DNA from: Verrucomicrobium sp. GAS474
GTDB lineage: Bacteria > Verrucomicrobiota > Verrucomicrobiia > Methylacidiphilales > GAS474
Assembly: GCF_900105685.1 (NCBI RefSeq)
Contig: NZ_LT629781.1
Span: 248,001 to 312,000 of the forward strand
Reading direction: 5' to 3'
DNA: 64,000 bases
The notes under the pieces were generated by a model. That model saw only the letters and a list, made by a program, of their open reading frames with translations, made no database searches and was not told the origin of the DNA. Positions 1 to 64,000 of the stretch are shown here, piece after piece. The position numbers and the translations under genes were made by a program. Within the stretch, counting starts at the first letter, position 1. Every line of letters starts with the position of its first letter.

Positions 1-240
1 CGGACCCTCGGCCAGGCGACCCTCCAGTGGCTCCTCGCCGATCCCCGGATCGGGAGCACCCTCCCGAACATCTACAACGAGGAACAGCTCGTCGAATTCG
101 CCACCGCCCCCGACACGGCCCGCCTCACCCCCGAGGAAATGGACCGGATCGCCGCCCTCCATGCCGACAACTTCGGCGTCCGCGACGAGGAACCCGGAAA
201 GTACAAGGGAACGATGTCGCGCGAGACGGCGACCGCCTGA
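1..240 (+). CDS. Aldo/keto reductase, C-terminal fragment (cut by window edge)
   Basis: The frame is open from the first base and ends at TGA 238-240, giving the last 79 residues. It reads LGQATLQWLLADPRIGSTLP near the left edge, the pattern seen in the last barrel strand of aldo/keto reductases, where a short stretch of catalysis-derived Ile/Pro residues precedes the C-terminal helix. These are usually NADPH-dependent, cytosolic (beta/alpha)8-barrel oxidoreductases. The catalytic Asp-Tyr-Lys-His residues lie outside the window, so activity and substrate cannot be judged. The family call rests on a short C-terminal segment. Confidence 0.6.
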   Translation, partial: RTLGQATLQWLLADPRIGSTLPNIYNEEQLVEFATAPDTARLTPEEMDRIAALHADNFGVRDEEPGKYKGTMSRETATA

Positions 241-259
241 ACCGCCCCCCGTCGGCGGC

Positions 260-604
260 CTAAGCGGTCCCGTACATCTCGCAGATCAGACGCCTGAGCT
301 CGGTGGCGTCCCGCTGGGTGAGCTGCCCCAGCTTCCGCACCAACCGGTCCGCCCGGAGGCTCCGGATCTGGTCGACGGCGATGCCGCTCTCCTTTCCGGC
401 ATGCCGGATCAGGATGCGGGAACGCCACGCGGGATGGTTGTTCGTCGAGAGCGGGCAGACGACGACGGTGTCGAGCGCCGCGTTCATCTCCTCCCGGCTG
501 ACGAGGACGACGGGGAGGAGGCCCCGCAGGTCGCGTCCCGGGACGGCGCCGAGGTCGGCCAGGTAGAGGCCGTACGTTTCGATCTCAGAGGGTATCAAGG
601 CCAT
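260..604 (-). CDS. MazF/PemK-like mRNA interferase toxin
   Basis: This 114-residue protein has the size and layout of the CcdB/PemK/MazF fold. An N-terminal strand region (GLYLADLGAVPGRDLRGLLP) is followed by a beta-rich core ending in VVVCPLST and a C-terminal helix after LRADRLVRKLGQL. Family members cut RNA at short sequences. The start codon lies inside the 3' end of the upstream antitoxin gene (20-nt overlap), which implies translational coupling typical of toxin-antitoxin pairs. The order antitoxin then toxin is the usual MazEF order. The sequence does not show which RNA motif is cut. Confidence 0.85.
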   Translation of the reverse strand: MALIPSEIETYGLYLADLGAVPGRDLRGLLPVVLVSREEMNAALDTVVVCPLSTNNHPAWRSRILIRHAGKESGIAVDQIRSLRADRLVRKLGQLTQRDATELRRLICEMYGTA

Positions 605-839
605 CGCTCAGGGTGTTGTCCCAGCCGTTCCATTTCTCCCCCCGCTTCGCCATCGAGGCGGCGGTGCTCCGCCAGGAAAGTTTTCCCGCCCGGGTGGGGC
701 GGAGGATCAAGCCGTCCGGGGCCAGCTCGACGGCGACGGAATCGACGATCCCGTACCGCCTCAAGAGCCTTTCGGGCAGGCGGATGCCCCGGGCCGGGGC
801 TTCCCCCTCCCCCACCGGGACCAGCTTCAATTTCACCAT
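585..839 (-). CDS. MazE/AbrB-like antitoxin
   Basis: An 84-residue protein starting MVKLKLVPVGEG, with an N-terminal swapped-hairpin AbrB/MazE-type DNA-binding region (RLPERLLRRYGIVDSVAVEL) and a variable tail that would wrap the toxin. I chose the ATG at 839 rather than an upstream in-frame ATG because the extra residues look like translated leader and the AbrB fold begins right after it. It overlaps the toxin gene by 20 nt. Family members bind their own promoter, alone or with toxin, so autoregulation is expected. A second AbrB-type antitoxin with a different partner lies at 47.8-48.1 kb. Confidence 0.8.
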   Translation of the reverse strand: MVKLKLVPVGEGEAPARGIRLPERLLRRYGIVDSVAVELAPDGLILRPTRAGKLSWRSTAASMAKRGEKWNGWDNTLSDGLDTL

Positions 840-963
840 AGGCCCCTTACCGTACCGGGGGCCGTCCCGTTGTCGATCCTTGTCCGGCCCGATTGCGGCA
901 ATCCGGCCGACAGCAATTCGGAGCATATCGACCGCAACCCCCCGTTGGCACCTCCCCGGGGAA

Positions 964-984
964 GGAGGATAGTGGAAATCCTCC
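964..984. promoter_or_regulatory. Inverted repeat directly upstream of the iron permease gene
   Basis: GGAGGAT and ATCCTCC (7-bp arms, 7-nt spacer) end 13 nt before the permease ATG. The repeat could be an operator for a metal-responsive repressor or an RNA hairpin that masks the start region. It does not resemble a classical Fur box. Function is inferred from position only. Confidence 0.3.
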
Positions 985-997
985 CCCTTTTACTCTT

Positions 998-2032
998 ATG
1001 AGCTCCACCGCCGACCTCTCCTCCCCCTCGATCGTCATCCCCGCCGACGCGCCCGCCCCGAAGCGGTGGACCCTCTCGGCCCTCCTCCTCACCCTCATCG
1101 GCGCGGCGGCCATCGTCTCGACCCTCGTCTGGATGTTCCGCACCTCGGGCGGGACCCCCGATCCGACCACCGAGGGGCTGACCCCCGGGGCCGCCCTCTT
1201 CAACATCGCCCTCCTCGTCTTCCGCGAGGGGATGGAGTGCGTCCTCGTCCTCTCGGCGATCATGGCGAGCATGGTCGGGAAGGACGCCGTCCACCGGCGT
1301 CCCGTCTGGCTCGGCGTCGTCGTCGGCATCGCGGCGACGGTCGCCACCTGGTTCATCGCCGTCGGCATCGTCAACGACCTCCTCGACAGCGTCCCCGCCC
1401 TCGACATGCAGGTCTGGACCGGCCTCGTCGCCATCGTCGTCCTCCTCGTCATCATGAACTGGTTCTTCCACAAGATCTACTGGGGCGGCTGGATCACGGC
1501 CCACAACCGGAAGAAGCGGGAACTCCTCGCGGCGAAGAAGGAGAACGGCGACGACGGGGCGATCCACAGGAAGCTCGTCCTCGGCCTCGGCATCCTCGGC
1601 TTCTCCTCCCTCTACCGCGAGGGCTTCGAGGTCGTCCTCTTCCTCCAGAGCTACCACCTGAAGATGGGCGCGGGCATCGTCTTCGGCGGCTGCCTCATCG
1701 GCCTCGTCCTCACCGGCATCCTGGCGGCCCTCACCTTCGTCGCCCACCGCCACCTCCCCTACCGCCAGATGCTGATCCTCACCGGCGTCCTGCTGGCGGG
1801 CGTCCTCATGATCATGGTCGGGGAGCAGGTCTTCGAGATGCAGCAGGCCCATTGGATCGCCACCTCGGAGATCCCCTTCCTGAAGGAGATCGTCCCCGAT
1901 TGGGCCGGCGTCTGGGTCTCCTTCTTCCCGAACTGGCAATCGTGCCTCTCGCAGCTCGCCGCGGCCGCGCTCGTCGGCGGCTCCTACATCGCCGCGCGCC
2001 TCCAGGCGCGCAGCGAGCAGCAGAAGGCCTGA
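998..2032 (+). CDS. FTR1/EfeU-family iron permease
   Basis: A 344-residue multi-pass membrane protein. It carries two copies of the REGxE motif that defines the FTR1 family: REGMECVLVLSAI near residue 72 and YREGFEVVLFLQSY near residue 207. In the family these glutamates line the iron path in the inner membrane. About seven hydrophobic segments are visible. The start at 998 was chosen because the protein then begins MSSTADLSSPS and reaches the first membrane helix in about 30 residues; upstream in-frame codons are leader-like. No EfeO or EfeB partner is nearby, so it may act as a stand-alone permease, possibly for Fe2+ or Fe3+. Confidence 0.85.
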   Translation: MSSTADLSSPSIVIPADAPAPKRWTLSALLLTLIGAAAIVSTLVWMFRTSGGTPDPTTEGLTPGAALFNIALLVFREGMECVLVLSAIMASMVGKDAVHRRPVWLGVVVGIAATVATWFIAVGIVNDLLDSVPALDMQVWTGLVAIVVLLVIMNWFFHKIYWGGWITAHNRKKRELLAAKKENGDDGAIHRKLVLGLGILGFSSLYREGFEVVLFLQSYHLKMGAGIVFGGCLIGLVLTGILAALTFVAHRHLPYRQMLILTGVLLAGVLMIMVGEQVFEMQQAHWIATSEIPFLKEIVPDWAGVWVSFFPNWQSCLSQLAAAALVGGSYIAARLQARSEQQKA

Positions 2033-2090
2033 GACGTACGAGGGCGGGGCCGATCAAGAACGCCCCAACCCCCGAGGCGGAACGAGAACG

Positions 2091-4772
2091 CTACCCCCTC
2101 GGGGCCACAGCGCCCGTGTGGCGCGCCACCTCCCGGATCAAGCCCTCCACGGTATAAGGCTTGATCAGAAACCCGAGACTTTCCCGATCGATTCCGGCCA
2201 GTTGCTCCTTCGTCAACTCCGAGCCGCTGATCAGAACGATCGGCACGCTCGCTTTCTTCAAATGCAGGGCCGCCGCTACGTCGATTCCATCCATGTAGGG
2301 CATATCAACATCGGAGATCACGAGATCGATCGTCTCCATCTGATGGCTGAATAGAGAGACCGCCTCCAGGCCATTCGTCGCCGTCACGACGCGGTAGCCG
2401 TAATTCTCCAGCATCACCTTGGAAAGACGGCGGACCGTATTGTCGTCGTCGACGAGGAGAATCTTCTCTCCTCCGCCCACCGGCAATTCTCCCCTCTCCA
2501 GCTTCTCCTCCATCTCCTTCTTCTCGGAAGAAATCAGGGCCGGCAGATGAATCAAAAACTTCGTCCCGATGCCGATTGTGCTTTCAACACTGATGAAGCC
2601 GCCCATCCGCCGGACAATCCCGGCGACGGTTGAAAGGCCGAGGCCCGTCCCCTTGTCCGGATCCTTCGTCGTGAAAAGGGGCTCGAAGATTTTCGGCAAA
2701 ACGTGGGCCGGGATGCCGCTTCCCGAGTCGGCAACGGCAAGGACCAAGAACTTCCCCGGCACCACCCCCTCCCGCCCCTCCACTTCCTTCGCGTCGAGCG
2801 TCACATTCTCCGCCGAAAGCATCAACCGCCCGCCTCCGGGCATCATCGCATCCCGAGCATTCACGCACAAATTAAGGAGCACCTGATGCAATTCCGTGAC
2901 ATTGCCGCAAATCGGCCACAGATCCTTCCCCATGCGGGACTCGATCGTGATCGTCTTCGGAAACGTGTCGCGGACAATTTTAACCATCTCCTCGATCAGG
3001 TGCCGAATCTGGACCTCCCCATCCACCCCCTGCGTCCCGCGAACAAAGCCGAGTATCTGCTTCACCATCGCCGTCCCGCGCAGGGCCGAGGAAAGAATCG
3101 TCTGCTGCAGCCCCCGCCGTCCCTCCTCGTCCCGTGTCTCCTCCAACAACTGCATCCCCACAATCACCGGCGTCAACGCATTGTTCAAATCATGGGCCAC
3201 GCCACTCGCCAACGCCCCGACATTCTCCATCCGCTGCGCCCGCCGGAGCTGGGCCTCGAAACTCTTCTTTTCCGTCATGTTCGAATCGACGACGAAGATC
3301 GCCTTCGGCTTCCCCTGCTCATCATGGAGCACCAGCCAATGGCTCTCCACCGTCAGGGCCTTCCCCTCCGCCACCTTGTAAATCAACTCTCCGACCCACT
3401 TCCCCGCCGCCAGAATGTCCTCCATCGTCGGCACTACCCCTGCCGCCCTGGAAAACAGAACTTCCCGGGCATCCCGTCCCCGGGCATCCGCCGCCGCAAA
3501 CCCATAAAAACGTTCCGCCGCCCGATTCCAAAGCTGCACGCGAAAATCGAGACCGAACATGAAGATGGCGTCCTGCGCCTCGTCGAGCAGCGCATTCTGT
3601 TCCCCGATCCGTTGGTGCGCCTCCTTGAGCTCCCGCACCCGGAGCCGGAGCGCCCCATTCGTCCGCAGAATGCGACGCCCCAGAAGCGTCAGCACGATAA
3701 GGGCCCCCACAAGCAGCACCACCGTTTCCGAGCGCCGGTAAAACGCGGCAGTCTGCCCCCCGATATCCCACTGCAAGTCGGCCTCATCCCAACGATAATA
3801 AAGATCCCACCCAGGAAATCCCCGTTCCTCCAAGGCGAGCCGAATCAACGCAGGACTCTGGAGCGGCGTCCGCTCCATCTCCGCCTTCATCGCCGGTTCA
3901 GAGGCGTCCGAAATGCGCATGCCAGTATCGCTTCGCACCAGCAGAAACCGTCCGCTCAAGCCATTCGTCGACGATCCCGCCAATATTTTTTCCCACGCGC
4001 TTTTCTGGAAAATCATCGCGATCACCCCGGAAAACCTCCCCGAGGCATGGTGATAAAACGGCACCGCCAAGATGAACCCGCGGCGGGAGTCTGCCGACGT
4101 ATGATCGGCCCCGTCGTGATCTCCACAGGTCACCAATTCCGGAGACAGAGTCGGGGAAAGCCGAGAGCCCTGCGCCACGGCCTCCATTCGGCGGACTTCC
4201 TTTGCCAGCCAAGCGTACTCTTCCGACTCATAGGCATTGTCCTCATCCTCCGCCGCCGCGCCCGGCCGGGGTTCCTCCCCCACCACCTCGAAGAACGGCC
4301 TCTCCCCCTTGGTCCCATTTCCAGTGAGATCGGGATGGAACCCCTTGAGAACACAATAAATCTCGGAAACCCGCGTGCCGGCAGAAAACACATCGTAGAG
4401 TTCCCTGACGGTCTTCTCCGCCTGAGAGGATTGGCGCTCCCGTGCGCCCCCCATCCGGGCGCCCGGGGTTTTGTTTTTCCCCTCGATATTTCGCACATCG
4501 GGCAACATCGCAATCGCCCGGCCGCCTTCATAGATCTCCCGGAGCAATCCCTGCACGTGCTCGGCCTTCGACTCCAAAATCGCACGATCCTCCGACTCGT
4601 GCCGGAGACGGATAGCCGCGATCTCCCGATGGAGCCCCGCCCGCTGCCATAAAAAATAAAAAGAGGCCCCGGCCAGACTCAGTAAAATTACCCCGATCGA
4701 AATCCGATCAATCCAGACAAGAGAATCCCGCGATGAAGATCGCGCGATGAAACGAGACGAAGAGAATTTCAT
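2091..4772 (-). CDS. Hybrid sensor histidine kinase with PAS and receiver domains (paralogue 1)
   Basis: An 893-residue inner-membrane kinase. In order: a membrane helix (about 24-42), an extracytoplasmic sensor (about 44-345) containing YCVLKGFHPDLTG, a second helix (about 349-366), a coiled coil, a PAS domain (about 395-500), a HisKA domain with phospho-acceptor His527 in GVAHDLNNALTPV, an HATPase domain (N box NLCVNARDAM near 635, G boxes ADSGSGIP and GTGLGLST), and a C-terminal receiver with acidic pocket VDDD (774-777) and phospho-acceptor Asp821. No HTH or cognate regulator is adjacent, so the output partner is elsewhere. The gene directly upstream is a full-length paralogue, indicating tandem duplication. 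Confidence 0.9.
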   Translation of the reverse strand: MKFSSSRFIARSSSRDSLVWIDRISIGVILLSLAGASFYFLWQRAGLHREIAAIRLRHESEDRAILESKAEHVQGLLREIYEGGRAIAMLPDVRNIEGKNKTPGARMGGARERQSSQAEKTVRELYDVFSAGTRVSEIYCVLKGFHPDLTGNGTKGERPFFEVVGEEPRPGAAAEDEDNAYESEEYAWLAKEVRRMEAVAQGSRLSPTLSPELVTCGDHDGADHTSADSRRGFILAVPFYHHASGRFSGVIAMIFQKSAWEKILAGSSTNGLSGRFLLVRSDTGMRISDASEPAMKAEMERTPLQSPALIRLALEERGFPGWDLYYRWDEADLQWDIGGQTAAFYRRSETVVLLVGALIVLTLLGRRILRTNGALRLRVRELKEAHQRIGEQNALLDEAQDAIFMFGLDFRVQLWNRAAERFYGFAAADARGRDAREVLFSRAAGVVPTMEDILAAGKWVGELIYKVAEGKALTVESHWLVLHDEQGKPKAIFVVDSNMTEKKSFEAQLRRAQRMENVGALASGVAHDLNNALTPVIVGMQLLEETRDEEGRRGLQQTILSSALRGTAMVKQILGFVRGTQGVDGEVQIRHLIEEMVKIVRDTFPKTITIESRMGKDLWPICGNVTELHQVLLNLCVNARDAMMPGGGRLMLSAENVTLDAKEVEGREGVVPGKFLVLAVADSGSGIPAHVLPKIFEPLFTTKDPDKGTGLGLSTVAGIVRRMGGFISVESTIGIGTKFLIHLPALISSEKKEMEEKLERGELPVGGGEKILLVDDDNTVRRLSKVMLENYGYRVVTATNGLEAVSLFSHQMETIDLVISDVDMPYMDGIDVAAALHLKKASVPIVLISGSELTKEQLAGIDRESLGFLIKPYTVEGLIREVARHTGAVAPRG

Positions 4773-4843
4773 GAAAAAACGACATCGACTTCAGCTTCTA
4801 TGCCCCTCCCACATGCAAACCAAAATGAAAACGAACGTGGATC

Positions 4844-4873
4844 ATCCTAGGCGGCCTTTTTTCTTCCGGACAA
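4844..4873 (-). promoter_or_regulatory. Putative promoter of hybrid kinase paralogue 1
   Basis: On the minus strand TTGTCC (4868-4873) is followed after 18 nt by TAGGAT (4844-4849), 72 nt before the start codon. Paralogue 2 has TTGTCG, the same 18-nt spacing, TAGGAT and the same 72-nt distance. Conservation between the two leaders supports a real element: a sigma-70-like promoter, or a binding site around CCTAGG. Confidence 0.45.
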
Positions 4874-4959
4874 TCGTCTAAACTACTTATCTTTCTGCGC
4901 CCTCCGGGAAGAGAACCGATCCTGCACGGAAGGGGCCGAGGCCGCGTGACAAGGTCGGT

Positions 4960-7608
4960 CTAGATCTCCGCCGCCGAGGCGAGCGCGTGGGGCTCCGTCA
5001 CCGCCCCCACGTGCCTCCCCACTTCCCGGATGAGCCCTTCGACCGTGTAGGGCTTAATCAGGAAGCCGAGGCTCTCCCGCCCGACCCCGGCGAGCTGCTC
5101 CTCCGTCAGATCGGAGCCGCTGATCAAAATCACCGGCAGTTCGGGATCCTTCGCATGGAGGCTCGCCGCCAGCTCGGGGCCCCCCATGTAGGGCATGTCG
5201 ACATCGGAGATCACGAGATGGATCGGCTCCTCCTGCTGGGCGTAGAGGGAGAGCGCCTCGAGCCCGTTCGTCGCCGCCACCACGCGGTAGCCGTAGTTCT
5301 CGAGCATCACCTTGGAAAGGCGGCGGATCGTGTTGTCGTCGTCGACCAGGAGGACCCGCTGCCCGGAACCGAGGGGCAGCTCGTGCGTCTCCTCTGACTT
5401 CTTCTCCTCGACCTCGGAATCGAGGAGCGCCGGAAGATGGATCGAGAAGCGGGTGCCGCGCCCCGCCTCGCTCTCGACGCCGATGAAGCCGCCCATCCGC
5501 TTCACGATGGCCGAGACGGTGGAGAGGCCGAGGCCGGTCCCCTTGCCCGGCTCCTTCGTCGTGAAGAGGGGCTCGAAAATCTTCGGCAGGATGTGGGCCG
5601 GGATCCCGCCGCCGGAGTCGGCGACCGTGATGACGAGGAACTCGCCCGGCAGGACCCCCTCGCGCCCCGGCCCGGTGACGTCGCGGAGGGTGAGGGTGGC
5701 GTTCTCCGCCGAGAGGATCAGCGCGCCGCCCTTCGGCATCATCGCGTCCCGGCCGTTGACGCAGAGGTTGAGGAGGACCTGGTGGAGCTCGGTGGCGTTG
5801 CCGTTGACGACGTGGAGGTTTTTCCCCGGGCGGGCCTCGATCGTCACCGCCTTCGGGAAGGTGTCCCGGACGATCTTCGTCATCTCCTCCAGCAGGTGCC
5901 CGATCTGGATCGGGCCGTCCTCGCCCTGCGTCCCCCGGACGAAGCTGAGGATCTGCCGCACCATCGCCGTCCCCCGCTGGGCCGAGGCGAGGATCGTCTT
6001 CTGGAGGGCCTTCCGCTCCATCTCCCCGCGCATCTTGTCGAGCATCTGCATGCCGACGATCACCGGGGTCAGCGCGTTGTTGAGGTCGTGGGCCACGCCG
6101 CTGGCCAGCGCCCCGATGTTCTCCATCCGCTGCGCGCGGCGGAGCTGGAATTCGCAGACATGCTTCTCCGTCATGTCGTATTCGACGACGAAGAATCCCT
6201 TCGGATGCCCTTCCCCGTCGCGGATGACCGACCAGTGGCTCTCCACGATCAGCATCAGGCCTTCCCCGGTCGTATACTCGATGTCTCCCAGCCATTTCCC
6301 GGAGGCGGCAACCTCCTCGACGGCCGGGACCTTCCCCACCGCCTTCGTGAAGAGGAGCTGCCGGATATCGCTCCCGAGGGCCGACGCGGCGGGGATCTCG
6401 TGAATGCGCTCCGCCATCCGGTTCCAGACCTGGATGCGGCAATCGATGTCGAGGACGATGATCGCGCCGTCGGCGTTGTCCATGAGGGTCTGCATCTCCT
6501 TGAGCTCGGCGGCCTGCGCCCGCAGCACCCCGTTCTTCCGCCACAGACGCCACAGCACCGTCAGGACGGCGATCTTCGCGACGATCAGGCCGAGGGCCAA
6601 TTTCCAGTCACCGCGATAGTCGGTCATCACCTCGGCGATCTCCGCTTCCATGTCCCGCGGGTTCCACAGGTAATAGAGACGCCAGGCCGGGAACTCCGGG
6701 GCGAGATCCATCGAGACGAAGGCGGGATCGTCGAGCGACATCGAGCGCAGCGCCTTTCCCTCGGGCTCGGTGAGGCGGATGTTGCTCTCGGTCTGCACCA
6801 GCAGGAAGCGCCCCCGCTGCTCGCTGCCCCCGACGCCGGCCATCGCCGCCCCGACGTCGCGCCGCTGGAAGACGACGGCGATCGCCCCCTCGAATTCCCC
6901 CGAATCCCGGTAGAACGGCGTCGCAATGATGAAGCCGTGCCGCGAGGCCGGCTTGCCGTCGTCGATCACCTCGCGCGTCACCAGCTCGGGGGAGACGGCG
7001 CGGGGGATCAGCCCGCGGGCATTGCGGGGGAGCTTCGCCGCCGCCGCCTCCATCGCCTTCACGGCCTGGGCCATCCAGGCATATTCGATCATCTCGTAGG
7101 GGCTGCCGCCGGTCGACCGCTTCGGCTTGCCGACCTCGAAGTAAGGGCGCTCCCCCGCCGGATCGCTGCCGGTGAGGTCGGGGTGGAATCCCTTCAGGAC
7201 GCAATAGACCTCGCTGACGGGGAGCCCGGTCGAGAGGGCCTCGTACATCCGCAGCACCGCCTGTTCCGCCTCGGAATGGGGGGCGTTCCCCCGCGCCACG
7301 TCGGCGAGGCGGGGGTTGTGCGCGTTGCCCGAAATACGCATCGCCTCGGGGAGCGAGCCGACCAGGAGGACATCCTGGTCCATCTCCCGCAAGACTCCCT
7401 CGACGTGGCCCACCTTCGTCGCGAGGACCTCCTCGGCCGCCTTGTGATGGCGGAGCCGGATTCCCTCGACCTCCGCGAGGCGGGCTTTTTTGAGGTGGTT
7501 CAGGTAGACCGCCGAAGCGATCAGGATCAGCACGAGGACGACCGCGGCCAACCGGTCGATCCAGACCCGGTTGTCGCGGCTGAGGGAAAGTCCGAGGACA
7601 GATTTCAT
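4960..7608 (-). CDS. Hybrid sensor histidine kinase with PAS and receiver domains (paralogue 2)
   Basis: An 882-residue paralogue of the gene 187 bp downstream, with the same domain order: membrane helix (RLAAVVLVLILIASAVYL), extracytoplasmic sensor with VSEVYCVLKGFHPDLTG, second helix, PAS domain, HisKA (GVAHDLNNALTPVIVG), HATPase and a C-terminal receiver (LLVDDDNTIRRLSK, VISDVDMPYMGG). I chose the ATG at 7608 (MKSVLGLSLSRDNRVWIDR) because it aligns with the start of paralogue 1; a longer upstream in-frame reading is leader. The kinase cores are very similar and the sensors more divergent, as expected when duplicated kinases come to sense different signals. The ligand is unknown. Confidence 0.9.
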   Translation of the reverse strand: MKSVLGLSLSRDNRVWIDRLAAVVLVLILIASAVYLNHLKKARLAEVEGIRLRHHKAAEEVLATKVGHVEGVLREMDQDVLLVGSLPEAMRISGNAHNPRLADVARGNAPHSEAEQAVLRMYEALSTGLPVSEVYCVLKGFHPDLTGSDPAGERPYFEVGKPKRSTGGSPYEMIEYAWMAQAVKAMEAAAAKLPRNARGLIPRAVSPELVTREVIDDGKPASRHGFIIATPFYRDSGEFEGAIAVVFQRRDVGAAMAGVGGSEQRGRFLLVQTESNIRLTEPEGKALRSMSLDDPAFVSMDLAPEFPAWRLYYLWNPRDMEAEIAEVMTDYRGDWKLALGLIVAKIAVLTVLWRLWRKNGVLRAQAAELKEMQTLMDNADGAIIVLDIDCRIQVWNRMAERIHEIPAASALGSDIRQLLFTKAVGKVPAVEEVAASGKWLGDIEYTTGEGLMLIVESHWSVIRDGEGHPKGFFVVEYDMTEKHVCEFQLRRAQRMENIGALASGVAHDLNNALTPVIVGMQMLDKMRGEMERKALQKTILASAQRGTAMVRQILSFVRGTQGEDGPIQIGHLLEEMTKIVRDTFPKAVTIEARPGKNLHVVNGNATELHQVLLNLCVNGRDAMMPKGGALILSAENATLTLRDVTGPGREGVLPGEFLVITVADSGGGIPAHILPKIFEPLFTTKEPGKGTGLGLSTVSAIVKRMGGFIGVESEAGRGTRFSIHLPALLDSEVEEKKSEETHELPLGSGQRVLLVDDDNTIRRLSKVMLENYGYRVVAATNGLEALSLYAQQEEPIHLVISDVDMPYMGGPELAASLHAKDPELPVILISGSDLTEEQLAGVGRESLGFLIKPYTVEGLIREVGRHVGAVTEPHALASAAEI

Positions 7609-7679
7609 AACGCCATAGAGAATGAAATTCGGCTCACTAACCCCCGTTCGTAAGCCAAAACCGCAACAGGTGTAATCCA

Positions 7680-7709
7680 ATCCTAGGTCTTCCGTAGAGC
7701 CTCCGACAA
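7680..7709 (-). promoter_or_regulatory. Putative promoter of hybrid kinase paralogue 2
   Basis: On the minus strand TTGTCG (7704-7709), an 18-nt spacer, then TAGGAT (7680-7685), 72 nt before the ATG at 7608. Sequence and geometry match the element before paralogue 1. The divergent lysM gene starts at 7811, so this 202-bp gap holds both promoters. Confidence 0.45.
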
Positions 7710-7810
7710 CCAACGGGATTACTCATCTTGCAGGAGGGAAAAATAGGGGGAAATACCGGCGCTCTTCCGGCTTGTCCTCCGGAACGGCCCCCCCGTATCA
7801 TGAGTCCTCC

Positions 7811-8464
7811 ATGCCACGCATCGGTCCCCTCTCCCTTCTTTACTCGACCGGCCTGCTTTGCGGGCTGCTCCTCCTCTCCCTTTCGGCCCCCCTCCCGGCC
7901 CGGGCGCAGAGCGATCCCGGCGCGCGCGAGGACGAGAAGGCCGCCCGCCAGAAACTCCTCCGCGCATCGGACCAGATCGACTCCCTCCAAGCCGCCCTCG
8001 ATAGCCACACGACGCAGATCGCCGACATGAAGATGACGATCGGCCAGCAGAAGGCCGACCTCGACGCGCTCCGCTCCCAGCTGGCAACGCTGAAGGACGA
8101 GAACACGGCCCTCCGCGCCGCCCTGGCGAAGCTCGACGCCGCCCGCGCCGACGAGAGGAAGACCCTCCTCGACGAGGTCGGCAAGATCGTCGCCGAAAAC
8201 TCGAAGCGCGCCCCGGCCCCGACGCCCCCTCCCTCCGCCCCGCCGAAGGAGAGCGCCGCCGCTTCCGGGGAAAAGGCTCCCGACAAGGGGGCCGAAACCG
8301 GATTCGATTACGTCGTCGTGAAGGGCGATACCCTCCACGCCATCGCCGTCGCCTACCAGGGTAACGACGTCCATGTCACCGTCGCCGATCTGCGGAAAGC
8401 CAACGGGCTGGGGAAGGATGAGGCGATCCACGTGGGGCAAAAGCTCTTCATCCCCAAAAAATAG
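7811..8464 (+). CDS. Exported coiled-coil protein with C-terminal LysM domain
   Basis: A 217-residue protein. Residues 1-33 form a signal peptide (hydrophobic LLCGLLLLSLSAPLPARAQ, with a likely cleavage after ARA). A charged coiled-coil region runs to about 130 (heptad-like DALRSQLATLKDENTALRAAL). A Pro/Ala-rich linker leads to a LysM domain at about 165-217 (VKGDTLHAIAVAY...NGLGKDEAIHVGQKLFIPKK). LysM domains bind peptidoglycan, so this is probably an envelope protein that spaces or anchors something at the cell wall. I chose the ATG at 7811 rather than an upstream in-frame ATG at 7772 because it gives a clean signal peptide. A 6-bp hairpin with no T-run overlaps the stop codon. Confidence 0.8.
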   Translation: MPRIGPLSLLYSTGLLCGLLLLSLSAPLPARAQSDPGAREDEKAARQKLLRASDQIDSLQAALDSHTTQIADMKMTIGQQKADLDALRSQLATLKDENTALRAALAKLDAARADERKTLLDEVGKIVAENSKRAPAPTPPPSAPPKESAAASGEKAPDKGAETGFDYVVVKGDTLHAIAVAYQGNDVHVTVADLRKANGLGKDEAIHVGQKLFIPKK

Positions 8465-8487
8465 CCCGTTTTGGGCTATATTAAACC

Positions 8488-9432
8488 GTGCCCCACCGCT
8501 CCCGACAGGACGTCCACCCCGCCGACGCGACCGGCCCCCTTCCGACCGAGAAGGAGGCCATCCACGCCCTGCGCCGTCCCCGCCCGGGCCGGGGGAAGAA
8601 CTTCATCACCGAGGTCCTCCTCCCCTCCCTCTTCTCCCGGAAGCAAGGGACGAAGAACAAGCCGATCTTCCCGAAGCTGGAGAAAGGCCAGGTCTGCATC
8701 ACCTGGATCGGCCACGCCTCCTTCCTCATCCAGACCCCGGAACACAACATCCTCGTCGACCCGAACTGGGCGAACTGGATGCTCGTCATCCGCCGCCTGA
8801 AGCATGCCGGGTTCGAGATCGACGACCTCCCCGACATCGACCTCGTCCTCATCACCCACGCCCACTTCGACCACCTGAACCGCCGCTCCCTCCGCAAGAT
8901 CGCCGCGCGGCAGCCGATCGTCGTCCCCTCGGGCGTCTCGAACCTCGTCCACGACCTCGGCTTCGAGAAGGTCCACGAGATGAACTGGTGGGACACCTGG
9001 ACCTTCCGCGGCCTCTCGATCACCTTCACCCCCGCGAAGCACTGGGGCGCCCGCGTCCTCCACGACAGCCACCGCGGCTACGGCGGCTACGTCATCCGCT
9101 ACGGGGAACGCTCCGTCTTCCACTGCGGGGACACCGCCTACTTCGACGAGTTCAAGCAGATCGGCGCCCGCCTCAAGCCCGAGATCGTCCTCATGCCGAT
9201 CGGGGCCTACGAGAACCCCTCCCAGCGCGACGTCCACATCGGGCCGGAGCAGGCCGTCTGCGCCTTCCGCGAGCTCCAGGGCCAGACGATGATCCCGATG
9301 CACTTCGGCACCTACCGCCTCAGCTTCGAGCCCCTCCACGAGCCCGCCCAGCGCCTCCTCACCGCCGCCGCCCGCGAAGGGGTCAGCCAGCGGATCAAAT
9401 TCCTCGTCGAAGGGATGCCCCAGACGTTCTGA
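8488..9432 (+). CDS. Metallo-beta-lactamase-fold hydrolase (UlaG/NAPE-PLD-like)
   Basis: A 314-residue protein with the metal-binding motif THAHFDHLN near residue 131. A later Asp sits in the strand VFHCGDTAYFDEF near 212 and a final His in MIPMHFGTY near 272, the ligand set of a dinuclear metallo-beta-lactamase-fold enzyme. The pattern WIGHASFLIQTPEHNILVDP resembles UlaG and N-acyl-phosphatidylethanolamine phospholipase D relatives, which cleave phosphodiester or lactone substrates. The substrate is not evident. The start is GTG at 8488, 23 nt after lysM. The gene lies 36 nt upstream of the folate cyclo-ligase and may be co-transcribed with it. Confidence 0.8.
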   Translation: MPHRSRQDVHPADATGPLPTEKEAIHALRRPRPGRGKNFITEVLLPSLFSRKQGTKNKPIFPKLEKGQVCITWIGHASFLIQTPEHNILVDPNWANWMLVIRRLKHAGFEIDDLPDIDLVLITHAHFDHLNRRSLRKIAARQPIVVPSGVSNLVHDLGFEKVHEMNWWDTWTFRGLSITFTPAKHWGARVLHDSHRGYGGYVIRYGERSVFHCGDTAYFDEFKQIGARLKPEIVLMPIGAYENPSQRDVHIGPEQAVCAFRELQGQTMIPMHFGTYRLSFEPLHEPAQRLLTAAAREGVSQRIKFLVEGMPQTF

Positions 9433-9468
9433 CCGGGCCTCCCTGCCGCGCCCGCCGTCCCCCGCTCC

Positions 9469-10089
9469 ATGCCCCAATCGCTTCCCGAGCAAAAAGAGTG
9501 GCAGCGCCTCCGGGGCCGCAGCGCCCTCACCGCCTTCGACCGGGACCGCCGCGCCCCCGCCTCCGAGGCGATCCGGGAGCGCCTCGCCTCGATCCCCGGC
9601 TGGCAGGAGGCCCGCCGCGTCGCCGTCTACGCCCCCTTCCCCACGGAGCCCAACCCCGGCTGGCCCACCCCCCTGCCGACCGCCGACGGCGGCCACGCCC
9701 CCCGGGAGGTCTTCTTCCCCCGCACCGTCTTCTCCCCCCCCGCCATCACCCTCCACCGCGTCGCGGGGCCCGAGGAGCTGATCGCCTGCCCGCCGAAGCG
9801 GAACATCATCATGCTGGAGCCCTCGCCCGACGCGCCCGAGGCCGACTACGACGCCATCGACGCCATCCTCGTCCCCGGCCTCGCCTTCGACCGGGACGGC
9901 TACCGCCTCGGCCGGGGCGGGGGCTTCTACGACCGCCTCCTCGCCAGCCTCCCCGGGCGGACCCTCCGCATCGGCCTCTTTTTCGCCGTACAGGAGCTTG
10001 CCCAAATCGTCCGTGAACCTCATGATCGCCAGCTCAACTGGATCATCACGGAAAACGAGCACTTCATCCCCCACCCCTCACAATCATGA
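9469..10089 (+). CDS. fau: 5-formyltetrahydrofolate cyclo-ligase
   Basis: A 206-residue cytosolic enzyme that converts 5-formyl-THF to 5,10-methenyl-THF using ATP, returning stored formyl-folate to the one-carbon pool. The family signature near the C-terminus is clear: VPGLAFDRDGYRLGRGGGFY followed by DR, including the ATP-binding Gly-rich RLGRGGGFYDR. The N-terminal RGRSALTAFDRDRR region corresponds to the basic phosphate-binding segment. Its stop overlaps the pfkA start in an ATGA junction, so the two are translationally coupled. One-carbon metabolism also appears at 13.2 kb (folA) and 28.2 kb (metH). Confidence 0.9.
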   Translation: MPQSLPEQKEWQRLRGRSALTAFDRDRRAPASEAIRERLASIPGWQEARRVAVYAPFPTEPNPGWPTPLPTADGGHAPREVFFPRTVFSPPAITLHRVAGPEELIACPPKRNIIMLEPSPDAPEADYDAIDAILVPGLAFDRDGYRLGRGGGFYDRLLASLPGRTLRIGLFFAVQELAQIVREPHDRQLNWIITENEHFIPHPSQS

Positions 10090-11078
10090 TCAAACGCCTT
10101 GCCGTCCTCACCTCCGGCGGAGACTCGCCCGGAATGAACCCCGCCATCCGCTCCGTCACCCGTTCCGCCCTGAGCTTCGGGGTTGAGGTCGTCGGCGTTT
10201 ACAACGGTTACCAGGGCCTGATCGACGAGGAATTCACCCCCCTCGACAGCCTCATCGTCAGCGGCAAGAACCGCTACAGCGGCACCTTCCTCCAGACCAG
10301 CCGCTGCCCCGAGTTCACCACCGAGGAAGGCCAGAAGAAGGGCATCGCCAACCTCCGCAAGCACGGCATCGAGGGCCTCATCGTCATCGGCGGCGACGGC
10401 TCCCTCACCGGCGCCCGCGCCATCCACCGCCACGGCTACCCCGTCGTCGGCATGCCCGGGACGATCGACAACGACATCTACGGGACCGAGATGGGGATCG
10501 GCGTCGACACCGCCCTCAACACGATCATCACCCTCGTCGACATGATCAAGGCGACCGCCGCCTCCCACCGCCGCTGCTTCGTCGTCGAGGTCATGGGCCG
10601 CTCCAGCGGCTACCTCGCCCTGATGACCTCGATCTCGACCGGCTCCCAGGTCGCCGTGATCCCCGAATACCGGGTGAACATGGACCGCATCGTCGAGAAC
10701 CTCCACCACCGCACGCGGAACAAGCACAACAACAGCGTCATCATCGTCGCCGAGGGCGTCTGCTCCGGCGGCGAGTTCATGGAGCGCCTCCGCGGCGCGG
10801 GCAAGATCGAGCAGGAAGTCCGCCTCACCGTCCTCGGCCACGTCCAGCGCGGCGGCATCCCCACCCACTTCGACCGCCTCCTCGGCGCCCGCATGGGCGA
10901 GATGGCCGTCCAGGCCCTCGTCCACGGCGAGACCGGCGTCATGGTCGGCCAGGTCGCCGGAAAGATGCAGCTTCGGAATCTTGAGGAAATCCTCGGACGG
11001 AAGAAGGAACTGCCTGCCGACGCGATCCGCGTAGCTAGGAATCTGGGGATTGAGTTCGGCGATCCGGTGGAGATGTAG
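10086..11078 (+). CDS. pfkA: 6-phosphofructokinase, ATP-type
   Basis: A 330-residue glycolytic enzyme phosphorylating fructose 6-phosphate. It shows the N-terminal TSGGDSPGMN loop, the nucleotide site IGGDGSLTGA and the catalytic PGTIDND motif. Gly in GGDGS and Gly in PGTIDND (rather than Asp and Lys) are the residues of ATP-using enzymes, as opposed to pyrophosphate-using ones. The MGRSSGYLA and RGGIPTHFDR segments form the substrate and effector sites. The start overlaps the preceding gene by 4 nt. Length is normal for the short bacterial form. Allosteric behaviour cannot be read from sequence. Confidence 0.93.
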   Translation: MIKRLAVLTSGGDSPGMNPAIRSVTRSALSFGVEVVGVYNGYQGLIDEEFTPLDSLIVSGKNRYSGTFLQTSRCPEFTTEEGQKKGIANLRKHGIEGLIVIGGDGSLTGARAIHRHGYPVVGMPGTIDNDIYGTEMGIGVDTALNTIITLVDMIKATAASHRRCFVVEVMGRSSGYLALMTSISTGSQVAVIPEYRVNMDRIVENLHHRTRNKHNNSVIIVAEGVCSGGEFMERLRGAGKIEQEVRLTVLGHVQRGGIPTHFDRLLGARMGEMAVQALVHGETGVMVGQVAGKMQLRNLEEILGRKKELPADAIRVARNLGIEFGDPVEM

Positions 11079-11097
11079 GGTTCGCGAAGGGGCCGTG

Positions 11098-11305
11098 AGT
11101 CCCCTTCGGGGCAGGGTAGAATCGCTGCGCTTGCCTGTACAGCTGGAGGCGACCCTCTTTAACGCCAAGGAGTGGGCTGTCGCCCCTCCTTGAACCTCTC
11201 CCGTAAGAGGCGGTAGGGGGAACTATTACTTCCATCTAAAGGCAATGCTCCTTCGGAGAGTTGTACTCGGCTGATACTAACCCGCTTGGGAGGAATCACC
11301 CGTCC
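11098..11305 (-). repeat. Structured intergenic repeat, copy 1 (inverted member of a head-to-head pair)
   Basis: Read on the minus strand, this begins GGACGGGTGATTCCTCCCAA, passes through a middle domain with GGGTTAG, and ends with the conserved block AGGTTCAAGGAGGGGCGACA, CTCCTTGGCGTTAAAG, GGGTCGCCTCCAGCTGTACA, then GCCCCGAAGGGG. The same blocks occur in four other copies in the window. The hairpin arms differ slightly from the other copies (GGGGCGACAGCCC). It lies between the convergent pfkA and ppiD-like genes with its 5' end facing copy 2. No open reading frame is conserved, and the pattern suggests folded RNA or DNA. Function unknown. Confidence 0.7.
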
Positions 11306-11316
11306 GAGGGCTGGCG

Positions 11317-11568
11317 GAACCGAAGCGGCTATTCTCCCAATAGGAGTCTGGGCGTCTTGGTACCGTCTCCCCCCGCAATCCGTACCCTCGGACGCTCCCG
11401 GAACCAGCGGATTTTAATCCAGTTAGGAGACAAGGCGCAGGGGGAAGCGCGTCCGCCTAGCTAAGGCCCTCAGACAGGAGGTTCCAGGAGGGGCAAAGCC
11501 CCTCTTGGGCTATAAAGCGGATTACATCCACCTGTACAGGGTCGACCCCGCATGCCCCGAAGGGCCGC
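11317..11568 (+). repeat. Structured intergenic repeat, copy 2
   Basis: About 250 bp, closely similar to copy 4 at 27.9 kb along its whole length. Shared blocks include TCCCAATAGGAG, CGTACCCTCGG, GATTTTAATCCAGTT, GGAGACAAGGCGC, GCGCGTCCGCCTAGCTAAGG, the hairpin AGGAGGGGC-AAA-GCCCCTCTT (11486-11506), GGGCTATAAAGCGG, CTGTACAGGGTCGACCCCG and CCCCGAAGGGCCGC at the 3' end. It ends 5 nt before the stop codon of the convergent ppiD-like gene. The 494-nt gap between pfkA and that gene is filled almost entirely by copies 1 and 2. Confidence 0.75.
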
Positions 11569-11572
11569 ACCC

Positions 11573-13111
11573 CTACCGCTGTTCCTTCAGAAACCCAGGA
11601 AGCCGGTAAGAGGGCGACTTGTAAAGCGCCTCGACCCAATCGGCAAAGATATTCTCCTTCCGCCGCTCCAACTGCTGCGCCACGACCGAAGGACGCAGCG
11701 TCGCCGCCTTCTTCCCATCGGCCGGATCGCGCGCGACGAGGCCGACGATGATCCCGCCGTCGGCGGTCGGGAAGAACTGGCTGATCTCGCCCGGCTGGAG
11801 GGAGAACGAGACGGGGACGAGGGTCTGCGCCTCGGGAACCGTGACCGCGCCGGTCTGGACATCCTCGGGGATGAAGGCGGGGATCGTCTCCAGGCTCGCC
11901 TTCTGTTCCTTCGCCGCGTCGGCGAGCGACTTGCCCGAGAGGAGGGAAGTCTTCAGCGCGACGTCGAGGGCCTGGCCCCGCTCCATGACAAGCTTCCGGG
12001 CGCTCTGTTCCGTGAGGGCCTTCACGATGAGGGGGCGGACCTGGTCGAGGGGCAGGAGGGCTCCGGAATCGGCCTTCAGGAGCTGGAGGACGTAGTAACC
12101 CTTCTCGGTCTCGACGGGATCGCTGACGGGGACGTCGCTCGTGATGCCGAAGGCGGCCCGGTTCAGGTTCGGGCTCGGGGGAAGTCCGGCGGGGGTCTCG
12201 GTGCGGGCGAAGAGGGGCGTCGTCCCGACCGAGTTGATCTTTTGGGCGGCGGCGGCGTTCTCGAGGGCGTGGACGTCGGTCTTGTCCTTGTCGGTGGCGG
12301 AGAGGGCGGCCTCGGCGAGGCTCTGGGCCGTCTCGCCGGTCTTCCGCCTGGAGGCGGCTTTCTCCTTCTCGGCCAGCTTCTCGACCCCGGCGTCGAAGGG
12401 AACGAAGGCCCAGGCGATCGAACGCTTCGCGGGAGTCCGCCAGGCCGGATTGGCCTGGTAGAGCTTGTAGGCGTCCTCGACCTCGGAGGGGGTCGGGGCG
12501 GCGGCCTGCGCGAGGAAGTCGGCCTGCTTCAGGCGGATGACCTGGAGGTGGGCGGAACCGAGGCGGATGCCGATGACGCGGTCGACCTCGGAGGGGGTCA
12601 CCGAGGCGGAGGCGACGATCGACTGGGTCAGCTTGTTGATGAGGAGATCGTTCCGGACGCTTTCCTCGAAGCGGTCGGCGGTGACGCCGCGGGAGGAGAG
12701 GTAGTTTTTGACGAAGAGCTGGTAGCTGGCCGGATCGTAGTGGTCGTCCTTGCGGAGGAAGGGGAAGGCGCGGATGGCGTCGGTGACCTCGGCGTCGGAG
12801 ACGGAGAGGCCGGCGCGGGTCGCCTCGGTCGAGAGGACCATCCGCTGCCAGGCGAGGCGGTCGACCTCGTTCGAGGAATTCGCGCCGGGAGGGAGGGTGC
12901 CGCCCTGGGTGAGGGTGAGCCAGAGAAGGGTGTCCTGCTGGGCGAGGCGGAAGTCGTCGCGGGTGACGGTGCGGCCCCCGATCCGGCCGAGGTCTTCGCG
13001 GGTGAGGCCCTCGATCGTCGGCAGGTTGAAATAGACGATGAACGAAAGGCTGATGATGCCGAGGAGGATGGCCATCAGGATCGTCGACTGGCTGCGGATC
13101 AGTTTGAGCAT
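11573..13111 (-). CDS. PpiD/SurA-like membrane-anchored peptidyl-prolyl isomerase or chaperone
   Basis: A 512-residue protein. The N-terminus is a short basic stretch plus one membrane helix (MLKLIRSQSTILMAILLGII), anchoring a long periplasmic region as in PpiD. A SurA_N-like helical domain follows (about 35-230, DDFRLAQQD...FVKNYLSSRGV). A degenerate parvulin-like region lies near 300-400 (VETEKGYYVLQLLKADSG), and a final helical segment ends GFLKEQR. Such proteins assist folding of exported outer-membrane proteins, plausible here given the TpsA/TpsB pair. Start at ATG 13111: further upstream in-frame sequence lies inside folA. Parvulin catalytic residues are not obvious, so chaperone activity is more likely than isomerase. 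Confidence 0.75.
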   Translation of the reverse strand: MLKLIRSQSTILMAILLGIISLSFIVYFNLPTIEGLTREDLGRIGGRTVTRDDFRLAQQDTLLWLTLTQGGTLPPGANSSNEVDRLAWQRMVLSTEATRAGLSVSDAEVTDAIRAFPFLRKDDHYDPASYQLFVKNYLSSRGVTADRFEESVRNDLLINKLTQSIVASASVTPSEVDRVIGIRLGSAHLQVIRLKQADFLAQAAAPTPSEVEDAYKLYQANPAWRTPAKRSIAWAFVPFDAGVEKLAEKEKAASRRKTGETAQSLAEAALSATDKDKTDVHALENAAAAQKINSVGTTPLFARTETPAGLPPSPNLNRAAFGITSDVPVSDPVETEKGYYVLQLLKADSGALLPLDQVRPLIVKALTEQSARKLVMERGQALDVALKTSLLSGKSLADAAKEQKASLETIPAFIPEDVQTGAVTVPEAQTLVPVSFSLQPGEISQFFPTADGGIIVGLVARDPADGKKAATLRPSVVAQQLERRKENIFADWVEALYKSPSYRLPGFLKEQR

Positions 13112-13200
13112 AAAAATGGGAGGGTGGGACAAAATCGCAGATGTAGCGCAGGGCTCAAGCCTGAAATGAAGGGGTTGCGACCCCGAATCGGTCCTTTCCC

Positions 13201-13683
13201 CTACCGCCGCACCCACCGCCACACCGTGAAGAGCGGGTGCTCCACCATCGCCTCCTGCCGGGTGAAGAGGCTTTCGTATTCGGGGAAGAAGGTGTCGCCC
13301 TCGACGGTCTGCTTCACGGTGGTGAGCCAGAGCTCGTCGCTCAGGGGGATGCCCTGCCGGTAGACCTCCGCGCCGCCCGCGATGAAGACCTCCCCCTCGT
13401 ACCGCATCGGATCGACCTGGTCGAGGGAGGGGAGGACGGTGACGCCGGGGATCTCCCGCGCCTGCCGGGAGAGGACGATCATCCGGCGGCCCGGGAGGGG
13501 GCGGCCGATCGATTCGTAGGTCTTCCGCCCCATGACGAGGGTGTGGCCCATCGTCGCCTTCTTGAACCAGGCGAATTCGTCGGCGATCCGCCACGGGATC
13601 CCGCCCGCGGCCCCGATCACGCCGTTCTCGGAAATCGCGGCGATGGTCTTGAAGGGCTTCGCGAGCTGGCGGGTCTGGCTCAT
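13201..13683 (-). CDS. folA: Dihydrofolate reductase
   Basis: A 160-residue cytosolic enzyme reducing dihydrofolate to tetrahydrofolate with NADPH. Visible hallmarks: AAISENGVIGAAGGIPWRI (Met20-loop region with the conserved Trp), the acidic residue in ADEFAWFKK, MGRKTYESIGRPLPGR (NADPH binding) and VFIAGGAEVYRQG (Gly-Gly pair). The C-terminal strand hairpin is present. The start is 4 nt after the stop of the upstream aminotransferase gene, so these two are co-transcribed. No thyA is seen nearby, although folA often accompanies it. Confidence 0.92.
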   Translation of the reverse strand: MSQTRQLAKPFKTIAAISENGVIGAAGGIPWRIADEFAWFKKATMGHTLVMGRKTYESIGRPLPGRRMIVLSRQAREIPGVTVLPSLDQVDPMRYEGEVFIAGGAEVYRQGIPLSDELWLTTVKQTVEGDTFFPEYESLFTRQEAMVEHPLFTVWRWVRR

Positions 13684-13687
13684 CCGC

Positions 13688-14902
13688 CTACCCCTTCTTC
13701 AACCGGCCGACGAAGTTCCCGATCCGCTCGGCGGCGATCTCGATCTGCTCCATCCCGGTGGCGTAGCTGCAGCGGATATGGCCGCTGCCCGACTGGCCGA
13801 AGGCGGTGCCCGGGACGACGGCGACCTTCTCCTCCTGGAGGAGGCGGACGGCGAACTCGTGCGCGGTGAGGCCGGTCCCCTCGATGCTGGGGAAGAGGTA
13901 GAAGGCCCCCTCGGGGAGGCGGCACGGGAGGCCCGCCTCGTTGAGGCGGTTCACGAGGAAATTGCGCCGGGCGCAATACTGGTCCCGCATCGCAATCATG
14001 TCGTCGTGGCCGTGGCGGAGCGCCTCGAGCGCCGCCTCCTGGCTGGTGATCGGGGCGCAGAGGATGCCGTATTGGTGGATCTTCATCATCGCCTCGGTCA
14101 GCTCCTTCGGGGCGCAGGCGTAGCCGATGCGGAATCCGGTCATCGCGAAGGCCTTCGAGAAGCCGTGGAAGAAGATCGTCCGCTCGCGCATCCCGGGGAG
14201 GGAGGCGATGGAGACGTGCTCCCGCTCGTCGTAGGAGAGCTCGGAATAGATCTCGTCGGTGAGGACGAGGAGGTCGTGCTCCCGGCAGAGGGCGGCGATC
14301 GGCTCGAGGTCGGCGCGGCTCATCGCGGCACCGGTCGGGTTGCACGGGAAGTTCATCATCAGGACCTTCGTCCGGGGGGTGATCTTCGCCGCGATGTCCT
14401 GGGCGCGGAGGCGGAAGCCGTCCTCGGCCTTCGTCGCGATGGCGACGGGCTTCCCGTAGGCCAGCGCGATGGAGGGGGAGTAGGAGACGTAGCAGGGCTC
14501 GTGGTAGATCACCTCGTCGCCCGGGTTCAGGACGGCGCGGAGGGCGATGTCGATCGCCTCGGAGACGCCGATGGTGACCATGACCTCGCTGAGGCCGTCA
14601 TACTCGATCCGGTAATTCTTCCGGACGTAGGAGGCGATCTCCTTCCGGAGCTTCGGGAGGCCGAGGTTCGAGGTGTAGCCGGTCTTCCCCCGCTCGAGGG
14701 AATAGATGGCGGCCTCGCGGATGCGCCAGGGGGTGACGAAGTCGGGCTCGCCGATGCCGAGGGAGATGACGTCGCCCATCGACTGGACGATCTCGAAGAA
14801 GTCGCGGATGCCCGAGCGCGGGATGGCGTGGACGTGGTCGGCGATGAAGTCGCGGGGCGGCTTCGGTGAATCGGGGGAGAACGGGATGACCTTGGAGGAC
14901 AT
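13688..14902 (-). CDS. PLP-dependent aminotransferase, class I/II
   Basis: A 404-residue fold-type I enzyme. The lysine that forms the Schiff base with pyridoxal phosphate lies in HGFSKAFAMTGFRIGYA. Other cofactor-contact motifs are MNFPCNPTGAAMS and LTDEIYSEL (the Asp/Tyr pair). The N-terminal LGIGEPDFVTP loop binds substrate carboxylate. The closest groups are aspartate, aromatic or alanine aminotransferase-like enzymes; specificity is not evident. The start MSSKVIPFSPDSP at 14902 gives a normal length. It lies 56 nt downstream of an Lrp/AsnC regulator, a common pairing in which the regulator senses an amino acid related to the reaction. Confidence 0.88.
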   Translation of the reverse strand: MSSKVIPFSPDSPKPPRDFIADHVHAIPRSGIRDFFEIVQSMGDVISLGIGEPDFVTPWRIREAAIYSLERGKTGYTSNLGLPKLRKEIASYVRKNYRIEYDGLSEVMVTIGVSEAIDIALRAVLNPGDEVIYHEPCYVSYSPSIALAYGKPVAIATKAEDGFRLRAQDIAAKITPRTKVLMMNFPCNPTGAAMSRADLEPIAALCREHDLLVLTDEIYSELSYDEREHVSIASLPGMRERTIFFHGFSKAFAMTGFRIGYACAPKELTEAMMKIHQYGILCAPITSQEAALEALRHGHDDMIAMRDQYCARRNFLVNRLNEAGLPCRLPEGAFYLFPSIEGTGLTAHEFAVRLLQEEKVAVVPGTAFGQSGSGHIRCSYATGMEQIEIAAERIGNFVGRLKKG

Positions 14903-14958
14903 GGGAAAAGGGGACGGCGGTGCCGTCCGGTGAAATTCGGGGGCCGGGCGGGACGGGG

Positions 14959-15438
14959 TCAGGGAGTGATGGAGAGACGCTCCTGCGTCCCTTCGTTCAC
15001 AAGGAGGACGCCCTGCTCCTTGTACGGCTTCAGCATGAAGTGGGTGGCGGTCGATAGGACGCCCGCGACGGTGGCGAGCTTCTCCGAGACGAACATGGCG
15101 ACCTCCTTCATCGTCCGGCCGTGGATGATGACGAGGAGGTCGTACCCGCCGCTCATGAGGCAGCACGAGGTGACCTCGGGATAGCGGGCGATGCGGTTGG
15201 CGATGCGGTCGAACCCGCCGTCGCGCTCCGGGGTGATCTTCACCTCGATGGCGGCCTGCACGGCCTCCCCGTCGACCTTGTCGTGGTCGACCAGGACGGT
15301 GTAGCCGAGGATGATCCGTTTTTCCTCCAGCTCCCGGAGCTGCGAGGAAACCTCTTCGGGGGTGAGGTTCAGCTGTTTGGCCAGGGTCTCGGGCGTGGCC
15401 CGGGCGTTGGCTTCCAGCAATTTCAAGAGCGCGTGCAT
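14959..15438 (-). CDS. Lrp/AsnC-family transcriptional regulator
   Basis: A 159-residue protein with an N-terminal winged helix-turn-helix (about 1-50: LLEANARATPETLAKQLNLT then PEEVSSQLRELEEKRIILGY) and a C-terminal RAM ligand-binding domain (about 65-140: VKITPERDGGFDRIANRIAR, GGYDLLVIIHGRTMKEVAMF). The family forms octameric or dimeric discs and responds to amino acids. It is the first gene of a minus-strand run with the aminotransferase and folA, suggesting that it regulates that operon and probably itself. The ligand is unknown. Confidence 0.88.
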   Translation of the reverse strand: MHALLKLLEANARATPETLAKQLNLTPEEVSSQLRELEEKRIILGYTVLVDHDKVDGEAVQAAIEVKITPERDGGFDRIANRIARYPEVTSCCLMSGGYDLLVIIHGRTMKEVAMFVSEKLATVAGVLSTATHFMLKPYKEQGVLLVNEGTQERLSITP

Positions 15439-15488
15439 CGGTCCACCCTACTCAAAAGCCGGGAAATAGCAACCCGGGCCGAACCGTC

Positions 15489-16199
15489 CTACTCGACAGG
15501 GGCGGCCAAATCGGACCTGCACAGGGCCTCCCTCCCCTTCAGCCGGTCATAAAAGACGACCGCCGTGACGCAGCTGATGGGCAGCGTCAAAATCAGGCCG
15601 ATATCGCCGAGGAGGCTCCCCAGGGCGAGGAAGGCCGCCAGGAGGCAGAGGGAGAACAAGACCTGCCAACGCGCGCCCCGGGTCAGTTCCCCGCTCCGGC
15701 GGAGCGCCGCGACGGGGCCGATCCCCTCGTCGATCATCACCATCGGATAGAAGATCCAGAGGGGGGCCAGGAGGAGGCCGGGGACGGCGGCGGGCAGGGC
15801 GAGGAGCCAATCGAGGGGCTTGCGGAACAGAAGCGCCATGTCCCCCCAGGCGGGACGCTCCCCCCGCGCCAGATGGAGGAGCCCGGCGAAACAACCGATC
15901 CAGAGCGGGAGCGAGACGGCCATCGGCACCAGCTCCGACCATCCGCCCCACGCCGAGGCCGTCGCCGCGATCGCCGTCAGGGCGGCGATGTTTTCCATCG
16001 TCCGATCGGGATCGAGGAGGTTGCCGAAATCGAACGCGCCGAAGGCCGCCCCCACCCGGTAGAGGACGTAGAACGATTCCGGCAGCAGGGCGAGGAAGAG
16101 GAGCCAGCCGACCCGCCAAAAATGACGCCGCATCAGCGCCCGGGCGGCGCGGAAGACTTCCCGCTTGAAGCCGGGGGGGAGAGGGAGGAGAGCGGCCAT
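15489..16199 (-). CDS. Multi-pass inner-membrane protein of unknown function
   Basis: A 236-residue protein with about five hydrophobic segments, for example WRVGWLLFLALLPESFYVLY (about 29-48), LVPMAVSLPLWIGCFAGLLH (about 90-110), PAAVPGLLLAPLWIFYPMVM and LFSLCLLAAFLALGSLLGDIG. The positive cluster at the N-terminus and the phrase MVMIDEGIGPVAALRRSGEL resemble the DUF975/glycerophosphodiesterase-type membrane domain families, in which such a motif precedes the last helices. I do not recognise a function. It follows the diadenylate cyclase-YbbR gene by 21 nt and is likely in the same transcript. Confidence 0.6.
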   Translation of the reverse strand: MAALLPLPPGFKREVFRAARALMRRHFWRVGWLLFLALLPESFYVLYRVGAAFGAFDFGNLLDPDRTMENIAALTAIAATASAWGGWSELVPMAVSLPLWIGCFAGLLHLARGERPAWGDMALLFRKPLDWLLALPAAVPGLLLAPLWIFYPMVMIDEGIGPVAALRRSGELTRGARWQVLFSLCLLAAFLALGSLLGDIGLILTLPISCVTAVVFYDRLKGREALCRSDLAAPVE

Positions 16200-16220
16200 G
16201 GCGTCCTGGGGGAGAACGCC

Positions 16221-17717
16221 CTACGGCTTCTCCAGCCGCACCGTCACCTTCACCGTCGCGGGGAAGTTCTTCGGCGGGCGGATGGTCGGGGGAAGGTCGA
16301 GGGCGATGGGGAGGGTGTAGGTCCCGGGGCGGTGGTAGCCGTCGAGGTTCACCGGGAGGGTCTTCACCGTCGGGCCGTAGAGGGAGGGCTTGTCCTTGAT
16401 CCGGGCGGAGAGGACGTTCGGGACGATGCTGACGACCTGGGCGACGCGCATCCCCTTCTCGAGCCCGACGAAGGCGGGGACGATGGGGAAGGTCCGGCTC
16501 TGGGCCTCGACGAGGGTCAGCTTCAGCTGCTGGGGCCGATAGCTCTCGATCTCCCAGCCGGGGGGCAGCTCCGAGGCCATGTGGGAGGTGAGGTCCATCG
16601 TCAGCGCCCCGGCGTGGGCGTTCTGGAGGTCGACGGTGATGTTGAGCCGGTGAACGGCGTCGTCGATCGAGCGGCCGGAGACGATGTCCTCGTTGTTCGG
16701 CACGCGGAGGAAGACGTCGGCGCGGAGGGCCTCGCTCCCCGAGTCGATGTAGAGGTCGTCGGGGACGTTGGCGAAGTTGATCGGGGCCTGGACGACGTTG
16801 AGGTTCGTGACGCGGGCGGCGTGGACCGGCTTGTTCAGCCAGTTCACCGTGGGGACGGCGATCAGGGCGACGAGGACGGCCCCGGCCCAGGCGGAGCGGG
16901 AGAGCCAGCGGTCCCGCGTCGAGGTCCGCCGCCGCTCGACGCGGAGGATCTCCCCGAGGAAGCGGGCGATGTCCTCCTCCTTCACCGAGGCCAGCTCGGC
17001 GAGGCGCCCCTGCCGGGCGTGGGAGAGGACGCCGCGCTCCTCGGAGACGACGAGGATGTCGGCGTCGCAATGCTCGCTGAGGCCGAGGGCGGCGAGGTGG
17101 CGCGTTCCCCATTCGTCGCGGACGGGCGTCTCCCCGGTCCCGTCGCTGAGCGGGAGGACCGCGCCGACGCGGACGATGCGGTCCCGCAGGATGACGATGG
17201 CACCGTCGTGCCGAGGGCAGCCGGGATGGAGGAGGGAGAGGAGGAGGGACTTCGTGACGAGGGAGTCGTACTCCTCGCCGCCGTTGAGGAAGGAATCGAC
17301 GTCGTCCCCCTTCGGGAAGATGAGGATCGTCCCGCGCCGGATGCGGACGAGCTCGGCGAGGGCCGAGGAAAGGGCCGGGATCGGGTTGTTCCCGCCGACG
17401 GGCCGGTGGCCGAAGAGCTGCCGGAGCGTCGCCGTCTGCCAGGCGCGGCGGAGGTCGGGGAGGAAGCTGAGGACGACGAGGGCGACCGTCGGCACGATGA
17501 GGGCGGCGACGAGGATCTGGGTGACGGGAAGCTCGAACTTCTGGATGGTGAAGAAGAAGGCGGCGAAGCCGAGGAGGATGCCGACGAAGCGCCCCAGCCG
17601 GGGATTGGAGAAGATCCAGCCGAACATGATCCGGAAGATCAGGACGCAGAGGACGATGTCGGCGATGACCGAGAGGGAGACCGAACCGAGGAGGCGGACG
17701 AGGAAGGACATCGTCAT
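16221..17717 (-). CDS. Diadenylate cyclase fused to YbbR-like domain (CdaA-CdaR fusion)
   Basis: A 498-residue membrane protein that should make c-di-AMP from two ATP. Three N-terminal helices (about 12-88) match CdaA. A DAC domain follows (about 105-255) with DGA at 171-173 and GTRHLAALG at 204-212; the canonical RHR has Leu in place of the second Arg, so activity should be tested. A fourth membrane helix (about 272-292, SAWAGAVLVALIAVPTVNWL) leads to an extracytoplasmic YbbR/CdaR-like region (about 295-498) with PNNEDIVSGRSIDDAV and repeats ending LPPTIRPPKNFP. In most bacteria cdaA and cdaR are separate adjacent genes; here one unbroken frame carries both. It sits between prs and a membrane protein on the same strand. 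Confidence 0.85.
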   Translation of the reverse strand: MTMSFLVRLLGSVSLSVIADIVLCVLIFRIMFGWIFSNPRLGRFVGILLGFAAFFFTIQKFELPVTQILVAALIVPTVALVVLSFLPDLRRAWQTATLRQLFGHRPVGGNNPIPALSSALAELVRIRRGTILIFPKGDDVDSFLNGGEEYDSLVTKSLLLSLLHPGCPRHDGAIVILRDRIVRVGAVLPLSDGTGETPVRDEWGTRHLAALGLSEHCDADILVVSEERGVLSHARQGRLAELASVKEEDIARFLGEILRVERRRTSTRDRWLSRSAWAGAVLVALIAVPTVNWLNKPVHAARVTNLNVVQAPINFANVPDDLYIDSGSEALRADVFLRVPNNEDIVSGRSIDDAVHRLNITVDLQNAHAGALTMDLTSHMASELPPGWEIESYRPQQLKLTLVEAQSRTFPIVPAFVGLEKGMRVAQVVSIVPNVLSARIKDKPSLYGPTVKTLPVNLDGYHRPGTYTLPIALDLPPTIRPPKNFPATVKVTVRLEKP

Positions 17718-17792
17718 GGATCGGGTGGGAAGGGATTGGACGGGGGCCGGGGCCGGGGCGGAAGGAGGAGCCTGCCGCCCGGTTGCCCGGGC

Positions 17793-18746
17793 TTACGCCT
17801 TGGACCGGATGTCGAAGAGGGAGGAGACCGACTCGCCGTCGTGGACGCGCCGGATCGCCTCGCCGAGGAGGGCCGAGACGTCGAGGGCGGTCAGCTTGAA
17901 GCCGTCGATCTTCGCGGGGGGGACGCTGTTCGTGGTGATGAGTTCCTCGATGTCGGAATTCTTCAGGCGCTCGATGCCGATGTCGTTCAGGACGGCGTGG
18001 GAGACGCCGGCGAAGATCCGCTTCGCGCCCGACTTCTTCAGCATCTTCGCGGCGGAGCAGAGGGTCCCCGCCGTCTCGGTGATGTCGTCGACGAGGAGGA
18101 CGTCCTTCCCGGCGACGTCGCCGACGATGAACTGCGCCTCGGTCTCGGTGGCGCTGATGCGGCGCTTCACGACGATGGCGAGGCCCGCGCCGAGCATCTG
18201 GGAATAGGCCGAGGCCATCTTCATCCCGCCGACGTCGGGCGAGACGACGACGAGGTTGTCGAGCTTCTTCTCCGAAAGGTGGCGGTAGAAGATCGGGGCG
18301 GCGTAGAGGTGGTCGACGGGGATGTCGAAGAAGCCCTGGATCTGCTGGGCGTGGAGGTCCATCGTCAGCACCCGGTTCGTCCCGGCGGCGACGAGGAGGT
18401 TCGCGATCAGCTTCGCGGTGATCGGGACGCGGGGCTGGTCCTTGCGGTCCTGGCGGGCGTAGCCGTAGAAGGGAAGGACGGCGGTGATCCGGGCAGCGCT
18501 GGCGCGGCGGACGGCGTCGATCATGATCAGCAGCTCCATGATGTGCTGGTTCGTCGGCGGGCAGGTCGGCTGGACGATGTAGACGTCGCGGCCCCGGATG
18601 TTCTCGTTGATCTTGACGAAGGTCTCGCCGTCCGGGAAGGAGGTCACCGTCGCCTGACCGAGGGGGATGCCGAGGTAGCTGGCGATTTTCTGGGCGAGGT
18701 CGACATTGGCCGAACCGGAAAAGATCTGAAGAGCGGGGCCGTTCAT
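17793..18746 (-). CDS. prs: Ribose-phosphate pyrophosphokinase (PRPP synthetase)
   Basis: A 317-residue cytosolic enzyme making PRPP from ribose 5-phosphate and ATP for nucleotide, histidine and tryptophan synthesis. Signatures: SGSANVDLAQKIASYLG, FPDGETFVKINENIRGRDVY (ATP loop), YGYARQDRKDQPRVPITAK (flexible loop) and the PRPP-binding strand VVVSPDVGGMKMA. The length is normal. The start MNGPALQIFSG gives the standard N-terminus. It lies 75 nt upstream of the diadenylate cyclase fusion and may lead that operon, linking ATP-derived nucleotide supply and c-di-AMP synthesis by location only. Confidence 0.93.
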   Translation of the reverse strand: MNGPALQIFSGSANVDLAQKIASYLGIPLGQATVTSFPDGETFVKINENIRGRDVYIVQPTCPPTNQHIMELLIMIDAVRRASAARITAVLPFYGYARQDRKDQPRVPITAKLIANLLVAAGTNRVLTMDLHAQQIQGFFDIPVDHLYAAPIFYRHLSEKKLDNLVVVSPDVGGMKMASAYSQMLGAGLAIVVKRRISATETEAQFIVGDVAGKDVLLVDDITETAGTLCSAAKMLKKSGAKRIFAGVSHAVLNDIGIERLKNSDIEELITTNSVPPAKIDGFKLTALDVSALLGEAIRRVHDGESVSSLFDIRSKA

Positions 18747-18859
18747 AGGAAGCTGGGGGAGACCAGAATGGGGGCGATCGTCCCCGATTCAAGCAGATTC
18801 AGGGAAAAGCATCGCGCAGGAGGCTTGCCGACCCCACCCAACTCTTTCATACCAGTAAA

Positions 18860-19282
18860 GTGTTCCATTCCTTCCTGACCGATCCCTATTGGATCGTGGT
18901 CCGCATCGGGACCGGGGCGTTGCTGACCTGGGGCCTCGTGACCGGGGGGATGGTCCTGCTGACGCTGGCGCTCCATCGCAAAACCCGAGGCTGGAAGACC
19001 CGCGCCGCGATCGGAGCCCTCCCCGCCCTCCTCTTCGCGGGTCTTGTCACGGGGGAAATGGTCTGCGGCGTTCGTCCCTCCGTTACCTGGCTCCAGGGCA
19101 TCGTCCTCCTGATCGTCCTCCTTCTCTTCATGGGAGCGTGGGCGATGAGCGTCGCGCCGGTGGTGACGGCCTTCGCGAAAAAGACCAAGGACCGCTGGCT
19201 GATCGGCAGCGTGGTACTCCTCCTCCACCTCGCCGCGTGGGTCGCTTTTCTGATCCTATCGAGCCTCTCGGCTTCGCTCTGA
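18860..19282 (+). CDS. Small four-helix membrane protein, function unknown
   Basis: A 140-residue hydrophobic protein beginning from GTG at 18860 (MFHSFLTDPYWIVVRIG). Four predicted membrane segments are visible: about 12-35, 48-66, 77-97 and 117-135, separated by short basic loops (HRKTRGWKTRA, AKKTKDRW). No catalytic motif is seen and I do not recognise the family. It reads away from prs and converges with the flavoprotein gene (8-nt gap), so it is a single-gene unit. The opposite-strand frame here is a weaker, arginine-rich shadow. Confidence 0.55.
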   Translation: MFHSFLTDPYWIVVRIGTGALLTWGLVTGGMVLLTLALHRKTRGWKTRAAIGALPALLFAGLVTGEMVCGVRPSVTWLQGIVLLIVLLLFMGAWAMSVAPVVTAFAKKTKDRWLIGSVVLLLHLAAWVAFLILSSLSASL

Positions 19283-19289
19283 TCGCGCT

Positions 19290-20525
19290 TCAACCCCGAT
19301 ATTCCGCCGCCCCGCGTCCCGCCCGGGTTCCCGTGGCGAAGCTCCCCTGGAGGAGGTAGCCGCCCGTCGGGGCTTCCCAGTCGATCATCTCCCCGGCGGC
19401 GAAGAGACCGGGGATCGCCCGGAGCATCAGATTCTCGTCCAGGGCCTCCCATGCGATCCCGCCCGCCGAGGAGATCGCCTCGGCGACGGGCCGGGCTTCC
19501 CCCAGCGCGAGGGGGAAGTCCTTCACCCGCGCCGCCAGGGCGGCGGGGGTCGGGGAGGGGGAGCCGCTCTCGGCCCATTCCAGCAGGGCCGTCGCCGCCG
19601 GTCCCAGCCGCCAGCGGGGCGCGGCGGTTGCAAGGAAGGCGGCGGGATCGCGGGGAGGGGTCCCGGCCCGGCGGAGGAGCTCGTCGACCGAAAGGGTCGA
19701 CTTGAAATCGAGGCGGATCTCGCGGGGGAGACTCTCCCGGATCGCCGCGCCGAGGGCGTAGACGGCGCTCCCCTCGATCCCGTACCGGGTGACGAGGCAT
19801 TCCCCCTCGACCCGCCGCCTGCCGCCACCGATACCGACAGTCAGGGCGATGTTCTTCAGCGGCATCCCCTCGGCGGCGGCGAGGACCGGGGCGGGCCATC
19901 CCCCGGCGACCTCATAACCGCAGTTCGCCGCCCGCCACGGCGCGACGGGGATGCCCCGTTCCGCGAGCAGGGAGACCCAGCCGCCGTCGGAGCCGGTCTC
20001 CGGGTAGGAAGCGCCGCCGAGGGCGAGGACCGCGGCGGTGCAGGGATAGCTGATCGCGTTCCCCTCGCTCTCAAAAAGAAGATGGAGGCCGGAGCCGTCC
20101 CCGGTCTCCTCCCAGCCCCGCCAGGCATGGCGGAAGCGGAAGGCGACGCCCTGCTTCTTCAATCGCGCGGTCCAGGCGCGAAGCAGCGGGGCCGCCTTCT
20201 TCGCCTCGGGGAAGACCCGCCCGCTGGTCCCGACGAAGGTCGGGACGCCGAGTTCCGCCGCCCAGGCCCGGAGCGCCTCGGGATCGAAATCGGCCAACAG
20301 CGCGGGCCACCGCCCCTCGCCGCCGCGATAGCGGGGGACGAATTTCTCCAGCGGTTCCGAATGGGTGAGATTCAACCCGCCGACCCCGGCCAGGAGGAAC
20401 TTCCGCCCCGGCGACGGCTTGTGGTCGAAGACCGTCACCGCGCAACCGGCCTCGGCCGCGACCTCGGCGGCCCGCAGCCCGGCGGGGCCGCCACCGATCA
20501 CGGCCACGATGCGGGGAAAATCCAT
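19290..20525 (-). CDS. HI0933/YhiN-like flavoprotein (TIGR03862-type NAD(P)/FAD oxidoreductase)
   Basis: A 411-residue protein with an N-terminal Rossmann FAD-binding motif IGGGPAGLRAAEVAAEAG, then DHKPSPGRKFLLAGVGGLNL, the GGxN-like pattern typical of HI0933-family flavoproteins. The second FAD contact near the C-terminus is also present: SAGGIAWEALDENLML followed by PGLFAAGEMIDWEAPTGGYL. The segment FVGTSGRVFPEAKKAAPLLR matches the family. Relatives include the bile-acid enzyme BaiN, but the reaction of this subgroup is unknown. Cytosolic; no signal peptide. Convergent with the small membrane-protein gene. Confidence 0.85.
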   Translation of the reverse strand: MDFPRIVAVIGGGPAGLRAAEVAAEAGCAVTVFDHKPSPGRKFLLAGVGGLNLTHSEPLEKFVPRYRGGEGRWPALLADFDPEALRAWAAELGVPTFVGTSGRVFPEAKKAAPLLRAWTARLKKQGVAFRFRHAWRGWEETGDGSGLHLLFESEGNAISYPCTAAVLALGGASYPETGSDGGWVSLLAERGIPVAPWRAANCGYEVAGGWPAPVLAAAEGMPLKNIALTVGIGGGRRRVEGECLVTRYGIEGSAVYALGAAIRESLPREIRLDFKSTLSVDELLRRAGTPPRDPAAFLATAAPRWRLGPAATALLEWAESGSPSPTPAALAARVKDFPLALGEARPVAEAISSAGGIAWEALDENLMLRAIPGLFAAGEMIDWEAPTGGYLLQGSFATGTRAGRGAAEYRG

Positions 20526-20629
20526 CGCGGCAGGATAGGGCCTCGCCCGAATTGATCAACTCCCGCGCCTTGCCTCCCGCACTGATGTGCTCTTTAATGG
20601 CTCAAGCCTAATTCCAGGCCCCCCTTTTC

Positions 20630-20932
20630 ATGGAGATGAACAAGAATTCCACCGAGCCGCCGAAGGAAACTGGCAATTGGTCGAAGAAAGATACCTTCGA
20701 CAAGGTCTTCGACTTCCTCCTCGGCGCCTTCGCCGGAGGATTCGTCGGGGCCGTCCTCTTCCTGCGGCGCAGCGCCTCGCTGAAGGCCGCCCTCGTGGCG
20801 ATCGGCTGTGCCGCCCTGGTCGGCGGGATCTTCGCCGCCCTGTTCCGTCCGAAGCACTCCAACCTCCACGAGCAGGACGACTTCTGGCAAAACTACGTCG
20901 CGTGGTGGTTCTGGCCCTGGCGTCGGAAATAG
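20630..20932 (+). CDS. Small membrane protein with two predicted helices, function unknown
   Basis: A 100-residue protein with a charged N-terminus (MEMNKNSTEPPKETG), a Gly-rich membrane segment (LLGAFAGGFVGAVLFL), a second one (ALVAIGCAALVGGIFAALF) and a Trp-rich C-terminus (FWQNYVAWWFWPWRRK). Helix packing through Gly motifs is plausible. The aromatic-basic tail may sit at the membrane interface. I do not recognise it. It ends 31 nt before a bidirectional terminator that also serves the convergent chemotaxis receptor gene. Confidence 0.6.
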   Translation: MEMNKNSTEPPKETGNWSKKDTFDKVFDFLLGAFAGGFVGAVLFLRRSASLKAALVAIGCAALVGGIFAALFRPKHSNLHEQDDFWQNYVAWWFWPWRRK

Positions 20933-20963
20933 CTTTTTCCTCTTTCCCGGCCGATCCAAACAC

Positions 20964-20997
20964 AAAAAAAGCCGTCCGGTTTCCCGGACGGCTTTTT
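20964..20997. terminator. Bidirectional intrinsic terminator
   Basis: Perfect 9-bp stem GCCGTCCGG (20971-20979) and CCGGACGGC (20984-20992), loop TTTC, with an A-run before (20964-20970) and a T-run after (20993-20997). It lies between the convergent small membrane-protein gene and the chemotaxis receptor gene and can end both. Confidence 0.9.
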
Positions 20998-21011
20998 CGC
21001 TTAGAGAGGGA

Positions 21012-22739
21012 TCACTCCCCCCGGAACTCCGACCCATGGAGCTTCCCCTCTCCCTCGGAGATCGGCGGCAGCGGGATCGCCCCTTCGTCATCGGAGGAAA
21101 GGGAGGCCTTGGCCTTCGTCCCCTTCGAGGCGCCGACGGCGACCCGCGTGCGGGTCACGTGCCGGGAGGAGGACGAGGCCGCCTTGGCGAAGCCTCCCCG
21201 CGTTTCCCCGCCGCCGGTCACCAGCTGCTGCAGGACGCCGACGTGGCTCTGGAGCTCGGCCGACTGGCCGCTGAGTTCCTCGGCGGCGGCGGCGGTCTGC
21301 TCCGAGGTGGCGGCGCTGTCCTGCGTCGTCTGCTCCATCTCGCCGATGGCCCGCGTCAGCTCGGAGAGGCCGGTGCTCTGCTCGCCCGAGGCGGTGGCGA
21401 TCGACTCGATCTGGGAATCGACCTGCCGGACCTTCGCGACGATGTCGGCGAGGCTCTGCTCCACCGCGCGCGATTTCTGGGAAATCTCGGCGATCCGGTT
21501 CGTCACCCGGACGTTGACCTCGACGCCCCGCTGGCTCTGCTCCGCGGCGGCCTCGATGAGGAGGGCCGTCTCCTTCGCGGCGTCGGCGCTCCGCTGGGCG
21601 AGGGCGCGGACCTCCTCGGCGACGACGGCGAACCCGGCCCCGGCCTCCCCGGCCCGGGCCGCCTCGACGGCGGCGTTCAGCGCCAGGATGTTCGTCTGGA
21701 ACGCGATCTCGTCGATCGTCTTGATGATCTTGGAAATGTCGTCGCTCGACTTCTTGATGTCGCCGATCGCGGCGGCCATCTCGCTGCTCGCCTTCTGGAT
21801 CGCCTCGGTGGCGTGCTTCATCTCCCCGGTCCGCTCCGCGCCGCCCTCGGCGGCGGTCCGGGTCTCCATGGAGAGGGCCTTGGCGCTCGCGGCGCTGTCG
21901 GCGTTGCGACGCGTCATGCTGGCGATCTCCTCGAGGCTGGCGCTGGTCTCCTCGAGCGTGGCGGCCTGGCGACTCGCCCCCTCGGCGAGGTGATTGCTGC
22001 TGGTCGAGACCTGCCCGGCGGCGTCGGCCACCTGGGAGGAACTCTCCCCGAGCATCTGGCTCACCTCCTGGAGCGTCGAGTTGATCCCGCCGATGATCCT
22101 CCACGCCGCGCCGATGCCGACGCAGACGATGAGGACGATGACACTGAGGATGATCCAGAAGGCCGTCGCCGCCGTGCTCTGGAAGCGGGCACCGCTGGCG
22201 TCGAGCCGCCGCGCGTTGGCCCCGTTGAGGGTGCCGAAGGTCTCCTGCCGCTCGTGGAAGGCGAGGGCCATCTCCCCGCGATAGATCTCGGCGGCCCCGG
22301 CCGTGTCGCCCGCGTCGAGGCGCGCCATGAATTGCTTCCGGATGTCATACCAGCGGCCCCGGGTATCCTTGAAATGGTTCCACATCGCCTTCTGCTCGTC
22401 GGAGCGGACGTAGGCGTCGTACCAGGCGATGTCGCCCTCGGAACGCTGGGTGTTGTCGGCCAGCTTGGCCTTGATCGTCGCGGCGGCCTCGGGCGTCGCC
22501 GTCAGCAGTTCCCCGAGGAGGACGTAGCTGCCGTAGAACGTCTCCGTCAGGGCGAGGGAATGGACGACGGCTTCGGCGTCGCCGTTGACGACCCCCACGG
22601 GGACCTTCCCGTCGACGCCGACCACGGCGTCGACCACGCTGCCCCGCTGCACCAGGGAAAAGAGCCCGAGCCCGGCGGCCAGCACAATCATGAGGCTGAA
22701 GCCGAATAAAATCCGGCCTTTGATCGTCCATTGATTCAT
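21012..22739 (-). CDS. Methyl-accepting chemotaxis protein
   Basis: A 575-residue inner-membrane receptor. A first helix (about 8-28, [20 protein letters not shown]) and second helix (about 190-215, [20 protein letters not shown]) bracket a four-helix-bundle periplasmic sensor. The cytoplasmic signalling domain contains the conserved hairpin tip [20 protein letters not shown] with [20 protein letters not shown] after it, and Glu/Gln-rich methylation helices. No clear HAMP domain and no C-terminal CheR-tethering pentapeptide are seen. No che genes are nearby, so the array proteins lie elsewhere. The ATG at 22739 (MNQWTIKGR) fits the first helix; an upstream in-frame ATG adds an unlikely extension. 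Confidence 0.88.
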
Positions 22740-22906
22740 ACGTTTTTTCGTTGTTTGCTTCGGTACCGATTGTGAAATAACGCCTTTCCGCACCCGGCTT
22801 CCTGCGGATCGGGGAGAGGCTTTTTTAGTGCAGCAGAAAGTATGCCTCTCCCTTCTTCAAGGGAGGTAAATCGCGAAAAACGGAAAAGAGGCGCGCCCCT
22901 CGGACG

Positions 22907-22939
22907 CAAAAAAGCGGCAGGGAAGGCCCTGCCGCTTTT
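22907..22939 (-). terminator. Intrinsic terminator of the Lys/Ala-rich protein gene
   Basis: Stem GCGGCAGGG (22913-22921) with CCCTGCCGC (22926-22934), 4-nt loop, A-run 22907-22912 (T-run on the minus strand) and T-run 22935-22939. It ends the gene at 22961-23365 transcribed leftwards. Confidence 0.85.
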
Positions 22940-22960
22940 TGGGAAACGAACGGATCCGGC

Positions 22961-23365
22961 TTACTTGGCGCTCGTCGCGGGGGCCGAGGTCGTGACCGGG
23001 GCCGAAGCGGCCGTCGTCGCGGGAGTGGAGGCGGCGGCAGCGGCGGCGTCCTTCTTGTGCTTCTTCTTCGCCTTCTTCTTGGCCTTCTTGTCGGCGGCAG
23101 CCGTCTTGTCGTCCGCGGCCTTACCAGCGGTGGCGGTGGCGGCGGCGTCCTTCTTCTTGTGCTTCTTCTTCGCCTTCTTGGGGGCGGCGGCAGTCGAGCC
23201 GGGCGCGGAGACGGCCGGGGGAACCGAGGGATCGGCGGGGGCGGTGGTGCCGGCGGGATCCGAAGGGGGGGCGACGGGGGCGGTCACGGGAGTCTGCGCC
23301 GAGGCCAGGCTCGCGAACGAGAGGCCGAGGACGGAAAGAGTCAACAACAGAGAGAATTTCTTCAT
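22961..23365 (-). CDS. Exported Lys/Ala-rich low-complexity protein
   Basis: A 134-residue protein starting MKKFSLLLTLSVLGLSFASL, with a clear signal peptide cleaved after ASA (about residue 23). The mature part is Pro/Ala/Thr-rich, followed by two blocks of the form KKAKKKHKKKD, then KKAKKKAKKKHKKDAAAA, separated by an Ala/Asp segment. Such highly basic repeats resemble histone-H1-like tails, but the signal peptide sends this one outside the cytoplasm, where it could bind polyanions such as LPS, teichoic-like polymers or extracellular DNA. That role is inference. A terminator follows immediately. Confidence 0.65.
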   Translation of the reverse strand: MKKFSLLLTLSVLGLSFASLASAQTPVTAPVAPPSDPAGTTAPADPSVPPAVSAPGSTAAAPKKAKKKHKKKDAAATATAGKAADDKTAAADKKAKKKAKKKHKKDAAAAAASTPATTAASAPVTTSAPATSAK

Positions 23366-23427
23366 TACGATAATTGAACCGGATACCACGGAAAAAGTTG
23401 CGGGGATTTTTTTTGGCCGTACCATTT

Positions 23428-23682
23428 ATGACTGCTCCCATGACTCCGATCCTCTACGTCAAAACCGGCTGCCCCTGGTGCAGCGAAGCCGAAGCCGTCC
23501 TCGACCGGCATGGCATCTCCTACGATCCCATCGACGTCCTCCGCGACCGCGACGCCTTCAAGCGGATGAAGGAGATCTCCGGCCAGACGAAGGCCCCGAC
23601 CCTCGAATGGGAAGACCGCGTCCTCGCCGACTTCGGCCCGGAAGACCTCGAGGAGTTCCTCAAGGAAAACAAGCTCAAGTAA
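23428..23682 (+). CDS. Glutaredoxin
   Basis: An 84-residue single-domain thioredoxin-fold protein with active site GCPWCSEAEAVL (CPWC, dithiol type with Trp at the third position). The conserved TxxP-like cis-proline segment is TKAPTLEWEDRV. Glutaredoxins reduce disulfides and glutathionylated proteins in the cytosol using glutathione or a related thiol. The ATG at 23428 (MTAPMTPILYVKTG) was chosen over an upstream in-frame ATG because it gives the normal length. It lies 13 nt upstream of the DUF309 gene and is probably co-transcribed. Confidence 0.88.
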   Translation: MTAPMTPILYVKTGCPWCSEAEAVLDRHGISYDPIDVLRDRDAFKRMKEISGQTKAPTLEWEDRVLADFGPEDLEEFLKENKLK

Positions 23683-23695
23683 GGGACCGGGCGGC

Positions 23696-24118
23696 GTGAG
23701 CAAGAAATCCCCCAAGATCGCCGCCTTCCTCGCCACGGTCACCGCCGATCCCCGGCACTCCCCCTACTACGCGGGCTACTTCGCCTGCTTCAACGCGGCC
23801 CTCTATTACGAGGCCCACGACGTGCTGGAGGAGATGTGGCTGCCGGTGAGGAAGGAGGCGGAGGGGAACTTCTTCAAGGGGCTGATCCAGCTCGCCGGGG
23901 CCTTCGTCCACCTCCAGAAGAACCGGCTCCGCCCCTCGGGCAACCTCTTCGCCCTCGCCGAGGCCAACCTCGCCCAGTACCCCGACATCCACCTCGACTT
24001 CGACGCCGCCGGAGCGCGCCGCCTTTGCCGGGAGTGGATCGGGAAGCTGGAGCATTCCGGATTCACCGTGAATCCGCTGACGCCCGAGAGCGCGCCGAAA
24101 TTGGGATTGCTGCCTTAG
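23696..24118 (+). CDS. DUF309-family protein
   Basis: A 140-residue cytosolic helical protein. The family motif ALYYEAHDVLEEMW near residue 36 and the following KGLIQLAGAFVHLQKN helix match DUF309 proteins, which have a conserved E-x-H pair and a small helical bundle of unknown function. The start is GTG at 23696. It follows glutaredoxin closely. The next gene is convergent, with a structured repeat element between them. Confidence 0.7.
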   Translation: MSKKSPKIAAFLATVTADPRHSPYYAGYFACFNAALYYEAHDVLEEMWLPVRKEAEGNFFKGLIQLAGAFVHLQKNRLRPSGNLFALAEANLAQYPDIHLDFDAAGARRLCREWIGKLEHSGFTVNPLTPESAPKLGLLP

Positions 24119-24134
24119 CTGCCAAGTCCTCGCC

Positions 24135-24340
24135 TACGGACGCGTGATCTTCCCAAGCGGACAGGGGGAACTAGCGGACGCTTGCCACATCACGTGACAC
24201 CGCCTGAAGAGAAACCGTTTTCCAAGTTCAGGCCTATCCCAGGGCGCAGCGCAGGAGCGCCACCGCCCCTCTTGCATCTTTAAAACGCGGGGGTTACATC
24301 GACCGGTCCAAGGTCTGTACCCAGCCCCGAAAGGCGCTCC
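24135..24340 (+). repeat. Structured intergenic repeat, copy 3 (divergent)
   Basis: The most diverged copy. It keeps the 5' block GGACGCGTGATCTTCCCAAG, a middle domain with AGGCCTAT (shared with copy 5) and the 3' block GCCCCTCTTGCATCTTTAAA, GGGTTACATC, CCCCGAAAGG. The left arm of the main hairpin is eroded (GGAGCGCCACC). It fills the 240-nt gap between the convergent DUF309 and GGDEF genes. Confidence 0.6.
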
Positions 24341-24358
24341 CCCCCTAACTTCGCGACC

Positions 24359-25246
24359 CTACCGCGGGCGCGCCCGCTTCGCCTCGTAGAGCGCCGCGTC
24401 GGCCTGATTCAGCAACTGGTCGAGCTCGATCGGCTCGCCCGGCTTCGGGCGGTGGAAGCCGAGGCTCATCGAAAGGCGGTAGGGGCGGCCCGATTCGGCG
24501 TTGATCCGGGCCGTCTCTTCCTTGATGCGGACCTTGAGGTGTTCCTCGGTCCCCTCGGGGGCGCGGAGGATCATGACGACGAATTCGTCCCCGCCGATGC
24601 GGGCGGCGATGGCGTCGGAGGAGGTCGCCCCCTTCAGGGCTTCCCCGGCGTGGGCGATGGCCCAATCGCCGGCGGCGTGGCCGTGGGTGTCGTTGATCGG
24701 CTTCAGCCCGTCGAGGTCGGCGAAGAGGACGAGGGCTTCCCCGCCCTGCCGCGCGGTCAGCTCCTCCCCGGCGACGCTGATGAAGCCGCGCCGGTTGTAG
24801 AGCCCGGTCAGCGGGTCGATGAGGGAGGCCTGGAGGAGGGTCTCCCGTTCCCGGTGCCGTTCCTTTGCGTAGCGGATCGCGCGGAGGAGGAGGGGAGCGG
24901 TGGCCTGCGACTTGACGAGGTAATCCTGGGCGCCGAACTGGAGCGCCTTCAGCCCCATCTGGTCGTCGTCGAGGGAGGTGAGGACGACGACGGGGATCTT
25001 CCAGAAGGCCTTCCCGGCCCGGGCGACGGTCGCCGCGCCACTGCTGTCCGGGAGGGAAAGGTCGAGGAGGACGAGGTCGAACGATTCCTTCTGGGCGAGG
25101 TCGATCCCGTCCTGGAGCATCTCGCACTGGCGGATCTCGAACACGAGATTGGTCTCTTTCAGGGTTTCTTCCAAAAGAAGGGCATCGCCGCGGTTATCCT
25201 CGATCAGGAGGATCCGCATGGGGGGAGTGGAAACGGTACCGCTCAT
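24359..25246 (-). CDS. Response regulator with GGDEF output (diguanylate cyclase)
   Basis: A 295-residue cytosolic protein. An N-terminal receiver (about 10-125) shows LLIEDNRGDALLLEE with the acidic pair, phospho-acceptor Asp in LVLLDLSLPDSSG and the conserved Lys in DYLVKSQ. A GGDEF domain follows (about 140-290) with DPLTGLYNRRGF, FADLDGLKPINDTHGHAAGD and the intact catalytic motif RIGGDEFVVM. It should make c-di-GMP when phosphorylated. A canonical RxxD inhibitory site is not obvious. No kinase is adjacent; the orphan hybrid kinases at 2-7.6 kb are possible phosphodonors, but this is only a guess. Confidence 0.9.
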   Translation of the reverse strand: MSGTVSTPPMRILLIEDNRGDALLLEETLKETNLVFEIRQCEMLQDGIDLAQKESFDLVLLDLSLPDSSGAATVARAGKAFWKIPVVVLTSLDDDQMGLKALQFGAQDYLVKSQATAPLLLRAIRYAKERHRERETLLQASLIDPLTGLYNRRGFISVAGEELTARQGGEALVLFADLDGLKPINDTHGHAAGDWAIAHAGEALKGATSSDAIAARIGGDEFVVMILRAPEGTEEHLKVRIKEETARINAESGRPYRLSMSLGFHRPKPGEPIELDQLLNQADAALYEAKRARPR

Positions 25247-25439
25247 GAGATCGCGCCTATCTCAGCCGATTGGCGTACCGATTTCAACCCCCCGCTGCGT
25301 CTTCCGGGTCAATTCGTCCAAAATCACGCGCGAATGCGCCTCCAACGGGCCCCTTTTCGGACGTAACCCGCTCTGCCGGAATCGACATTCAAGACGTGCA
25401 ATGGGTTCCTTCTTTCTTCATACTGCGCTTCCCCCTCCC

Positions 25440-27032
25440 ATGAAACCGAAAGTCGCCCTCTATGATACCACGCTGCGCGATGGAGCGCAGGCCGAAGGAA
25501 TCAATTTCTCCACCGCCGACAAGCTCCGCATCGCCGCGCGGCTCGACGCCTTCGGGGCCGATTACATCGAGGGGGGCTGGCCGGGGAGCAACCCGAAGGA
25601 CATCGAGTTCTTCGAGCGGGCGAAGGAACTCTCCCTCGGCCATGCGAAGCTCGCCGCCTTCGGCAGCACCCGCCGCGCCGGGATCGCCGTGGAGCAGGAC
25701 CCCCAGGTCCGCCTCCTGCTGGAGGCCCGCACCCCCGTCGTGACGATCTACGGGAAGACCTCCCTCCACCACGTCCGCGAGGTCCTGCGGACGACGCCGG
25801 AGGAGAACCTCGCCATGATCGCCGACACCGTCCGTTTCCTGAAGGAGAACGGCCGCGAGGTGATCTACGACGCGGAGCACACCTTCGACGGCTACAAGGA
25901 GGACCCCGACTACGCCCTCGCCTGCTTCCAGGCGGCCCGCGACGCGGGGGCGAGCTTCGTCGTCCTCTGCGACACGAACGGCGGCTCCCTCCCCAGCCAC
26001 ATCATCGAGGTGACCCGCGCCGCCATCGCCCGCATCGGCGAGGGCTGCGTCGGCGTCCACACCCATGACGACGGCGGCCTCGGCGTCGCCAACGCCCTCG
26101 CGGCGGTCGGCGCGGGCGCGACCCACGTCCAGGGAACGCTGAACGGCTACGGGGAACGGAACGGGAACTGCAACCTCACCACCGTCATCCCGAACCTCCA
26201 GCTGAAGATGGGGCACACCGTCCTCCCGGCGGCGAAGCTGGCGCAGCTCCGCGACCTCTCCCTCTTCCTCGACGAGACGGCGAACCAGCGGCCGAACATC
26301 CGCGCCCCCTTCGTCGGCCAGGCCTCCTTCGCCCACAAGGGCGGGACCCACGTGAACGCGGTGAACAAGTTCGCCTCCAGCTACGAGCACATCGTCCCGG
26401 AGACCGTCGGCAACGCCCGGCGCGTCCTCGTCAGCGAGCTCGCGGGCGGGGCCAACGTGATGATGAAGGCCCGGGAATTCGGCATCGCCCTCGAGGAGAA
26501 GGCCCCCGACACCCGCGCCATCCTGGAGGAGGTGAAGCGGCTGGAGAACGACGGCTACGAGTTCGAGGGGGCCGACGCCTCCTTCGAGCTCCTGATGCGC
26601 CGTGCCCGGGGCGAGTACAAGCCCTACTTCGACCTCCTCGAATACCACGTCTCGATCCGCAAGGACCCGACGCGGAACCTCGACCTCTGCGAGGCGACGG
26701 TGAAGATCGCCACGCCGCAGGGCGACCGCGGCTACGAGGTGGCGGAAGGAGACGGCCCCGTCAACGCCCTCGACGCGGCCCTCCGCAAGGCCCTCACCGC
26801 CTTCTATCCCGAGGTGGCCCAGGTCACCCTCACCGATTACAAGGTCCGCATCGTGAACTCGGCGTCGGGCAGCGGCGCCCGCGTCCGCGTCTTCATCGAG
26901 TCGGGCGCCGGGGAGGCGAGCTGGAGCACCGTCGGCGTCTCGACGAACATCGTCGAGGCCTCGTGGCTGGCGTTGACGGAGAGCTTGGAGTACTTCCTTT
27001 TCCGTCTTTCGCGCTCCAAGGCCCAAGCTTAA
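25440..27032 (+). CDS. cimA: Citramalate synthase (2-isopropylmalate synthase family)
   Basis: A 530-residue enzyme condensing pyruvate and acetyl-CoA to (R)-citramalate, the first step of a threonine-independent route to isoleucine. The catalytic TIM barrel starts YDTTLRDGAQAEGINFS with the metal-binding Asp. VGVHTHDDGGLGVANALAAV carries the His-x-His metal ligands, and the barrel ends GAREFG-type helices. A C-terminal LeuA-like regulatory domain (about 390-525) begins YKPYFDLLEYHVSIR and ends VSTNIVEASWLALTESLEYF. The pattern matches the citramalate/homocitrate subfamily rather than LeuA proper. The start is the ATG at 25440. It ends 10 nt from a convergent gene. Confidence 0.82.
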   Translation: MKPKVALYDTTLRDGAQAEGINFSTADKLRIAARLDAFGADYIEGGWPGSNPKDIEFFERAKELSLGHAKLAAFGSTRRAGIAVEQDPQVRLLLEARTPVVTIYGKTSLHHVREVLRTTPEENLAMIADTVRFLKENGREVIYDAEHTFDGYKEDPDYALACFQAARDAGASFVVLCDTNGGSLPSHIIEVTRAAIARIGEGCVGVHTHDDGGLGVANALAAVGAGATHVQGTLNGYGERNGNCNLTTVIPNLQLKMGHTVLPAAKLAQLRDLSLFLDETANQRPNIRAPFVGQASFAHKGGTHVNAVNKFASSYEHIVPETVGNARRVLVSELAGGANVMMKAREFGIALEEKAPDTRAILEEVKRLENDGYEFEGADASFELLMRRARGEYKPYFDLLEYHVSIRKDPTRNLDLCEATVKIATPQGDRGYEVAEGDGPVNALDAALRKALTAFYPEVAQVTLTDYKVRIVNSASGSGARVRVFIESGAGEASWSTVGVSTNIVEASWLALTESLEYFLFRLSRSKAQA

Positions 27033-27042
27033 CCATTAAAAG

Positions 27043-27864
27043 CTAAAACATCACTTTTACCTGCCGCACGGGGGTCTTCAGGCCTTTCGTGAGCTTGGCG
27101 GGGAGGTCGGGCATCCGTTGGAGGCGGAAGGAGAGCGCGCTGTTCATGCAGCGGAAATAGGCGGTGCCCGTGGCGGGATCGACTTTCTCGAAGCGGCTCT
27201 GCATCGCGATCTCCGGCCCCACCGCCTCGGCCCAGAGGGTCTGGTAGCGCGCCGGATTGTGCCTCTGCCGGGCCTGCACCTGCCCCAGCACCTCGTCGAT
27301 CACCCCGGCCCGGTAGGAGCCGTAGGCCGCCTGGTTGATCGCCCCGACGGCCTCGGCGGTCTTGGCCGTTTTGATCTTCTCCGGCCCCCGGGCCTCGGGC
27401 GGGACGAGGAGCTCCCGCTCCAGCGCCGTCGGGTTCCGCCCGTGGAGACGCTGGAAGGCGGCATCGAGGCGCGGCCCCTCGTGATGGAGGAGCGCCAGAT
27501 GCTCATACGTCTCCCGCTCCACGCGGGGATGAAGCTGGTCGAGGAGGACCTCCTTCGGTGCCTCGGGCATGATCGCTCCCGCCTCGAGAAGAACCCGGCG
27601 GAGGACATCGAGGCGGGTCTTCCGGTACGCCTCCCGGTTCACCACGATCTGAGGCCGATCGGGCGCATCGCCACCGATCAGAAGAGTCGGCCCATCGGCC
27701 AGCGCCGCGAGCTTCTTCCGCCCCTTCACCGACTTATAGCTCCGCCCGAGGCCGAGCGCGGAATAGGTCTTCAACTCCTGATGCTTCGTCTTGTCGTCGG
27801 CCGCGCTCCGCTTCAGGTACGCCGGACGCCCTTCTTTCACGCGAAGGGGTTTCGACGAAGCCAT
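27043..27864 (-). CDS. Basic protein with possible C-terminal DciA/DUF721-like domain
   Basis: A 273-residue, strongly basic protein. The N-terminal 60 residues are Lys-rich (GRSYKSVKGRKKLAAL). The C-terminal 75 residues contain LWAEAVGPEIAMQSRFEKVD, then an aromatic/hydrophobic strand and NSALSFRLQRMPDLPAKLTK, ending VRQVKVMF. This resembles DUF721/DciA, where a W..xVG..ia pattern is followed by a DNA- or helicase-binding KH-like fold that loads DnaB. The match is by eye and incomplete; the middle region is unassigned. No replication gene is adjacent. It could instead be a lineage-specific nucleic-acid-binding protein. Confidence 0.4.
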   Translation of the reverse strand: MASSKPLRVKEGRPAYLKRSAADDKTKHQELKTYSALGLGRSYKSVKGRKKLAALADGPTLLIGGDAPDRPQIVVNREAYRKTRLDVLRRVLLEAGAIMPEAPKEVLLDQLHPRVERETYEHLALLHHEGPRLDAAFQRLHGRNPTALERELLVPPEARGPEKIKTAKTAEAVGAINQAAYGSYRAGVIDEVLGQVQARQRHNPARYQTLWAEAVGPEIAMQSRFEKVDPATGTAYFRCMNSALSFRLQRMPDLPAKLTKGLKTPVRQVKVMF

Positions 27865-27920
27865 CTCCCCGTTCTATCACACTCCCCCCTCCCGGCCAAT
27901 CCCCTTCGGCTCCCCAACAC

Positions 27921-28170
27921 AAGGACGCGTGATTCTTCCCAATAGGAGCCAGGGCGTATTGGCCTCGTCTCTCCCTATCGTCCGTACCCTCGGGCGCTCC
28001 AGGAACCATCCGATTTTAATCCAGTTCGGAGACAAGGCGCCGCCAAAGCGCGTCCGCCTAGCTAAGGCCCTCCGAAGGGGAGGTTCGAGGAGGGGCAAAG
28101 CCCCTCTTGGGCTATAAAGCGGGTCGCCTCCAGCTGTACAGGGTCGACCCCGCCAGCCCCGAAGGGCCGC
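27921..28170 (+). repeat. Structured intergenic repeat, copy 4, in the metH leader
   Basis: About 250 bp and nearly collinear with copy 2. The 5' GGACGCG (27923-27929) can pair with CGCGTCC 120 nt later. The hairpin AGGAGGGGC-AAA-GCCCCTCTT lies at 28088-28108, preceded by a CTCC/GGAG stem and followed by CTGTACAG and CCCCGAAGGGCCGC. Unlike the other copies it sits between divergent genes, 75 nt upstream of the metH start and in sense with it. The rest of this 381-nt gap holds no recognisable B12, SAM or SAH riboswitch. Confidence 0.75.
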
Positions 28171-28245
28171 AACGCCCGAGGATCTCCCCCCCGGCGAGAC
28201 TTTCTTGAACCCCCCTATAAAACCGCTATTTATGACACCTCCACC

Positions 28246-31962
<3,717 letters not shown>

Positions 31963-31969
31963 AGTAAAA

Positions 31970-31997
31970 CGCCATCGCCTTTTTTATGGCGATGGCG
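31970..31997 (+). terminator. Intrinsic terminator after metH
   Basis: Perfect 10-bp stem CGCCATCGCC (31970-31979) with GGCGATGGCG (31988-31997) and an 8-nt T-rich loop, followed by CATTTCTTTC. It lies 7 nt after the metH stop. The T-tract after the stem is weak, so efficiency is uncertain. Confidence 0.7.
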
Positions 31998-32044
31998 CAT
32001 TTCTTTCGTCGCTTCTTCGGCCCGTGTTGGAGTAAGTACGCCAT

Positions 32045-33820
32045 GTGGCCCGCCCGACTCCCCTCGCTCTTCTTGCCCTGACCCTTGCCCTTGCACCGCT
32101 GGCGCTCCCCCTCTCCCCCGCGCACGGGCAGGAGAGCGCCGCCTCCCGCGACACGCCCCCCTCCGCCGATACCAAGGAGAAAGAGCCCGCCGCCCTGCCG
32201 CCCGAGGTCGAGTTCCTCATCGGCAAGCCGGCCCCCGAGATCCAATACAACCTGAAGGTCGGCCTCACCCACACCCTCGCCGAATCGAAGGGCCGCTGGG
32301 TCCTCCTCACCTTCGACATCCCGTGGTGCACCCCGTCGGAATCGCTCTCCATCGCCCTCTCCGACATCCAGGAGGAACTGAAGGACCAGCCCTTCGACTT
32401 CATCCAGCTTAACGACTCCCCCTCGATCGACGATGTCGAGCTGATGACCGCCTACGCCTTCCACGGAAAACAGGCCGTCAGCGCCAGCCGCGATCCCGCG
32501 TGGAAAATCCGTTTCTACCCCACCAGCTTCCTGATCAACCCCGCCGGAGTCATCGTCTGGGCCGGGACCGAGCACGACAACACCGCCCTCCGCGCCCTCC
32601 TCGCCACGCAGATCGGGAACGCCTTCCCCCTTCCCGAAGGCTTCGCCACTCCCTCCCCCCTCCGCCAGGCGGAGCAGAAAGCCCTCGCCGCCTTCGAGGA
32701 CAACCATCCCGAGGAGGCCCACGCCCAGTTCGACGCCCTCCTCCAGCAGAACCCCGACGATCCCTGGCTCCGCCGCTGGTGCGCCCGCTCCCTCGGCTGG
32801 CTCCAGAAGGCGAAGCCGAGCTCTGCCGAGTGGCTCGGGAAGGAGCTCCAGGAACCGACCCACGTCACCGATCCCCTTCTCTACGCCCTCCTCCGGGACC
32901 AGCCGCCCGCCACCCAGGCCACCCCGCGGCCCGCACCCTACGAGGTCCTCCTCGTCCGCCATCCCGACAGCTACATGCTCCGCGCCTACCAGATCGCCGC
33001 GACGAAGACACCCGAGACACTCACCGCCGACGAGATCAAGCTCCTCTTCCGCGCCACCCCGGAGCAGCCTCCCGACAGCGTCCTCTCCCTCGCCCTCTTC
33101 GCCCTCGAGAAAAGGACCGAGCCGCTCCGCAAGCCCACCGCCAGCTCCAGCCAGGCGCTGGCGCTCGTCAAGAGCGACGCGGCCCTCGACGTGGCCTTCA
33201 TCACCCTCGGAGCCGCCCACGAGACCCGCACCTTCTTCCCCCTCCTCCAGGCCGCCTCCCTCGCCCGCCGCAACGAGGCCGAGAAGGCGCGCGGCCTCAT
33301 CCTGAAAATCGACGGCGACCTCACCCCGGAGACCTCCGACCGCGCCTCCTCCTACAACGCCATGCTCCGGCACGCCGCGATCCTCGACTGGCCCTCCACC
33401 GTCGCCTACGCCGCGAAGCACACCCAGACCACCCCGTGGAACGCCGCCGGGGCCGTCTTCCGCCTCTACGCCGCCCTCCGCACGAAGGACCCGGCAGCGA
33501 AAGACGCCGCGTGGCAGGAACTCCTGAACTTCAAGACCGACCGCAAGGCCTACCTCTACGCCCAACAAGTCATGCGGGGCGAGGCCGCCCCCACCGCCAA
33601 CGACGTCCGCACCTGGTCGAAGGACCAATACGGCTACATCACCCTCCTCTGGGTCGCCGCCGCGCTGGAGGCCAACGGCAAGGCCGCCGAAGCCGCCGAG
33701 GTCAACCGACAACACCTCGCCACCCTCTCCTTCAACACCGACTACACCCGCCTCCTCACCCTCGACGACGCCCTCCGGAAAGCGGCCCCCGCCACCACCA
33801 CGGCTTCGGCCTCTCCCTGA
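32045..33820 (+). CDS. Exported thioredoxin-fold protein with long TPR-like helical region
   Basis: A 591-residue protein starting at GTG with a signal peptide (MARPTPLALLALTLALAPLA, cut near AHG). Residues about 55-200 resemble a TlpA/AhpC-type thioredoxin fold: GKPAPEIQYN, WVLLTFDIPWCTPSESLSIA and the later IRFYPTSFLINPAGVIVW with the cis-Pro region. The active site is CxxS (Cys-Thr-Pro-Ser), lacking the second Cys of a dithiol oxidoreductase, so a resolving thiol would have to come from elsewhere. The remaining 390 residues are helical with repeated Ala-rich pairs, such as QKALAAFEDNHPEEAHAQFD, resembling TPRs. Probably periplasmic; the client is unknown. Confidence 0.65.
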   Translation: MARPTPLALLALTLALAPLALPLSPAHGQESAASRDTPPSADTKEKEPAALPPEVEFLIGKPAPEIQYNLKVGLTHTLAESKGRWVLLTFDIPWCTPSESLSIALSDIQEELKDQPFDFIQLNDSPSIDDVELMTAYAFHGKQAVSASRDPAWKIRFYPTSFLINPAGVIVWAGTEHDNTALRALLATQIGNAFPLPEGFATPSPLRQAEQKALAAFEDNHPEEAHAQFDALLQQNPDDPWLRRWCARSLGWLQKAKPSSAEWLGKELQEPTHVTDPLLYALLRDQPPATQATPRPAPYEVLLVRHPDSYMLRAYQIAATKTPETLTADEIKLLFRATPEQPPDSVLSLALFALEKRTEPLRKPTASSSQALALVKSDAALDVAFITLGAAHETRTFFPLLQAASLARRNEAEKARGLILKIDGDLTPETSDRASSYNAMLRHAAILDWPSTVAYAAKHTQTTPWNAAGAVFRLYAALRTKDPAAKDAAWQELLNFKTDRKAYLYAQQVMRGEAAPTANDVRTWSKDQYGYITLLWVAAALEANGKAAEAAEVNRQHLATLSFNTDYTRLLTLDDALRKAAPATTTASASP

Positions 33821-33861
33821 TCCCGTTGCCCCCATCGTACCATTGCGATTGACAGGTCCGG

Positions 33862-33891
33862 CTTAGTGTATTAGTCATATACTACACTAAG
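33862..33891. promoter_or_regulatory. GntR(YtrA-type) operator upstream of the ABC operon
   Basis: Perfect palindrome CTTAGTGTA (33862-33870) and TACACTAAG (33883-33891) with a 12-nt spacer. It contains GTGTA...TACAC, the core recognised by YtrA-subfamily GntR repressors. A TTGACA hexamer (33849-33854) lies just upstream, so a bound dimer would block promoter escape. The ATG of the regulator is 18 nt downstream, pointing to autoregulation of the whole operon. Confidence 0.8.
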
Positions 33892-33909
33892 TCTTCTACC
33901 CGGACCCCC

Positions 33910-34290
33910 ATGCTCCTCCACCTCAACCCCCAGAGCGGCCTTCCCCTCTACCGGCAGATGCTCCGGCAGATCCAGGAACGGATCGCGGGAGGGCAGTTGA
34001 AGGCCGGGGAACAGCTGCCCTCCGTGCGGGAGCTTTCCGCCTCCCTCGGCGTCAATCCCCTCACCGTGGCCAAGGTCTATCAGCTCCTCGAGCGGGACGG
34101 CACCGTCGAGACCCGGCGCGGCCAGGGGACCTTCGTCGCGGCGGGGAAGAAACCCCTCGCCCCCGCCGCGCAGGGCCGCCTCCTCCAGCCCGCCGTCGAC
34201 CAGGTCGTCGGCGAGGCCCTCCACCTCGGCCTCCCCCTTTCCGAACTCCAACGCCTCATCGAGAAAACCTATGCCGACAAATCCCGCTGA
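33910..34290 (+). CDS. GntR-family regulator, YtrA-type
   Basis: A 126-residue regulator with a winged helix-turn-helix (about 12-75: LPLYRQMLRQIQERIAGGQL followed by KAGEQLPSVRELSASLGVNP and LTVAKVYQLLERDGTVETRR) and a short C-terminal helix pair (EALHLGLPLSELQRLIEKTY) instead of the large effector domain of other GntR classes. This is the layout of YtrA proteins, which repress adjacent ABC transporter genes. The 3' end overlaps the ATPase gene by 20 nt, showing coupling, and the matching operator lies upstream. The effector is unknown. Confidence 0.88.
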   Translation: MLLHLNPQSGLPLYRQMLRQIQERIAGGQLKAGEQLPSVRELSASLGVNPLTVAKVYQLLERDGTVETRRGQGTFVAAGKKPLAPAAQGRLLQPAVDQVVGEALHLGLPLSELQRLIEKTYADKSR

Positions 34291-35254
34291 TTCCTTTGCC
34301 TCCATCGGGTCCACATTCGCACCCGATTCCGGCGCTTATGCCATCGAAGCCGTCGGCCTCCGCCGTTCCTTCGGCAAGACCGAAGCCCTGCGCGACCTCA
34401 CCCTCCGCGTACCGAAGGGCGGCGTCTACGGTTTCCTTGGCCGCAACGGCGCGGGAAAGACGACCGCCATCCGCCTCCTCGCCGGACTCATCAAGCCCGA
34501 CGCCGGGACCGTCCGCATCCTCGGCCAGGACCCTTTCACCCTCTCCCCCGAGGATCGCCAACGGGTCGGCTACGTCAGCGAGAAGCAGATCCTCCCGGCC
34601 AACATGAAGGTCGCCACCATCGTCTCCTTCTGCGCCCCGCTCTACCCGCGGTGGGACGCCGCCCTCGTCCGCCGCCTCTTCGACCGCTTCCGGATCGACC
34701 CGAAGAAACCGGTCTCCACCCTCTCGCAAGGCGGCCAGCGGCAGGTCGCCCTCGTCCTCGCCCTCGCCCAGCGGCCCGAACTCCTCATCCTCGACGAACC
34801 GGCCTCCACCCTCGACGCCGTCGCCCGCCGCGAACTCCTCGGCGAAATCCTCGACCTCCTCCGCGCGGAGGGGGACGCCGGAAGCCGCCCCACCGTCTTC
34901 CTCTCCTCCCACATCCTCTCCGACATCGAGCGGGTCGCCGACCGCGTCGGCATCCTCGCCGACGGGCGGCTGAAGATCGACGAGCCGCTCGACACCCTGA
35001 AGGAAACCGTCAAGCGGGTCCGCTTCCACTCCTTCCCGGCGAACACGAACCTCGCCGCCCTCACCCCGCCCGGAGCCTACGAGGTGATCCGGGAACGCCA
35101 CGAAATCGCCGCGATCCTCCGTCTTCCCAATGGCGAAGGCGATCCCGCCCCCGCCGAAGCCTTCGCCCGCGCCCACGGCGCCCAATGCGAAATCACCGAC
35201 CTCAACCTCGAAGACCTCTTCGTCGCGTTGAGCAAGACGGGGGAAATGCGATGA
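34271..35254 (+). CDS. ABC transporter ATP-binding protein
   Basis: A 327-residue ATPase with Walker A GRNGAGKTT, signature LSQGGQRQVALVLALAQRPE, Walker B LLILDEPAS and switch His in SSHILSDIE. The C-terminal 90 residues (KRVRFHSFPANTNLAAL onwards) form the extra domain seen in YtrB/CcmA-like exporters. It should power the two permeases that follow. It starts within the 3' end of the GntR gene and its stop overlaps the permease start (ATGA). Export of a peptide, lipid or antibiotic is the usual role for YtrA-controlled systems, but the substrate is not evident. Confidence 0.88.
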   Translation: MPTNPADSFASIGSTFAPDSGAYAIEAVGLRRSFGKTEALRDLTLRVPKGGVYGFLGRNGAGKTTAIRLLAGLIKPDAGTVRILGQDPFTLSPEDRQRVGYVSEKQILPANMKVATIVSFCAPLYPRWDAALVRRLFDRFRIDPKKPVSTLSQGGQRQVALVLALAQRPELLILDEPASTLDAVARRELLGEILDLLRAEGDAGSRPTVFLSSHILSDIERVADRVGILADGRLKIDEPLDTLKETVKRVRFHSFPANTNLAALTPPGAYEVIRERHEIAAILRLPNGEGDPAPAEAFARAHGAQCEITDLNLEDLFVALSKTGEMR

Positions 35255-35859
35255 GCTTCCGCGATTTTCGCAACGCGCTGCGGATGACCTTCCTCGAAAG
35301 CCGGGCTTACCTTTGGATCTTCCTCGTCATCCCCCTTGCCTTCACCTTTTTCTTCAAAGCGGCGGGCGATGGCTTCCTCTACATCTTGCTTTATATCTTC
35401 CCCCTCCTCGCCTGCCAGAAAGCGCCTCAGAAAGAGAGTCACCTCGCCGCTTTCCCTCTCGAATTTTCCCTCACCCGGCCACTTTCCCGCCCGGCCCTCC
35501 ATGCCGCGCAGACCCTCCATCCGTTTTTCCTTCTCTTCCTCATCGCACCGTTGCTCGTCCTCGAAGCCTCCCTCTTCCACATCCACCTCCAAGATTTTCC
35601 CTGCCACCTCATCCTGATCGCCACGCTGATCTCCCTCTATCAGGCCCTCCTGCTCATGCTCTGGCCTTTTCCGAAGCTGCAGCTGGGGATACTGCGCGTG
35701 TGCAGCGTCCTCTTCCCCACCGCCGCCAGCTTCGCCCACATCTGGGCCGGAACCGCGCTCTTCAGCCACCCCCTCTTCATCCCCACCTGTGCGACCCTCA
35801 TCGCCATCGCCCAAACCTTCGCCTACCGCGCCTTCATCCGTCAGGAAATTCTCTCATGA
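35251..35859 (+). CDS. ABC transporter permease, first subunit
   Basis: A 202-residue membrane protein starting at the ATGA junction with the ATPase. Its hydrophobic segments include AYLWIFLVIPLAFTFFF, FLYILLYIFPLLACQ, PFFLLFLIAPLLVLEA, LILIATLISLYQALLLMLWP and a final pair to residue 195. The first helix has a basic N-terminal loop, consistent with an inner-membrane permease of about six helices. It is shorter than typical ABC-2 permeases and pairs with the larger subunit that follows (ATGA overlap). No transport motif is visible; the assignment rests on operon context and hydrophobicity. Confidence 0.7.
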   Translation: MSFRDFRNALRMTFLESRAYLWIFLVIPLAFTFFFKAAGDGFLYILLYIFPLLACQKAPQKESHLAAFPLEFSLTRPLSRPALHAAQTLHPFFLLFLIAPLLVLEASLFHIHLQDFPCHLILIATLISLYQALLLMLWPFPKLQLGILRVCSVLFPTAASFAHIWAGTALFSHPLFIPTCATLIAIAQTFAYRAFIRQEILS

Positions 35860-36680
35860 AATCCCCCCTCCCCGCCCTCGTCGGGCTCTTCTGGAAAAAC
35901 GGCTCGTGGGGCCTTTGGCTCAGCTCGGTGGCCTATCTCCTTCTCCCCATTTTCATGGCTGACATGCCCTTCCGTTTCGTCGGCAACGATCCCTCGTTCC
36001 GGTGGGACATCATGATCTCCAGCTACACGGGCATGCTCTTCTTCACCCTCCTCTTCCCGATGACCCTCGCCAGCCGCTTCTTCTTCCAGGCCTCGGCGAC
36101 GAAGCGGGACTTCGCCTCCGCGCCCTGCCCCGATGCCGAATTCATCGTCACCCGCCCCATCGGGCGACGGCAGGGACACCAGGCCGTCCTCCTCCTCAAC
36201 TACAGCCTCATCGCCCTCATGATCGCCCCCTTCCTCGTCGTCGGCCTCCTCCATCCCACCGTCCCCGTCTCCTACTACTCCGGCTCCCTCAAACTCGCCG
36301 CCTACCGCGAAGCCTTCCCCGACGCCACCGTTCTCTCCACCACCAAGGACCACTTCCTTCTCTCCTGCCCCTACAACGCCCTCTACCTAAACCTCGTCCC
36401 CGTCCTCTTCAGCCTCGCCGCCGCCTCGGCCGTCCAAGCCTTTTCCCTCATCCGCTGGCACCGGCTGAGCGCCAAAATCCTCTTCCCCCTCCTCTTCTCT
36501 CCCATCATCCTCTGGAACTTCCTCCCCCTCCGCTACCGCTACCTCGGGCCCGTGGGGATCGACGCCTACTACCTCGCCTTCGTCCGGCACGCACCGGTGA
36601 TCCTCGGCTCCGTTGCCGTCTTCTTCATCGTCGTCCAATGGGCATCCCTGAAGCGGGCGGAATCGGCCGATATTGGCTAA
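35856..36680 (+). CDS. ABC transporter permease, second subunit
   Basis: A 274-residue membrane protein starting at an ATGA overlap with the previous permease. Hydrophobic segments include WGLWLSSVAYLLLPIFMA, MISSYTGMLFFTLLFPMTLA, LLNYSLIALMIAPFLVVGLL and two near the C-terminus (SPIILWNFLPL, APVILGSVAVFFIVVQW). A large soluble loop lies between helices four and five (SYYSGSLKLAAYREAFPDAT). With the regulator, ATPase and first permease it completes a four-gene unit whose junctions are all overlapping, so the subunits are made in fixed ratio. Confidence 0.7.
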   Translation: MKSPLPALVGLFWKNGSWGLWLSSVAYLLLPIFMADMPFRFVGNDPSFRWDIMISSYTGMLFFTLLFPMTLASRFFFQASATKRDFASAPCPDAEFIVTRPIGRRQGHQAVLLLNYSLIALMIAPFLVVGLLHPTVPVSYYSGSLKLAAYREAFPDATVLSTTKDHFLLSCPYNALYLNLVPVLFSLAAASAVQAFSLIRWHRLSAKILFPLLFSPIILWNFLPLRYRYLGPVGIDAYYLAFVRHAPVILGSVAVFFIVVQWASLKRAESADIG

Positions 36681-36710
36681 GATTGTCCCGATCCGCCCAG
36701 CCTTGCCTAG

Positions 36711-39404
<2,694 letters not shown>

Positions 39405-39457
39405 GCGCGAAGGAACTCTTCAACACCGAGGAGATGGAATTGCTCCTTGGAAGCTCC

Positions 39458-39660
39458 TTCCCAGGGCTCGGCCCTCATCGGGGTTAGATCCAGCGGAGTA
39501 GAGCGGGCTTATTGGAAGATAGGCCTCTGGGGTGCGCTCCGTCTACACCAAGGCCTATCAGACGGGGAGGTGCAGGAGGGGCGAAGCCCCTCTTGCATCT
39601 TTAAACGCGCGGGTTACATCCACCAGTACAGGGCCATGTACCCCGTCCCGAAGGGCTGCC
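39458..39660 (+). repeat. Structured intergenic repeat, copy 5
   Basis: Shares GGGTTAG and AGCxGAGTA with copy 1, AGGCCTAT with copy 3, the hairpin AGGAGGGGC-GAA-GCCCCTCTT (39574-39594), GCATCTTTAAA with copy 3, GGGTTACATCCACC, GTACAGGG and CCCGAAGGGC with copy 2. The loop of the main hairpin is GAA rather than AAA. It fills the 275-nt gap between the convergent galT and the NagB-LmbE gene. Confidence 0.7.
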
Positions 39661-39679
39661 CCTCCCCTTCGCGCCCCCC

Positions 39680-41608
39680 CTACGCCCACGCCGCGAACGT
39701 CTCCACCGCCTCGTACTCCGGCAGGCCGAGGAAATTGTAATCCTCCGCCGCCGCGCGGGTCCGCTCCTCGGCGCGTTGCCAGAATTCCCGCGTGTCGGCC
39801 CCCATGAAGAGGGCCTGATCCTTCTGGGTCTCGTGCTTGAAGATCGCCTGCCGCTTGCGGACGACCTCGTCGGGGCTCAGCGGGACGGCCATCGCAACCT
39901 GGTGGATCGGCCACGCCGCCCACGCCCCGCGATAGAGCCACTTCCCGCACCCGGCGACCCACGGGGACCCGGCGGCGGCGCACTGGGCGAGGGCCTTCCG
40001 GACCCCCTCCAGGCACATCCGGTGGGTGCCGTGCGGGTCGGCGAGGTCGCCCGCCGCGTAGAGCTGGTCGGGCTTGATCTCTTCCAGCAGGGCGACGAGG
40101 AGCGCGACGTCCTCCCCGCCGAGGGGGGCGCGCTGGACGAGGCCGGTCTCGTAGAACGGCATCTCGAGGAAATGGAGGTTCTCCATCGGCACCCCGCAGC
40201 GCCGGGCCGAGGCCCGCGCCTCCGATTTGCGGATCAGCGCCTTCAGCCGCCGCGCGTTGGCGGGCTCGTCGACCCCCGCGGGGAGGATCGCCCCCGACTC
40301 GGTCAGCGTGTCCCGGACGAATTCCATGTGCCGCTGGAGCGCCTCGTCGGAGACGGCGTTGCTCCCGCTGACGTGGTAGGCGATGTGGACGTCGTGGCCC
40401 TGCTCGACGAGGCGGATCACCGTCCCGCCCATCGAGATCACGTCGTCGTCGGGATGGGGGGAGAAGACGACGATCTTCTTCGGGAAGCGTTGGCCCTGGC
40501 TGCCCGAGCCGCGCAGGGGGGGCGACTGCCCCTCGCGCTCGATCCGTTCCGGCGGCTTCCCGCCGGGCCAGCCGGTGATCGTGTCCTGGAGGCGGTAGAA
40601 GACCTTCCGGTTGATCTCGTAGGCCGAGCCGTAGCGGGGCTGGGCGACGAGGTCGCGGAGGCCGCCCGCGTTGTAGTCGTCGCCGGTCAGCTTCAGGATC
40701 GCCTTGTTCCGCTCGCGGGCGAGCCAGACGACGGCCTGGCAGACGAGGCGGTCGTCCCATTCGAGCATGCCGTCCTTGCCCTCCGAGGAGGCGTCGACGA
40801 CCCACGGCGTCCGGACGCGGGTGAGGTCGGAGGCGGCGGCGGGATCGAGGAGGACGAGGACGTCGTCGTGCTCCTGGAGGAAGGTCGAGGGGACCTCGGC
40901 CCGCATCTCGCCCTCCAGCGCCTCGCGGATGATCGGGGCCTTGTGCTCGCCGAAGGCGAGGAGGAGGACGCGCCGGGCGCCGAGGATCGTCCGGATGCCC
41001 ATCGTGATCGCGCGGCGGGGGACGGCCTGGAGGCCGCCGAAGTTCGAGGCCGCGTCGAGGCGGGTGAGCGGGTCGAGGGAGATGAGCCGCGTCCTGGAGC
41101 GGCGGAGGCTCCCCGGCTCGTTGAAGCCGATGTGGCCGGTCCGCCCGATGCCGAGGATCTGGAGGTCGAGGCCGCCCGCCTGCTCGATCGCCTTGTCGAA
41201 GGCGGCGCAGGCGGCGGGGACCTCCTCCATCGATACGGTGCCGCTCGGGACGTGGGTGTTCGCCGGGACGATATCGACGTGGGAGAAGAAGTGCTCCTCC
41301 ATGAAGGCCCGGTAGCTCTGGGGATTCTCCGGCCCCATCGGGTAGTACTCGTCGAGGTTGAAGGTGATGACGTTGGCGAAGCTGAGGCCCTCCTCCTTGT
41401 GGAGGCGGATCAACTCGCGATAGACCCCGACCGGCGTCGAGCCGGTGGCGAGGCCGAGGACGCAGGGGCGGCCCTCCTCCTCCCGCGCCCGGATCAGCCC
41501 GGCGATCTCCTGGGCGGCCGCCGCCGAGGCCTCGGCGGCGCCGGGGAAGATGCGGAACGGCATTTTCTCGAAACGGAAATCGACGATGGAATCAGGTTTG
41601 ATCTTCAT
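39680..41608 (-). CDS. NagB-like domain fused to LmbE/PIG-L deacetylase-like domain
   Basis: A 642-residue two-domain protein. Residues 1-280 resemble glucosamine-6-phosphate deaminase: LATGSTPVGVYRELIRLHK, FNLDEYYPM (catalytic Asp equivalent) and GIGRTGHIGFNEPGS. The last has Thr where classical NagB has the second catalytic Asp. Residues about 360-600 form an LmbE/PIG-L domain with FSPHPDDDVISMGG and DLADPHGTHRMC (zinc ligands), a fold that removes N-acetyl groups from sugars. The combination suggests sequential processing of an N-acetylglucosamine derivative, but which steps survive is unknown. Start at ATG 41608 (MKIKPDSIVDFR). It lies downstream of a TPR gene (35-nt gap) in the uvrA operon. 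Confidence 0.82.
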   Translation of the reverse strand: MKIKPDSIVDFRFEKMPFRIFPGAAEASAAAAQEIAGLIRAREEEGRPCVLGLATGSTPVGVYRELIRLHKEEGLSFANVITFNLDEYYPMGPENPQSYRAFMEEHFFSHVDIVPANTHVPSGTVSMEEVPAACAAFDKAIEQAGGLDLQILGIGRTGHIGFNEPGSLRRSRTRLISLDPLTRLDAASNFGGLQAVPRRAITMGIRTILGARRVLLLAFGEHKAPIIREALEGEMRAEVPSTFLQEHDDVLVLLDPAAASDLTRVRTPWVVDASSEGKDGMLEWDDRLVCQAVVWLARERNKAILKLTGDDYNAGGLRDLVAQPRYGSAYEINRKVFYRLQDTITGWPGGKPPERIEREGQSPPLRGSGSQGQRFPKKIVVFSPHPDDDVISMGGTVIRLVEQGHDVHIAYHVSGSNAVSDEALQRHMEFVRDTLTESGAILPAGVDEPANARRLKALIRKSEARASARRCGVPMENLHFLEMPFYETGLVQRAPLGGEDVALLVALLEEIKPDQLYAAGDLADPHGTHRMCLEGVRKALAQCAAAGSPWVAGCGKWLYRGAWAAWPIHQVAMAVPLSPDEVVRKRQAIFKHETQKDQALFMGADTREFWQRAEERTRAAAEDYNFLGLPEYEAVETFAAWA

Positions 41609-41643
41609 GGCTGAAAAAAAGGAAGGGGTGGCGCGGCTGGTCA

Positions 41644-44424
41644 TCAGGGCGTCCCGTTCCCCGCCGCCGACGGAGCGGGAGGGGAGGCCGGAGCCGAAGC
41701 GGGAGCGGAAGTCGCCGCGGGCGCCGACGCGTCGGGATCGTCGTCGTAGAGGAAGTGTTCCCGCCGCAGCTTCATGAGGGCGTCGCGGAACTCGGCCTGG
41801 TTCGGCCCGCCGAGGGCCTCGAGGCGGCGGTAGAGGTCGGCGGCGGCGCGCCAGTTCTCCTGACGACGCCGGAGGTCGGCGGCGTCGATCCCGGCCTTGG
41901 TCCGCCAGAGGATCTCGGGCGGCGTCCCGGCGGGGGGCGCGGTCCCGCCCGGCATCGTCTGGCCGTTGAGGACCGAGAGGTAGAGGGTGAGCGCGTCGTC
42001 GATCCGGTTCAGTTTCTCGAAGCACTTCCCGCGGGCGTAGGCCGCCTCGTTGCGCTGGGAGAAATCGCCCTGCGTCCCGTTCAGCAGCGTGCCGTAGGTC
42101 GAGGCGGCCTGCTCGTAGCGGGTCGAGTCGTTGCCGCCGAGGGCGTAGAGGGCGTTTCCCTTGCGGAGCGTCGCGGTGACGAAGAGGGGGCCGCTCTTCT
42201 CGGTCCCCAGGACGGCGTCGAAGAGGGCGATGGCGTTCGTGTACTTCCCCTGCAGGTGGTAGGCGAGGCCCTGGAGGAGCCGCGCCGCCGCCTTGCGCGG
42301 GGAGGAGTCGGGGATCTTCTCGAGGATCTGGATCGCCGTGGCGTAGTCCTTCAGCTTCAGCGCCGATTCCCCGGCGAAATAGAGCGCCTCGGGGAGGAGC
42401 GGGCTGTCGGGATAGTTCTTCGCCATCGCCTCGAAGTGGGTCTGGGCGCTGGCGTAGTCCTGCTGCTGGTGGAAGAACTCGGCGGCGGTGAAGAGGATCG
42501 CGGCGGCCTCGGGGCTCTTGTCGAAGCGGCGGGCGAGGGCGAGGAGCTGCTCCCGGGCCTGCTCCGAGGTGATCTTCCCCGCCTCGTATCCGACCATCAC
42601 CCAGGCATAGGCCGCCTCGGCGACGCGGGGGTCGTCGGGGAACTCGGTCGCGATCCGGTTGTAGAGGGCGAGGGCGTCGTCGGTCTTCCCCGCCGCCCGC
42701 TCGAGGTCGGCGAGGCGGAGGAGGAGGAGCGGCTTCTGCGCCTTGAAGAGCGTCGTGACATCGCCCGGGGCCTTGCTGTCGGCCTTGTCGAGGGCGTCGC
42801 GATAGGCCGCGCGGGCCTCGTCGGTCTTCCCCGCCTTTTGGTAGAGCGCCGCCTTCTCCAGCACCACGCGGACGGCGAGGGAACTCGCGGGGAAGGCCTT
42901 CGCGAAGTCGCCCTCGCTCGCCAGGAAGCCGGGGAGGTCGCCCGTCCGGGCCTCGCTGAGGAGGAGGTTGAAGAGGGCCTTCTCCGTCGTCGCCGACGAG
43001 GTCCCCGCGCCGGGGGCGGCAGCCTTCCGGTAGAGGTCGGCGGCCTTCGCGTAGTCCCCCTTGGCGAAGTAGATCTCGGCCGCCTTGAACTGCGCCTCCC
43101 GGGCGAGCGCGATCGAACCGCCGTCGCCGGAGCCCGAACCGCCCTGCACCGCATCGACGCAATTCTGGAGCGCGGCGAGGGCCTGGTCGGGCTTTCCCGT
43201 GTCGGCATAGAGCTGGCCGAGGCGGGAGTAGGCGTCGGCCCGCCAGATCGTCTGCGGGTAGGCCGTGAGGAGCGCCTCGAAGGTCTGGATCGCGTCGGCG
43301 GGGGTGTTCGCCTCGGCCTGGCTCGAGGCGATGGCGAAGAGCGCCGCCGAGGCGGTGACGGGCGATTTCTCGTTCTTGGCGAAGTCGCGGAGCGTCCCCT
43401 GCGCCTCGGGGAGCCGCTGGAGCGCCGCCGCGCTGCGGAGGTAGAGGCGGAAGGCGGCGAGCTTCTCCGGCTCGGCCTGGGTGAGGCGGAACGCCTTGTC
43501 GAAGGCCGTCATCGCCTTCGCGTGGTCGCCCGTCTTCTGGTAGGCGCTCCCGAGGTCGAACCACGATCCGGCGACGAGGGGCTGCGGGAAGGCCTTCGGG
43601 CTGTCGACGACACGGCGGAAGAAGCCGATCGCCTCGGCGCTCTTCCCCTGGAGCAGCGCCAGCTCCCCGCGCCAGTAATCGGCCTCGAAGGCCGTCGCCG
43701 AGGCGGGCTTCACCTTCCGCGCCGCGAGGGCGTCGAGGGTCGCCACGGCGGCGTCGAGGTGGTTGTCGGCGATCTCGATCTTCGTGAGGACGAGGGCCGC
43801 CTTCTCCCCGCTCTCCGTCGGCGGCTGCGCCTGCATCAGCGAGGCGAGGAGCGCGCGGGCGTCCTTCCCGTTCCCCTCCTTGTAGAGGACCCAGGCGAGG
43901 CCGAGCTGCCCCTGGCCGGAGACCGCCTCCGGCGCGGCGGCGTAGCGGGCAAGGAGATCGCGGTATCCCTTCTCCGCCTCGGGCCAGTTCGCCTGTGCCG
44001 CGAGCGTCTCCGCCCGCCAGAAGACGAACGAGGGGGCGAGCGCATCGGGCGCGTCGGGGGAGGAGGAAAAGACGGCGAGCGCCGGCCCGTATTGGCCGAG
44101 GAAATAAAGGGCGCGGCCCTGGAGGAAGAGGACGTTGAACCGGAGCGGGCTCTTCGGGGTCTTCTGGAGGAACCCCTTCGCCCCCGCATTGACCTTGTCG
44201 AAGAGCCCCGCGTCGAAGGCCCCCTGGAGGTCGGAAGACGCGCGGACCTCGTCGTCGGAAGGGGCCGAGGCGGGGGCGGGAGTGAGAGCCGCCGAGGAGG
44301 CCGGGGTGGCGGGAGCCGGGGCCGGAGCTGCCGGAGGCGCGGGGGGAGTCGCCGCCCCGGCGGAAACAACGGCTCCCAGAAAGAGGAGCGGGAGCAAGCG
44401 GAGGCGGAAAAAATCGAAACGCAC
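41644..44424 (-). CDS. Large exported TPR-repeat protein
   Basis: A 926-residue protein. I chose GTG at 44424 because it gives a proper signal peptide (MRFDFFRLRLLPLLFLGAVV) instead of a longer arginine-rich reading through the uvrA end. After a Pro/Ala linker (about 35-65) the protein is almost entirely helical tandem repeats of 30-40 residues with TPR pattern, e.g. GRALYFLGQYGPALAVFSSS, GSAYQKTGDHAKAMTAFDKA, GQLYADTGKPDQALAALQNC and ALYFAGESALKLKDYATAIQ. TPR arrays mediate protein complexes; in the periplasm they often organise outer-membrane or polysaccharide machinery. It is 11 nt after uvrA and 35 nt before the NagB fusion. Partners unknown. Confidence 0.75.
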   Translation of the reverse strand: MRFDFFRLRLLPLLFLGAVVSAGAATPPAPPAAPAPAPATPASSAALTPAPASAPSDDEVRASSDLQGAFDAGLFDKVNAGAKGFLQKTPKSPLRFNVLFLQGRALYFLGQYGPALAVFSSSPDAPDALAPSFVFWRAETLAAQANWPEAEKGYRDLLARYAAAPEAVSGQGQLGLAWVLYKEGNGKDARALLASLMQAQPPTESGEKAALVLTKIEIADNHLDAAVATLDALAARKVKPASATAFEADYWRGELALLQGKSAEAIGFFRRVVDSPKAFPQPLVAGSWFDLGSAYQKTGDHAKAMTAFDKAFRLTQAEPEKLAAFRLYLRSAAALQRLPEAQGTLRDFAKNEKSPVTASAALFAIASSQAEANTPADAIQTFEALLTAYPQTIWRADAYSRLGQLYADTGKPDQALAALQNCVDAVQGGSGSGDGGSIALAREAQFKAAEIYFAKGDYAKAADLYRKAAAPGAGTSSATTEKALFNLLLSEARTGDLPGFLASEGDFAKAFPASSLAVRVVLEKAALYQKAGKTDEARAAYRDALDKADSKAPGDVTTLFKAQKPLLLLRLADLERAAGKTDDALALYNRIATEFPDDPRVAEAAYAWVMVGYEAGKITSEQAREQLLALARRFDKSPEAAAILFTAAEFFHQQQDYASAQTHFEAMAKNYPDSPLLPEALYFAGESALKLKDYATAIQILEKIPDSSPRKAAARLLQGLAYHLQGKYTNAIALFDAVLGTEKSGPLFVTATLRKGNALYALGGNDSTRYEQAASTYGTLLNGTQGDFSQRNEAAYARGKCFEKLNRIDDALTLYLSVLNGQTMPGGTAPPAGTPPEILWRTKAGIDAADLRRRQENWRAAADLYRRLEALGGPNQAEFRDALMKLRREHFLYDDDPDASAPAATSAPASAPASPPAPSAAGNGTP

Positions 44425-44435
44425 CGACGAAAACG

Positions 44436-47330
44436 TTAGCGTCCCCTCCCGGCAGGGGAAAGGACGGTTTTCAGATAATGGCCGGTCCGGCTCTCCGGGT
44501 TCGCGGCGATGTCCTCGGGGGTGCCGGTGGCGACGATCTTCCCGCCCGCCTTCCCCCCCTCGGGGCCGAGGTCGATGACGTAATCGGCGCACTTGATGAG
44601 GTGGAGGTTGTGCTCGATCACGATGAGGGTGTTCCCCGCGTCGCGGAGCTTCCCGAGGACGGCGAGGAGGAGCTCGATGTCGGCCCAATGGAGGCCGGTC
44701 GTCGGCTCGTCGAGGAGGTAGACGGTCCGCCCCGTCGCCTTCTTCGCCAGCTCGGCGGCCAGCTTGATCCGCTGCGCCTCACCGCCGGAGAGGGTCGTCC
44801 CCTGCTGGCCGAGGCGGATGTAGCCGAGGCCGACCGAGGCGAGGGCCTCGAGCTTGTCGCCGACGGCGGGGATGTTGCGGAAAAGGGCGAGGCCGTCGTC
44901 GACCGTCATCTCGAGGACGTCGGCGATCGTCCGCCCCTTGTAGGTGATCTCGAGCGTCTCCCGGTTGAAGCGCCGCCCGTTGCAGACCTCGCAGGGAACG
45001 TAGACGGGGGGGAGGAAATTCATCTCGATCACCGTCATCCCGCCCCCCTCGCAATGCTCGCACCGGCCCCCGGCGACGTTGAAGCTGAAGCGCCCCGCGC
45101 CGTAGCCCCGGACGCGCGAGGAGGGGAGCTGGGCGAAGAGGTCGCGGATGCCGTTGAACGCGCCGGTGTAGGTCAGCGGATTCGAGCGCGGCGTCCGCCC
45201 GATGGGCGATTGGTCGATCTCGACGACCTTGTCGAGGAAGTCGACCCCCTCGATCCGGTCGTGGAGGCCGGGGCGCTCCTTCGAGCCGTGGAAGTGGCGG
45301 AAGAGGGCGCGGGAGAGGACGTCGTTGACGAGGGTGCTCTTCCCCGAGCCGCTGACCCCGGTGACGCAGGTGAAGAGGCCGAGGGGGAAGGCGGCGTCGA
45401 CGTTCTTCAGGTTGTTCTCCCGCGCCCCGATCACCTTCAGCCACGGATTGCCCGGGCGGGGCTGGACGCGGGCCTTCGGCACCTCGATCCGGTCCCGGCC
45501 CGAGAGGTAGCGGCCGGTCAGCGACTTCTCGTTCGCCTCGACTTCGGCCACCGTCCCGGCCGCGACGACCTGCCCGCCCCGGACCCCGGCGTAGGGGCCG
45601 AGGTCGACGAGGTAGTCGGCGGCGCGGATCGTGTCGTCGTCGTGCTCGACGACGACGAGGCTGTTCCCGAGGTCGCGCAGCTGCCGGAGGACGGCGAGGA
45701 GCCGGTCGTTGTCCCGCTGGTGGAGGCCGATGCTCGGCTCGTCGAGGATGTAGAGGACTCCTGTCAGCTGGGAGCCGATCTGGGAGGCGAGCCGGATCCG
45801 CTGCGATTCGCCGCCCGAGAGGGTCCCGCTCTCGCGGTTCAGCTCCAGGTAGCCGAGGCCGACCTCGACGAGGAACTTCAGGCGGCCCTTCAGCTCCCGG
45901 ACGATGTCGCGCCCGATCTTTTCCTGCGCGGCCGTGAAGGTCTTCTCCAGCCGCGTGACGAAGCGGAAGGCGGCCTCGACCGAGAGGCGGCAGAGCTGGT
46001 CGATGTTGAGGACCTCCGGCGGGGAGGCCGAGAGGGGGCCGGCGGCGGCGAGCGTCACCGCCAGCACCTCCTTCTTCAGCCGCGCCCCGTGGCACGCCTC
46101 GCAGGTCTCCCGCGACATGAAGCGGGCGAGCCGCTGCCGCGTCAGCTCGCTCTCGCTCTCGCGGTAGAGCCGGGCCAGCTGGGGGAGGACCCCCTCGAAC
46201 GGCTTCTCCGTGCTTTTCTTCCCGATGGCGAAGGGGATCACCTCCTCGCCCGAACCGTGGAGCATCGTGTTGCGGAACGCCTCAGGCGTCTCCTCCCACT
46301 TCCGGTCCATGAGCTGGCCGAGGCCGTAATGGGAGGCGACGGCGGCGAGCTGCGCCTTGTAAATGGCGGCCATCCCGGCGTTCCCCCGCTTCCAGGGGGC
46401 GATCGGCATCTCCTCGAGCGTCGCCGCCGGATCGGGGACGACCAGCTCGGGATCGAAGACCTGGCCGACGCCGAGGCCGTGGCAGACCGGGCAGGCGCCC
46501 TGCGGGCTGTTGAAGGAGAAATGGCGGGGCGTCATCTCCTCGAAGTGGGCCCCCGTCTCGGGGTCGAAGTTCCGGTTGCTGGAGCGCCATTCCCGCGTCT
46601 TCCCGTCGGCGTCGTGCCGCAGGACGACGACGATCCCGCGCCCCTCGCGGAGCGCCGTCTCGAGCGATTCGGCGACCCGCTGCCGCGCCCCGGGCGTCAC
46701 CTTCACCCGATCGATCACCGCCTCGATGGTGTGGTGCTTGTTCCGGTCGAGGCCGGTCACGTTCTCGATCTCGGTGATCGCCCCGTCGATCCGGGCGCGG
46801 ACGTAGCCGTCGCGCTTCATCTTCTCGACGATGTCGCGGAACTCCCCCTTCTGGTCGAGGATCAGCGGGGCGAGGAGCTGGACCGGCGTCCCCTCGGGAA
46901 GGGCCAGCACCCGGTCGGCGATCTGCTGGACCGTCTCCCGCTTCAGCGGCTTCCCCGTCTCCGGATGATGGGCCGTCCCGAGGTGGGCGAAGAGGAGCCG
47001 GAGGAAGTCGTAGATCTCGGTCGTCGTCGCCACCGTCGAGCGCGGGTTGCCGCCCGAGGTCCGCTGCTCGATCGCGATGGCGGGGGAGAGCCCCTCGATG
47101 TAGTCGACGTCGGGCTTCTCCAGCTGGTCGAGGAACTGGCGCGCGTAGACCGAGAGGGACTCCACGTAACGCCGCTGCCCCTCGGCATAGAGCGTGTCGA
47201 AGGCGAGCGACGACTTCCCCGAGCCGCTGACCCCGGTGAAGACGACGAGCTTCCCCCGGGGAATCGTCACCGAGACGTTCTTCAGGTTGTGCTGGCGGGC
47301 GCCCCCGATGCGGATTTCGTTCACGGACAT
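44436..47330 (-). CDS. uvrA: Excinuclease ABC subunit A
   Basis: A 964-residue nucleotide-excision-repair ATPase. Walker [17 protein letters not shown] (about 31-46) and a second [16 protein letters not shown] start two ABC modules with signatures [17 protein letters not shown] and [17 protein letters not shown]. Zinc-binding Cys motifs are [23 protein letters not shown] and CEVCNGRR. The segment [11 protein letters not shown]-type ([20 protein letters not shown]) is characteristic. The start at ATG 47330 ([19 protein letters not shown]) matches the usual N-terminus; an upstream in-frame ATG gives an atypical extension. It is first in a minus-strand run with the TPR protein and the NagB-LmbE fusion. 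Confidence 0.97.
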
Positions 47331-47445
47331 GGTACTTGGAGGGAAGAGGTCGAAACCGTTAGCATCGCCCATTTCTCAGTCGGGGGCAACAGGGAGACGG
47401 GAGAAATGCGGCTGAGGATTCGGCTCCCGCCCATTCCTCTCCCCT

Positions 47446-47832
47446 TCATTCCATTCGCTCCCGCACCCGCGCCAACGTCGCGTCCCGATCAAGACGGCTC
47501 GCCGCCACATCGAGAACCAGTTCTTCCCACTCCGGCCCGTCCGCCTTCGTTTGCAGCCCATTGAGACGGAGGAAAACGATGCAGGAGACGAGCGCGACCC
47601 GCTTGTTCCCATCGATGAAGGCGCGGTTCCGGCACAGATAGAACAAATAAGCCGCGGCGATTTCGACCGGATCGGTGAAAAGCAGCTTCCCGCCCATGCT
47701 TGCCTGAGGCGCGTGAACCGCCGATTCCAACAAGTTCCCGTCCCGGATCCCCGCCGCCCCGCCATGCTCCTCCAAAACGGAGGCGTGAATCTCGAGGACT
47801 TGCGCGACCGTGAGATAAATCCAGTCGGCCAC
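47446..47832 (-). CDS. Doc-like death-on-curing toxin with altered motif
   Basis: A 128-residue Fic/Doc-fold protein. The motif region reads NRAFIDGNKRVAL, matching the Doc pattern H-x-F-x-D-G-N-K-R except that the first His is Arg. The rest is well conserved (ALVSCIVFLRLNGLQ follows). Doc toxins phosphorylate EF-Tu using the motif His; loss of it could mean a weakened or altered toxin. It lies 3 nt downstream of an AbrB-type antitoxin gene on the same strand, as in phd-doc-like modules but with an AbrB partner. Start MADWIYLTVAQ. Confidence 0.78.
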   Translation of the reverse strand: MADWIYLTVAQVLEIHASVLEEHGGAAGIRDGNLLESAVHAPQASMGGKLLFTDPVEIAAAYLFYLCRNRAFIDGNKRVALVSCIVFLRLNGLQTKADGPEWEELVLDVAASRLDRDATLARVRERME

Positions 47833-47835
47833 GGC

Positions 47836-48063
47836 CTAGGCGAGCTTCTTGAGCGTCGTCTTGTAATCCCGCACCACGCCCCGGACCGTCTCGGTGAACT
47901 TCTCCGGGCTGACTTGGGGACGAATCGGCGAGAGCGTGATCGTCCCTCCCTCATGGACCTCGATATTCACCTGATCCCCCGCCTTGAGGTGGGTCAGTTC
48001 GAGCAGAGCGGCGTCGAAGATGATGCCCTGCGAGTTACCGATGCGGGAGATCGTCTTGACCAT
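47836..48063 (-). CDS. AbrB/MazE-type antitoxin of the Doc module
   Basis: A 75-residue protein. The N-terminal 45 residues (MVKTISRIGNSQGIIFDAAL, then the hydrophobic strands to HEGGTITLSP) form the looped-hinge AbrB/MazE DNA-binding fold. The C-terminal helix (PEKFTETVRGVVRDYKTTLK) probably covers the toxin. It is first in the operon, followed after 3 nt by the Doc-like gene. Upstream on the minus strand an AT-rich stretch with TATAAC around 48075-48085 could be its -10 element. Autorepression is expected from the family. Confidence 0.8.
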   Translation of the reverse strand: MVKTISRIGNSQGIIFDAALLELTHLKAGDQVNIEVHEGGTITLSPIRPQVSPEKFTETVRGVVRDYKTTLKKLA

Positions 48064-48229
48064 ATGTAAAACTTAGTTATACACCCAGCCCAAGTCAAGT
48101 CCGCCCCATTCCGGCCCTCCCACGGGAAAGACATCCTTGCCACCTTCCCCCGTGTAACCCATACTGCCGCACCCCAGCTTCCAGAGAAAAAGTGTCATTT
48201 TAGCCGTTTTTGAGTCGTTCGATCCCCCT

Positions 48230-49798
48230 ATGATTTCTCCCTCCCGCGAGACGTTCCGTGAGCTGGCCAAACAGGGGAACCTCATCCCGGTCTACCGGGA
48301 ACTCGTCGCCGACCTCGACACCCCCGTCTCGGCCTACCTGAAGCTCGATCCCGGCACCCATTCCTTCCTCCTCGAGTCGGCCGACCGCGCCAGCGGCAGC
48401 TTCTCCCGCTATTCCTTCCTCGGCGCGAACCCCGCCGCCGTCTTCACGATGCGCGGGAACGACGCGACCGTCGAGGTCCACGGCGCCGACGGCGTCGTCC
48501 GCACCCGCCGCTTCACCAGCCACGCCGATCCGCTCGAGGAACTCCGCCGCCTCATGGCCCAGTACCGGCCCGTCGTGCCGAAGCCCGAGGACGGCATGCC
48601 CCCCTTCTACGGCGGGGCCGTCGGCTACCTCGCCTACGAGGCCGCCACCCGCTTCGAGACCACCGTCCCCCGCGCGCAGAAGGACGACCTCGGCGTCCCC
48701 GACGCCTACTTCCTCGTCGCCGACACCCTCGTCGCCTTCGACCACCAGGAACGGAAGCTGAAGCTCATCTGCAACGCCCACATCGAAGGGGAGGACGAGA
48801 ACCACAGCGCCGCCGCCGTCGAGGCCGCCTACGACGCGGCGATCACGAAGCTCGCCGCCCTCTCCGCCCGCCTGGAGCGGCCCATCGCCGGGAACAAGCT
48901 CCTCTCCGTCCGCGCCAGCCCCCCCGCCCTCACCCCCTCGGTCAACATGACCCAGGAGGAATACCTCGGCATGGCCGAGCGGATGCAGGAATACATCCGC
49001 TCCGGCGACATCTTCCAGATCGTCCCCTCCCAGCGTTTCGAGGTTCCCTACACCGGGGAGCCGATCGACCTCTACCGCTCCCTGCGCCTCATCAACCCCT
49101 CGCCGTACATGTTCTGCCTGAAGATGGGCGGCACCTCGCAGCCGGGGGCCTTCTCCCTCGTCGGCTCCTCGCCCGAGGTCCACGTCCGGGCCGAGAACGG
49201 CAAGATCACCATCCGCCCCATCGCCGGGACCCGCCCCCGCCGGGAAAACCCGCTGGAGGACAACGCCATGGCGCAGGAACTCCTCGCCGACCCCAAGGAA
49301 CGGGCCGAGCACGTCATGCTCGTCGACCTCGCCCGGAACGACGTCGGCCGCGTCTGCGACTACAAGAGCGTCAAGGTCACCGACTTCATGACGATCGAGC
49401 GCTACTCCCACGTCATGCACATCGTCTCCAACGTCGAGGGGGACCTCCGCGCCGGGCAGAGCCCCTACGACGTCATGCGGGCGACCTTCCCCGCCGGAAC
49501 CCTCACCGGCGCGCCGAAGATCCGCGCCATGCAGATCATCGCCGAGCAGGAGCCGACCTGCCGCGGCAGCTACGGCGGGGCCGTCTGCTACTTCGGCTTC
49601 TCCGGGAACCTCGACTCCTGCATCGCCATCCGCACCGCCCTGCTGAAGCAGGGGAAGGCCTACCTCCAGGCCGGGGGCGGCCTCGTCGCCGACTCGACCC
49701 CGATGGGCGAGTACAACGAGAGCGTCAGCAAGGCCCGCGCCAACATCAAGGCCCTGGCCCTGGCCACCGCCGTCAGCAACGCCCACTCGACGGTTTAG
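48230..49798 (+). CDS. trpE: Anthranilate synthase component I
   Basis: A 522-residue enzyme that, with TrpG, makes anthranilate from chorismate for tryptophan synthesis. The N-terminal domain carries the LLESADR feedback motif (SFLLESADRASGSFSRYSFL), the site of tryptophan inhibition in TrpE proteins. The C-terminal chorismate-binding domain has GDIFQIVPSQRFEVPY, SPSPYMF-type INPSPYMFCLK, GSSPEVHVR, RPIAGTRPRRENP and GAPKIRAMQIIAE. The length is standard. The gene precedes trpG by 19 nt. The 166-nt leader shows no trp attenuator or leader peptide with tandem Trp codons. Confidence 0.96.
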   Translation: MISPSRETFRELAKQGNLIPVYRELVADLDTPVSAYLKLDPGTHSFLLESADRASGSFSRYSFLGANPAAVFTMRGNDATVEVHGADGVVRTRRFTSHADPLEELRRLMAQYRPVVPKPEDGMPPFYGGAVGYLAYEAATRFETTVPRAQKDDLGVPDAYFLVADTLVAFDHQERKLKLICNAHIEGEDENHSAAAVEAAYDAAITKLAALSARLERPIAGNKLLSVRASPPALTPSVNMTQEEYLGMAERMQEYIRSGDIFQIVPSQRFEVPYTGEPIDLYRSLRLINPSPYMFCLKMGGTSQPGAFSLVGSSPEVHVRAENGKITIRPIAGTRPRRENPLEDNAMAQELLADPKERAEHVMLVDLARNDVGRVCDYKSVKVTDFMTIERYSHVMHIVSNVEGDLRAGQSPYDVMRATFPAGTLTGAPKIRAMQIIAEQEPTCRGSYGGAVCYFGFSGNLDSCIAIRTALLKQGKAYLQAGGGLVADSTPMGEYNESVSKARANIKALALATAVSNAHSTV

Positions 49799-49817
49799 CA
49801 CCATCCCTCCCGCCGCC

Positions 49818-50393
49818 ATGATCCTCATCGTCGACAACTACGATTCGTTCACCTACAACATCGTCCAATACTTCGGCGAGATGGGGGCCGACCTCCTCGT
49901 GAAGCGGAACGACGAGATCACCCTCGACGGGATCGCCGAGCTGAAGCCGACCCACATCGTCATCTCCCCCGGCCCGAAGGCCCCGCGCGACGCCGGGATC
50001 TCCTGCGGCGTCATCGAGCGTTTCGGCCCCCGCACCCCCATCTTCGGCGTCTGCCTCGGCCACCAGTGCATCGGCGAGGTCTACGGCGGCAACGTCATCC
50101 GCGCCGCCCGCCTCATGCACGGGAAGACCTCCCCCATCCGGCACGACGGCACCGGCGTCTTCGCCGGCCTCTCCAACCCCTTCGAGGCGACCCGCTACCA
50201 CTCCCTCATCGTCGAGCGTCCCACCCTCCCCGCCGACCTCGTCATCACCGCCACCGTCCAGGGCGACGACCTGGAGATCATGGGCCTCCGCCACAGGGAA
50301 TTCCCCGTCCACGGCGTCCAGTTCCATCCCGAATCGATCCTCACCCAGGCGGGCAAGACGATCCTGAAGAACTTCCTCGACCTGAAAGTCTAG
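49818..50393 (+). CDS. trpG: Anthranilate synthase component II, glutamine amidotransferase
   Basis: A 191-residue class I glutamine amidotransferase supplying ammonia to TrpE. The catalytic triad is visible: Cys in GVCLGHQCIGE, and His and Glu in VQFHPESI. The oxyanion loop is SPGPKAPRDAG. The N-terminal IVDNYDSFTYNIVQYFGEMG is typical. In many bacteria this subunit also serves PabB. It follows trpE by 19 nt and precedes gdhA by 97 nt. No other trp genes are in the window. Confidence 0.96.
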   Translation: MILIVDNYDSFTYNIVQYFGEMGADLLVKRNDEITLDGIAELKPTHIVISPGPKAPRDAGISCGVIERFGPRTPIFGVCLGHQCIGEVYGGNVIRAARLMHGKTSPIRHDGTGVFAGLSNPFEATRYHSLIVERPTLPADLVITATVQGDDLEIMGLRHREFPVHGVQFHPESILTQAGKTILKNFLDLKV

Positions 50394-50490
50394 GTTCCTT
50401 CCTTTCCCTTTCACGCCGTGACCGGGGGGCCACGGCGGAAAAACCAAACCACCGCCTCAGCAGCCACTGACAGCCACCACCTCCACCGCT

Positions 50491-51747
50491 ATGGAATTCC
50501 TCCTTCAGAACAGCGTCTTCCGCATGGCCTGCAGCCAGTTCGACCGCACCGCCGACTTCCTCCAGCTCCCCGACGCCGTCCGCGAGCGCGTCAAGTGGCC
50601 GAAGCGGGCCATCGCCGTCTCGATCCCCGTCCGCATGGACTCGGGCGACGTCCGCGTCTTCAGCGGCTACCGCGTCCAGCACCACCTCACCCTCGGCCCC
50701 ACCAAGGGCGGCCTCCGCTACGCCCCCGACCTCGACATGGGCGAATCGGCCGCCCTCGCCATGTGGATGAGCTGGAAGTGCGCCCTCGTCGACCTCCCCT
50801 ACGGCGGCGCGAAGGGCGGCGTCGCCTGCGACCCGCGCAAGCTCAGCCTCCGCGAGAACGAGGCGATCACCCGCCGCTTCACCCAGGAACTGATCCCCTT
50901 CATCGGGCCGCAGGTCGACGTCCCCGCCCCCGACATGGGGACCAATCCCCAGACCATGGCGTGGATCCTCGACACCTACTCGACCCACATCGGCCACTCC
51001 GTCCCCAGCGTCGTCACGGGGAAGCCCCTCGGCCTCGGCGGCTCCGCCGGTCGGAACGAGGCGACCGGCCGCGGCATCGCCTTCCTCGCCCACCACGCCG
51101 CCCACCAGATGAAGCTCCCCGCCGAGTGCCGCGTCATCGTCCAGGGCTTCGGCAACGTCGGCACCTACGCCGCCATCGCCATGGCCCAGTACGGCTCGAA
51201 GGTCATCGGCATCGGCGACGTCTCCGGCGCGATCTACAACCCGAACGGCATCGACGTCGTCGCCCTGCGCCAGTTCGTCGACAGCGGCCGCTCCCTCGCC
51301 GAATACACCGAAGGGGAACACATCACCAACGAGCAGCTCCTCGAGCAGCCCTGCGACATCCTCATCCCCGCCGCCAAGGAACAGGTCATCACCGGGGCCA
51401 ACGCCGCGAAGATCCAGTGCCGCATCCTCGCCGAGGGGGCCAACGGCCCGACGACCCCCGAAGCCGACGCCATCCTCGACCAGCGGCCCGAGATCCTCGT
51501 CATCCCCGACATCCTCTGCAACGCGGGTGGCGTCATCGTCAGCTACTTCGAGTGGGTCCAGGGCCTCCAGAGCTTCTTCTGGACCGAGGCCGAGGTCATG
51601 GACAAGCTCTACCGCATCCTCACCCACGCCTTCACCCAGGTCATGCGGACCGCCGAGGAAAAAAAGATCCCCATGCGGATCGCCGCCCTCTCCATCGGCA
51701 TCCGCAAGGTCTCCGACGCCAAGGCCGCCCGGGGCCTCTTCCCCTAA
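50491..51747 (+). CDS. gdhA: Glutamate dehydrogenase
   Basis: A 418-residue hexameric-type enzyme interconverting glutamate and 2-oxoglutarate plus ammonia. Substrate and catalytic motifs are GPTKGGLRYAPDLDMGE, LVDLPYGGAKGGV (catalytic Lys) and PAPDMGTN. The C-terminal NAD(P)-binding Rossmann domain has VIVQGFGNVGTYAAIAMAQY with the GxGNVG pattern. The C-terminal AEGANGPTTPEAD and DILCNAGGVIVSYFEWVQ are conserved. The acid residue after the second strand (GIGDVSGA) would affect NAD versus NADP choice. Glutamate supply fits the amino-acid theme of trpE and trpG. Confidence 0.95.
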   Translation: MEFLLQNSVFRMACSQFDRTADFLQLPDAVRERVKWPKRAIAVSIPVRMDSGDVRVFSGYRVQHHLTLGPTKGGLRYAPDLDMGESAALAMWMSWKCALVDLPYGGAKGGVACDPRKLSLRENEAITRRFTQELIPFIGPQVDVPAPDMGTNPQTMAWILDTYSTHIGHSVPSVVTGKPLGLGGSAGRNEATGRGIAFLAHHAAHQMKLPAECRVIVQGFGNVGTYAAIAMAQYGSKVIGIGDVSGAIYNPNGIDVVALRQFVDSGRSLAEYTEGEHITNEQLLEQPCDILIPAAKEQVITGANAAKIQCRILAEGANGPTTPEADAILDQRPEILVIPDILCNAGGVIVSYFEWVQGLQSFFWTEAEVMDKLYRILTHAFTQVMRTAEEKKIPMRIAALSIGIRKVSDAKAARGLFP

Positions 51748-51773
51748 TATCCCTCGTCCCGACCGCCCCAACC

Positions 51774-52724
51774 ATGCGCTGCCTCTTCCCCTCCGCCCTC
51801 CTCCTCGTCCTCTCGCTCGCTTCCGTCTCCGCCGCCACGGCCCTCCCGGGCGGCGGCGGGACGAAGGGCGGCAGCAGCGTCCCGGCCCCCACCGCCGCCG
51901 CCGGGGCCGACAAGGCGGGCCAGGGCCAGAAGACGCAGGGCATCGTCATCCGCCTCGACGACTTCGGCAGCGCCGACATCGCCTACCTCTCCATCCCCGA
52001 CCAGCCCCCCATCGGCGGCATCGTCCTCGCCCACGACGGCTGGGGCCTCAACTGGGGCATCTCGACCCTCGCCGACCGCCTCGCCGACGCCGGCTACATC
52101 GTCCTCATCCCCGACTTCTTCAGCGGCCAGACCACCGCCGATCCCCTCCGCGCCGGGGAACTGATCCGCGACGTCACCCCGGAGACCGCCGCGAAGACCC
52201 TCGGCGCCGCCGTCCGCTTCCTGCGGGAAAGCCCCCGCTTCCGCGCCGGGCGCGTCGCCCTCGTCGGCTTCGGCGCGGGGAACGGCCTCGCCGTTTCCGC
52301 CGCGAAGGCCGGGACCCCCAAGGCCGCCCGCCTCGACACCCTCGTCCTCGTCGGCGGCCCCTGCTCCTTCCCCGAGGAGACCGTCGCCCGCCTCGACAAA
52401 CGGCCCGACCTCCTCGTCCTCTTCGGCACCGCCGCCACCCCCGAGGCCCGCGACGCCTTCGCCTCCCTCCTCAAGGACTCGAAACACACCGCCGACCTCG
52501 GCACCCTTCCCGACGGCACCGAGCCCAGCGCCCTCCTCCTCCTCCCCGAGCCCTCCTTCGCCCGCCTCGACGCCTTCCTCCGGAAAAGCTTCGCCGCGCC
52601 CGAGAAGAAAAACGCCGTCATCGGCGCCATCGACTCGATGAACCCCTTCCGCGACAAGGATGCCGACGCCCCCGCGCCGAAGGCCTCCCCCGTCGCCCCC
52701 GCCGAGGCGGCGACGACCCCATGA
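51774..52724 (+). CDS. Exported dienelactone-hydrolase-like protein lacking the nucleophile
   Basis: A 316-residue protein with a signal peptide (MRCLFPSALLLVLSLASVSA). The middle follows the dienelactone hydrolase fold: GGIVLAHDGWGLNWGISTLA, LADAGYIVLIPDFFSGQTTA and VALVGFGAGNGLAVSAA. The nucleophile elbow G-x-C-x-G has Gly at the Cys position, and the conserved Glu of the DLH HE/QE motif is Asp, so catalysis as a hydrolase is doubtful. A C-terminal Pro/Ala tail ends VAPAEAATTP. It starts 26 nt after gdhA and overlaps the next gene by 4 nt, so it is translated in the same unit. It may bind ligands or partner proteins instead. Confidence 0.6.
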   Translation: MRCLFPSALLLVLSLASVSAATALPGGGGTKGGSSVPAPTAAAGADKAGQGQKTQGIVIRLDDFGSADIAYLSIPDQPPIGGIVLAHDGWGLNWGISTLADRLADAGYIVLIPDFFSGQTTADPLRAGELIRDVTPETAAKTLGAAVRFLRESPRFRAGRVALVGFGAGNGLAVSAAKAGTPKAARLDTLVLVGGPCSFPEETVARLDKRPDLLVLFGTAATPEARDAFASLLKDSKHTADLGTLPDGTEPSALLLLPEPSFARLDAFLRKSFAAPEKKNAVIGAIDSMNPFRDKDADAPAPKASPVAPAEAATTP

Positions 52725-53434
52725 CCCCGCCCGTCGCCGACACGCACGTCCCTTGGCGACTCCTCCTCGACGGCCCCGGCGCCGCCGCCCGGAACATGGC
52801 CGTCGACGAGGCCCTCTTCCGCCTCGCCGGGGAACCCGGGGCGCAACCGGTCCTCCGCGTCTACGAATGGAGCGCCCCCGACGTCAGCCTCGGCTACTTC
52901 CAGAAAGCCGAGGAGGCCGATGCCAAGGGCCGGAGCTTCGTCCGCCGCTACACCGGCGGCGGCCTCGTCGACCACGAGCGCGACGTCACCTACACCGTCG
53001 TCGCCCCCCGCAGCCATCCCCTCGGCCAGCTTTCGACCTCGGAGAGCTACTCCAAGCTCCACGAAGCCGTCGCCGCCGCCCTCGGGGAGATCGGCGTCGC
53101 GGCCGTCCTCGCCCCCGGCTGCGACGACTGGGACGACGCCGCCTGCTTCCGCAAGGCGGTGAAATTCGACGTGATCCTCGACGGCAAGAAAATCGCCGGA
53201 GCCGCCCAGCGCCGCACCCGCGACGGCTTCCTGCAGCAGGGCAGCATCCTCTTCCCCACCCCCGAGCAAAGCGCCGCGCTGAACCCCGCCCTCCGCGCCC
53301 TCCTCCCCCCCGCCTTCGCCAAGGTCATGGGCTGCCAGCTCCTTCCCTCCGCCCTCACCGAAGAGGAAGAAGCCCTCGCCGCCGAGCTGGAGGCGACCCG
53401 CTACGCCACCGCCGCCTGGAATCGGGAGCGGTAA
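52721..53434 (+). CDS. Lipoate-protein ligase A-like protein
   Basis: A 237-residue protein of the biotin/lipoate protein ligase fold. It has WRLLLDGPGAAARNMAVDEA (N-terminal adenylate-forming region), YTGGGLVDHERDVTYTVVAP (Gly-rich loop) and KFDVILDGKKIAGAAQRRTR with the conserved Lys that contacts the lipoyl-AMP intermediate. GFLQQGSILFPTP follows. The order matches the LplA/LipB-related group, although the N-terminal RRxGGG motif is RRYTGGG. It starts at ATGA with the previous gene. No lipoylated dehydrogenase complex genes are nearby. An alternative is an octanoyltransferase. Confidence 0.78.
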   Translation: MTPPVADTHVPWRLLLDGPGAAARNMAVDEALFRLAGEPGAQPVLRVYEWSAPDVSLGYFQKAEEADAKGRSFVRRYTGGGLVDHERDVTYTVVAPRSHPLGQLSTSESYSKLHEAVAAALGEIGVAAVLAPGCDDWDDAACFRKAVKFDVILDGKKIAGAAQRRTRDGFLQQGSILFPTPEQSAALNPALRALLPPAFAKVMGCQLLPSALTEEEEALAAELEATRYATAAWNRER

Positions 53435-53446
53435 AAGCGCCCCTCC

Positions 53447-56215
53447 CTACGGGGTCGCGGGAGGGACATAGGGCGTTCCCGACTCCACCGCTCCCCGGGC
53501 CAGAAGATACTGCGCCGCATCGGGCTGGCCCGCTTTCCTGGCGAAGTAGAGCGCCGTATGCCCTTCGCTATCGGCCCGGTTGATGTCGGCCCCATGGGCC
53601 AGCATCTGCGTGATCTTCGGATTCACGTCGCCGTAGGTGCAGGCCGCCATGAAGGGGGTGAAGCCCTTGTGGTCGGGCCGGTTCGGATCGGCCCCGGCCT
53701 GGAGCATCTGCTCCCGGAAATCCTCGTTCTCCCCGGCCAGCCACATCGTCGAGGCGTGGAGCGCCGTCCTTCCCGTCTTCGGGTTCTGGAAATTCACGTC
53801 GGCCCCCTGCCGCACCAGGAACCGCGCCGAATCGAAGCGGAACGAGCCGATCGCCAGGATCACCCCGTTGTCCCCTCCATCGGTCACCTCCCCGTCGACC
53901 GGGAATCCGGCGTGGATCAGGTCGTAGATCTTCCCCACGTCGCCCCGCTTGATCGCCTGCTTCATCTGCCACTTCGGATCGGGATTGTCGAAGGGAGCCT
54001 CCGTCACGCCGTTGTGCTGCAGCAGCTCGACGACGGCGTCGAATCCCGCCTCGCTCGCGATCCGCATCGGCGTCGCATCGGGCGGCCCCTTGCGGGGATC
54101 GACCCCCGCGAAGGCCATCTGCTGGATCCCCATCTCGCTCGACTTCCTCGCCGCCTCCTGCATCAGCGTCTGCCCGTCCTTCGTCGGCCGCCCCAGGTCG
54201 GCCCCGCCGACGATCAGCGCCATCCGCATGTAATCGGCCGTCATGCCGAACCACGTGAAGGTCCTCGGCACCGGCATCGTCCCCTGGGCGTTCGGCTTGC
54301 TCGGATCGGCTCCCGCCAGCAGCAGGACGACCAGGGCATGCTCCCGCTGATGGGAGATCGCCCGCAGAAGCGGCGTCTGCCCGTTTTTATCGAGGCCGTT
54401 CGGGTCGCCTCCCTTCGCCAGCGCCGCATCGAGCGCCGGAAGGTCGTTCCGCCAGGCCGCGTCCCCCAGCTCTTCCTGCACCGCCGCGTCGGCCGGGGCT
54501 TGGGCCGGGGCCGCCTTCGACGCCCTCTCCAACCGGACCGCCTCGACGAGGGCGACCATTTCCGGCTTCCCCAGCCGCTCCGCGAGGGCGAAGGGTCCCG
54601 CGTCGGGCCGCATCCCCTTCGGATCGAGCTCGGCTCCCCGGCGCAGCAGAAGGCGGGCCGATTCCACGTCGCCATTCCGGACCATCGCCCCCAGCAGCGT
54701 CTCCCCCGAGGCATCTCTCCCGTTCACATCCGCCCCCCGCAACAGCAGCAAATCCCGAATCAACTGATGTCCGTAGCTGTCATGCGTGAGCGCCTCCCGC
54801 TGCGCCGCCCGCCCCGTGGCGGGCGGTTCCTCCGAGAAAACTCGGGAGAGCGCGTTCCACAGCGCCGTCCGGCCCTTGGCGTCCTTCACCTCCATGTCGG
54901 CCCCGGAGACCAGCAGCACGTAGACATCGTTCCACCAGCCCTTCTCCGCCGCCAGCTGAAGCAGCGTCCTCCCCTCCCCGTCCCGCGCCCGGTCGATCCG
55001 GTCATGATGCCGGTCGAGGAGTTTCTTGAAGTCGACGTGGTTCCACTTCCCTTCCGTCTGAATCGCCGTGAAGAGCGCCGCGTCGGCCTCGCGATCCCGC
55101 CGGGCCTTCGCCGCCACGGCAAGGCCGCCAACGCCGCAGGCCACCAGCAGCACGAAGGCCGAAGTCAGCCAACGCCGCCGCGCCGTCTCGACCGGCGAAG
55201 GAGCGCTGCCGCCCGTCAACCGGCCGAGACGCCCCAGCAGCGATCCCCCGTCCGCCGCCATCGCCCACACCTCCGCCCCGCCCCGGCCCATCTCCAGCGC
55301 CGCCAAGGCCCGCGCGTAGGCCGCCCGGTCCCCGACCACCTCGAGCGCGATGTCGTCGCAGCAATGTTCCCGTTCCTCGCGCAGGCGGCGGCCGATCCAC
55401 CAGACCGCCGGGTGGTAGAAAAAGAGCGTCTCGACGACCACCTGGAACAGGTTCACCAGGTAATCGTGCCGCCGCACATGGCCGAGCTCGTGGGCGAAGA
55501 TCGCCTCGACCTGCGCGGGGGTCAGGCCGGAAAAGAAACTGACCGGGACGATCAACGTCGGGCGGAGCCACCCTGCCACCATCGGCACCTCGACCCAGGC
55601 CGACTCGAGCAGCGCCACCGTCCTCGCGATCCCCATCGTTCCGGCCAGCCGGTCGAGCCGTTCCTGCCAGCCCCGATCGGCCACCGGGAGGGCACGGTGG
55701 CGGATCAGCCAGAGGCGGAACCAGCCTCCCGCGAGGAAGAAACTGAGCGCCGCCACCCCTCCGAGCCAACCGAGGGCGGCGATCGCAAAGAAGGCGCCGC
55801 TCCCCTTCCCCGCCGCCATGGCACTCCCCTCCCCGAACGGCCCCACGCCCACGGCGGCCCTCTCCTCCGATACCGATGGCGAAGAGGCCGCCGCCGCATG
55901 CGGCACGGGGGAAGAGACGGAAGGCGGGAAAGGACGCCCTTCCTCCACGACCACCGCCACGGGAAGAGGCTGCAACCTCACCGCCCCGGAAGACGCGCCA
56001 CGCCACCCTGCCAGCGGGCAAAGGATGCAGGCCAGAAGAGCCCCGCAGAGCACCAGATAGCGGAGCGAAGCCGCCTCCCGGCGCAGGAGCCGCACCAGGA
56101 GCGCCGCAAGGCCGCCGATCACCGCCCCCTGCCAGAGGAAAGCGACCAGAACCCGGCCCAGTTCCCGCACCCAGGCCTCGCCACAGGCCGCGACATAAAG
56201 GGAAGAAAGGCTCAT
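53447..56215 (-). CDS. BlaR1/MecR1-like M56 peptidase fused to ankyrin repeats
   Basis: A 922-residue integral membrane sensor-peptidase. Helices at about 20-40, 50-70, 143-165 and one near 370 surround the zinc-protease motif HELGHVRRHDYLVNL (His242, Glu243, His246), the M56 signature. Instead of the penicillin-binding sensor domain of BlaR1, the region after about 390 consists of ankyrin repeats, for example GRTLLQLAAEKGWWNDVYVL, DASGETLLGAMVRNGDVESA, DHKGFTPFMAACTYGDVNPK and SEGHTALYFARKAGQPDAAQ. The protein would sense a signal through ankyrin contacts and cleave the BlaI repressor. It overlaps blaI by 4 nt (ATGA). The start at 56215 (MSLSSLYVAACGEAWVR) is supported by that junction. Confidence 0.85.
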   Translation of the reverse strand: MSLSSLYVAACGEAWVRELGRVLVAFLWQGAVIGGLAALLVRLLRREAASLRYLVLCGALLACILCPLAGWRGASSGAVRLQPLPVAVVVEEGRPFPPSVSSPVPHAAAASSPSVSEERAAVGVGPFGEGSAMAAGKGSGAFFAIAALGWLGGVAALSFFLAGGWFRLWLIRHRALPVADRGWQERLDRLAGTMGIARTVALLESAWVEVPMVAGWLRPTLIVPVSFFSGLTPAQVEAIFAHELGHVRRHDYLVNLFQVVVETLFFYHPAVWWIGRRLREEREHCCDDIALEVVGDRAAYARALAALEMGRGGAEVWAMAADGGSLLGRLGRLTGGSAPSPVETARRRWLTSAFVLLVACGVGGLAVAAKARRDREADAALFTAIQTEGKWNHVDFKKLLDRHHDRIDRARDGEGRTLLQLAAEKGWWNDVYVLLVSGADMEVKDAKGRTALWNALSRVFSEEPPATGRAAQREALTHDSYGHQLIRDLLLLRGADVNGRDASGETLLGAMVRNGDVESARLLLRRGAELDPKGMRPDAGPFALAERLGKPEMVALVEAVRLERASKAAPAQAPADAAVQEELGDAAWRNDLPALDAALAKGGDPNGLDKNGQTPLLRAISHQREHALVVLLLAGADPSKPNAQGTMPVPRTFTWFGMTADYMRMALIVGGADLGRPTKDGQTLMQEAARKSSEMGIQQMAFAGVDPRKGPPDATPMRIASEAGFDAVVELLQHNGVTEAPFDNPDPKWQMKQAIKRGDVGKIYDLIHAGFPVDGEVTDGGDNGVILAIGSFRFDSARFLVRQGADVNFQNPKTGRTALHASTMWLAGENEDFREQMLQAGADPNRPDHKGFTPFMAACTYGDVNPKITQMLAHGADINRADSEGHTALYFARKAGQPDAAQYLLARGAVESGTPYVPPATP

Positions 56216-56604
56216 GAGGAGAGGCGCTTGATCAGCCGTTCGATTTCCTTCAACTCCCCCGCCGTCGCCCGCTTCGTGGCGAGCGCCTGCATCACGAGGT
56301 TGGCCATCGATCCCCGGAAAGCCTTGTCGAGAATGCCGCTCAACAGCTGCCGCTGGGTCCGGTCCTCGGAACGGACGGCCCGGTAGAGATGGGCGTGGCG
56401 GGCCTCGTCGCGGACGACGAGTCCCTTCTCCGTCATGATCTGGAGGAGTTTCAGGACGGTGGTGTAGCCCGTCGTCTTCCCCTGGGCCGTCAGCGCCTCG
56501 TGGACTTCCTTCACCGTCGCCTCGCCCCGATTCCATAACTCCTGGAGAATCTGGAGTTCGGAATCGGTCGGTTCCGCCAGCGCCTTGCCGGGTTCTTTCT
56601 TCAT
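56212..56604 (-). CDS. BlaI/MecI-family transcriptional repressor
   Basis: A 130-residue winged-helix repressor: TDSELQILQELWNRGEATVK, then VHEALTAQGKTTGYTTVLKL (recognition helix), then MTEKGLVVRDEARHAHLYRA. The C-terminal dimerisation and cleavage region has DKAFRGSMANLVMQALATKR. I chose ATG at 56604 (MKKEPGKALAEPTD); earlier in-frame codons lie in the operator. It represses its own operon and is inactivated by proteolysis by the M56 partner. Two dyads upstream fit binding sites of the family. Confidence 0.88.
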   Translation of the reverse strand: MKKEPGKALAEPTDSELQILQELWNRGEATVKEVHEALTAQGKTTGYTTVLKLLQIMTEKGLVVRDEARHAHLYRAVRSEDRTQRQLLSGILDKAFRGSMANLVMQALATKRATAGELKEIERLIKRLSS

Positions 56605-56619
56605 GGGCCGATCTTTATC

Positions 56620-56654
56620 ACGAAGATCTTCGTAGAGTCTACGATAATTTTCGT
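56620..56654. promoter_or_regulatory. Tandem operator dyads upstream of blaI
   Basis: Two copies of ACGA-N6-TCGT: 56620-56633 (ACGA AGATCT TCGT) and 56641-56654 (ACGA TAATTT TCGT), 21 bp apart, so both face the same side of the helix. They lie 16 to 50 nt upstream of the blaI ATG. The pattern matches the paired dyads bound by BlaI/MecI dimers, though with a different core from TACA/TGTA. Confidence 0.75.
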
Positions 56655-56780
56655 AGATAAGGGCAAACAAAAAGTCCCGGCCGGCTTCCCTCTCCTTTGC
56701 GCCCTCTTTCCCCGCTCAATGCTATTGTAGGGTGCGACGAGAGGATTGCGCTTCCCCCGCCAACGCTTAAAACCTCGGGA

Positions 56781-57647
56781 ATGACTCGCGACACGCTTTT
56801 CAAGGGATCCCTGGCGATCGGGTTGGCCTTCCTCCTGAACGCCGCGCCGATCGTCCCGGCGCAGGCGGAAGAGACGCCGGAGATCCTCCCGGCCTGCGTC
56901 TCCCTCGACGGGAAGCCGCTGCCGGAGGGCAATCCCGTCGAGAAGGAATTGGTGAGGGATTTCCGCGCGCCCGCGCTTCTCCTCTACCGGACCCATGCCG
57001 CCACGCCGCTGGGGACCCTCCTTCTCCTTCCCGGCGGCGGGTATCGGGTGCTGGCCGTCGTCCATGAGGGGGAGAACACCGCCCGTTTCCTCAACGAGCA
57101 GGGCTTCGATGTCGCCATGCTCGAATACCACCTCCTGAGCGCGCCCGAAGTCCGCGGCCTCGACGAGGGCGCGGCGCGGCGGCAAACCATGGAGCTCGCC
57201 TTGGCCGACGCGCTGCAGGCGTTCCGGCTCGTCCGCTCGGGCGGCGCCGCGCTCGGCCTCCACGGCGGGCGGTTCGGCATCATGGGCTATTCGGCGGGCG
57301 GCCATCTCGCGACGCGGACCGTCCAGGCCCTCGACCCGGCCGAGCAGCCCGACGACCTCATCCTCGGTTATCCCGCCTACCTCGACAAACGCGACCTCGT
57401 CGTGACGCCGCCGCCGAAGTCGGGCCGCCTCTTCGTCGTGATCGGGGACAAGGACAACGAGGGCTGGATCAAGGGTGCCGAGGCCTACGCGGCGGCATGG
57501 AAGGAGGCGACCGGCCCCGCGACGTTCCAGCTCCTCCCCAACGTCGCCCACGGCTTCGGCGTGGCGGCGATCGCCCCGGCCAGCGCGGCCCATTGGACCG
57601 ACCTCCTCGCCGCCTTCCTCCAGGGGAAGGCGATGCCCCCGCAATAG
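56781..57647 (+). CDS. Exported alpha/beta-hydrolase, esterase-like
   Basis: A 288-residue protein with a signal peptide (MTRDTLFKGSLAIGLAFLLN, cut near AQA) and a BD-FAE/acetylxylan-esterase-like alpha/beta-hydrolase fold. LLLPGGGYRVLAVVHEGENT carries the oxyanion GGG, RFGIMGYSAGGHLATRTVQA holds the nucleophile Ser, FVVIGDKDNEGWIKGAEAYA the Asp, and NVAHGFGVAAIAP the His. It may remove acyl groups from polysaccharides or peptides in the periplasm. It is divergent from blaI (176-nt gap) and converges with the TauE-like gene; a link with the sensor operon is possible but not shown. The start at 56781 is set by the signal peptide. Confidence 0.8.
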   Translation: MTRDTLFKGSLAIGLAFLLNAAPIVPAQAEETPEILPACVSLDGKPLPEGNPVEKELVRDFRAPALLLYRTHAATPLGTLLLLPGGGYRVLAVVHEGENTARFLNEQGFDVAMLEYHLLSAPEVRGLDEGAARRQTMELALADALQAFRLVRSGGAALGLHGGRFGIMGYSAGGHLATRTVQALDPAEQPDDLILGYPAYLDKRDLVVTPPPKSGRLFVVIGDKDNEGWIKGAEAYAAAWKEATGPATFQLLPNVAHGFGVAAIAPASAAHWTDLLAAFLQGKAMPPQ

Positions 57648-57666
57648 CGTCCCCCCTCCGGGCGCC

Positions 57667-58443
57667 TCACCCCCGGAACGTATCCCACCCGAACTTCCCG
57701 ATCAGCAGCGTCGCCACGACCAGGAAGGCGACCCGGACGAATCCCGTCCCGTGCCGGAATGAAAGATACGACCCGGCCCACGAGCCCGCGACGTTGCACG
57801 CGGCCATGCCGAGGCCGACGCCGTAGAGGATGTGGCCCGTCCAGCCGAAGGCGACCAGCGCCCCGGCGTTCGTGCAGAGGTTGACGCACTTCGCCGAGAG
57901 CGACGCCTTCAGGAAGTCGAAGCCGAAGCAGCGGATGAAGGCGAAGATGAGGAAGCTCCCCGCCCCCGGCCCGAAGAAGCCGTCGTAAAAGCCGAGCACC
58001 GCGCCGACGAGGCCCGCCACGGCGATGCTCCGCCTGCCGACGACGTGGCCCTTGTCGAGCGATCCGAAATCCTTGTGCCAAAACGTGTAGATCGCCACGG
58101 CGATCAGCAGCACCAGGACGAGGGGCCGCAGCATCGCCTTCGGCAGCAGCGTCACCGAGTGGGCCCCGAGGAAGGAGAAGGCGAGCGCCGCCAGCCCCGC
58201 CGGGAGGACGACGGCCCAGGGGATCGCGATCCGTCCGGCGAAGCGGTAGGTCGCGTAACTCGTCCCGCAGAGGGAGGCGATCTTGTTCGTCCCGAAGAGG
58301 GTCGCCGGGGGGAGCTGGGGGAAGACGCTGAAGAGGGTCGGGAACTGGATCAGCCCGCCCCCGCCGACGACGGCGTCGACGAGCCCCGCCGCGAAGGCCC
58401 CCGCGCCGAGGAAGGCGATGGAGAACGGTTCGAGCGGGGCCAT
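57667..58443 (-). CDS. TauE/SafE-family (TSUP) membrane transporter
   Basis: A 258-residue inner-membrane protein with about eight helices in two repeats. The family motifs are DAVVGGGGLIQFPTLFSVFP followed by PATLFGTNKIASLCGT, and in the second half GAVLGFYDGFFGPGAGSFLI followed by AKCVNLCTNAGALVAF. Members export organosulfonates or sulfite or take up anions; the substrate is unclear. It is downstream of the TpsB gene on the minus strand (41-nt gap). Confidence 0.85.
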   Translation of the reverse strand: MAPLEPFSIAFLGAGAFAAGLVDAVVGGGGLIQFPTLFSVFPQLPPATLFGTNKIASLCGTSYATYRFAGRIAIPWAVVLPAGLAALAFSFLGAHSVTLLPKAMLRPLVLVLLIAVAIYTFWHKDFGSLDKGHVVGRRSIAVAGLVGAVLGFYDGFFGPGAGSFLIFAFIRCFGFDFLKASLSAKCVNLCTNAGALVAFGWTGHILYGVGLGMAACNVAGSWAGSYLSFRHGTGFVRVAFLVVATLLIGKFGWDTFRG

Positions 58444-58484
58444 GGACCCAACCTAGGCCCAACGCGCCCCGCGATCAATACGCC

Positions 58485-60197
58485 TCAATAGGCGACCGTG
58501 ACGGCGATGTGGCCGCGGGAGCTGTCGGGATCGCCGAGGCCGGGATTCGTCAGCTGGAAGCCGTAGTCGAACTTGACCGAGACGAACTGGCCGATGGCGT
58601 AGCGGACGCCCGGCCCGATGCTGGAGAGATAGACGTTCGCGTCCTCGCCGGGGAGGAGGTGGACGTTGCGGACCCAGCCGTAGTCCCAGAAGGCAATGAA
58701 CTGGAGCGAATCGGAAGGCCCCTTCTCGGTGGCGACGCCCTTGATCGAGACGGGCGGCGTCCGGATCTCGTTCGTGATCTGGTAGCCGTTGTCGCCGTTG
58801 GCCTCGCGTTCCCGGTAGCCGCGGATCGCGTCGGCGCCGCCGATGCCGATCTGCTCGCTGCCGAGGAGGTTGGCGCTCGACTCCTGGAGGAGGCCCTTGA
58901 AGAACCAGGTGAAGTCGCCCGGAAGGCGCTGCGTCCGGTCGAGGGCGAGCTGGCCGTAGACGTAATCGTCCTGCGCCTTGTAGCGGGCGATCTGGAAGTC
59001 GCTCGTCAGGTTGTGGGTCCCGAGGCCGCCCGGGCTCATGTAGCAGTTGAGCAGGAGGTTCGTGAGGGCCGAGGGCTCGTGGTAGGTGCAGTTGTAGCTG
59101 ACGAGGAACTGGGAGATGTGGGTGTTCGTGTTGAAGATGTCGGCCCCGCCGAACTCGAGGTCGTTGTTCGACTCCTTGAAATCGTAGCCGACGCTCATGT
59201 TCTGGCTGTAGCGGCCGAGGGTGGGGAGGCCCGCGTTGTAGCGGCCGCTCGCCTGCCAGGCCTTGCCGACGAGGTTCGTCCCCGAGGGATGGCCGACGCT
59301 GTCAATGTAGCCGCCGAAGAGGGTGAACGTGTGCTGCCACGGCAGGGGGACGATGTAGCTCCCGGCGTGGGCCTGGAAACGCTCGAAGGCGTTGTCCGAG
59401 GTGAACTGGTAGTTCAGCTGCTGGTCCATCCCGAAGAGGTTCCCGTAGTTGAAGCCGAAGTTGTAGCGGTCCTGCCCCGTGATCTCGTTGCCGGTGTTGT
59501 CGTAGCCGGTGTAGAAGCGGGCGGGGAAGCGGTCCTCGGTCTTGAGGACGAGGTCGGTCGTCCCGAAGGTCGGCCCGGGGGCGAGCTCGACGTTGGAGGA
59601 GTGGAACGGATTCCGGTTCATGTCGTTGAGGTTCTCGACGACGCGGCTCTCCGAGATCCGGTCCCCGGGACGGAAGCCGGTGCGGTAGACGAGGATCTCC
59701 TCGGAGAACCACTTCTGCCCCTCGCTGCGGACCTGGTTCACGTGCCCCTCGACGACGGCGACCTGGAGGATGCCGTCGGTGACGTCCTGCTCCGGGACGA
59801 CGATGTCGACGACGGGGTGGTCGCTGTGGCGGTACTGGGTCGTGGCGTCGCGGGTGATCCGGTTGAGGGTGTCGAAGGTCGCCGGCTTGCCGAGGTAGTC
59901 CTGCTTCAGCTTCGCCTGGAACTTCTCGTCCTGGAGGAACGGGAGCCCCTCGGCCTCGATCCCGTCGAAGGCGGGGACGCCGCCGGGGACGACGGTCTTG
60001 CCCGCGACGAACTTGATGCCGCGCAATTTCTTCACGACGACCTCGGTGCCGCCCGGGACCGGCTGCGGCTCGGTCTCGGGAACCTCGACGTTCACCTTCT
60101 TGTCGGGCGCCGTGTGGGGCATGACGCGCTGGAGGTCCTGCGCGTGCGCGGAGAGAGCCAGGACGGGAAGGAGGGAAAGGAACAGGAACTTTTTCAT
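58485..60197 (-). CDS. TpsB/FhaC-type two-partner secretion transporter
   Basis: A 570-residue outer-membrane protein of the Omp85-related TpsB group. A signal peptide (MKKFLFLSLLPVLALSAHAQ) precedes POTRA-like domains (about 60-190, with HPVVDIVVPEQDVTDGILQV and VVEGHVNQVRSEG), then a 16-strand barrel with the conserved RGYRERE motif of loop L6 (about 445) and a C-terminal Tyr (HIAVTVAY). It should export the partner encoded just upstream on the minus strand (23-nt gap). The usual order is TpsB before TpsA; here TpsA is transcribed first. Confidence 0.88.
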   Translation of the reverse strand: MKKFLFLSLLPVLALSAHAQDLQRVMPHTAPDKKVNVEVPETEPQPVPGGTEVVVKKLRGIKFVAGKTVVPGGVPAFDGIEAEGLPFLQDEKFQAKLKQDYLGKPATFDTLNRITRDATTQYRHSDHPVVDIVVPEQDVTDGILQVAVVEGHVNQVRSEGQKWFSEEILVYRTGFRPGDRISESRVVENLNDMNRNPFHSSNVELAPGPTFGTTDLVLKTEDRFPARFYTGYDNTGNEITGQDRYNFGFNYGNLFGMDQQLNYQFTSDNAFERFQAHAGSYIVPLPWQHTFTLFGGYIDSVGHPSGTNLVGKAWQASGRYNAGLPTLGRYSQNMSVGYDFKESNNDLEFGGADIFNTNTHISQFLVSYNCTYHEPSALTNLLLNCYMSPGGLGTHNLTSDFQIARYKAQDDYVYGQLALDRTQRLPGDFTWFFKGLLQESSANLLGSEQIGIGGADAIRGYREREANGDNGYQITNEIRTPPVSIKGVATEKGPSDSLQFIAFWDYGWVRNVHLLPGEDANVYLSSIGPGVRYAIGQFVSVKFDYGFQLTNPGLGDPDSSRGHIAVTVAY

Positions 60198-60220
60198 GGG
60201 ACGCGAAGGCGAAGGGGAAA

Positions 60221-63200
60221 TCAATGGTTCGGGTCGGTATAGCTCATCGTGCTATGGGTGCCGCCGAAGGTCGGATGGCCGAAGGAGACCCCTTCGTTCG
60301 AGGTCGTGCTGATCGGCCTCACGTGCTGCAGCGCGCCGGGAAGGGTCGGGCTGTCGAAGATCGGGGCGTATTGCCGGTTGCCCTGGTCGCCCGTATCGAC
60401 CGGCGTGAAGGCGAGGCTGTGGGGCGTGCCGCCGTCGCCGCCAAGGCCCGCCGTCGAGCTGCCGATCGCCGAGGCCGTGCCGTTGCCGCCCTGGACCGGC
60501 GCCTGGGGCTGGAGCGCGACGGTGGGGAGGACGACGACCCCGATGCCGTCGACGTAGACCGCCGTACCGATCCCCGCCGAATTCGACTGGGCCGAGGAGA
60601 GGGCGGCCTTGTTGGCGTTGGCCGTCGCATTCGGATCGCCGCTGAGCGCGTGGTTCCCGCTCCCGCCGCCGCCCCCGCCGCCGCCGCTGACGATGAAGGT
60701 GGGGAGGCCGGTGCCGGTCAGGTTCCAGACCGTGCTGCTCTGCCAGGCGGAGGAGGTCCAGTTCGTCGTCGTGCTGTACCAGGAGGAACTGCTCGAGTCG
60801 CTCGCGAAGGTGCCGCTGTAGCCGCTGTCCCCGGCGGTCGCGCCCGAGACGCTGCTCGACGTCCCGATGGAGGAGGAGATGCCGCCCGTGCTGTAGGACC
60901 CCGAGCCGTAGTAGCTGGTCCAGATCCCGGCGTAGGCCGTCGTCGTCGTCGTGGTCGTCGTCCCGGCGGAGGTGCTCGTCGTGCTGCCGAGGGAGACCGC
61001 CCCGGTGGTGTCGGTCGAGGTGGTGCTGGAGCTGCTGCCGCTCGAGCTGATCGTCGTCGTCGTGAGGCTGGTGTTGACCGAGAGGTTGTTCCCGACCAGC
61101 GCCCCCGCGTAGGTCGCCGTCCCCCACGAGCTGGAACCCGAGGTGCTGCGCAGCGTTCCCGCGTTGAACGAGTTCTCGATCAGGCCGTCGCTCTCGAGGG
61201 TGCCCACGAGGCCGCCGAGATAGTTCCCCGTCTGGCCGGTGGTGATCTGGATGAGACCCGAGTTGTAGGTGTAGTTGATCGTCCCGTGGAGATCGCCCAC
61301 CACGCCGCCGACCATCCCGGCCCCGCTGACGGTCCCGGTGTTGTAGGAGTTGGTGATCGTCGAGCCGTTCGCCGCGATGGCCGCGAGGCCGCCCGCGACG
61401 AGGGTACCGGTGACCGCGCCGCTGTTGACGCCGTGGGTGGCCGTGCGGGCCGCGTCGAGGTAGCCGAAGAGGCCGCCCGCGTTGTCGCCGTTGACCGCGC
61501 CCGCGTTGCTGAGATTGGAGACCGTGCCGCTCCCCGAGAGGTAACCGAAGATGCCGCCCGCGTAGGCGCTCCCGCCCGAGGCGGTGACGGTGCCGGCGGC
61601 GTTGTTCGTGAGGCTCGAGAGAGCGCCGTTGGAATCGACGTAACCGGCGAGGCCGCCGGCGTAACCGCCCGTCCCGGAGATGACGCCCGAATTCGACCCG
61701 GTGACCGTGGAGGTACCGGTCAGGTAACCGACGAGGCCGCCCGCCGTCCCGCCGCTGACGCTCGCGTTGTTCGAGCCGGAGACGCTCGTCGTCCCCGCGG
61801 CGACGCCGACGAGGCCGCCCGCGTTGCTGCTCGCCCCGGAGGTGCTGGTGACGGTGTTCGTGCTCCCGCTGAAGCTGACGCCGCTGATCTTCGCCGAATC
61901 GGCGTAACCGATCAGGCCGCCGATGTTGACCGTACCCGTCGTCGCCGTCGAGGTGACCGAGATGTTCTGGAGGGTAACGTTCGAGACGGTGCCGCCCTGG
62001 ACGTAACCGAAGAAGCCGAGGTAGTTGCTTCCGTTGCCGCCGCTCACGACGATGTTGCTGATCGTCTTGGAATTGCCGTCGAAGATGCCGGTGAAGGGCG
62101 TCGTGCTGCTCCCGATGGGAGTCCACGAGGCCGAGGCGAGGTCGATCGACTGGTTGAGGGAGTAATTCGCGGCGGCCGCGCCGCTGGCGTTCGCGTTGAT
62201 CGCGGTGGCGGCGGCGGTGAGGTCGGACGCCGTGTTCACCAGCATGTAGGCGGTGAGGCTTCCGGCGCCGGCGTTTGAATAGCTGGTGATCGGAGAGGCG
62301 TAGCTGACAGGGTCGTAGTAGATCGTGACTTTTCCCGCCCAGTTGATCGTCCCGTTGTTCGTCACCGTGCCGCCGCCGCCGAGGGCGTTGCCGACGGCGA
62401 GGGTCGAGGCGGAAGTCGAGGTGGCCGGGGACGGGAGGTTCGCGCCATAGGCCATGCTGTCGGCCCGGAGGGTGAGCGTGCCGGAGCCCGTGTTCGCGAT
62501 AGTGATGCCGGTGTTGATCGTGATCGCCCCCTGCGCGGCGAAGATGAGATTGGCCCCTGTGTTGAGGGTGAAGCTGTCCGCAATGACGATGCCGCCGAAG
62601 TCGTTCGCGTTCAACTGGTAGTCCTTCGTCTGGACAGTGAGAGTTCCATTCGTTCCCAGGGAGTTCTGGATCGTCTCCCAGGAGAGGACCGTCTTGCCCG
62701 AGGTGCTGGCGCTGCCGGAGGTGCTGTAGATCGTGAGATCGGACGGATCGAGGAGGAGCGAACCGGCCACGCCCTTCGGGGCGAGGGTGTTCACGGTGCC
62801 CTCGAAGTCGAAGCCGGTGACGCCGGAGACCTCGACCGCGCCGCCGTTGCCGCCGTTCGGGCCGCCCCGCGCCGTGATGGCCCCCGAGAAAGCCGTCCTT
62901 CCGTCGGCCCAGACGACGACGGTGCCGCCGTCGCCGCTGTCGGTCGCGTCGGCATGGATCACCGCCCCGGCGTCGATCGTCGTGTTCGTCGCGTTCTCGA
63001 GGGTGGCGTCCTCGCCCTGCGCACCGCCGCCGATCTTCGCCGTCCCGCCGCCGTTCGCGCCGCTGACGTCGACGACCGAGGTCGAGGCGAGGTGGACGTC
63101 GTGGCCGGTGATCGAGACCTCGCCGCCCTTCGTCCCGTTCGTCGCGATGATCGTCCCGCTGTTCTGCGCCGTCCCGCCCGAGGCGGTGATGCGGACCCGG

Positions 63201-64000
63201 CCGCCGACGCTCGAAACGCCGGTGGCGCGGATGAGGCCGGTGTTGTTCACCGCGAGGCTGTAGATGTTCCCATTGGCGACGAGTTCGGCCTTCAGGGCCG
63301 CGATCGTCCCGGTGTTCTCGACGCCGATGCCGTCCCGGGCGCCGGTGTCGTAGCGGACCGAGACGCGGTTGTCGCCGCCCTCGGCGAGGGTCACCTGGGT
63401 CCCGGCGGCGAGGCCGACGGTCCCGTTCGGTGCCTTGAGGACGCCGCCGTTCGAGACATGCTTCGCGATGAGGAAGATATCGCCGCCGTTGGCGGTGATG
63501 GTGCCGAGGTTGACGATGGTTGCGTTCGAGTTCCCGGCGTAGGTGCCCGCCGAGGGGGAACCGCTGACGAGATCGAGGGTCGACGCGGTGAAGCTCTGCG
63601 TGTTGACGACGCCGCCCGGCCCGATGAGGACGCCGTTCGGGTTGATGAGGATGATGTTGCCGTTCGAGCTGAGGGTCCCGTAGATGTTCGAGACGTTGCC
63701 GCCGGTCACCTTGTTCAACACCGTGCTGCTGCTATTGGGCTGGTTGAAATTCGTCGTGAACCCGGCGCCGATCGAGAAATCGGTCCACCCCATCACCGTC
63801 TGGGCGGTCGTCGTCGTGACGTTCATCGTGTTGCCGCTGGTGCTGATCGTCCCCGCGCCCGCCTGAAAGGTCCCGCCCGTCGGCAGATCGGTGGCATGGG
63901 AGGAACTGGGAGCCGCGAGGACCCCGACCAGCGCGAGCTGGAGCATCGCCGCGTAGCGGCGGAAACCGGCGTGCGAGAAGACCCGAACCGATGAAGCGTC
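60221..64000 (-). CDS. TpsA-type secreted adhesin/haemagglutinin (open at right edge)
   Basis: At least 1259 residues are open to the edge. An in-frame ATG at 63946 (MLQLALVGVLAAPSSSHATD) could start it, but the frame continues with SHAGFRRYAA before it, so a longer signal with its start outside the window is possible. The N-terminal haemagglutination-activity domain (about 20-260) has ILINPNGVLIGPGGVV. A beta-helix with Asn/Gly/Thr repeats follows, including GLUG-like copies (GGLVGYLTG, GGLAGYVDSN, GGIFGYLSG). A Ser/Thr tract (about residues 960-1030) with TTTTTTT runs precedes the C-terminus SMSYTDPNH. It is exported through the downstream TpsB. Confidence 0.85.
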   Translation of the reverse strand, partial: DASSVRVFSHAGFRRYAAMLQLALVGVLAAPSSSHATDLPTGGTFQAGAGTISTSGNTMNVTTTTAQTVMGWTDFSIGAGFTTNFNQPNSSSTVLNKVTGGNVSNIYGTLSSNGNIILINPNGVLIGPGGVVNTQSFTASTLDLVSGSPSAGTYAGNSNATIVNLGTITANGGDIFLIAKHVSNGGVLKAPNGTVGLAAGTQVTLAEGGDNRVSVRYDTGARDGIGVENTGTIAALKAELVANGNIYSLAVNNTGLIRATGVSSVGGRVRITASGGTAQNSGTIIATNGTKGGEVSITGHDVHLASTSVVDVSGANGGGTAKIGGGAQGEDATLENATNTTIDAGAVIHADATDSGDGGTVVVWADGRTAFSGAITARGGPNGGNGGAVEVSGVTGFDFEGTVNTLAPKGVAGSLLLDPSDLTIYSTSGSASTSGKTVLSWETIQNSLGTNGTLTVQTKDYQLNANDFGGIVIADSFTLNTGANLIFAAQGAITINTGITIANTGSGTLTLRADSMAYGANLPSPATSTSASTLAVGNALGGGGTVTNNGTINWAGKVTIYYDPVSYASPITSYSNAGAGSLTAYMLVNTASDLTAAATAINANASGAAAANYSLNQSIDLASASWTPIGSSTTPFTGIFDGNSKTISNIVVSGGNGSNYLGFFGYVQGGTVSNVTLQNISVTSTATTGTVNIGGLIGYADSAKISGVSFSGSTNTVTSTSGASSNAGGLVGVAAGTTSVSGSNNASVSGGTAGGLVGYLTGTSTVTGSNSGVISGTGGYAGGLAGYVDSNGALSSLTNNAAGTVTASGGSAYAGGIFGYLSGSGTVSNLSNAGAVNGDNAGGLFGYLDAARTATHGVNSGAVTGTLVAGGLAAIAANGSTITNSYNTGTVSGAGMVGGVVGDLHGTINYTYNSGLIQITTGQTGNYLGGLVGTLESDGLIENSFNAGTLRSTSGSSSWGTATYAGALVGNNLSVNTSLTTTTISSSGSSSSTTSTDTTGAVSLGSTTSTSAGTTTTTTTTAYAGIWTSYYGSGSYSTGGISSSIGTSSSVSGATAGDSGYSGTFASDSSSSSWYSTTTNWTSSAWQSSTVWNLTGTGLPTFIVSGGGGGGGGSGNHALSGDPNATANANKAALSSAQSNSAGIGTAVYVDGIGVVVLPTVALQPQAPVQGGNGTASAIGSSTAGLGGDGGTPHSLAFTPVDTGDQGNRQYAPIFDSPTLPGALQHVRPISTTSNEGVSFGHPTFGGTHSTMSYTDPNH

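Follow-up and report, generated by a model that had tools for sequence, protein, structure and literature searches.

In resistant staphylococci, penicillin is sensed by a membrane protease of the BlaR1 type, and to our knowledge BlaR1 has been studied almost solely as a penicillin sensor. The BlaR1-BlaI and MecR1-MecI systems of staphylococci and bacilli place a BlaI-family repressor beside a four-helix zinc protease of the M56 family. BlaR1 has both its N and C termini outside and its zinc site facing the cytoplasm; the Staphylococcus aureus protein carries HExxH and ExxxD motifs (H201-E242), and its direct cleavage of BlaI is established in that species (PMC9834060). Operators of BlaI, MecI and CopY are of the TACA/TGTA type (PMC7253601), and in the bla divergon they occupy the stretch that separates the target gene from blaI-blaR1 (PMC3305447).

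A BlaI-M56 pair with a different outer part lies in the genome of Verrucomicrobium sp. GAS474, a single contig of 3.76 Mb, of which we analysed a window of 64,000 nucleotides (G000:C1:248001-312000; positions below are those of the window unless given as genome coordinates). The blaI-type gene (56212 to 56604, minus strand) encodes a repressor of 130 residues, P0002, which matches Penicillinase_R (PF03965) at 87.2 bits against a cut-off of 22.6. It overlaps by 4 nt (ATGA) a second minus-strand gene (53447 to 56215) for P0001, a protein of 922 residues that matches Peptidase_M56 (PF05569; 103.5 bits, cut-off 31) and, in six stretches, Ank_2 (131.2 bits). An earlier note, made from the DNA letters, had read this locus as a BlaI-M56 sensor whose receptor part is an ankyrin array; all of these Pfam matches exceed their curated cut-offs, in agreement with that reading. 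The span given in the note is exact: the stop codon of the M56-ankyrin gene ends at 53447, and blaI begins at 56604. P0002 contains no cysteine, and thus lacks the C-terminal Cys-X-Cys of the CopY copper repressors; it scores 38.6 bits against the CopY_TcrY model, for which the cut-off is 122. A frame shift or an assembly fusion was rejected as the origin of the M56-ankyrin gene because a distant full-length relative of P0001 has the identical domain order.

The protease shares its zinc motifs and their spacing with those of the staphylococcal and bacillar systems. Its Pfam-matched part covers residues 131-320 (55256 to 55825, minus strand) and holds the zinc motif HELGH at residues 242-246 (55478 to 55492, minus strand) and, as located by comparison with the BlaR1 motifs (PMC9834060), the ExxxD motif EHCCD at residues 283-287 (55355 to 55369, minus strand). 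H242, E243, H246, E283 and D287 are invariant in an alignment with 57 relatives (A2), and the ExxxD motif follows the first zinc histidine by 41 residues, which equals the H201-E242 spacing in BlaR1. An AlphaFold2 model of P0001 has pLDDT values above 90 over most of residues 20-70 and 140-310, and its best structural matches are five BlaR1 cryo-EM entries (Z 15.3 to 18.8, 233-250 residues aligned), among them S. aureus BlaR1 (8exs_A), whose residues 1-291 align with P0001 residues 19-327 (Z 18.8, rmsd 3.9, 250 residues aligned). The match covers the membrane and protease parts, and the poorly modelled ankyrin part accounts for low TM-scores in Foldseek. On the strength of this model, P0001 has a BlaR1-type membrane and protease fold.

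Four strongly hydrophobic segments of P0001 (residues 22-40, 51-69, 143-161 and 350-368) correspond to the four helices of BlaR1. The fourth (55112 to 55168, minus strand) has a hydropathy of 2.2, compared with 2.47 in the distant relative, and falls within a helix that spans residues 342-387 of the model; the relative has the same four helices, plus weaker segments within its protease domain. Helix 4 is predicted to carry the chain across the membrane ahead of the ankyrins. The order and number of the helices, the homology to BlaR1 and the position of the ankyrins C-terminal to helix 4 together place the array, by prediction, outside the cytoplasm, as is the sensor of BlaR1, and this is our answer to the topology prediction that the earlier note had proposed as a check. 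Ankyrin proteins are mostly intracellular, and helix 4 carries positive charges at both of its ends, either of which would suit an ankyrin part that remains in the cytoplasm as a docking platform for substrates, with no role as a receptor. We consider such an arrangement very improbable: with four hydrophobic helices, and with a match to BlaR1, whose two termini are both outside (PMC9834060), the C-terminal part should lie across the membrane from the protease.

The ankyrin array, recognised by Pfam and in the model, extends from about residue 393 to residue 912 (53480 to 55039, minus strand). Its approximately 520 residues, earlier estimated at roughly 500, are modelled as about 14 pairs of helices and also match ankyrin proteins of the PDB by sequence. 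Model confidence is low in this part, and a pLDDT of 41, obtained when it was folded alone without relatives, is uninformative. Pfam searches of P0001 up to E = 1 detected no transpeptidase or beta-lactamase family, so that the absence of a penicillin-binding domain noted earlier holds for the whole protein, and P0001 scores 84.4 bits against the NCBI model blaR1_generic, with a cut-off of 400. Judged by these matches, the BlaI-M56 pair lacks the defining feature of the beta-lactam sensors, while retaining those of the M56 and BlaI families. Neither a beta-lactamase nor another resistance gene is attached to the operon: the neighbours scanned encode a lipoate ligase, an alpha/beta hydrolase, a TauE transporter and an ShlB-type transporter, as the earlier note had said of beta-lactamases, and the sole class A beta-lactamase-type match in the genome lies about 2.5 Mb away; the genome-wide pattern lists described below contain no operator match in its vicinity. 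The ShlB/FhaC-type transporter gene (58485 to 60224, minus strand) and a gene for a haemagglutinin-like exoprotein (60221 to 63946, minus strand) form a two-partner secretion pair at 58485-63946.

The best relative of P0001 comes from another family of the same order (G015:C156) and is 44% identical over residues 6-911, with the architecture kept; full-length relatives are absent from two other genomes of the genus (G001 and G002). Identity to this relative is 34% in helices 1-2 and the outer loop, 50% in the protease and 20% in the helix-4 segment, and rises along the ankyrins from 31% (residues 381-580) through 47% (581-780) to 53% (781-922). The C-terminal part of the array is therefore conserved to much the same degree as the protease, in keeping with binding of a specific partner, albeit on the thin basis of two sequences. 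Directly downstream of the M56-ankyrin gene of the relative lies a gene (L133:6812-9790) for a protein of 992 residues with six carboxypeptidase-regulatory-like domains, a domain also found in the outer part of a GAS474 paralogue of P0001. Nearby open reading frames that by eye resemble a relaxase/helicase and a tyrosine recombinase (L133:10208-13548) hint at mobility.

P0001 is one of several M56 proteins in the same cell. The genome encodes four BlaI-M56 pairs that share the switch core and differ in their outer parts, which match DUF4019, ankyrins, carboxypeptidase-regulatory-like domains or, in one pair, no Pfam family. Among 126 distinct M56 genes gathered, 121 adjoin blaI, including all nine that encode ankyrins; eight of these nine are from Verrucomicrobiota and one is from a member of the Phycisphaeraceae (L073, Planctomycetota). 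Pfam searches of 83 outer domains found carboxypeptidase-regulatory-like domains (15), ankyrins (9), secretin (5), transpeptidase (3) and HEAT (3), among others, in a sample that was gathered with P0001 as the query and whose shares are therefore not natural frequencies. When the ankyrin label is mapped on a tree of 119 M56 domains, six changes are required, of which well-supported branches force at least three, although the tree was built by a quick method and has some long branches, and three changes may equal one gain and two losses. These changes suggest that ankyrins were probably joined to the M56 core more than once, or were gained and lost. M56 outer domains are freely exchanged, and the earlier description of the penicillin-binding sensor as 'replaced' by ankyrins needs correcting: that P0001 has no such sensor stands, whereas the word itself is misleading.

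Two tandem dyads precede the operon, in the region 13-53 bp before the start of blaI. Dyad 1 (TCTACGATAATTTTCGTAGA, 56638 to 56657) has a perfect TACGA-N6-TCGTA core, and dyad 2 (ATCACGAAGATCTTCGTAGA, 56617 to 56636), placed 21 bp from the first, has one core mismatch. More than one operator upstream is a trait shared with BlaR1-BlaI and MecR1-MecI; the sequence differs from the TACA/TGTA of BlaI, MecI and CopY. The dyads mentioned in the earlier note are real, and as a family-wide feature they go far beyond chance. Of 120 related blaI-M56 promoters, 70 have the exact motif and 71 a tandem pair, mostly with a spacing of 21-22 bp, where shuffling leads one to expect 0.02 and 0.05. The promoters are interrelated, so the shuffled figures overstate independence, but this leaves unaffected the concentration of the sites at BlaI starts: related loci totalling 854 kb contain 70 exact sites, and 67 of these fall within 250 bp upstream of such a start. 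With so large an excess at related promoters, autoregulation by BlaI through these predicted operators is well supported. The wider consensus is TACGAA-N4-TTCGTA, which, often in tandem at 21-22 bp, stands before blaI-M56 pairs with any type of outer domain in Planctomycetota, Acidobacteriota, Verrucomicrobiota, Myxococcota and others (L043-L122). Five of the nine ankyrin versions belong to a distant M56 group and lack the TACGA dyad.

A regulon search with the dyads, likewise put forward in the earlier note, found paired sites at only two places in the whole genome, the blaI-M56-ankyrin operon and a paralogous blaI-M56 operon at 3.227 Mb. The repressor of the paralogue has a DNA-binding region very similar to that of P0002, and cross-regulation between the two operons is predicted as likely. 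The paralogous operon (genome coordinates G000:C1:3226156-3227519; L007) encodes the carboxypeptidase-regulatory-like outer domain, and its two dyads, of the same operator type, are 35 bp apart. There is no general excess of sites: TACGA-N6-TCGTA with at most one mismatch occurs at 19 places in the genome, against 28 for the reversed control. A longer pattern of 20 bases with three mismatches gave 46 matches, against 39 for its control. Outside the blaI promoters there are two exact matches, both rejected: one falls within a gene for a ribosomal protein, the other in a repeat that has no promoter close by. A single one-mismatch site at genome position 1882010, upstream of an open reading frame, was not accepted as a target. 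Two inverted motifs that are almost identical (CCTACGATGCCCATCGTAGA and a variant differing by one base) occur 643 bp apart at G000:C1:2424301-2424320 and 2424944-2424963, in a repeated stretch that does not adjoin a promoter.

The restriction of paired operators to blaI-M56 operons in this genome speaks for the main rival to the explanation that we favour below, in which the array is both sensor and effector, acting as a periplasmic binder or enzyme inhibitor, and BlaI-M56 only tunes its own level to that of the target. The GAS474 operon likewise consists of just two genes, and no conserved neighbour was found across the ankyrin-type M56 genes. In Clostridium thermocellum, BlaI_1845 similarly regulates essentially its own blaI-M56 operon and needs two inverted repeats, although the operator sequence is different there and the BlaR1 protein is described as a beta-lactam sensor (PMC8457756). 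The Bdellovibrio protein Bd3460 provides a precedent for ankyrin repeats outside the cytoplasm, as predicted for GAS474, that bind proteins, in that case binding and inhibiting DD-endopeptidases (PMC4686830). Bd3460 is, in contrast to P0001, a small exported protein with few repeats, no fusion to a protease and no sensor role, and inhibitor activity of the GAS474 ankyrins would be an analogy with it. Weaker single sites could also still be targets of BlaI, and a divergent hydrolase gene shares the intergenic region; we regard a purely self-tuning effector as unlikely.

It is also possible that the switch controls this divergent gene (56781 to 57647, plus strand), which encodes an alpha/beta hydrolase (Abhydrolase_3, 39.6 bits in Pfam) with a signal-peptide-like start. 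Such an arrangement would be a variant of our favoured explanation that names an output gene, and would resemble the bla divergon (PMC3305447): blaI and the divergent gene have the dyads between them, and the gene divergent from the blaI of the G015 relative also encodes a signal-peptide-like start. Against this, about 124 bp separate the end of the dyads from the hydrolase start, no promoter of the sigma-70 type was detected there, and the corresponding gene beside the relative has no Pfam match and so is not recognisably related to the hydrolase. Co-regulation of the hydrolase is possible but unproven, and we hold an output of this kind to be doubtful.

The explanation that we favour, and consider probable, is a BlaR1-like protease switch with an outer ankyrin receptor, whose ligand, perhaps a protein or peptide, sets off cutting of BlaI. 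BlaI dimers on the two tandem dyads would repress the blaI-M56-ankyrin operon. The M56 protein would have four membrane spans, a zinc protease on the cytoplasmic side and an ankyrin array on the outer side. Binding of a protein or peptide to the ankyrins, or the loss of a bound partner, may shift the membrane helices and activate the protease, which would then cut BlaI and derepress the operon. This reading draws on the sequence for the two genes, the protease motifs and fold, the helix count, the identity of the ankyrins, and the operators and their family-wide conservation; the topology, the cleavage of BlaI and the direction of signalling are taken from BlaR1, and the type of ligand is a guess. 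A protein ligand, as suggested before, is plausible, since a large outward array of ankyrins instead of a penicillin-binding domain points to an input that is probably a protein or peptide outside the membrane. The intact motifs, the structural match to BlaR1, the cognate operators and the absence of a penicillin-binding domain support a proteolytic derepression switch with an input other than a beta-lactam, as the earlier note had proposed.

Such a receptor might nevertheless report beta-lactams or cell-wall damage in an indirect way, if the protein that it binds were a penicillin-binding protein or an enzyme of the cell wall. The binding of DD-endopeptidases by the Bd3460 ankyrins (PMC4686830) and the response of Bacillus BlaI to a peptidoglycan dipeptide (PMC3305447) would agree with this, whereas no cell-wall or beta-lactamase gene is present in the operon or among the scanned neighbours, and we think it improbable. 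Indirect sensing of the cell wall and control of the divergent hydrolase can both be compatible with an ankyrin receptor on a BlaR1-like switch, and the likelihoods that we attach to them are not exclusive.

A search of the open-access literature, with subscription journals outside its scope, found no paper on BlaR1 or M56 proteins with ankyrins; the architecture may already be listed in databases. We offer as a speculation, with little confidence, that bacteria repeatedly built ankyrin receptors for proteins on the BlaR1 core as self-regulating switches with exchangeable ligands, in which the outward array would be both sensor and effector and the switch would control only blaI-M56 operons. 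More generally, outer domains of many kinds besides ankyrins are joined to the same core, and the operator and the repressor remain constant in most pairs. BlaI-M56 therefore looks like a receptor system that is general and modular, in the manner of histidine kinases, whose sensors are likewise exchanged. Since the operator is shared, regulons of poorly studied phyla become predictable from sequence, and the modular build suggests that new sensors could be made in laboratory strains by swapping outer domains.
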